DNA from: a virus | Strand: one strand, 5' to 3' | DNA: 21,388 bases | IMG/VR virus record: IMGVR_UViG_3300012013_000224 | Coordinates: 1-21,388 of that record | Part shown: positions 1-21,388 of the stretch, in pieces | How the letters are laid out: every line of letters starts with the position of its first letter | How positions within the stretch are numbered: position 1 is the stretch's first letter | Notes under the pieces: model-generated | The model's database searches: none | Told to the model about the DNA's origin: nothing | Seen by the model: the letters and a program-made list of their open reading frames with translations, nothing else | Made by a program: the position numbers and the translations under genes

Positions 1-433
1 CGGCAGCACTCTGCGCTGGCGTAGCATGCTGATGCAGTGGCTTTGCCGTAAAGGATTTGATGTGGTTCTCTTCCTTGCCTCGAAAATCGTTCATCCGTCG
101 ACCTACCGAAACCTGCATGCGGCGACCAAGAATCGCATCGGTAGAGGTTGCTGCTGGCGCATTGCAAGCCTTGCAGATGCTTGATAGCCGATCTCGAGCA
201 ATTGTTCGAGCTTGGTCCGATGAGTTCCAAAGGTTAAGCGTTTCCCAAAGGAGTCGTTCCTTGTACTGCCCTTCAAGAACCTGAAAAGTGATCTCGATTG
301 CTCGATCCCCCTTCTTCGTCGTCTTCTCTTTAGCCTCGAGCACGATCACATCGTACTTGCCTTCCGGCAGCACATCATACGACCTGCTTTCATCGGAACC
401 GTAATCTGCCACGTTGAAATCAAAACTTGTCAT
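1..433 (-). CDS. DUF669 family phage protein, partial (C-terminus beyond window)
   Basis: The frame is open from an ATG at 433 to the window edge, giving about 144 residues with no stop. The N-terminus reads MTSFDFNVADYGSD, followed by a YDVLPEGKYDVIVLEAKEK block, a TFQVLEGQYKERLLWETLNL block and an IARDRLSSICKAC helix. This is the pattern of the DUF669 family (from memory: LPaGeY, then a 'fev~~G~ykgr~lw~~lnl' strand pair, then an 'a~~~l~~l~~a~g' helix). DUF669 proteins are nearly always encoded next to a phage AAA_24/Sak4-like ATPase and are thought to be OB-fold, single-strand-DNA-binding partners in recombination or replication. That fits the ATPase gene ending 19 nt upstream. A strong ribosome site, GGAGGA with a 7-nt spacer, supports this start. 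The family call is confident; the biochemical role is inference. Confidence 0.85.
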   Translation of the reverse strand, partial: MTSFDFNVADYGSDESRSYDVLPEGKYDVIVLEAKEKTTKKGDRAIEITFQVLEGQYKERLLWETLNLWNSSDQARTIARDRLSSICKACNAPAATSTDAILGRRMQVSVGRRMNDFRGKEENHIKSFTAKPLHQHATPAQSAA

Positions 434-452
434 TTGCGTATCCTCCGCTTAA

Positions 453-1175
453 TTACTTAGAAATTTCTGGCTTTTGAATGAACCCGTAAAAACTTTCAAT
501 GCTCATCGGCAACTCGTCTGGCATACCAAGGCGATTCTTTGCCTCGATTGCTTGCGTGTTGTTGCAAATGATAATTCGCTCGCCAGCAACGGCCACCGTT
601 CGCTTGCCGTCATCGGCCTTCCTGCTGACTCGACGATGTTTGCAAAATAGCACTTCGTCACACCACTCCATTACGCACGAGGAACCGTTTCGGTGCAACG
701 CTGGTCTGTAGTAGTTGTACCCGTCGCCTTCGGGATCTGCGAACTTGTCGACTGTCTCATGGCATGTCAGAATGATGTTTCTGCCCTGATTCCATAAAAA
801 CCCAAGTCCGTTTAACACTTCCTTCCATAGTTTCTCCAAGCTCTGGTATCCCTTGCCAAACCCGATGTCCTCGATAGTTGCCTTGCCAGCTCGATGTGCC
901 ACCTCGGACATAAGTAACTTTTCAAGCCAGTCCACCGTATCAACGACAATTGTCGCATACTCGGTTGTTGGCAGGTCGGCGACCACATAGCCCATAAACT
1001 CGGTCAGTGACTCGATGCGATCGGTGTGATCGCAATCAAGATCCCGAATCCCGTCCTCGAGATTTAAAAATATCGGGCTTGGGAACTGGCTTGCCAATGT
1101 CGACTTGCCGACTCCCGGCTCGCCGTAGATCAGGATCCTTCGAGACTTTGCTTGCTTTCCTTTGTTTACTTTCAC
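453..1175 (-). CDS. Phage AAA_24 / Sak4-like RecA-fold ATPase
   Basis: The 240-aa protein has a Walker A P-loop GEPGVGKS at residues 18-25 and a Walker B strand TIVVD at about 75-79. These are followed by the helical and glycine-rich region (IGFGKGYQSLEKLW) and an IILTCHE strand typical of the AAA_24 / Sak4 group of single-domain RecA-like phage ATPases. Known members act in phage homologous recombination or annealing and are paired with a DUF669 or SSB-like protein, as here. The start is a GTG at 1175, preceded by AAGG about 9 nt upstream. A later start would remove the P-loop, so the gene must overlap the RusA reading frame by 140 bp. The first 8 codons lie in the second copy of a 25-nt tandem repeat. 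Stop and next ATG are 19 nt apart, so translational coupling with the DUF669 gene is likely. Confidence 0.88.
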   Translation of the reverse strand: MKVNKGKQAKSRRILIYGEPGVGKSTLASQFPSPIFLNLEDGIRDLDCDHTDRIESLTEFMGYVVADLPTTEYATIVVDTVDWLEKLLMSEVAHRAGKATIEDIGFGKGYQSLEKLWKEVLNGLGFLWNQGRNIILTCHETVDKFADPEGDGYNYYRPALHRNGSSCVMEWCDEVLFCKHRRVSRKADDGKRTVAVAGERIIICNNTQAIEAKNRLGMPDELPMSIESFYGFIQKPEISK

Positions 1176-1518
1176 TTTGCTTTACCTTTTCTACTTTCAC
1201 TTCTAAACAACCACCAGAAACAATTCCCATCCTGGTGACCAATAAAACGTCGATCTGGCTATCGTCTTGATAGACACCTGCTTTTGCGAGGGCATCGAGC
1301 GTTGCTTTGCACACATTATCGATGTCTCGCTTTCTTCGGTCGGGAGGATAAACCTCAATTTCAACCCGAAGCCTACCAACCTGCGCAGTGACTGCGCCTA
1401 CTGTCGACTTCACCTCCTTTAAAAACTTTCTGCCTCGTTCAGAAATCACCATGGTGTTCCTGAACTTTCGATAATACTGATTTACGCTCGGTGGATACGG
1501 CAATCGAAGTTCGATCAT
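1036..1518 (-). CDS. rusA: RusA-like Holliday junction resolvase with C-terminal extension
   Basis: From the ATG at 1518 the product is 160 aa, beginning MIELRLPYPPSVNQYYR, the usual RusA opening. The catalytic cluster is complete: D65 and D67 in RRKRDIDN, K71 and D86 in VYQDDSQID. These match E. coli RusA D70, D72, K76 and D91 at a constant offset of five. RusA is a dimeric, metal-dependent endonuclease that resolves four-way junctions; in phages it works in recombination or on branched DNA before packaging. A longer frame extends upstream to 1575 but would overlap the preceding gene, whereas 1518 gives a 4-nt ATGA overlap with it. The conserved fold seems complete by about residue 114. The last ~46 basic, low-complexity residues run over the ATPase start and are probably a frame extension rather than a functional domain. 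Confidence 0.9.
   Translation of the reverse strand: MIELRLPYPPSVNQYYRKFRNTMVISERGRKFLKEVKSTVGAVTAQVGRLRVEIEVYPPDRRKRDIDNVCKATLDALAKAGVYQDDSQIDVLLVTRMGIVSGGCLEVKVEKVKQSESKQRKASKVSKDPDLRRAGSRQVDIGKPVPKPDIFKSRGRDSGS
1151..1200 (-). repeat. 25-nt imperfect tandem repeat at the RusA/ATPase junction
   Basis: On the minus strand, copy 1 (1200-1176) and copy 2 (1175-1151) both begin GTGAAAGTA and match at 20 of 25 positions without gaps. Because 25 is not a multiple of three, copy 1 in the RusA frame reads VKVEKVKQ and copy 2 in the ATPase frame reads (M/V)KVNKGKQ. The ATPase N-terminal tail and the end of the conserved RusA domain are therefore similar peptides read in two different frames. Confidence 0.75.
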
Positions 1519-1703
1519 CGAATCACAACCCAGCCTAACCCAGAGACCCACTCGCTGACCGAAGCGATAAACCACTTTGGGTGCAACTGGACATCTTCCC
1601 AGCGGTTAACGATTTCACGCCCGTCATTCCATTCAATCAAAAACTTCATGTTTACTCGATCCTTTGCAATCCATGCATCAAAAATTTCATCGTAACGTGT
1701 CAT
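1515..1703 (-). CDS. Small hypothetical protein (62 aa)
   Basis: The product begins MTRYDEIFDAWIAKDR and ends SVSEWVSGLGWVVIR. It is tryptophan-rich, including NRWEDVQLHPKWF and GLGWV. I do not recognise a family and see no metal-binding or membrane motif. The frame is open up to 1820, but the ATG at 1703 is preferred because it begins just after the stop of the upstream gene (1711) instead of overlapping it by 110 bp. Its TGA overlaps the RusA ATG (ATGA), so the two are probably translationally coupled. The ribosome site is weak: AAAAGG lies about 20 nt upstream. An internal ATG (MKFLIEWND) is an alternative start. Confidence 0.6.
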   Translation of the reverse strand: MTRYDEIFDAWIAKDRVNMKFLIEWNDGREIVNRWEDVQLHPKWFIASVSEWVSGLGWVVIR

Positions 1704-1710
1704 TTGAAAA

Positions 1711-2094
1711 TCAGTGATTGGCCTTTTGCAGCATATCGACAACAAGCATGCCGTCTTCAGTTGCCATCCATTCTTCGCTTGTAAAGCGTCTCGCGATTCC
1801 ATTGACGCACACGTTGGCAAGATTGCTTGGTAACGTAAACACTACTCGCAACTTCTTTCCAGTGTTTCCGCTTACAGAAAGCACGTTTCCGCAATGATTG
1901 TTTCTTTCTAACCCAATCAACTTATCCTGATGATCAAACTGTATTTGCACTCGATCGGCTTTTTTCCATCGCAATTTTTTCAATGCTTTATCATCGAGAT
2001 AAATGCAAATGCGTCCCTCCTTGTCCTTGCTAATCATCACTTCGTAATTTGAACCAACACCAGATCTTTTCGATTTCCAAGTTTCCCAAGCCAT
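1711..2094 (-). CDS. Hypothetical protein of the early operon (127 aa)
   Basis: The ATG at 2094 is preceded by AAGGGGT with suitable spacing, and the product begins MAWETWKSKRSGVGSNYE. The frame is open to 2145, but that N-terminus (MISVFCCLFVH...) lacks a ribosome site and is probably not translated. The protein appears to be mostly beta: alternating strands such as YEVMISKDKEGRICIYLDD, RVQIQFDHQDKLIGLE and LRVVFTLPS. It is basic in the first half (KALKKLRWKKADR). I cannot assign a family. The 'strand - KALKKLRWKKADRVQI - strand' pattern loosely recalls small beta-barrel DNA-binding proteins of the AbrB/SpoVT kind, but no diagnostic motif supports this. It lies between coiled-coil and Trp-rich small genes. 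Confidence 0.7.
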   Translation of the reverse strand: MAWETWKSKRSGVGSNYEVMISKDKEGRICIYLDDKALKKLRWKKADRVQIQFDHQDKLIGLERNNHCGNVLSVSGNTGKKLRVVFTLPSNLANVCVNGIARRFTSEEWMATEDGMLVVDMLQKANH

Positions 2095-2150
2095 TTCGAT
2101 ACCCCTTGAAATGTGAACAAACAAACAACAAAAAACACTAATCAATCAGT
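2095..2150 (-). other. Short intergenic T/G-rich tract
   Basis: These 56 bp between two small genes hold a low-complexity run on the minus strand made of T-runs split by single G's (about 2114-2133), then the AAGGGGT ribosome site of the next gene. No convincing promoter hexamer pair or hairpin is visible. It may only be an unstructured leader. Confidence 0.4.
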
Positions 2151-2390
2151 TTACTCGATCCATTCTTCATCGTCCTCCAGAATGCGTTTCCTGATGACTC
2201 GTTCGCCAGAATTGCACCGCATTACTTTGCTAATTTTCTTATCGACATCATCAGCGTAGTTGTTGATGATTTTTTGCTTTGCAGCAATCGTTTCTTCCAG
2301 GTCTTTAACCCGTTGCTTGAGACCTGCAATGACTTGGAACAGTTCGTTGTAAATCGCGAGTTCGCGATCATTCAATTTCGTCGTGTCCAA
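2151..2390 (-). CDS. Small coiled-coil protein (79 aa, TTG start)
   Basis: The product is charged and heptad-like: IYNELFQVIAGLKQRVKDLE followed by ETIAAKQKIINNYADDVDKK. This suggests one long coiled coil of about 45 residues, then a basic segment (RVIRKRIL) and an acidic tail (EDDEEWIE). No in-frame ATG precedes this helix. The TTG at 2390 has GGAG with a 6-nt spacer, better than the TTG at 2402, so the protein probably starts (M)DTTKLNDRELAI. The gene overlaps the end of the preceding small ORF by 23 bp. No family is recognised; a small dimerising or partner-binding phage early protein is possible. Confidence 0.65.
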   Translation of the reverse strand: MDTTKLNDRELAIYNELFQVIAGLKQRVKDLEETIAAKQKIINNYADDVDKKISKVMRCNSGERVIRKRILEDDEEWIE

Positions 2391-2541
2391 GATAGTCTCC
2401 AAAAAGTATCTCGATCAACTCGTCAACCGTTGCAACGGCGTTGACGGTCGACATTTGAAGCGTAAGTATTGCCGCAGCAATCAACTGAGCATCATTGCTT
2501 ACGGCTTGGTCCTTCGGAATTGATTCACTTAGCTTTATCAC
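2368..2541 (-). CDS. Small hypothetical protein (57 aa, GTG start)
   Basis: The frame starts at a GTG (2541), 17 bp inside the end of the upstream gene, and ends with a TGA at 2370-2368. The product begins MIKLSESIPKDQAVSNDAQL and contains an amphipathic or hydrophobic stretch, LIAAAILTLQMSTVNAVATV, then an acidic end. It fills an otherwise empty 120-bp gap with the same tight overlaps as its neighbours, and its composition is protein-like. There is no clear ribosome site and no known motif. The hydrophobic run is short and contains polar residues, so I would not call it a membrane segment. Confidence 0.5.
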   Translation of the reverse strand: MIKLSESIPKDQAVSNDAQLIAAAILTLQMSTVNAVATVDELIEILFGDYLGHDEIE

Positions 2542-2791
2542 TATGCTTTCTGCTTTCTCTGAATTTTTTTGCGTCTCGCTCGCTGATGATTTTCCACATC
2601 ATGCACCAACCATGATCAAGTTCGCTGGCGTGCCAATCCATAACACGCTCAAGCATTTCTCCGTGACTGACTGATTCATCAAACTCTTCGACTCGCTCAA
2701 ACGACGAAAAAATTACGTCCTTTGTTTTCTTGATCTTGATCGACCGAGTCATGCGAATCAAAACGTAGAACACTTTAGGGCCAGATTGCAT
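2525..2791 (-). CDS. Small hypothetical protein with GW...W motif (88 aa)
   Basis: The ATG at 2791 follows GGAG by about 10 nt and lies inside the last codons of the preceding gene. The protein starts MQSGPKVFYVLIRMTRSIKI, has a central acidic helix (FERVEEFDESVSHGEMLERV) and then ELDHGWCMMWKII, ending in a basic tail (KKFRESRKHSDKAK). The 'GW-x3-W-x-I' signature recurs in the preceding gene (DQGWDVSWRAI), so the two may be diverged tandem copies. No database family comes to mind. An internal ATG (MTRSIK) is an alternative start. Confidence 0.6.
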   Translation of the reverse strand: MQSGPKVFYVLIRMTRSIKIKKTKDVIFSSFERVEEFDESVSHGEMLERVMDWHASELDHGWCMMWKIISERDAKKFRESRKHSDKAK

Positions 2792-3005
2792 GAGAGTTCA
2801 TCTCCATGATTTCATCGGTTCCTGTTGGCTCAATTGCTCGCCAGGACACATCCCAACCTTGATCGCGCATCTCTGCGTACTCAAGGCTAAGTTCCTGGTC
2901 GCAGTCACAGCGCGCCATTTTACCACTGAACCTGCGGAACTCCATCACGTTGGTAGTTCCCGATTCTTCGATCAGTTTCATTGTCACCCAAAAGCACCAC
3001 GACAT
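2775..3005 (-). CDS. Small hypothetical protein with GW...W motif (76 aa)
   Basis: The start ATG overlaps the TAA of the previous gene (TAATG), a reinitiation arrangement. The sequence opens MSWCFWVTMKLIEESGTT, continues VMEFRRFSGKMARCDCDQE with a Cys-x-Cys, and then LEYAEMRDQGWDVSWRAIEP. The GW-x3-W-x-I element resembles that of the next gene. With only two or three cysteines, a zinc site is not supported. A later Met (MKLIEESG) is possible as a start. Function unknown; position in the early operon suggests a host-interaction or regulatory role, which is inference. Confidence 0.55.
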   Translation of the reverse strand: MSWCFWVTMKLIEESGTTNVMEFRRFSGKMARCDCDQELSLEYAEMRDQGWDVSWRAIEPTGTDEIMEMNSHAIWP

Positions 3006-3286
3006 TATTCGGCACCTCCAGAAATCTGAGCTTTGATCTCGTCCATCACCGACTGATCTGGATGCGCCAATTCACCTGCGGCTTGCATCATGTACACCGA
3101 GATCAACTCACCGGCACCGAAACCAAGAGCGGACAGTGCAGCAGTGAGATCGCGAATCGAGCAGTTCGTAGCTCGAATGACGTTGCATGCAGTGATCACT
3201 GCCATGCCAGACGCAATCGCGCCTTCGTTTTCAAACAGTTCTTCAGAGTTGCTTTCAGCTACCATCATGATTCCCCAATAAGACAT
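3005..3286 (-). CDS. First gene of early operon, hypothetical Ala-rich helical protein (93 aa)
   Basis: The protein seems helical and contains hydrophobic, Ala/Gly-rich segments (GAIASGMAVITACNVI and LTAALSALGFGAGELISVYM), ending in an acidic helix (DQSVMDEIKAQISGG). It could be a small helical bundle; a membrane role is not excluded but polar residues interrupt both segments. The ATG at 3286 has only AGGT about 12 nt away. A GGGGA motif lies just before the ATGATG pair at 3268/3265, so the real N-terminus may be MVAESNSEELF (86 aa). It is the first gene after the intergenic control region. No family recognised. Confidence 0.6.
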   Translation of the reverse strand: MSYWGIMMVAESNSEELFENEGAIASGMAVITACNVIRATNCSIRDLTAALSALGFGAGELISVYMMQAAGELAHPDQSVMDEIKAQISGGAE

Positions 3287-3301
3287 AAACTAAAACTTAC
3301 C

Positions 3302-3322
3302 TGCGACTGACGATCAATCGCA
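3302..3322 (-). promoter_or_regulatory. 21-bp inverted repeat, candidate operator or leader hairpin
   Basis: Minus strand TGCGATTGA-TCG-TCAGTCGCA: nine arm positions all pair, eight Watson-Crick and one G-T, around a 3-nt centre. It lies within a few bases of the transcription start expected from the upstream promoter candidate and before the first gene. A repressor operator would fit a DNA dyad of this size; an RNA hairpin in the leader is the alternative. There is no T-tract, so it is not a terminator. Confidence 0.5.
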
Positions 3323-3330
3323 CGGATAAA

Positions 3331-3359
3331 AATCTAGAGTCGTTTTCGGTCGGAATCAA
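3331..3359 (-). promoter_or_regulatory. Candidate sigma-70 type promoter of the early operon
   Basis: Minus strand TTGATT (3359-3354), a 17-nt spacer, then TAGATT (3336-3331). Each hexamer matches 4 of 6 consensus positions, so the strength would be modest. Its placement is better evidence than its score: it sits in the only sizeable gap of this region, between phased repeats upstream and a dyad at the predicted start point. Confidence 0.35.
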
Positions 3360-3388
3360 GACCACCTGAAGAAAAAATCCAAAATTCG

Positions 3389-3418
3389 ATTATCAGCCAA
3401 TTATCAGAGAATTATCAG
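3389..3418 (-). repeat. Three direct repeats ATTATCAG at exact 11-bp spacing
   Basis: The 8-mer ATTATCAG (plus strand; CTGATAAT on minus) occurs at 3389-3396, 3400-3407 and 3411-3418. The period is exactly 11 bp, so all copies face the same side of the helix. This is typical of cooperative protein-binding sites. It lies about 30 bp upstream of the promoter candidate, suitable for an activator or for a regulator repressing the early operon; replication iterons are an alternative. Confidence 0.6.
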
Positions 3419-3464
3419 CGAGTTCTTTTCGCCAGTGTTTTCGTTGGGATTTGCGTCTGCGAAC

Positions 3465-3758
3465 TTATCCAGAAATTATTTTTTCGTAGACGTGATAGCA
3501 CTGCAAATGGGCCTGAGCCCACTGTGATCCGTGAGCGTGGGTTTCTTCCCACTCAAGGAACGAGATCGCGTGTGCGAACTCATGCACCAGCGTATCGAGC
3601 TGGACCTGCTCGTTCTTCTTGGCGTTGATGCGAATCAAGAAGTGATCTGATTTGCGACGACAATCTCCGCACAACGAATCAGGCAGACTCAATCTGCGCA
3701 CCGAAACGCAGATTGTTGGATTCGACTTTTTCAGGGCATCTCGCAATGCCTGAAACAT
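3465..3758 (-). CDS. SprT-like zinc metalloprotease (97 aa)
   Basis: The motif LDTLVHEFAHAISF supplies HExxH (H59, E60, H63), and THAHGSQW places a third ligand at H76, the SprT/Spartan pattern in which HG...(W/F) follows the HExxH helix by about 10-15 residues. Two Cys-x2-Cys-like residues (C30, C33) lie upstream; the C-terminal zinc-ribbon of longer SprT proteins is absent, making this a minimal catalytic domain. SprT/Spartan enzymes degrade proteins crosslinked to DNA; a phage role in freeing DNA or cleaving a host protein is inference. ATG at 3758 overlaps the TGA of the preceding gene (TGATG), and a GTG codon directly before it is an alternative start. Confidence 0.85.
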   Translation of the reverse strand: MFQALRDALKKSNPTICVSVRRLSLPDSLCGDCRRKSDHFLIRINAKKNEQVQLDTLVHEFAHAISFLEWEETHAHGSQWAQAHLQCYHVYEKIISG

Positions 3759-4624
3759 CACTTAGCACGCCTCGTCTCGTAGTAAAGGACTCTCCTTGCC
3801 CCGTCCCACTTGAAACTTAGCCAGTGCGATCCTAGGGCCTTAGGGCCGAGCATTTTTTCAACTTCCCAACCGCCATGGCCGTCACCCCATGCGTCTTTGT
3901 AGCCGGGTGGGCGGATGTGCAGTTGCTCATCGTGATAAACCACGCCTTTGGAGCTGATACGTTGCCGAGGAATGGTTAGGGACCATTCGTCATGCGTGTG
4001 TCCAGTCACAACAATGTCAGCGTCTGGCGTGAATACCGCAATCCGGTTGGTTTGAATTGTGCCTCTAGTCACCGGCCCACCACCACCAGTCCCATGGTAG
4101 TGATACAAGATTATGCTTTTCTGGATTGTCTTAGCTAGGTTAAAACGAAAGATCACCCAGCCACCGTAGCCACTCGCCTCTACCTTGGATCCGTATTGTC
4201 TCATCCTCGCTGCAAGTCGATCTGTCAGATCAGTTTCGTGCCTGTTGGTTATCGCGGTCTCATGGTTGCCTTTGCCTAGGACCGCAAACTGATCCTTGTA
4301 GGGTTCGTAAAACTGTGCAGCGGTTTCGACGAGAAGATCGAAGTAGTTGTTGCCGCGATGCTCTGGCCGAAGCGAGTTTTTATCGGCTCGTTTGTCCCAT
4401 TTGCCCTGCATTGCGCAGTGCAAATCGCCATTGTCGATAATGATTGCGTTCGTCTCTTTGGCTTGATCGAGGTGCTTCTTTTCTAGCCTCTGGTCGCATT
4501 TTGGATTGTCGTGATGCACGTCGGATCGAAGCAAAACATCCTGACTCCATTGGTTGTTCTTCTTCATGTCAACGATTATTTCGATGACATTAGTGTCCAG
4601 CTTTTTGATCTTCCACTGACCCAT
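3758..4624 (-). CDS. Calcineurin-like metallophosphoesterase
   Basis: All five metal-binding blocks of the family are visible in 288 aa: SDVHHD (D35, H37), DNGDLH (D67), GKGNHE (N120, H121), YHYHGTGG (about 175-178) and VVTGHTHDEW (G208 to H211). The enzyme should be a di-metal phosphodiesterase or phosphatase; substrate unknown. Phages carry several such enzymes, some acting on nucleic acid ends or cyclic nucleotides, but neither is indicated here. The ATG at 4624 has AAAGGA with an 8-nt spacer and lies 35 bp inside the end of the HNAVN/glycosyltransferase gene, so expression is linked to it. The C-terminus (about 215-288) carries HIRPPGYKDAWGDGHGGWE, typical of longer phage and bacterial members. 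Confidence 0.88.
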   Translation of the reverse strand: MGQWKIKKLDTNVIEIIVDMKKNNQWSQDVLLRSDVHHDNPKCDQRLEKKHLDQAKETNAIIIDNGDLHCAMQGKWDKRADKNSLRPEHRGNNYFDLLVETAAQFYEPYKDQFAVLGKGNHETAITNRHETDLTDRLAARMRQYGSKVEASGYGGWVIFRFNLAKTIQKSIILYHYHGTGGGGPVTRGTIQTNRIAVFTPDADIVVTGHTHDEWSLTIPRQRISSKGVVYHDEQLHIRPPGYKDAWGDGHGGWEVEKMLGPKALGSHWLSFKWDGARRVLYYETRRAK

Positions 4625-5633
4625 TACAGAAATCCTTTATGATAGATCTTGCGGTCTGAAGCTTTGTTTTGCAAGTCGCTAGGTGGATGATGTGTGCGTC
4701 GTCAATTCCGTCCCAGAAGTTCCTGAAATAAAACTGCCAGTTGAATCGCGAGTCGAGCAGCTCGTAGCCGTACTTGATCGCCTGCTGTTCGACGACGATC
4801 TGCTCGGCACAGTGGCTCGTCAGAATGTTTTCTGGCGGTTCGGTCCAAACAGACGATGCCGATTTTCGCGTGTAGACAACGCCAGAGTTTAGGCAGGTGT
4901 CGCTGTTGTCGTACTCAATTCCAATCGCTGTGCAAACTTGCTTTCGTTCGGATCGCAGCCAATCGAGGCTCTGGAGGTACGGTGCATCGTCATGGATCAT
5001 GAGATCGCAATCTTGGCCGAAAAGCGATGGACAGGACTCCCTGATGATGCAGTCGGCATCGGCAAAAAGCACTTCCTCGTATTGCTCGACAAAATGCCGC
5101 GTGCGGAACTTTTCAAGTCCCCACCAGGATTTCGTAGCGTTCGTGAGTGCGATGTAATCCGCTCGGCAGCGGTCAGCGTAGGCCTTGATCGTTGGTCCGG
5201 TGATCTCAAGAAGATCGAGATATTCGCGACCAGTGGCGACAGTGACGACAGCCTTGGTTTTAGCGGACCAAGGTCTAACGTTTCGCCAGAGTGTGAGTGC
5301 CTCGCCGAGCGTCAGTTCAGCCTTGCCAAGCTTTCGATTAACTGCGTTGTGAATGCGTACCGTCCAATGGAAGAACGCCATTGGACTGGCAAAATCTGGC
5401 GGGTCAATGGCTTTTAGTTGTGAGTATCCTTCGCGACATTTGCACGAAAAATCTGGAATGCTCACCTCCCACCGACGCAACGCTCTTTCCGAGGGATCGG
5501 TGATTTTATGTAGCTCATTCCATGCGTTCTTGATTTCGGTTATTGTGTGCGTGACTGTCCTAGTTCTCGACAAAATATCAATTCTGCCAAATCCTCGTGC
5601 GATATCGTCTAGTGTTTGCTGTCGCCAGTCCAT
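4590..5633 (-). CDS. Fusion protein: Erv/Alr-like HNAVN helical domain plus GT-A glycosyltransferase
   Basis: Residues about 45-117 resemble the Erv1/ALR thiol-oxidase helical bundle: C64-K-C66, then PP (78-79), SPMAFFHWTVRIHNAVNRKL (83-102), GK and a Trp at 116. The cysteines-to-HNxVN distance (about 29 residues) and the W-x4-HNxVN-x2-LGK sequence fit that family, where the His/Asn helix holds FAD. The cysteine pair is CxC, not the usual CxxC, so oxidase activity is uncertain. Residues about 126-330 look like a nucleotide-sugar transferase: a first strand KAVVTVATG, WWGLEKFRTR, the DxD motif FADAD (192-194), LNSGVVY and a late EQIVVEQQ segment, close to GT8-like enzymes. The ATG abuts the TAA of the Cys-rich gene with no clear ribosome site, suggesting coupled translation. 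Both domain calls come from motifs only. Confidence 0.65.
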   Translation of the reverse strand: MDWRQQTLDDIARGFGRIDILSRTRTVTHTITEIKNAWNELHKITDPSERALRRWEVSIPDFSCKCREGYSQLKAIDPPDFASPMAFFHWTVRIHNAVNRKLGKAELTLGEALTLWRNVRPWSAKTKAVVTVATGREYLDLLEITGPTIKAYADRCRADYIALTNATKSWWGLEKFRTRHFVEQYEEVLFADADCIIRESCPSLFGQDCDLMIHDDAPYLQSLDWLRSERKQVCTAIGIEYDNSDTCLNSGVVYTRKSASSVWTEPPENILTSHCAEQIVVEQQAIKYGYELLDSRFNWQFYFRNFWDGIDDAHIIHLATCKTKLQTARSIIKDFCNGSVEDQKAGH

Positions 5634-6866
5634 TTATGTATTCAACGTAAGAGTTACTGTTGGCACGGTAATGCAAATCGATTCGTCGTAGTTCGTAATG
5701 GTTTTGTCGCAAATCAAGCTGTCAACTGTTTGCAGGCACAGTGCATCCAAATCTAGGTCTGGGCATGGAAATTGTGTTGTTGGACCTCCGCCGATTGGAA
5801 CGATATCACACAGAGTCACAACGTCAGGATCGTTGCCGCAGTTTATAGAGCAATCATTTTGCGTGACGATGGCGTTGCAATCACAATTGTCTAAAAGGTT
5901 TGTGTAGTATCCTGTCGATGCAGGAGCATCTGGAGGTTGTATGGTTTGCCCAGTTGCGTTGGCGTTTCCCTGGCACAAAAGAGTAGAATCCGTAACTTCT
6001 CTACAATTAGAAAATGTACGGACAGCGTAATCGAGACTTTCGTAGTCAACGATTTGGTAGCACGTGCTGACATTGTCTGCGAAATTCTGTCCCCAATCCA
6101 AGCAAAACGATGTCGCTGCTGCACACTTCGCAGATTCAACGGTGCATCCATCTGGCCCAGTGTCTGCATTGGTAATTGAAATGCTTCCAGTTGGTTTTGC
6201 GTCAAAAGTCTTGAACCTTTGCAAAACCACTGAGTAGCTTCTACTAACGGCAGGCTCGGTGTCGACAGCTGCCGTGCAAGTGTCAGAACCAGGATTGATG
6301 GTGTCGCTGTACGTAGTGGTCACAGAACAAGAACCGGAACGGTAAAGCCCAGTGCATGTGGTGTTTACCGCAAGCTCTGGAGTTGCGACATCTGAAAGGA
6401 TTATTCCATCAAGAACATCGTAATAGTAAAGCACTGTCACGACCCATTTACAAACAGGATCTGATTCGCCGCACTTAATGCTCTCCTTGGATATTTTGAC
6501 GCCTATTCCTGTCAGGGTGTAGCGTGCGTAATAATAGTACCGAATCGTCTGCGTGACGTCGCATTCGATTTGCTGTGCTGGAACGCAATCGCAGCTTGAT
6601 CCGTTGTAGGACGCTTTTGCATAGTACTTAGTAAGGTCGTAAGAAATAGACCAAACGCCTTTTGCCCAGAGTTTGCATTGATAGGACGGACTTTGGCAAC
6701 CGACGTCAAATGTTCCAACAAGGCAGCAGTTGGATTTAGTCAACGATATTGAGGTGTCGCCTGGCGTGTAGCAAGTTTGCGTTGGCGATGTCAAATTTAC
6801 TGTGGTGTACTCGGACTCTTCAAGTCCGCCGCATGGTGTGCATCCACAACAACACTTGAATGGCAT
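5634..6866 (-). CDS. Cysteine-rich putative structural/tail protein (410 aa, 33 Cys)
   Basis: The protein opens MPFKCCCGCTPCGG and has 33 cysteines spread through its length, many as CxC or CC pairs (NCC, CDC, NCDC), together with abundant Thr, Ser, Asp and Tyr and few Lys. There is no signal peptide and no transmembrane segment. The composition suggests a beta-rich, disulfide- or metal-stabilised extracellular particle protein. Its position after the tape measure and two further tail-region genes is where distal tail and receptor-binding proteins lie. It has a strong ribosome site (GGAGG, 8-nt spacer) immediately after the previous stop. I do not recognise a family; alternative readings are a virion-attached adhesin or a decoration. 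The neighbouring HNAVN-domain protein is a candidate oxidase or modifier for it. Confidence 0.7.
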   Translation of the reverse strand: MPFKCCCGCTPCGGLEESEYTTVNLTSPTQTCYTPGDTSISLTKSNCCLVGTFDVGCQSPSYQCKLWAKGVWSISYDLTKYYAKASYNGSSCDCVPAQQIECDVTQTIRYYYYARYTLTGIGVKISKESIKCGESDPVCKWVVTVLYYYDVLDGIILSDVATPELAVNTTCTGLYRSGSCSVTTTYSDTINPGSDTCTAAVDTEPAVSRSYSVVLQRFKTFDAKPTGSISITNADTGPDGCTVESAKCAAATSFCLDWGQNFADNVSTCYQIVDYESLDYAVRTFSNCREVTDSTLLCQGNANATGQTIQPPDAPASTGYYTNLLDNCDCNAIVTQNDCSINCGNDPDVVTLCDIVPIGGGPTTQFPCPDLDLDALCLQTVDSLICDKTITNYDESICITVPTVTLTLNT

Positions 6867-7232
6867 TTAGCAGACCTCCACGGCGAGCCATTTATCGCCA
6901 ACTCTAAAACACAGCACGTAGGCATTGGATGCGATCGCAGAGCCTGGATTAAACACGGTTAATGAGCTGGTCGTTCCTCCCATATTGGAAAGTGTCATGG
7001 TGGATGTCGCTCCAGCAGAACCTATTTTTTTGAGTGTCACGGTGCCTGTGCCAAGCGTAGTTCCGCTGCGAGCCGTAATGGTTCCACTGGCAACTCCAAG
7101 ACGCGTATCGAATGGTATCGTGTCCCAGGATTGACCGTTGCCGCCTGCGGTGGATTCTTTGCCGATCGTCTTCAGCAGCTCGGCGGAATCGCCTTTGTTG
7201 AACGCATAAAGTGTTTCGCCCTCTTCGGCCAT
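6867..7232 (-). CDS. Putative tail-associated protein (121 aa)
   Basis: ATG at 7232, preceded by AGGAG with a 7-nt spacer; a TTG three bases earlier is less likely. The chain is rich in Gly, Thr and Ser (GVASGTITARSGTTLGTGTV, then ATSTMTLSNMGGTTSS) and ends with hydrophobic strands NAYVLCFRVGDKWLAVEVC. This resembles a small beta-sandwich or fibre-tip domain ending in a packed strand. No family assigned. It lies between two larger proteins of the tail-tip region with no spacing, so it is probably a virion component of the distal tail. Confidence 0.65.
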   Translation of the reverse strand: MAEEGETLYAFNKGDSAELLKTIGKESTAGGNGQSWDTIPFDTRLGVASGTITARSGTTLGTGTVTLKKIGSAGATSTMTLSNMGGTTSSLTVFNPGSAIASNAYVLCFRVGDKWLAVEVC

Positions 7233-7235
7233 CAA

Positions 7236-8093
7236 TTAGCTCCTGATAAAGTCGGCGAACTCAATCTCTTTTTTGATGCGAAACGTAATCTCATACGGTG
7301 CTGTTCCAGCGGCTACTTGGTTTCCGCTGCCGTCCAGGTTTCCGATAATAGGTATTCCGTTCACGTCAACGCATCTCTGACCGGCAAGCGTTACTGGTCC
7401 GACGTCAAGCATGGTCACGTCATGCGTGTCTGGATCGTAGGTGCATTTGTAAGAAATCCTCCACGCTTGAAATCCGCCAAAGTAGCCAAGTTCGGCACCG
7501 GACAACTCAAGCAGCAGAGTTCGAGCCGATCGTCCAGCAAACGTGGTTTTGTTCACCGTATCGTTGCGATCCATTAACGTCTTGAGGTCTTGTGCTGGGT
7601 TCTCGAACTGCACAAATGAAAACTGAGCAAGCGTTTTGGTTTCGGTCAGCGGTGTTTCAAACGGTGTCTCAGCACTGTTGGAAATGGTTTTTGCAGTCGG
7701 TGTCGTTCGGTCCTTGGTAACAACACGCTCTTTGGTCGTGAACGAATCTACCTTGAACACAGGCACCCAGCTCGTTGGATTGTCGCTGGGGTTATTGGGA
7801 TCTTGTTTCTGGTCTTCTTTGTTACTCTCAAACTCGCACACTACGTCCCAGTAAAGCGGATTGACCTCCGATCGCGTGCAGGATTTGCTGGTGCAAACCA
7901 ATTGGTATGGACCGTACAGCAAGCCGACAATCGGTAGTCCTGGAGTTTGGAGAAGCACCTCTTCGCGGGTAACTGACTTTGAGTCGGTAACGACCAAGAA
8001 CGTGACGCTGGATGTAAATACCAGCGTGTTATTTGATCCCTGTTTGACCGACCCAGAACCGCCACGTTTCTCGCCGACAATTTCGCTGGGCAT
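7236..8093 (-). CDS. Putative distal tail protein (285 aa)
   Basis: The gene directly follows the tape measure gene, the usual place of the distal tail (Dit/gpM-like) protein, and has AGGA 6 nt before its ATG. The sequence is mostly beta: VKQGSNNTLVFTSSVTFLVV, EEVLLQTPGLPIVGLLYGPY, YWDVVCEFES, FQAWRISYKCTYDP and a terminal YEITFRIKKEIEFADFIRS. That final strand reads like the end of a phage structural protein. No catalytic motif is seen. Its role as distal tail protein is inferred from synteny; I cannot place it in a named family. Confidence 0.65.
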   Translation of the reverse strand: MPSEIVGEKRGGSGSVKQGSNNTLVFTSSVTFLVVTDSKSVTREEVLLQTPGLPIVGLLYGPYQLVCTSKSCTRSEVNPLYWDVVCEFESNKEDQKQDPNNPSDNPTSWVPVFKVDSFTTKERVVTKDRTTPTAKTISNSAETPFETPLTETKTLAQFSFVQFENPAQDLKTLMDRNDTVNKTTFAGRSARTLLLELSGAELGYFGGFQAWRISYKCTYDPDTHDVTMLDVGPVTLAGQRCVDVNGIPIIGNLDGSGNQVAAGTAPYEITFRIKKEIEFADFIRS

Positions 8094-8094
8094 G

Positions 8095-10248
8095 TTAGTT
8101 CCTTCCTGCCATCGCTAGGCGTGGTGCGTTGGTGTTTTGCTCCGCGATCTTGCGGAGTTCTTTTAACTGGTCCTCGGCAAGCTTCTTGGCCTCGGCAGCT
8201 TGCTTTGATTTCTCGTTTTGCTGTGCAATGAATTTGTAGGCTTCGACTGAGCCAGCTCGTAGAGCAGGTGCTATAGTGGATGCTAGGCCGCCAGATGCGT
8301 TCTGGACGAACCCAGCGGCAAGGCTGACGCCTGCTTGGTTCATAAGCGTATCGTCGATGAATCCGCCTTGGCGAAGGTTGAACAGCTTTTCCATCTCGCT
8401 ACGCATGCGATCTTGTGGATTAAACCTGTTGAACAAGCTGTCAGCGTCACTCTGCGATTGCTTGAAAGCCTTTTCGCTTTCTGCTGCTTTTTCTTTTTCC
8501 TCTCGAAGTGCTTGGACTGTGTCTCGAAACTTGTTGTAACGCTCAATATCGGCATCGGTGTAGCCTGCGGCTCGCTGCTGTGCTTCGATGGCTCCCTCCT
8601 GCCCCAATGTCAAAAGGTCGTATTCTTCGCGTAGCTTTTGAAGTTCGCTGGTTTGCGTCTTGTTTAGATCGCTTTGCTTGGCAAATTCTGCTGCCTTTTC
8701 TCGCTCCTGCTGTAACGTCTTTGCCTGTTCATCTTGAATCTTCCTTAGATCCTCAGCTTTATTTTTGTTTACCTTTGCTTCGTGTTCTGCTATCAGCCCT
8801 CCGAATTTTGCCATAAATGCTTGTTCGGCAGCTACATCGTTAAGCTTGTCAAGGTACTCGTCTGCCTGTCCCTGCAATGAAGCAAAAAATGCACCTGTTC
8901 CTTCGGAAAACTTGCGAACGTAAAACGCTAAAAAACCTTCGCGTCCTCCGCTTTGCGTGCTGTTCATTAAGTTTCGAAACAACGTACTAAGTTCTACTAC
9001 TGCTGGTATTAGCGATGTTCCAAGTTCAGTAGCTGCTGCTCGAATGTCTCCCTGCATTTTTGAGAACTGACCTGCAAGCGAGTTTTCCAAACGCTCGTTC
9101 ATGCCTGCGAACCGGCCACCAGCGGTTGTCGCTAACTCGAATGCCTTGGCGACTTCCGCTGCCGAGACGCCTCCATCCTCCATGCGTTTCTTTAAGGCAA
9201 GCATTGACTCGCCAGTGGTGCGGCTGATCTCCTGTAGCGGATTGAAACCAGCGTTGACGAATTGCAAAAGGTCTTGGCCGGTGAGTCGCCCAGCCGCACT
9301 GACCTGAGAAAACGCAAGCGTCAACGATTGGAACTGCTCCGAGTTGCCTAGGGACACGGCAGATAGTTGTCGCAAAGTCGGAGTGATCATTTCCGTAGCA
9401 ACGCCAAACTGCAAAAGCGTCTTGCCAGCACGTGTAAAGTCGGCGTAATTGATTGGACTTTGGACGTCTAGCTTTTTGAAGTCCTTCAACAGTTTCTCGG
9501 CGGTTGATGCCGAACCAGTCATTACCTCAAACGCAATTTTGCTCGATTCAGCTTCAGCGGCAAGCTTCAAAGACATTTTGAGTCCACTTACAGCCGCAGA
9601 CAGTCCGATGTAAGTCATCGCTAAATTCTTAAGCGAATCCGTCAACGACTGCGGCTTGGCCTTTTCGAGTTCCTTTACCTGATCCTTGAATCCTTTTACA
9701 GCTTTTTCCGCTGTTAGGTACTGATGCGTGGTCTGTTGAATCAGTCGGAAGTGTGCCTGTTCGTCAATTGCACCAGCTTTTCTCAGTGTGTTGTATTCCG
9801 CGATCTCGCGGTTCATTCGATCTTCGGCGGTTTCGACCTGGCGTGTCAGTTGAGCACCACGCTGCATGATGGCCTCACGTTGCTTGAGGATCTGGGCCTC
9901 ATACGCCATCTGATCGGACAATTCTTTCGCTTGCTCTTTCAACGATGCTTCTGCGTCGGCCAGTTGCTTCGCTTCTTCAGCGGCTCTTTGCATCGCTGGC
10001 GTGACAACCCCGAACTTCCTGGCAAGATGCTCCTGAGCCTGTGCCATTTGCTCTTCGGATAGTCCGGCCTGCTTCATGGCTCGTTCAAGCAATTGCATTT
10101 GCTTTTCAAACTTGCCAGTCGGACCCTCTAAGTCCGTCATAATGCGACCGATGGATCGCAGTTCGTTGGATGCAAACTGGCCGGAAGCCTTTAGCTCCGT
10201 AATGTCCATGCCGATCTTGAGGCTAGCTGCGTTGATCGTTCCGGCCAT
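8095..10248 (-). CDS. Tape measure protein
   Basis: The 717-aa product has long charged coiled-coil regions (about 50-200 and 480-690). A central domain (about 230-420) has the tape-measure N-terminal signature: FKKLDVQSPINYADFTRAGK, LLQFGVATEMITPTLRQLSA, then GRLTGQDLLQFVNAGFNPLQ and GGRFAGMNERLENSLAGQFS. Tape measure proteins set tail length and are ejected with DNA. By the usual rule of about 0.15 nm per residue, the tail would be roughly 100 nm. The gene overlaps the chaperone extension by 26 bp and is the largest gene of the window, as expected in a siphovirus. Hydrophobic segments are few and short, with Gly/Ala-rich stretches near 660. Confidence 0.92.
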   Translation of the reverse strand: MAGTINAASLKIGMDITELKASGQFASNELRSIGRIMTDLEGPTGKFEKQMQLLERAMKQAGLSEEQMAQAQEHLARKFGVVTPAMQRAAEEAKQLADAEASLKEQAKELSDQMAYEAQILKQREAIMQRGAQLTRQVETAEDRMNREIAEYNTLRKAGAIDEQAHFRLIQQTTHQYLTAEKAVKGFKDQVKELEKAKPQSLTDSLKNLAMTYIGLSAAVSGLKMSLKLAAEAESSKIAFEVMTGSASTAEKLLKDFKKLDVQSPINYADFTRAGKTLLQFGVATEMITPTLRQLSAVSLGNSEQFQSLTLAFSQVSAAGRLTGQDLLQFVNAGFNPLQEISRTTGESMLALKKRMEDGGVSAAEVAKAFELATTAGGRFAGMNERLENSLAGQFSKMQGDIRAAATELGTSLIPAVVELSTLFRNLMNSTQSGGREGFLAFYVRKFSEGTGAFFASLQGQADEYLDKLNDVAAEQAFMAKFGGLIAEHEAKVNKNKAEDLRKIQDEQAKTLQQEREKAAEFAKQSDLNKTQTSELQKLREEYDLLTLGQEGAIEAQQRAAGYTDADIERYNKFRDTVQALREEKEKAAESEKAFKQSQSDADSLFNRFNPQDRMRSEMEKLFNLRQGGFIDDTLMNQAGVSLAAGFVQNASGGLASTIAPALRAGSVEAYKFIAQQNEKSKQAAEAKKLAEDQLKELRKIAEQNTNAPRLAMAGRN

Positions 10249-10603
10249 TCTTCGCCTTCTCCAGTCCTAGAGACTTCAACATTCCGCCAAACGCTTTTTG
10301 GTTCTCGCTGCTGCTCGTCGGCAACGTGATCTCAACTCGCTTCTTTGGCCTCTTCCACCGCGGAGGCATGTAATCCTCAAAGTCCGGTGGCTCTTTTCCG
10401 GCCTGGCAGTACGTACCAAATGCCGATTGGTGAGCGATCATCGCCGATTGTGCCCAACGCTCGCCAATAGGCTCGACCTGGTCAAACGCTGCCCAGAAGT
10501 CCAAAGCACCTCTCGGGAGCGATGCAAGCCACGCCTGAACGTCCACGATGCCCCATTCCAGTGCAAGTCTTCCAGCGAGCATCAGCCGGGGACTTCGTCG
10601 GAG
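10223..10603 (-). CDS. Tail assembly chaperone extension, gpT-like, made by -1 frameshift
   Basis: This frame is open across the upstream slip site and encodes 126 residues past it (LRRSPRLMLAGRLALEWGIV...), giving a gpGT fusion of about 237 aa when read with 111 gpG residues. The T part shows the expected signature: LALEWGIVDVQAWLASLPRG, then LDFWAAFDQVEPIGERWAQS and AMIAHQSA, then a basic proline-rich tail. In lambda the T region binds soluble tail tube protein. An ATG in this frame at 10582 overlaps the gpG stop (TGATG), so independent reinitiation is possible, but the slip site and stem-loop favour frameshifting. The gene runs 26 bp into the tape measure gene. Confidence 0.85.
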   Translation of the reverse strand, partial: LRRSPRLMLAGRLALEWGIVDVQAWLASLPRGALDFWAAFDQVEPIGERWAQSAMIAHQSAFGTYCQAGKEPPDFEDYMPPRWKRPKKRVEITLPTSSSENQKAFGGMLKSLGLEKAKNGRNDQRS

Positions 10604-10609
10604 TTTTTT
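10565..10609 (-). promoter_or_regulatory. -1 programmed ribosomal frameshift signal (slip site plus stem-loop)
   Basis: On the minus strand a canonical X-XXY-YYZ heptamer, A AAA AAC, lies in the gpG frame at 10609-10603. After a 7-nt spacer, AAGTC-C-CCGGC (10595-10585) pairs with GCTGG-AA-GACTT (10576-10565): ten base pairs, one of them G-U, with a small internal loop and an 8-nt terminal loop that holds the gpG stop codon. After the shift the reading frame continues without stop into the T ORF. Confidence 0.88.
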
Positions 10610-10935
10610 ACCAACGCCCTGACATCACCAGGATCGTAGCGGTTGAGCTGCTGGCACTCGTCGAACAGCACTCCGGCAAGCGATCGCGGCATTGCTTTCA
10701 GTTGCGACTCGTCGTCGACAATTCGATTCCCTTCGTCATCGACGAGCATGAGTGCAATCATGGCTCGGCGTGCTCTGGAAAAGTCGAAGCGTCCAGCTTT
10801 GTCCTGAATCATCAATTCGTACTGCGTGCCTTGCTCCTCAGTCATTTCGCGGAGGCGATAGGATCGACCAGCGATCTCTATTACCTTTTCACGTAATGGC
10901 TCGGCGAGCGAAGCAAGAAAATCGTCCTTATTCAT
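10582..10935 (-). CDS. Tail assembly chaperone, gpG-like (117 aa)
   Basis: The product begins MNKDDFLASLAEPLREKVIE and contains an acidic to mixed helical domain (YRLREMTEEQGTQYELMIQD; RRAMIALMLVDDEGNRIVDD), usual for the first reading frame of the lambda G / GT pair that precedes the tape measure gene. It binds the tape measure and recruits tail tube subunits. The ATG overlaps the preceding gene by 8 bp. Its last 24 bases before the stop include an A AAA AAC slip site, so a fraction of ribosomes makes the longer GT form. Only 6 codons follow the slip site in frame 0. Confidence 0.88.
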   Translation of the reverse strand: MNKDDFLASLAEPLREKVIEIAGRSYRLREMTEEQGTQYELMIQDKAGRFDFSRARRAMIALMLVDDEGNRIVDDESQLKAMPRSLAGVLFDECQQLNRYDPGDVRALVKNSDEVPG

Positions 10936-11230
10936 CGTCGTCCTCCGATTCTTCGAGTTGTGCCTTGATCGCCTCGACGACTTGCTTTAAGTGCGTCTGT
11001 GGCGGATTTACCTTGGACTCCTTCGGACAGAAGATTGGACGCTGTGCAACGCACTGAGCGACGATTTCGTCTGTCTTGTGCCAAGGAAAATTTGACAATG
11101 GCAAAATCTCGGAATCGACAGCGTGCGGCAAATAGCCGATAAGAACGCCATCGTCGAGAATCTGCCATTGTGTGATTTCAATCTGCTCGCCTTGCAAATT
11201 GATTGCCAAATGCTTTTGTAAAGTGATCAT
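10928..11230 (-). CDS. Hypothetical protein between tail tube and chaperone genes (100 aa)
   Basis: The product starts MITLQKHLAINLQGEQIEIT, continues WQILDDGVLIGYLPHAVDSE and ILPLSNFPWHKTDEIVAQCV, and ends in an acidic helix VVEAIKAQLEESEDDDE. The first half is probably a small beta-barrel of short strands. No family assigned. The location, between the tail tube gene and gpG, suggests a tail assembly accessory role. The ribosome site is weak; the ATG lies 4 bases after the tail tube stop. It overlaps gpG by 8 bp. Confidence 0.7.
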   Translation of the reverse strand: MITLQKHLAINLQGEQIEITQWQILDDGVLIGYLPHAVDSEILPLSNFPWHKTDEIVAQCVAQRPIFCPKESKVNPPQTHLKQVVEAIKAQLEESEDDDE

Positions 11231-11236
11231 TGGTTA

Positions 11237-11659
11237 TTACGCCGCAGTGAAGGAAGGAGCAGTGGCACCATCAAAGACGATTGTGTATTCGCCTTCCATG
11301 ATCTTGCCTTGCTCGCAGGATGGAAATTTGACGGACTTAACAAAAACGGTCCCCTGGAGCGAACCGGCTCCTGGGTAGGTGATGGTGGCACTGATGCCAG
11401 CGTATGGTTCCGCCGTTGGAATCATTGCCGTGGTGATTGGAGGTGCTGCACCAGTCCAGTAAAATGTAATTGTCAATTCTGGGTTGTTGCGAAGATCGCT
11501 TGGACGGAGCGTCTTCATGCCAGTCGTCGATAGACTGGTCGTTTCGAGTTGCTCGGTTCCGATGCTGTAATCGCCGATCTTTTTGATTAGCGTTGTGATC
11601 AATCCGGTGCCGCTGATGGTGGCTCCGAGTCCGGTATCTGGTACGGTGAGTGCTGGCAT
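11237..11659 (-). CDS. Major tail tube protein
   Basis: The 140-aa product has the layout of small siphovirus tube proteins: an N-terminal arm (MPALTVPDTGLGATISGTGL), a loop LETTSLSTTGMKTLRPSDLR typical of lambda gpV-like tubes, then beta strands ELTITFYWTG, GISATITYPG, GTVFVKSVKFPS and YTIVFDGATAP. The lambda N-domain signature 'ledTsl....~k....dl~d~pel~~t~~~~' is clear to the eye. It has a good ribosome site (AAGGAG, 8-nt spacer). Position after the tail terminator and before the chaperones is the standard one. No Ig-like C-terminal domain is present. Confidence 0.88.
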   Translation of the reverse strand: MPALTVPDTGLGATISGTGLITTLIKKIGDYSIGTEQLETTSLSTTGMKTLRPSDLRNNPELTITFYWTGAAPPITTAMIPTAEPYAGISATITYPGAGSLQGTVFVKSVKFPSCEQGKIMEGEYTIVFDGATAPSFTAA

Positions 11660-11661
11660 GC

Positions 11662-12078
11662 CTAAGGCTCCTTGTAATGCACCAAGAGATCAAAAGAAAC
11701 AATGTACCGATGTTCTTGGTTTCCATCGGTAGGTGGTTCTTGGAGGTACTCATCGCCGGAGTCAAATTCGACGCCAGCGAAGTAGTAGTTGCTCGTTGTG
11801 CCGCGGTAGCTGTCGACGCCTGTCTCTCGAATCGCTTTCGAGAGTGCAGACGCTGCCGTGCGTGTCGATGCGTAGCATTCGATCTGGATTCGTGCGTGAG
11901 CGGCCTTGGTCAATCCTCCGACGAAATGATCTCGCTCTGTGCTGATGACGTAATAGACGATGGCAGGCATCGAAGCGTTTACCTTCAACGCGTCTGGGTA
12001 CATTCGCTGACCGACGATGGTTGAGACCGTCGCGTACGAAAGTAGCTTTGTTCGGAATGCCTCGCCAATCGCTGACAT
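11662..12078 (-). CDS. Tail terminator / tail completion protein (DUF3168)
   Basis: The 138-aa sequence fits the DUF3168 family (SPP1 gp17-like, lambda gpU position): an N-terminal helix GEAFRTKLLSYATVSTIVGQ, RMYPDALKVNASMPAIVYYV, then RIQIECYASTRTAASALSKA, and a final strand YIVSFDLLVHYKEP. The protein caps the tail tube and joins it to the head. The gene abuts the previous stop (12079) without a gap and is followed 2 nt later by the tail tube gene. Confidence 0.85.
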   Translation of the reverse strand: MSAIGEAFRTKLLSYATVSTIVGQRMYPDALKVNASMPAIVYYVISTERDHFVGGLTKAAHARIQIECYASTRTAASALSKAIRETGVDSYRGTTSNYYFAGVEFDSGDEYLQEPPTDGNQEHRYIVSFDLLVHYKEP

Positions 12079-12411
12079 CTATTCCCCGCTGATGATTTTG
12101 ATGGTTCGTGATGCACCCTCAGCCGATCCGCTGACGACCTGGAAGAACTTCACGCCTTCCATCGGTTGCCGTGCGAGTGCGTAGTGCCGAGCGGTTGATG
12201 TTCCGATTGTGACGCTGTAGGAGCTGCTCTCGTTGTAAAGCGGATAGAACGTCGAGCCGTCATCGGAAGCCTGGAACGTCAATGCCGATCCGGTCATTGC
12301 TGCTGGAGTGATGACCGCCAAAGGAACGCGGTTGTTTTCGAGTGTGAGCGTGCTGCTGACGGTTGCACCGTTGGCAATGGTGAGCGTGGATACGCGGAGG
12401 TTTTTAGCCAA
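12079..12411 (-). CDS. Small beta-rich virion-associated protein (110 aa, TTG start)
   Basis: TTG at 12411 has an ideal ribosome site (AAGGAG, 7-nt spacer) inside the end of the gp10-like gene, and no ATG occurs nearby. The protein is a Ser/Thr-rich beta sandwich in appearance: LRVSTLTIANGATVSSTLTL, ALTFQASDDGSTFYPLYNES, SYSVTIGTSTARHYALARQP, FFQVVSGSAEGASRTIKIIS. The FQASDDGSTFYPLYNE block is of the type seen in small phage decoration or neck proteins. It has no Lys/Arg-rich or catalytic site. Position between gp10-like and DUF3168 suggests a neck or tail component; I cannot name a family. Confidence 0.65.
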   Translation of the reverse strand: MAKNLRVSTLTIANGATVSSTLTLENNRVPLAVITPAAMTGSALTFQASDDGSTFYPLYNESSSYSVTIGTSTARHYALARQPMEGVKFFQVVSGSAEGASRTIKIISGE

Positions 12412-12892
12412 GTTTCAGCTCCTTGATTTCTTTTTCTAGTTGGGTTCGGAATGCTGCTTCGGCGGCGGATTGCATGGTGCGAACAGCTTTTACGATGGGT
12501 TGCTCGTCGCGTGGAAAACGGATCGTCACCACTTTTTTGTTCCACAGAACGTGACGCTTGTAGCTGTCGCCTTTCTTGGACGGATGCACAAATTGCTGCT
12601 TGTTTCCCTTTGTCCACTTCGCTCCGACAATCACGCCGACGGATGCTTTGAGCACCTTCACCCCGTAATGCTTTCGCGATTCGTTTTGGTACTCGGCGTT
12701 GAGCTTGTACTTGTCCGACCATTTCTTGCGACTGCCGGTTTGCTGACTGCTCGGTGCAATGGTCTTTGCGTAGTCGGCGATCGGCTGGCCGTAGGCTTTC
12801 AAGCAACGATCCAGCGGACCGAATCGCAGGCGAATATCGATCGCCTCCAGTGCTCGAACCAAGTCCATGTTGATTTGGATTTCAATGCTCAT
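12404..12892 (-). CDS. HK97 gp10-like head-tail/tail component
   Basis: The protein (162 aa) begins MSIEIQINMDLVRALEAIDI and has the features of the HK97 gp10 family: an N-terminal helix, QPIADYAKTIAPSSQQTGSR, KYGVKV-like strand (HYGVKVLKASVGVIVGAKWT), GNKQQFVHPSKKG (the place of the usual 'yg.f.EfGT' hairpin), and a C-terminal helix. It is basic. The family is a conserved component assembled at the head-tail interface. The ATG at 12892 forms an ATGA overlap with the head-closure gene. The chain is longer than average because of basic inserts (SRKKWSDKYKLNAEYQNESR). Confidence 0.75.
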   Translation of the reverse strand: MSIEIQINMDLVRALEAIDIRLRFGPLDRCLKAYGQPIADYAKTIAPSSQQTGSRKKWSDKYKLNAEYQNESRKHYGVKVLKASVGVIVGAKWTKGNKQQFVHPSKKGDSYKRHVLWNKKVVTIRFPRDEQPIVKAVRTMQSAAEAAFRTQLEKEIKELKLG

Positions 12893-13224
12893 GTGACGCA
12901 CACCAATTCGATGTACCGACGCAATCCATCGATTTGGTTGACGTAGGTAATACCGTAGTTTGTTGATCCGTAAACAATTCGCATCTCTGGTTGGTAGCCG
13001 GATCGAAAGCGGACGCGAAAGATTGCTTTGGTGCCTGCTTCAAGCTGGCGACCTCGCATGGTTTCGTTTCCGCCTGTCGGAATGAACTGGCAAGGCTCAT
13101 CGACGACATAATTCGACCAAGTGACGACTGGCTGGCCTGCATCGTCCTGCGTCTCGGTGACTTGCTGAACAGTACACCGCTGCCGCATCGCTCCAACCTT
13201 GAGATCGCGTGGTCTGCCGCTCAT
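12889..13224 (-). CDS. Head closure / head-tail joining protein
   Basis: The 111-aa sequence matches the Phage_H_T_join family (SPP1 gp16-like stopper): MRQRCTVQQVTETQDDAGQP, VVTWSNYVVDEPCQFIPTGG, a gene-specific loop, ATKAIFRVRFRSGY-like strand (TKAIFRVRFRSGYQPEMRIV) and YVNQIDGLRRYIELVC at the end. The protein stops DNA exit after packaging and docks the tail. It has 4-nt ATGA overlaps on both sides, so it is translationally coupled to the adaptor and the gp10-like gene. Confidence 0.85.
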   Translation of the reverse strand: MSGRPRDLKVGAMRQRCTVQQVTETQDDAGQPVVTWSNYVVDEPCQFIPTGGNETMRGRQLEAGTKAIFRVRFRSGYQPEMRIVYGSTNYGITYVNQIDGLRRYIELVCVT

Positions 13225-13793
13225 GGGTAGTTGCTCCGCATGAACCGCGTTACGAGTGCCTCGTATGGCTTCATGGTCTGGATCGCGTCACTCATCAGCA
13301 TGTCGCGATTCTCAAAGTAATGGCCGACAAGCAGCAGCATGGCTCGCTTGGCGATAGCTGGAACGAGCGTTGCGTCCTGGGAGTAGCCACATCGGTAGTT
13401 GACTGTCCAGGCATCCCATCGAGCTGATGTCGTCGGCAGGATTTGCTGGTAGGCAATTCTGAACTCGTCGATGTGCAATTGGTAAAGCGAAGTGGACAAT
13501 GTTTGCTGTGCGTTGTTGCCATCGAAGTAAGTGATCGATGTGATTGACTGGATTGGCCCTTTCGGCAACCGGAACTTGTCTCGCAATCCTTCTACCCTGA
13601 CTTTGTAGGTCTGGTAGCAGGTCACCGAGTCAGTATCTGATTCCCATTGCTCTCTGGCTTCGCTGATCAGCGACGATAAATGCGTGTCATGCACCGTATC
13701 GCTGGTTGCGATCTCGAGATGTTTTTTTACCTCGGACAGGCTCAACGGTTCCGCTGTCGGCCCCGTTACTAGTTCTGCTTGGATTTTCATCAT
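13221..13793 (-). CDS. Head-tail connector adaptor (gp6-like)
   Basis: The 190-aa product shows the gp6 / PhiE125 gp8 pattern: EPLSLSEVKKHLEI at the start, HDTHLSSLISEAREQWESDT (long helix), CYQTYKVRV, LPKGPIQSITSITYFDGNNA, WTVNYRCGYS, and PAIAKRAMLLLVGHYFENRD at the C-terminus. The protein forms a ring beneath the portal. The upstream TTG (13805) is open, but GGTGA is correctly spaced before the ATG at 13793, preferred here; ATG 13790 is also possible. The start lies inside a small out-of-frame ORF. Confidence 0.88.
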   Translation of the reverse strand: MMKIQAELVTGPTAEPLSLSEVKKHLEIATSDTVHDTHLSSLISEAREQWESDTDSVTCYQTYKVRVEGLRDKFRLPKGPIQSITSITYFDGNNAQQTLSTSLYQLHIDEFRIAYQQILPTTSARWDAWTVNYRCGYSQDATLVPAIAKRAMLLLVGHYFENRDMLMSDAIQTMKPYEALVTRFMRSNYP

Positions 13794-13902
13794 AACATTC
13801 ACCAATGCCTGCCCGTATCAAATAGTCAGCAACACCAGGAGTGACATCAACAACTGATGCCGTCTCCTTGCGGTGCCACATCTTCAAAAGTCGTATCAAC
13901 AT
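13687..13902 (-). CDS. Possible small overlapping phage protein (71 aa)
   Basis: The frame overlaps the glycosyltransferase end by 56 bp and the adaptor start by about 107 bp. Only the roughly 50 bp between those genes is free, and there it encodes a recognisable block, VVDVTPGVADYLIRAGIGEC, which resembles the 'v~~~~A~~LI~~G~A~~v' core of small phage head-region proteins. The rest is basic and low in complexity (RGKKTSRDRNQRYG). The ribosome site is weak. It is a real candidate but could be a chance ORF. Confidence 0.4.
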   Translation of the reverse strand: MLIRLLKMWHRKETASVVDVTPGVADYLIRAGIGECYDENPSRTSNGADSGTVEPVRGKKTSRDRNQRYGA

Positions 13903-14554
13903 CGTGTTCAATCCATTCCTTCGGGTACATATGGACAGGCTCGTAGTTTTCGTTGTAAATCGTCACCATCTCCTCGACATGACCAAGTCGACAATCTGGA
14001 TCGATGAACACGCTGTTACCTGCCTTTTGCCACTGTAACCAAAACCAAACATCGGAGTCGATTTTAGCGTCTCCCCATTGTCCCTTTTCGTCAGGCTGAC
14101 AGAAAAACCATGGCTTCTGGACTTGCTCAAGTTTCCTTGAGTTTATCACCGTTAGCCCGAAGTGCGCCGTGTCCACCTTGACCGGATAGCCAGACCATTT
14201 GCAGGTCGTCGCATCCGCACCAAGGATTGCACCTAACATTGCTTTCTTGCCCCTGCGAATTTGCATTCCTGCTAAAGCATCCATGTCTTCTTGGACAATG
14301 ATGTTTAGCAATCGTTGCAATTGACTTGGCTTAAAGCATGTGTCGCCATCGATGGTGATTAGGTAGTCCGTTTCTGCAACGGAACTTTCCATCATCATCT
14401 GCATGCACTGACCGTAATATACGCCGAGAGAAATCTCGAACGTAATTTTCATGTGCTTCAGCACTGCTTCAATTTGATTTCTACACCAAGTATTTTCATA
14501 CCTAGGTGCCGTCATCAACGCCTTGACCTTAATTTGCTTACTTTCCTTAACCAT
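13847..14554 (-). CDS. GT-A family glycosyltransferase within the head module
   Basis: The 235-aa protein has the layout of family-2-like transferases: KVKALMTAPRYENTW (first strand), NQIEAVLKHM, the nucleotide/metal motif TDYLITIDGDTCF (D69-G-D71), LAGMQIRRGKKAML, and DSDVWFWLQWQKAGNSVFID followed by CRLGH. The last block is the place of the acceptor or metal-binding His. No membrane segment, so it acts in the cytoplasm on protein, DNA or a soluble acceptor. A strong ribosome site (GGAGGA) precedes the ATG. It lies directly between the capsid-side genes and connector genes, suggesting virion protein glycosylation, which is inference. Confidence 0.78.
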   Translation of the reverse strand: MVKESKQIKVKALMTAPRYENTWCRNQIEAVLKHMKITFEISLGVYYGQCMQMMMESSVAETDYLITIDGDTCFKPSQLQRLLNIIVQEDMDALAGMQIRRGKKAMLGAILGADATTCKWSGYPVKVDTAHFGLTVINSRKLEQVQKPWFFCQPDEKGQWGDAKIDSDVWFWLQWQKAGNSVFIDPDCRLGHVEEMVTIYNENYEPVHMYPKEWIEHDVDTTFEDVAPQGDGISC

Positions 14555-14577
14555 CTCTTCCTCCGAGCAGTTTAAGA

Positions 14578-15000
14578 CTAGCCAACAACAACCACGTCAG
14601 CATTGCTGCTGTTTGCGCTGTTTACGATCTCAAGATCGAGGTTTCCGACAACCGCAGAAAGAACAGCACCGTTGGTGGTCGTGTCGGGCGTTACCTCAAT
14701 TCTCAAATAACGCTTGCGTGGCTTCAAATCGACATTAAACGCTACCACAACTGCTGCCGTGTTGTCGAGCGTTCGGTTGAACGACGAGTTAAACGTAGCA
14801 AAGTTGGAAGCAGTTGTGTTGTCAGACTCAAGCAACCGAACAGCTACGTTAGTGCTGTTGGTGTTCAGTTCTGCGCCGAGGACGATCTCGATGGTGGCAT
14901 AGTCTGCACCAGCACAATCGAGGTTAGCAGTCCTGGCAGTGGTCGCAGCGGTAATTGGTGCAAGCATCACATTACGCTTGACAGATTGCAAATTTTTCAT
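14578..15000 (-). CDS. Small beta-rich protein after capsid gene, possible decoration protein
   Basis: The 140-aa chain is Asn/Thr/Ala/Val-rich: an N-terminal arm, ANLDCAGADYATIEIVLGAE, NSTNVAVRLLESDNTTASNF, VVVAFNVDLKPRKRYLRIEV and GAVLSAVVGNLDLEIVNSAN. It looks like a jelly-roll or Ig-type sandwich. Its position directly after the major capsid gene, with a similar leader (ACAGGATTTT before the ATG), is where capsid decoration proteins are encoded. No family assigned. It lies downstream of the intrinsic terminator, so it would be expressed below the capsid gene unless readthrough is high. Confidence 0.65.
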   Translation of the reverse strand: MKNLQSVKRNVMLAPITAATTARTANLDCAGADYATIEIVLGAELNTNSTNVAVRLLESDNTTASNFATFNSSFNRTLDNTAAVVVAFNVDLKPRKRYLRIEVTPDTTTNGAVLSAVVGNLDLEIVNSANSSNADVVVVG

Positions 15001-15033
15001 ATTTAAAATCCTGTTTGAAATTTGTTGTGAGTC

Positions 15034-15066
15034 AAAAAGCTGCCGCCAGACGAATCCAGCGGCAGC
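15034..15066 (-). terminator. Intrinsic terminator after the major capsid gene
   Basis: On the minus strand GCTGCCGCTGGA (15066-15055) pairs along all 12 positions with TCTGGCGGCAGC (15050-15039), including two G-T pairs, around a TTCG tetraloop (15054-15051). TTTTT follows (15038-15034). A GC-rich, UUCG-capped stem followed by a U-tract is a strong Rho-independent terminator form. Confidence 0.85.
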
Positions 15067-15068
15067 AG

Positions 15069-15089
15069 AACCGCTCGGAGGAAGCGGTT
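15069..15089 (-). other. Second hairpin between capsid stop codon and terminator
   Basis: Minus strand AACCGCT (15089-15083), a 7-nt loop TCCTCCG, then AGCGGTT (15075-15069): a perfect 7-bp stem starting 4 bases after the capsid TGA. It has no U-tract of its own. Together with the terminator it may protect the 3' end of the capsid mRNA. Confidence 0.65.
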
Positions 15090-15093
15090 AGGA

Positions 15094-16386
15094 TCAACCG
15101 AAGACGAGACCGATGATTCCACCAGATGCTGATGCGGTTCCGCGATCATGCACGCTGATGTCGAATCGTTGGGTGGCCTTGATAGCTACTTGGTCAAGCT
15201 CAAAGTATCGGCTTGAGTCCAATGCAATCGAGATACCGCGACGGGTTCCGAGGTAGGATCCCATCGACAGGTCACCAAAATAGCAAGCACGCAGACCAGT
15301 TGTCCCGGTTAGTCGCGACTCGAGAACTTGCGAAACCACAACTGGGTAACCAAGAAAACTTCGGCTCATGCCACCAGCAATTTCAGCCATCGTCACGCCA
15401 CCAGCAGCATTTGCCAGTCGTTGCATGGATGCTGACCAACCAGCGTTGCTGATATACCAGCGCGGTTGGATACCGCTGTACATCTTGCAAGCACCGACAA
15501 CGGACTCGAAGTTTGCGAAGGTCAACGCACTGAACGTCAGATTGCTGGTTGCAGTAACCAGCGATCCAGCGGCTAAAGCCCCTGCTAGCCCAACGATTCC
15601 ACCGTAGGTCGATGTTCCGTCTCCCAAGAACAGTGCTTCGTCTTCCTTGACTGCCATGGTGTAAGCAACGCTGCGAGACACCATTTCGGCAACGCTGATC
15701 ACCGAATCTTCGGAAAGCTCGGAAGAAACGACAACCATTGCTGCCAGTTTCTTGGCATCAAGCTTGACTTGTTGGACAGTCATATCCGAAGCGGTGATCG
15801 TTGAGCCTTCGCCAACGTAGTAACCAGTCACTTCGCCTGCAAGCTTAGGAACGATGGTTACGCTGTCAGTCATCGGCCAAACGCGACTGTTTTGACGGGC
15901 AACACCGAATTGCTCTCGCAGTTCGATGATTGCCGCTTCCATTGGTTCTGGAACCAGGAATCCGCCGAGGGTATTGTCGCCGGTGGACATTGCGTTTCGG
16001 ATGCCATTATCGGCACAGAATTGCTTTGCTTTGCTGTTGTTAAACAGGTTTGCAAGAACGAACTGACCGGATGAATAGGCATCGTATTCGTTCTTGAAAG
16101 CTTCAAGCTTGCGGTAGGCGCGAGCCTGTGCAGGGATCTTGGCTTGTGGCTTGTCTGCGTCTGGCGATTCGATCTTTGCTACCTTGGCGGCAACAAAGTT
16201 CTGCACCTTCTCGGCGCGACGGAGATCGTCAGAAAGCTTTGGAATTTGCTTGTCGATGATGCCATCGATTTCGGCGGTTTCTTCAGCGGTAAAATCGCGG
16301 CTTTCTTCGGCAGCAAGTGCTTGGATGCCTTCGACCTTAGCTTGCAAGGCTTGAATTTCCTTGCTCAGTTCGATTGGAGATTTCAT
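15094..16386 (-). CDS. Major capsid protein, HK97 fold
   Basis: From ATG 16386 (AGGA, 7-nt spacer) the protein is 430 aa. Residues 1-75 are a charged coiled coil (ELSKEIQALQAKVEGIQALA), the delta/scaffold domain normally removed on maturation. From GGFLVPEPM (about 141) the fold signature runs: AAIIELREQFGVARQNSRVW, VTIVPKLAGEVTGYYVGEGS, KLAAMVVVSSELSEDS, AYTMAVKEDEALFLGDGTST, and a C-terminal VAIKATQRFDISVHDRGTAS. The in-frame extension to a TTG at 16455 lacks a ribosome site. A ClpP-like protease gene lies upstream, as usual. Synthesis is probably raised by the tandem hairpin and terminator downstream. Confidence 0.95.
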   Translation of the reverse strand: MKSPIELSKEIQALQAKVEGIQALAAEESRDFTAEETAEIDGIIDKQIPKLSDDLRRAEKVQNFVAAKVAKIESPDADKPQAKIPAQARAYRKLEAFKNEYDAYSSGQFVLANLFNNSKAKQFCADNGIRNAMSTGDNTLGGFLVPEPMEAAIIELREQFGVARQNSRVWPMTDSVTIVPKLAGEVTGYYVGEGSTITASDMTVQQVKLDAKKLAAMVVVSSELSEDSVISVAEMVSRSVAYTMAVKEDEALFLGDGTSTYGGIVGLAGALAAGSLVTATSNLTFSALTFANFESVVGACKMYSGIQPRWYISNAGWSASMQRLANAAGGVTMAEIAGGMSRSFLGYPVVVSQVLESRLTGTTGLRACYFGDLSMGSYLGTRRGISIALDSSRYFELDQVAIKATQRFDISVHDRGTASASGGIIGLVFG

Positions 16387-16546
16387 GTCAAAATCCTGTG
16401 TAAACATCGGCACAGGCATAAAAATAGCCTGATAACCGACTGGGAAACGAAACAAAACGATTCACAGTCAGGAACCAAGCCAATAATCACGGACTTGAAA
16501 TCCTCGACAAAATTGCGTGAGACTTTTGCTCAAAGCTCAAGCATTA
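16387..16546 (-). other. 160-bp leader between protease and capsid genes
   Basis: This region has no gene. It contains the ACACAGGATTTTGAC ribosome site and, just upstream, a weak 5-bp hairpin (CAGGC / GCCTG, minus strand 16431-16413) with an A/T loop. No hexamer pair is good enough to call a promoter, although a capsid-specific promoter would suit the terminator that follows the capsid gene. Confidence 0.5.
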
Positions 16547-17200
16547 TTATTTGTTTTTGGCAGTTGTCAAGTTTGCGAACGCCAACCTCGATTTTACGAG
16601 GTCTCTGCGGTGCGACTGAATTGCAATATCCTCTGGAGGATTCCTGAACCATGCCGCCATTGCTGCCTTCGCTTTTGATTTCTTTTCAGTCTTCGAGGTA
16701 GCCAGTCCTGTTGAAACTGCGTTTTCTGCCGAATACCATGTCTCAGCCGAGAGCAACGACATGATTTCTTCCTCTGAGTCATCGATGTATTGCGAATATA
16801 TTTCAATTAGAGCTTTGTCGTATTCCTCGAGGACATCCGCAGTTTTTCGCATCCTGTCGGCGTTCCCGATTTCAATGGTCAATGCTCGATGTATCATCAA
16901 TCTAGATCCTGAAGACATTGTTCGCGTTTCTCCAGCCAGGAAAACAACCGATGCAGCAGATGCCGCCAATGCCTCGTTGATCGTGTCTACGCCACCAGGA
17001 TAGCGTTTCAGCGTGTTGTAGATCGCTATCCCCTCGTCGGCCGATCCACCTGGAGAGTTGATTCGCACGGTGGCTCTTCCGCCGTCTAGGCTTTCAAGAG
17101 CATCGGAAACGGACATCGCGGTGACTCCTTCGCCAGTCCAGTCCGCTCCGATGACTCCGTCCACAAACAGTTCGTTCTTGGCCTTGTTGATTGCGATCAT
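16547..17200 (-). CDS. Prohead maturation protease, ClpP/S14-like
   Basis: The 217-aa protein follows the phage ClpP-type protease: VRINSPGGSADEGIAIYNTL (oxyanion region), ALAASAASVVFLAGE with the nucleophile at Ser81 in the LAAS block, then RLMIHRA with the catalytic His104. A third residue, probably the Asp near 130-141, follows in the long helix KTADVLEEYDKALIEIYSQY. A C-terminal tail of about 50 basic residues may interact with the capsid precursor. It processes the capsid N-terminal delta domain inside the prohead. It has an ATGA overlap with the portal gene. Confidence 0.92.
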   Translation of the reverse strand: MIAINKAKNELFVDGVIGADWTGEGVTAMSVSDALESLDGGRATVRINSPGGSADEGIAIYNTLKRYPGGVDTINEALAASAASVVFLAGETRTMSSGSRLMIHRALTIEIGNADRMRKTADVLEEYDKALIEIYSQYIDDSEEEIMSLLSAETWYSAENAVSTGLATSKTEKKSKAKAAMAAWFRNPPEDIAIQSHRRDLVKSRLAFANLTTAKNK

Positions 17201-18807
17201 TTATTGATTCCCATCAGGTTGAATGTCCTATCGGTCCAAACAGCAACCTCGGCAGCAATAGCGGTCGGCAGGTTGCTTGTTTCTTTTGCAGCTATCTTAC
17301 ATAGAGCATCAACGCTTTCTTGACAATGTTTTGTTGCCAGATCGCGATCAATTCCCAATGCTTCAAGCTTTTCAGCAAGCTTCGATTCCCATTTCGGGTA
17401 GTTCTTATTGATCCAAACGCCAAAGTTCTTCGATTTCGCGCCTGCGATGGCGTTATTCGCTTCGGTCTTGATTAGACTGCGGATGGTTTCCTCAACGGCG
17501 CGACTTGCCATTGCTGACGCTTGAGTCTGCTCTTCCTGAGCATCTTCCGATGCATCATCTTCGCTTGATTCGTCTTCTTCTGGCGATGCGTCAGATTCAG
17601 ACTCGTCTTGCTGCGGAGCCCCAGGAGTGATTGCGGGGTTGGCAAACTCGTCGCCACCTTCGTAAGGGTTTAGGTCCAGCTTCGCCCGAGCTTCGTTTGG
17701 AGACATGATTCTGTGCGTTACAAGCAACGCCAACGAACTTGTGGTAGTCTGTAAATCCGTCCTGTGGATCGATGCCCGGTTAAACTTGTGGAAGTGGCTT
17801 CTGCGGATTTTCTGCGACTGTGTCAGCAACTTCATGTCGCACTGCTCTTCAAACTTGACAAGCCAGCGATCCAGCGCAACCAAATAAGCAAGGTTTTTCT
17901 GCTCATGCCCGTTGTAGCTTGATCCATCTGGATCGCCGGGCATGGCTTCGATTCCAAACAGCATCCCAACATCTTGGCGAGTAAACTTTTGCAATTCGAT
18001 AAACTGCGAATCCTGGTTCGTCACGCTTACTGCGTTGACCTTCATTCCTTCTCGCAGCATCGCCGCCTTACCGGCATTGTCTGCACCGGCTTCGGTCTCG
18101 TTGAAGTGTTGCAGGAACTTCCTGGCCTTCGCCTCTTCGCGAAACATCCCGGCAGGCGCTTCGATAAATAACTTGCCTCGAAATCCCTTGCCTAGTTGCG
18201 TATCAACGTAGGTTTGCGATCTCTTTCCAATGCTGAATAAATCCTGGCCGATGTTTAGCAAGCCCATGCCGGTCACGCCGTTGTGGCTAAATCCGGTGAT
18301 GTGCAAGACATCCTTGTCTTCAAGAATTACATACTTGTCAGTGTTAACTGAGAAGTCGTACATTAGATTCTCGTAGGAATCCATGTCAGGTTTTGTTACA
18401 TGGTACTTGATGCCGTCAACGATAACGGTAACGGTCCTGTCTGGCATGATCGGAATCAGTTCAACTGGAGTTCCAGACTGATCCCGAACAATCGCTGCGC
18501 GACCGTTGCCAAACATGATTGCATGGCTTGCTACTTGCTCCTTAAACAACGAAGGCGACTGCATGCTGTTCGGTGCTTCTCGGAACAACTTGTAGCTAGG
18601 ATGCCGGTAGTCGTTTTCTGCGCCTTCTCCAGATGCCTTCTTAATGTCTAACGGCAACAAACCCACATCACCAACAATTCGGTTATGAGCGTACCAAACA
18701 GGGGGCAAAGAAAGAGCATCAGCAATGCCAATATATTTCTTTTGTGCGAAATCATCATCTTCGGACAATCCCATCCATTTCGCCAACTGGTAAAAAATAC
18801 TCTTCAT
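17197..18807 (-). CDS. Portal protein (HK97 family) with acidic linker and C-terminal extension
   Basis: The 536-aa protein matches HK97-type portals: VWYAHNRIVGDVGLLPLDIK, a wing/stem core with LRDQSGTPVELIPI-like strand (IVRDQSGTPVELIPIMPDRT), DVLHITGFSHNGVTGMGLLN, FRGKLFIEAPAG, then FIELQKFTRQDVGMLFGIEA and YLVALDRWLVKFEEQCDMKL. After the usual end come an acidic linker (401-429, DESESDASPEEDESSEDDAS) and a 107-residue helical domain (430-536). That domain is an addition relative to lambdoid HK97 portals, although comparable tails occur in other phages. It has a GGGAG ribosome site. It forms the dodecameric DNA entry ring. Confidence 0.93.
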   Translation of the reverse strand: MKSIFYQLAKWMGLSEDDDFAQKKYIGIADALSLPPVWYAHNRIVGDVGLLPLDIKKASGEGAENDYRHPSYKLFREAPNSMQSPSLFKEQVASHAIMFGNGRAAIVRDQSGTPVELIPIMPDRTVTVIVDGIKYHVTKPDMDSYENLMYDFSVNTDKYVILEDKDVLHITGFSHNGVTGMGLLNIGQDLFSIGKRSQTYVDTQLGKGFRGKLFIEAPAGMFREEAKARKFLQHFNETEAGADNAGKAAMLREGMKVNAVSVTNQDSQFIELQKFTRQDVGMLFGIEAMPGDPDGSSYNGHEQKNLAYLVALDRWLVKFEEQCDMKLLTQSQKIRRSHFHKFNRASIHRTDLQTTTSSLALLVTHRIMSPNEARAKLDLNPYEGGDEFANPAITPGAPQQDESESDASPEEDESSEDDASEDAQEEQTQASAMASRAVEETIRSLIKTEANNAIAGAKSKNFGVWINKNYPKWESKLAEKLEALGIDRDLATKHCQESVDALCKIAAKETSNLPTAIAAEVAVWTDRTFNLMGINK

Positions 18808-18816
18808 TTCATCTCC

Positions 18817-20532
18817 CTACGTTATTAAGAGCGAGCCAGTTGCGCGGTGTTGTTCTCTGCTACAAATCCTGAACGCCATAACGGATGCTACAACCGGGTC
18901 GATTTTAGCATTGTTTTTCTGTTCAGACGATGTTTTTTTATCAAACATCCAGCGATCTGCATTGTCCCTAACAATAATAGCGTTAGATGCTGCCCAACGT
19001 AACAGTTCTTTATCATCAAAGCGAAGCCTGCCGTCCTTCATTGCCTGAATAAAATCGCGGATCGGCTCATTAAAGCTTGTTGAGTTCTGAGCCATGCGAG
19101 CTGCCTCGATTCCTTCTTGCTCGAGGTTTTCGCACAATTGCTGCCCATTGTAAGGATCGTATGCCACGCGACGGATGCCAAGTTCCTGACAATCCTCTAT
19201 CAGCTTGTTTTGCAACTCAGCAATTGGATACTTGTGTACTTCAAGCTTCCCTTGGTATATCCATTGCGCAAAAGGATTTCTAGATAGATCTCGCCTACAA
19301 TCCTCAGCGATAAAACACCTGACCTTCAATTCATATCGATAGATTGGTGTTCCGTCGTCCTGTTCGCCAATTGGGAACCGTGCGCACAGTCCGTATGCTG
19401 CTAAGTCGTCTCTCGATCCTAAGTCGCATCCAGCTCCAACTGCGTCAGCTTTCGACCAGTCCGAAAGTTCGCCATGGCATTTGTCGAAGTCTGCCAAGTC
19501 AAATGCTTTTTCCGTCGACGACACAACGCGATTCCCATGGTATCGCATGAATCGGTTTCGTCCGATAGCAGTATGTTTGTCCTCGTTCCATCGCTGGCGC
19601 AAGTAATCCATCGAGCATGATACGCCAATGTTGGGATTTGCTTTGTACCAAAGCTTTTCCTCGGATGGATCGTCTTCGACATCAAGTTCGTAACAGATCG
19701 CAAACAGTGACTCGTCTTTGTAGTTCCTGTCCAATACTTGGCAAGCGTAGTCGTAGTTCTCGAGCCACAGATACGAATCATCCGCGCCAGCGGTGGTAAC
19801 GATAATTTGCAATGGCTGAGTTCGTGCAGCAGAACCAGTTACCATCGTGTCATAAAATTTGCGGTGATGGTGACCCCAACTGTGTAGCTCATCCATGATG
19901 GTGACGTAGGGGGACATGCCGTCCAGGGGACGATCTGACGATACTTTTTTAATATAAGTTCCGCTGTGATTAAAAGTAATTGTTTCGTGTTTGACACCAG
20001 ACATGCCTTTTAGTGCGTTCGACTGCGCTCGCATTCTTTCAGCTTCGCCGTAAACCACAGCTGCTTGCTCCTTCTTTGTGGCAGCAAGAAGGATTTGACC
20101 AACTGCTTCAGGCTTTCCGGTCGCTGGATCAATGTCGCCAGATGCAAGAAATAGGCACAATCCGGCAGCAACGCTAGACTTTCCGTTCTTTCGTCCCATA
20201 GACCAATAAATCTTTCGGAACCGGCGAGAGTTGTCCGATGCTCGCTTCCAGCCAAATATGTTCCATATACAAAACGCTTGCCACGGCTCGAGTTCAAACG
20301 GCCGACCGGCAAATTCTCCGATGGAGTGCTTTAGAACGCACGGAAAGAATTCGCAAACAAGGGTAGCCCATTTTCGATCAAAGTAGTACGGAAACTCGTC
20401 GGTGTTTTGGCGCGCAAGATCATCGAGGTAACGCTGTGCTGCTTGCGTCACTCGCTTGCATGCGATGATGTCGCCAGAAATTACTCCAGCTACATATCCA
20501 TCGATCTTTGCCGAAATACCACTAGTTATCAC
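18817..20532 (-). CDS. Terminase large subunit
   Basis: The 571-aa protein carries the packaging ATPase and nuclease: the adenine-binding LEPWQAF (Q85), Walker A GRKNGKS (113-119), Walker B VTIMDELHSW (D214, E215), coupling motif IIVTTAGADD, and the nuclease acidic positions GCDLGSRDDLAAYG (first Asp), RVAYDPYNG (second) and NNAKIDPVVASVMA (third). This is the Terminase_1 / HK97-like type. The start is GTG 20532 with GAGG 10 nt upstream, inside the last codons of the small subunit. It is followed directly by the portal gene, whose ribosome site overlaps its stop. Confidence 0.95.
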   Translation of the reverse strand: MITSGISAKIDGYVAGVISGDIIACKRVTQAAQRYLDDLARQNTDEFPYYFDRKWATLVCEFFPCVLKHSIGEFAGRPFELEPWQAFCIWNIFGWKRASDNSRRFRKIYWSMGRKNGKSSVAAGLCLFLASGDIDPATGKPEAVGQILLAATKKEQAAVVYGEAERMRAQSNALKGMSGVKHETITFNHSGTYIKKVSSDRPLDGMSPYVTIMDELHSWGHHHRKFYDTMVTGSAARTQPLQIIVTTAGADDSYLWLENYDYACQVLDRNYKDESLFAICYELDVEDDPSEEKLWYKANPNIGVSCSMDYLRQRWNEDKHTAIGRNRFMRYHGNRVVSSTEKAFDLADFDKCHGELSDWSKADAVGAGCDLGSRDDLAAYGLCARFPIGEQDDGTPIYRYELKVRCFIAEDCRRDLSRNPFAQWIYQGKLEVHKYPIAELQNKLIEDCQELGIRRVAYDPYNGQQLCENLEQEGIEAARMAQNSTSFNEPIRDFIQAMKDGRLRFDDKELLRWAASNAIIVRDNADRWMFDKKTSSEQKNNAKIDPVVASVMAFRICSREQHRATGSLLIT

Positions 20533-21007
20533 TGTTCATCGCCCTCTTCATCCATTGCTGGAATTCGTCTTCCTCTTCCTTTTGCGGAGCGTGCAATCTT
20601 GTCCTGGCACTAGGAGTCAAGCCTAGTTCAGACTGACGCTTCAGCAATCGATCAGCATACTTGTGAATCTGATTTGCTGCCGGTGAGACAATCGCCTTAC
20701 CTTTGTCGTCGTAAGATGCGACGTTGCCTTCTTTGCAGGTTTCCCACAACCAGCAAAACTGCGACCAGTCCAAGCAGTAGCATGTCAAGATGTCTAGTTC
20801 TGCCTTAGTCAAGACTCGCATATCGTCGAGGTTCTTACAAACTCGGTCCCAGCACTCTGCTGCCTTTTGATCAAGCTTTACAATCTCAGGCATGTCAGGC
20901 CACCCTGGTGATGGCTTAGGTTCGTTTTTGTTCCTTCGCTGTGGGTTCTTAGCGTAGGCACCAGATTGTTCATGCACTGCCGATGCAAGCGGTTTACGTC
21001 CTGTCAT
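20522..21007 (-). CDS. Terminase small subunit, P27 family
   Basis: The 161-aa chain fits the P27-type small terminase: KPSPGWPDMPEIVKLDQKAA with a conserved W-x-R (AAECWDRVCKNLDDMRVLTK), ELDILTCYCLDWSQF helix, a variable beta turn (YDDKGKAIVSPAANQIHKYA) and SELGLTPSARTRLH, the typical C-terminal motif. The protein recognises the packaging site and loads the large subunit. GAGG with a 6-nt spacer lies inside the end of the HNH gene, which it overlaps by 14 bp. Confidence 0.9.
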   Translation of the reverse strand: MTGRKPLASAVHEQSGAYAKNPQRRNKNEPKPSPGWPDMPEIVKLDQKAAECWDRVCKNLDDMRVLTKAELDILTCYCLDWSQFCWLWETCKEGNVASYDDKGKAIVSPAANQIHKYADRLLKRQSELGLTPSARTRLHAPQKEEEDEFQQWMKRAMNSDN

Positions 21008-21356
21008 TTATAACCTCGTTGTAATTAGCTAGACTCCATTGCTTCACATTGTAACCGATGGTCGTGTTGCCTTCGATTTCCTGGTGACAGTCCCTGCAAA
21101 GCGCGAGCCAGTTGTTTGAATCCATTTTCATATCGCGATTATCTACGATCTTCACGATGTGATGCATATCCCGCGAAGGATTTGCAGACATCACGCCGAA
21201 TCGCATCATGCAGCACTCGCAAAGCGGATGCTCTGCTCTGTAGCGTTCTGACGCTTTCCTGTGTTCGTTTGTATAGAAGTTCTCGAACCGCTTGCTAGGC
21301 TTGTAGCACCTGGGGCATTTGTCTTGAACCACTTCACCGCATCTGCATAGCTTCAT
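20994..21356 (-). CDS. HNH endonuclease beside terminase
   Basis: The 120-aa protein has zinc-binding Cys pairs (C46, C49; C87, C90) and the HNH core: RDMHHIV (H65/H66), SNNWLALC (N82) and CRDCH (H91). An N-terminal CRCGE...CPRC cluster (C4, C6, C14, C17) forms a second likely zinc site. In HK97-like phages an HNH protein encoded next to the terminase stimulates cos-end cleavage during packaging, so a cos site probably lies close upstream, outside the window. Its ATG overlaps the stop of an upstream frame (ATGA). Confidence 0.92.
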   Translation of the reverse strand: MKLCRCGEVVQDKCPRCYKPSKRFENFYTNEHRKASERYRAEHPLCECCMMRFGVMSANPSRDMHHIVKIVDNRDMKMDSNNWLALCRDCHQEIEGNTTIGYNVKQWSLANYNEVINDRT

Positions 21357-21388
21357 GCTACACGCTCGCTGCGTTCTGCACGGTCATC
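21353..21388 (-). CDS. 3' end of an upstream gene (partial)
   Basis: The frame entering the window reads DDRAERSERVA and stops with a TGA that overlaps the HNH ATG by ATGA, the junction used many times elsewhere in this window. Only 11 codons are visible, so nothing can be said of function; the other two frames are not excluded. Confidence 0.35.
   Translation of the reverse strand, partial: DDRAERSERVA

Follow-up and report, generated by a model that had tools for sequence, protein, structure and literature searches.

The locus studied here raises the question of whether a phage gene for a protein with 33 cysteines and the thiol-oxidase-like gene next to it specify a substrate and its enzyme, as an earlier note on this DNA had proposed. 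We addressed this question in a viral sequence of 21,388 nucleotides (IMG/VR record IMGVR_UViG_3300012013_000224, positions 1 to 21,388), referred to below as the window, and in its relatives.

Gene order at the locus

The region 3465-6866 consists of four abutting or overlapping open reading frames, all on the minus strand, which confirms that four genes are joined here. The Cys-rich protein gene (5634..6866; 410 aa, 33 Cys; no Pfam or PHROG family) ends with a TAA that abuts the ATG of the second gene (4590..5633; 347 aa, product P0003). The third gene (3758..4624), whose ATG is located 35 nt inside the second, encodes a calcineurin-like phosphoesterase (Metallophos, PF00149, E=1.9e-4; phrog_7339, E=1.2e-14), and its stop is overlapped by the start of the fourth (3465..3761), which encodes a SprT-like metalloprotease (PF10263, E=1.1e-7) with an HEFAH motif; both Pfam matches exceed the cut-off.

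These genes follow the tape-measure gene and two more tail-region genes, and precede the early genes Sak4, RusA and SSB; the position claimed for them, between the tail module and the early operon, was therefore borne out by the gene order. The joints that had led to the description of a co-translated cassette are real, but such packing is not special to the four genes. It runs on upstream, through the genes of a small tail-region protein (6867..7235) and a conserved tail-region protein (7236..8093), both on the minus strand, to the tape-measure gene. No promoter or terminator excess was found in the region.

The Erv1-like domain and the fused glycosyltransferase

The product of the second gene, which had been called an “HNAVN-transferase”, does contain both HNAVN and a glycosyltransferase (GT), but is really a protein of two domains: an Erv1/ALR-like domain with a CKC motif (residues about 34-121; 5271..5534) and a GT-A domain recognised by its structure match (residues about 124-335; 4629..5264), both encoded, like their motifs, on the minus strand. 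Model, profile and a Pfam match above the cut-off agree on the Erv helical-bundle fold of the former. Evr1_Alr was matched by the window protein (E=5.8e-7) and by 27 of 28 relatives, and a 28-relative profile matched ALR (1oqc) over the whole domain (E=7.5e-11). The AF2 model, with pLDDT >90 in most of the domain, was matched by Foldseek to 1oqc_B (E=6.1e-4, prob 1.00, 28% identity). The VIA-align rows for P0003 were essentially all GT, and therefore carry no information on the Erv domain.

Residues W38, H95, N96, V98 and W116 are invariant across 36 aligned sequences, and N99 is nearly so. The W, HNEVN and WR of ALR align with the W, HNAVN (residues 95-99; 5337..5351; the Erv-family signature) and W positions of the phage domain. 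In the Erv/ALR family, HNxVN and the Trp positions line the FAD site, and from these conserved positions only we infer that the phage domain would bind FAD.

The CKC motif (C64 and C66; 5436..5444) occupies the site of the Erv active-site CxxC, and its two cysteines are invariant in 13 full-length relatives. Most relatives carry CxC in place of a strict CxxC, which was found in two lineages (L088 and L094/95/100/101), and the di-cysteine at this site is near invariant. In 57 of the 120 sampled Erv-like domains there are exactly two Cys, those of the motif itself. The stand-alone Erv of L064 (129 aa) has no cysteines other than those of its CSC. Most of the phage domains are about 14 residues shorter before the motif than canonical Erv and have no second shuttle pair. 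Viral Ervs that are compact and lack a shuttle pair have been described, and CxC can serve as a redox shuttle motif (PMC3509050). We consider that the small Erv1-like protein probably makes the disulfide bonds of the Cys-rich protein.

The GT domain matched the capsid-glycosylating GT of PBCV-1 (2p73) both in VIA (Z 17.3, rmsd 2.9, 181 aligned) and in Foldseek (E 2.6e-7), at 13-14% identity. Its DxD motif, DADC (D192-C195; 5049..5060), is invariant, D192-A-D194 being retained in 13 relatives. The combination of a GT-A fold with DxD is shared with the PBCV-1 enzyme (2p6w/2p73), which we take to be A64R, and with glycogenin/GT8-like enzymes. The PBCV-1 GT acts on a virion protein, as is proposed for the phage domain, which differs from it in its low identity and its fusion to an Erv1-like domain. 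Such fusions involve several GT types (GT-A of the P0003 type, GT4 in L165 and, in L018 and L094, other GT-like domains), which suggests a common substrate.

Pairing with the Cys-rich gene

Contigs were recruited by an independent tail gene (7236..8093), and in all 48 that extend beyond a complete Cys-rich gene the Erv-like gene was found directly downstream of it. The same arrangement was observed for a second Cys-rich family (22/22), and, counted from the Erv side, an Erv1-like gene whose upstream sequence is available follows a Cys-rich gene in 78 of 78 cases. The check set beforehand, namely whether the Cys-rich family always occurs with an HNAVN-type neighbour, was thus passed. One apparent exception (L165) proved to be an artefact of a distance limit: its Erv ORF, with the fused GT4, starts 100 nt inside the Cys-rich ORF. 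Since the Erv1-like domain stands alone in most relatives (no fused GT in 33/48), it is the obligate partner and the GT an accessory fusion. Glycosylation of the Cys-rich protein by the fused GT, as had been suggested, is plausible, but most relatives lack this GT.

The Cys-rich protein is encoded at the distal end of the tail gene block. Its homologues, with 15-45 Cys each, share a short CCxC-like conserved N-terminus (KCCCGC in the window protein, with dense CCC/CxC clusters) and a hypervariable body, mostly 15-31% identical, and most of the Cys are spread over this body rather than clustered. The AF2 model is beta-rich (mean pLDDT 70). A structure search with it found no known fold, and Pfam, PHROG and structure searches gave no fold or sequence match to a known tail fibre or spike; Foldseek matches to pore-forming proteins had TM <0.2 and were judged meaningless. 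In its place as the last tail gene, its conserved N-terminus and its variable body the protein resembles phage tail-tip and receptor-binding proteins, from which it differs in its Cys content. We infer that this hypervariable protein contains many disulfides and serves at the tail tip or in receptor binding, its place in the virion being deduced from gene order.

An odd number of Cys was found in 19 of the 22 clusters (40% identity) of uniform parity. Moreover, the protein encoded just upstream (6867..7235, ending in ..AVEVC) has an invariant C-terminal Cys, which lies within the last 3 residues in homologues. This parity and the neighbour's Cys would fit an intermolecular disulfide, with the 6867-7235 protein as a possible partner of the Cys-rich protein, although the Cys totals of the two are not even in every phage (33+2 in the window).

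Exchange between close phages bears on the same pairing. The window and L003 share 85.7% nucleotide identity up to 6864 and 93.3% from 5402 on, with none found at 6863-5403. The exchanged block (5403..6863, minus strand) spans the Cys-rich gene and continues into the Erv/GT gene for 77 codons, which include the CxC; it ends in L008 as in L003 (5403/5402), and at 5444 in L006 and L011. Across 152 close phage pairs, Cys-rich identity is correlated with that of the CxC half of Erv (Spearman 0.66) and not with that of the HN half (0.17); its correlation with the C-terminus of the adjacent upstream protein (0.30) or with P0006 (0.14) is only weak. Judging from these alignments, the Cys-rich gene is exchanged between close phages along with that half of the putative oxidase which carries CxC, a co-exchange that can be explained in part by the homology sites used by recombination. 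The proposed relation of substrate and enzyme is strongly supported by linkage and co-exchange, and we regard it as fairly likely that the Cys-rich protein and the Erv1-like domain are dedicated to each other as substrate and oxidase, the phage enzyme acting on the cysteines of a tail protein.

Alternatively, the Erv1-like domain may no longer be an oxidase, its CxC and helical bundle serving only to bind the Cys-rich protein (for instance by mixed disulfide or shape), either in a chaperone role or so as to hand it to the fused GT. The replacement of CxxC by CxC, the shortened domain and the GT fusions would agree with this, as would the inactivated Erv-like domains that baculoviruses have beside active ones (PMC11654684). 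We nevertheless consider it unlikely, because in most relatives there is no fused GT that could receive the protein, the di-cysteine is one of the never-varying parts, and CxxC is kept in two lineages. Still less probable is metal binding, in which the CCxC clusters of the Cys-rich protein would hold zinc or some other metal, the CxC protein would load or protect the thiols, and no disulfides would form. The dense N-terminal clusters and the reducing cytoplasm are in keeping with metal binding, and zinc-binding Cys-rich proteins act in the morphogenesis of other viruses, according to PMC11213338; the partner, however, is an Erv/ALR-family domain and not a metallochaperone, most Cys are scattered in the beta-rich body, and odd Cys counts are conserved.

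An action of the phosphoesterase and the SprT protease on this Cys-rich protein or adhesin is highly improbable. The two are co-translated with it in the window, and many relatives also have, downstream of Erv, a phosphoesterase gene and after it one for a small SprT-like protein. Each, however, is represented by two or more interchangeable families that occur in every combination, both are missing from L012, L013, L016, L018, L108 and L113-L118, which keep the Cys-rich/Erv pair, and the best match of the phosphoesterase is a DNA repair exonuclease family. The claim that they serve the same maturation was therefore not upheld; by their distribution among relatives, they are ordinary optional neighbours, outside the core pair.

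Proposed mechanism and relation to known viral oxidases

Phage tails would assemble in the reducing bacterial cytoplasm, and we propose that the phage for this reason brings its own FAD-dependent sulfhydryl oxidase. The Erv-like oxidase would dock on its cognate Cys-rich protein and oxidise the cysteines, with electrons handed on by the CxC pair to FAD and O2; it might also staple the protein to the neighbouring tail protein with the C-terminal Cys. In phages like that of the window, the fused GT-A domain would add a sugar to the same Cys-rich protein.

The wider picture, to which we would give somewhat less than even chances, is of a widespread lineage of tailed phages with its own cytoplasmic oxidative folding: a matched CxC-type Erv would be co-swapped with a hypervariable disulfide-rich adhesin and would staple this adhesin onto the tail by way of the C-terminal Cys of the neighbour, a sugar being added in some phages through the fused GT. 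If this is true, phages have solved the same problem as large eukaryotic viruses, that of obtaining disulfide-bonded virion parts from a reducing cytoplasm. These phages would then provide an Erv active site with CxC as a natural variant, and also small oxidase/substrate pairs expressible in E. coli; phage adhesins that are disulfide-armoured and change fast are predicted as a new class.

Virus-encoded Erv oxidases have been described as conserved components of large eukaryotic viruses, the nucleocytoviruses and baculoviruses (PMC3509050, PMC11654684). As far as we found, this strategy has been described for those viruses and not for phages: no phage Erv was found in PHROGs, and neither a phage Erv nor a phage thiol oxidase in the literature searched. 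A supposed phage paper with “Evr1” (PMC5648845) contains this string as part of a DOI. In tblastn against 50,697 cultured-phage records there was no match for the Erv/GT, Cys-rich, stand-alone Erv, L094-type or P0006 proteins; among the proteins tried, only the terminase matched (32% in the best rows). Searches with PF04777, A3 and A7 of about 300-390 genomes from the phylum of the Pirellula seed, which gave no positive-control match, returned only the GT domain of the seed genome. Conservation in the A6 and A7 alignments was nowhere sufficient for scanning a collection, and smaller alignments were used.

The phage proteins share with vaccinia E10R, mimivirus R596, baculovirus P33/Ac92 and ALR/Erv1p the Erv1/ALR domain, recognised by profile and from the predicted fold, together with HNxVN, conserved Trp positions and a di-cysteine. 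As with viral Ervs, the phage version is compact, mostly without a shuttle pair, and is a candidate enzyme for structural proteins made in a reducing compartment. Unlike the viral Ervs and ALR, it comes from tailed phages of bacteria, has mostly CxC, is shorter before the motif, and is locked to one Cys-rich neighbour and often fused to a GT.

Gene order and the partner of the Cys-rich gene

The late region of the 21.4-kb virus record is siphophage-like and lies on the minus strand, in the order HNH, terminase, portal, head protease, capsid, tape measure, P0006 (7236-8093), P0005 (6867-7235) and the Cys-rich gene (5634-6866). The Erv1-like/glycosyltransferase (GT) gene (4590-5633, product P0003), a phosphoesterase gene (3758-4624) and a SprT-like gene (3465-3761) follow on the same strand, and then the early genes Sak4, RusA and SSB. 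The four genes from the Cys-rich to the SprT-like one, described in an earlier note as a cassette, are real and abut or overlap as claimed; such close packing is shared by the entire late region and is not particular to them. Compared with the relatives L005 and L006, the tape measure protein of the window is mosaic, with both ends alignable and some stretches of the middle different.

The question raised in that note, whether members of the Cys-rich family are invariably accompanied by the Erv1-like (“HNAVN”) protein, can be answered in the affirmative. In a scan from the Erv/GT side, all 12 loci had a Cys-rich ORF with 23-43 Cys immediately upstream, the bodies of these proteins having often diverged beyond BLAST detection. 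For an unbiased test, contigs were recruited via P0006, two genes upstream (80 loci). An Erv1-like ORF lay directly downstream in all 48 contigs that extend >330 nt beyond a complete Cys-rich gene; these contigs encode 21 different Cys-rich proteins. Another Cys-rich family, highly dissimilar to the first (L018 type), had this neighbour in 22/22 cases, and a Cys-rich ORF preceded 78/78 Erv1-like genes having upstream sequence. These three sets have some contigs in common and cannot be treated as independent. The cut-off for the last count was loose (9 Cys and 3%), and 14% of other ORFs of at least 200 aa pass it; only 1.8% of them exceed 5% Cys, a level reached by 37 of the 40 distinct Cys-rich neighbours of Erv (median 8%). 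The lone apparent miss in the L018-type family was an artefact of the distance limit used. One 44.7-kb contig (IMGVR_UViG_3300016265_001020; L111 and L200) seemingly carries two Cys-rich/Erv modules, one GT-fused and one stand-alone.

The Erv1-like domain and its exchange together with the Cys-rich gene

In P0003, an Erv1/ALR domain occupies residues of about 34-121 (PF04777 in Pfam, E=5.8e-7). Of 28 relatives, 27 match this Pfam family; a profile built from the 28 matched ALR (1oqc) along the full domain, helix 1 included (E=7.5e-11), and the AF2 model of P0003 (mean pLDDT 87) matches 1oqc_B (E=6.1e-4, probability 1.00). Erv enzymes are defined by their fold, FAD and active-site cysteines, and many viral ones are compact and devoid of a shuttle pair (PMC3509050). 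The smallest stand-alone phage proteins have 102-129 aa, and 57 of 120 sampled domains contain exactly two cysteines. The phage protein would work as a viral Erv oxidase does, with putative FAD binding, although most phage members lack the canonical CxxC. It is retained only in L088 (GCFTC) and in L094, L095, L100 and L101 (GCSPC); all other relatives have CxC, which is known in the Erv family as a shuttle motif (PMC3509050). The window protein has CKC, and both cysteines of this motif (C64, C66) are present without exception in 13 full-length homologues.

Comparison of the window with L003 delimits an exchanged segment. The DNAs share 85.7% identity up to 6864, right where the Cys-rich gene begins, do not align from there to 5403, and are 93.3% identical from 5402 onwards, starting at codon 78 of the Erv/GT gene. 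Alignment to the window resumes at 5402 also in L008, and at 5444, at the CKC codons, in L006 and L011. Across 152 pairs of close relatives, Cys-rich protein identity correlated with that of the CxC half of the Erv1-like domain (Spearman 0.66), weakly with the C-terminus of the adjacent upstream protein (0.30) and not with the HN half (0.17); these pairs are not independent of one another, and the position of a recombination end point also depends on where homology resumes. This asymmetry is what a specificity-bearing CxC half would produce.

We consider it probable that the Erv1-like protein is an active oxidase dedicated to its Cys-rich neighbour. Such an enzyme would make disulfides in the bacterial cytoplasm for a single tail-tip protein; baculovirus P33 forms such bonds in the nucleus, an otherwise reducing compartment, and disulfides cross-link the baculovirus capsid (PMC11654684). 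That the domain is a non-catalytic adaptor seems unlikely, and a metal-binding role for the Cys-rich protein is more doubtful still.

The phage Erv1-like/Cys-rich pair would represent a known kind of enzyme, varied, in a new setting. No relative occurred in 50,697 cultured-phage records, none of 36 members hit an Erv family in PHROGs, and no phage Erv was found in the literature searched, which covered few subscription journals.

Glycosyltransferases and downstream genes

Residues of about 124-335 of P0003 form a GT-A glycosyltransferase with an invariant DADC. The nearest solved structure is a PBCV-1 enzyme (Foldseek E=2.6e-7; VIA Z=17.3, rmsd 2.9 over 181 residues), which takes part in glycosylating the major capsid protein of that virus. 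Of the 48 Erv genes in the set anchored on P0006, 33 are stand-alone and 15 are fused, and the partners vary: GT-A in the window, another domain in L018, L126-L137 and L094, and GT4 in L165 (Pfam Glycos_transf_1, E=3.3e-20). The Erv1-like domain is therefore the obligate partner of the Cys-rich gene and the GT an accessory, probably gained more than once. The extra domain of L018, L126-L137 and L094 has no Pfam match and reads like another glycosyltransferase. The L165 fusion (4980-6443) begins with a zinc-ribbon-like stretch, followed by the Erv1-like and GT4 domains.

In L139, L140 and L142 (5935-7137), a GT without an Erv domain lies directly downstream of a Cys-rich protein. Its C-terminus carries a CGC domain of another kind (NCGCEERAAIMDAWG..GC), which matches no Pfam family and is possibly a non-homologous substitute for the Erv domain. 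The window also has a second GT-like gene within the head-gene block (13847-14554, minus strand; phrog_1574; Glycos_transf_2 E=4.6e-4, slightly below Pfam's cut-off), and more than one virion protein may therefore be glycosylated.

Membership of the phosphoesterase and the protease in the cassette is not supported. Both recur downstream of Erv, but several lineages lack them. Each comes in at least two families, and all four pairings occur, which suggests that they (window 3465-4624, and relatives) are tied to each other rather than to the tail protein.

Cysteine parity and a related gene row

The Cys-rich proteins share an N-terminal CCxC-like cluster, and their cysteine number is odd in 19 of the 22 clusters (40% identity) whose members agree in parity (P about 4e-4 in a binomial test that treats clusters as independent). 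Every distinct P0005-type homologue listed has a Cys among its three C-terminal residues, as do 11% of all ORFs of at least 100 aa; in L124 and L134 this is the protein's sole Cys. The different upstream protein of the L018-type architecture (12 Cys) also has one near its end. A natural reading is that an intermolecular disulfide may join the Cys-rich protein to the upstream one; their summed cysteines are not even in every phage (33+2 in the window).

Four genes stand in a row in Pirellula/Planctomycetota MAGs (L023, 4692-9390, and L022). They encode a collagen-like protein that has SGSSG repeats and a C-terminal part with CCCPCYYQWNG, a small CGC protein (FNCGCHSTKSRMNEMG), a GT that has two domains and is related to P0003, and a methyltransferase-like product. 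This row is a cousin, cellular or from a prophage, of the Cys-rich/CxC/GT theme.

Follow-up and report, generated by a model that had tools for sequence, protein, structure and literature searches.

A CxC variant of the Erv/ALR fold joined to a predicted GT-A glycosyltransferase in a tailed phage and encoded beside a cysteine-rich protein

Introduction

Sulfhydryl oxidases of the Erv1/ALR family (Pfam PF04777), which include pB119L of ASFV, E10R of poxviruses and R596 of mimivirus, have in common a helical bundle with an HNxVN helix. Erv-type enzymes acting on virion proteins are known from large eukaryotic DNA viruses and baculoviruses (PMC11654684, PMC10598087), and both of these papers treat the Erv oxidase as a trait of eukaryotic viruses. 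A literature search for phage sulfhydryl oxidases found no relevant case. Among viral glycosyltransferases, the PBCV-1 enzyme (2p73/2p6w) has been described as glycosylating the major capsid protein, and it shares the GT-A fold and a DxD motif with GT8 enzymes such as glycogenin and LgtC. In tailed phages, a variable tail gene can be exchanged together with part of the helper gene located directly downstream, as is the case for the Tfa-like tail-fibre assembly chaperones.

In this study, we analyzed a stretch of 21,388 bases (the window), which corresponds to positions 1 to 21,388 of the metagenomic phage record IMGVR_UViG_3300012013_000224 of IMG/VR. The window contains terminase, portal, capsid, and tape measure genes and is a fragment of a tailed phage. 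One of its genes encodes an Erv/ALR-like domain followed by a predicted glycosyltransferase domain.

Results

The two-domain protein (Erv-GT protein; 347 amino acids from ATG to stop) is encoded at 4590-5633 on the minus strand, and its AlphaFold2 model had a pLDDT of 84.7 and a pTM of 0.82. Genes were called as plain ORFs, and some of the start codons are uncertain. The 3' end of the Erv-GT gene is overlapped by a calcineurin-like phosphoesterase gene (3758-4624), which is in turn adjoined by an ORF for a SprT-like metallopeptidase (3465-3761, minus strand; PF10263 above cut-off).

The initial annotation of this ORF had claimed that C-K-C, HNAVN, and a Trp residue reproduce the spacing of the Erv1/ALR oxidases. 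All of these residues were present: the C64-K65-C66 pair (5436-5444, minus strand), the HNAVN motif of residues 95-99 (5337-5351, minus strand), which belongs to Erv helix 4, and W116, along with K101-L-G-K104. PF04777 (Evr1_Alr) matched the Erv-GT protein with an E value of 5.8e-7 and 30.2 bits (cut-off, 27.6), and its scores in relatives reached 48.6 bits, a value obtained for locus L141 over positions 3-90 of the 93 in the model. Rat ALR was found by single-sequence phmmer (E value, 1.2e-4), ALR being the best solved structure by sequence, and a profile built from 39 domain sequences retrieved ALR with an E value of 2.3e-9. In addition, the profile of the two-domain family aligned with ALR from helix 1 through the last helix. 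The 28 residues between C66 and H95 equal the spacing in ALR; therefore, the register of the flavin-proximal cysteine is kept, and CxC corresponds to a CxxC minus one residue. W38xxLH matched Erv helix 1, so the domain, which was assigned to about residues 36-121 (5271-5528, minus strand), begins earlier than the initial annotation had placed it.

Structure searches with the whole model were dominated by transferase matches; therefore, the Erv domain was modeled by itself for the search. It was predicted as five helices with a pLDDT of 88, and the predicted fold was a four-helix bundle plus a short fifth helix, as in the FAD-binding Erv proteins. The best matches were ASFV pB119L (3gwl; Z 10.5, 2.5 Å over 86 residues) and rat ALR (1oqc; Z 10.3, 2.8 Å over 93 residues). 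All solved structures matching at a Z of at least 4.6 were Erv, ALR, or QSOX proteins, and the next match, at a Z of 4.1, was unrelated. Z values of a helical domain are not decisive alone, and those of the predicted domain agree with the sequence evidence. The initial annotation had staked its claim on such a comparison of the N-terminus with Erv1/ALR, and the Erv helical bundle was found in the prediction.

W38, C64, C66, H95, N96, V98, K101, and W116 never varied in the 20 two-domain rows of an alignment, which were fetched by similarity without use of the CxC DNA pattern described below. Because the 80 loci found with that pattern were selected by their CxC and HNxVN letters, only the similarity-fetched set was taken as evidence of conservation; in this set, both cysteines of CxC were invariant down to about 30% identity. 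CxC in place of the flavin-proximal CxxC was found in the window protein and in all its two-domain relatives. Thirteen FAD-contact residues have been listed for yeast Erv1 (PMC4721541), and six of them (W95, C133, H162, V165, K171, and W183) have an identical residue by spacing in the window protein. G91, C159, R182, and others have no identical residue there, and R182 is important for FAD binding in Erv1. The C-terminal CX16C structural disulfide of Erv1/ALR is absent from the window protein, which has R92 and T109 at those positions, and the GRxxW motif of helix 1 is absent from it and present in many relatives. Because it lacks the CxxC and its chemistry is predicted, the protein was not classified as a sulfhydryl oxidase; we regard the domain as a branch of the Erv fold that carries CxC and probably works like such an oxidase.

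As for the C-terminal part, the initial annotation had read a DxD glycosyltransferase core in it and had pointed to the GT8 and GT-A folds. The D192-A193-D194 motif (5052-5060, minus strand) was present, with D192 and D194 invariant in 21 of 21 sequences. The predicted structure of residues 123-335 (4629-5267, minus strand) matched the PBCV-1 glycosyltransferase 2p73 with a Z of 17.4 and 2.9 Å over 181 residues, followed by glycogenin and GT8 enzymes with Z of about 15. On the other hand, Pfam GT8 (PF01501) did not match the window protein, and in the relatives it scored at most 13.8 bits (cut-off, 24.3). Because Pfam GT8 remained below its cut-off, the transferase was assigned to the GT-A fold only and not to GT8; this assignment rests on the modeled fold and the DxD motif. 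Another phage encodes a similar transferase of 228 amino acids in its tail region (L053, 5019-5705); this protein stands alone and has no Erv domain. The window also contains a second glycosyltransferase-like ORF (13847-14554, minus strand), which is GT2-like with PF00535 below its cut-off and belongs to the head and packaging part, away from the tail genes.

Similarity scans of IMG/VR detected homologues with 43-92% identity in further phages, in which the HNxVN motif and the transferase likewise occur in one protein. The presence of both domains in a single phage ORF is thus conserved beyond the window. The observation made in the initial annotation was confirmed, and its interpretation was partly supported.

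The distribution of the domain was examined with a DNA pattern coding for CxC, 28 residues, and HNxVNxxLGK. This pattern was found at 119 places at least in IMG/VR, whereas the same pattern with one extra base was found at none. A chance motif was rejected on the basis of this control and of the Pfam, phmmer, and profile matches. A real ORF was present at all 80 readable loci. Near-duplicates were common among them (31 domain variants were left at 85% identity), and the loci, which come from metagenomic phages, are not fully independent. Stand-alone proteins, mostly of 117-222 amino acids with the Erv domain near the C-terminus, accounted for about 70 of the 80. The other 10 were C-terminal fusions, seven of them to a transferase of the window type and three to a different domain (L102, 6976-8166; L123, 7759-8949; L118, 4081-5007). 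The last domain resembled another transferase but matched none of the solved structures by sequence, and it was left unnamed. The Erv-GT fusion is a minority form; in most cases the phages encode the CxC domain as a protein of its own. At their N-termini, L102 and another fused CxC-Erv protein, L078 (10368-11483), have a cysteine motif resembling a zinc ribbon or rubredoxin. Phage Erv proteins with the canonical CxxC were rarer than the CxC type, being found in 14 stretches in the same kind of scan (L191-L204; the contig of L203 is possibly not from a phage). No cellular relatives were found in a similarity search of genome contigs, INPHARED phages and PLSDB plasmids gave no convincing relative of the Erv domain, and searches of PHROGs and NCBIfam gave the Erv-like proteins no functional assignment.

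The gene directly upstream of the Erv-GT gene (5634-6866, minus strand) encodes a protein of 410 amino acids with 33 Cys residues and ends with a stop codon immediately next to the Erv-GT start codon. No known family was found for this protein, which is a probable tail protein as judged from gene position only. In 74 of the 80 CxC loci, the gene directly upstream codes for a protein with 5% Cys or more. Four of the six exceptions were contig ends, and the remaining two (L124 and L141) had less Cys-rich ORFs nearby. In comparison, the median Cys content of the ORFs of at least 200 amino acids in the CxC loci (n = 441) was 1.4%, and 73 of the 441 reached 5%. In the reverse search, which started from the Cys-rich protein, an Erv-like ORF was next in 15 of 15 loci with an intact 3' flank, five other Cys-rich loci being truncated. 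The linkage of the two genes is thus strict. When four Cys-rich proteins were aligned, about 58 columns were invariant, and 25 of these were cysteines. Furthermore, the canonical CxxC phage Erv proteins were mostly located downstream of a Cys-rich gene, too. The products of these genes, such as those of L193 (315 amino acids with 38 Cys) and L191 (349 amino acids with 21 Cys), look unrelated in sequence. The Cys-rich neighbour, and not the fusion, is the unifying feature of the CxC module. The CxC-Erv proteins of L124 (1852-2217) and L141 (4760-5137) are stand-alone and nearest to canonical Erv, and the Cys-rich neighbours of the fused proteins of L102, L123, L118, and L078 look like a different family.

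In a blastn comparison with L002, the identity of the window DNA was 87.6% as far as the start codon of the Cys-rich gene and 94.0% from the PPDF codons onward; between these points, over the Cys-rich gene and the initial half of the Erv domain, no similarity was detected. The exchanged cassette (5403-6863, minus strand) comprises the whole Cys-rich gene and the CxC half of the Erv domain. The proteins of the window and L002 shared 26% identity in the Cys-rich protein and 33% in the CxC half, compared with 92% in both the HNxVN half and the transferase. In the comparisons with L003, L005, and L010, similarity resumed at the CxC codons, near position 5444. In 55 loci with stand-alone proteins, the CxC half tracked the Cys-rich protein with a partial Mantel r of 0.40 (p = 0.0005), and the corresponding values of the HNxVN half were 0.14 and p = 0.018. 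The link is not absolute, as seen in L011 and L012, whose neighbours share 28% identity and whose CxC halves share 91%. The active-site half tends to travel with the Cys-rich neighbour; conserved DNA is where recombination edges would fall anyway.

Discussion

We propose, on evidence that we judge to be about evenly balanced, that the N-terminal domain is a CxC Erv-fold module handling the disulfides of the Cys-rich probable tail protein, and that it is fused here to a transferase. The module would act on the product of the gene immediately before it, making or shuffling disulfides in the host cytoplasm as virions assemble; E10R of poxviruses and P33 of baculoviruses serve their own virions in a similar way. 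The GT-A transferase would probably glycosylate the same or a neighbouring tail protein in the same assembly step. We infer that the Erv-like domain binds FAD and is redox-active, and likewise its substrate, the location of that substrate in the tail, and the donor and acceptor of the sugar. A role in making or handling disulfides best explains the Erv-type domain with its invariant Cys pair, the linkage to a protein with conserved cysteines, and the partial co-exchange with it, and the position of the CxxC phage Erv proteins behind Cys-rich genes also argues for it. The role of the transferase is suggested by the GT-A fold, the invariant DxD, and the closest match being a viral capsid glycosyltransferase. 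Against the disulfide role stand the alteration of the defining CxxC to CxC, the lack of counterparts of Erv1 R182 and G91 and of the CX16C disulfide in the window protein, and the fact that the bacterial cytoplasm is normally reducing. The assignment of the neighbour to the tail by position and the mismatch of L011 and L012 also count against it. Linkage and co-exchange are association, not catalysis.

Chief among the rivals is a chaperone or docking domain for assembly that has no redox function. The Erv fold would have lost catalysis and would serve, like the tail-fibre assembly chaperones, as a cognate adaptor for the Cys-rich protein; in the fusion, it would bring the transferase to its acceptor. 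The change of CxxC to CxC would fit such a domain, as would the fact that the window protein lacks some FAD contacts, the partial co-exchange resembles that of cognate fibre-chaperone pairs, and inactivated Erv domains are known in the PsiErv domains of baculovirus and QSOX enzymes (PMC11654684). However, both cysteines remain invariant among distant relatives, canonical CxxC domains occupy the same gene setting, and GRxxW is kept in many CxC relatives; we consider this rival unlikely. The redox-dead scaffold that the initial annotation had offered as one option also became less likely from the invariant cysteines and from the CxxC phage Erv proteins in a like gene setting.

A second rival, which appears improbable, is a flavin-free isomerase- or reductase-like CxC module that would shuffle disulfides formed otherwise, for example after lysis. 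CxC does function as a redox motif elsewhere, as in the CPC of Mia40, and substrates with multiple cysteines need isomerization, but a module without FAD would have no need of W38, H95, V98, and W116, which correspond to residues lining the flavin site of Erv1 and are nevertheless retained. Least probable of all, the two genes might be linked only through the exchange of tail modules, as neighbours in a recombination hot spot whose products do not interact in function, the Cys-rich protein being a metal-binding virion part: the region is such a hot spot with edges naturally at conserved DNA, and CCCDC-type clusters could bind metal, but the linkage holds in both directions and recurs in the CxC and CxxC branches with seemingly unrelated Cys-rich proteins.

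Returning to the disulfide-handling module, the results suggest that a helper which makes disulfides in a virion part is encoded by the phages themselves. A wider and more tentative proposal is that tailed phages may have their own cytoplasmic oxidative folding, in which an Erv flavin oxidase with a CxC active site would fit a highly variable tail protein rich in disulfides, would be exchanged along with it, and would sometimes be fused to a transferase that glycosylates that protein. If true, tailed phages would share the disulfide solution of the eukaryotic viruses, with a changed active site. The predicted protein is small and soluble, and flavin, thiol oxidation, and the disulfides of the partner are directly testable.

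Compared with the Erv1/ALR oxidases, the viral members of which serve virion proteins, the phage domain has the same spacing from the second Cys to HN and the flavin-site tryptophans. It differs from them in its CxC, a shorter helix 1-2 region, and the lack of the CX16C disulfide, and the module is phage-encoded, located beside a Cys-rich gene, and sometimes fused to a transferase. Baculovirus P33 (BSOX) resembles it as a virus-encoded Erv-type oxidase for virion proteins (PMC11654684), whereas P33 combines a canonical active Erv domain with a second, inactive PsiErv domain and has no transferase. The window transferase and PBCV-1 2p73 share about 13% identity and the GT-A fold with DxD, and the former differs from the PBCV-1 and GT8 enzymes in being fused to an Erv domain, in occurring in a tailed phage, and in its Pfam GT8 score below the cut-off. 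The likeness to the Tfa-like chaperones is one of gene arrangement and exchange, and the phage helper described here has an oxidoreductase fold; if our proposal is true, the swapped cassette would be a variable tail protein moving with half of its own folding enzyme.
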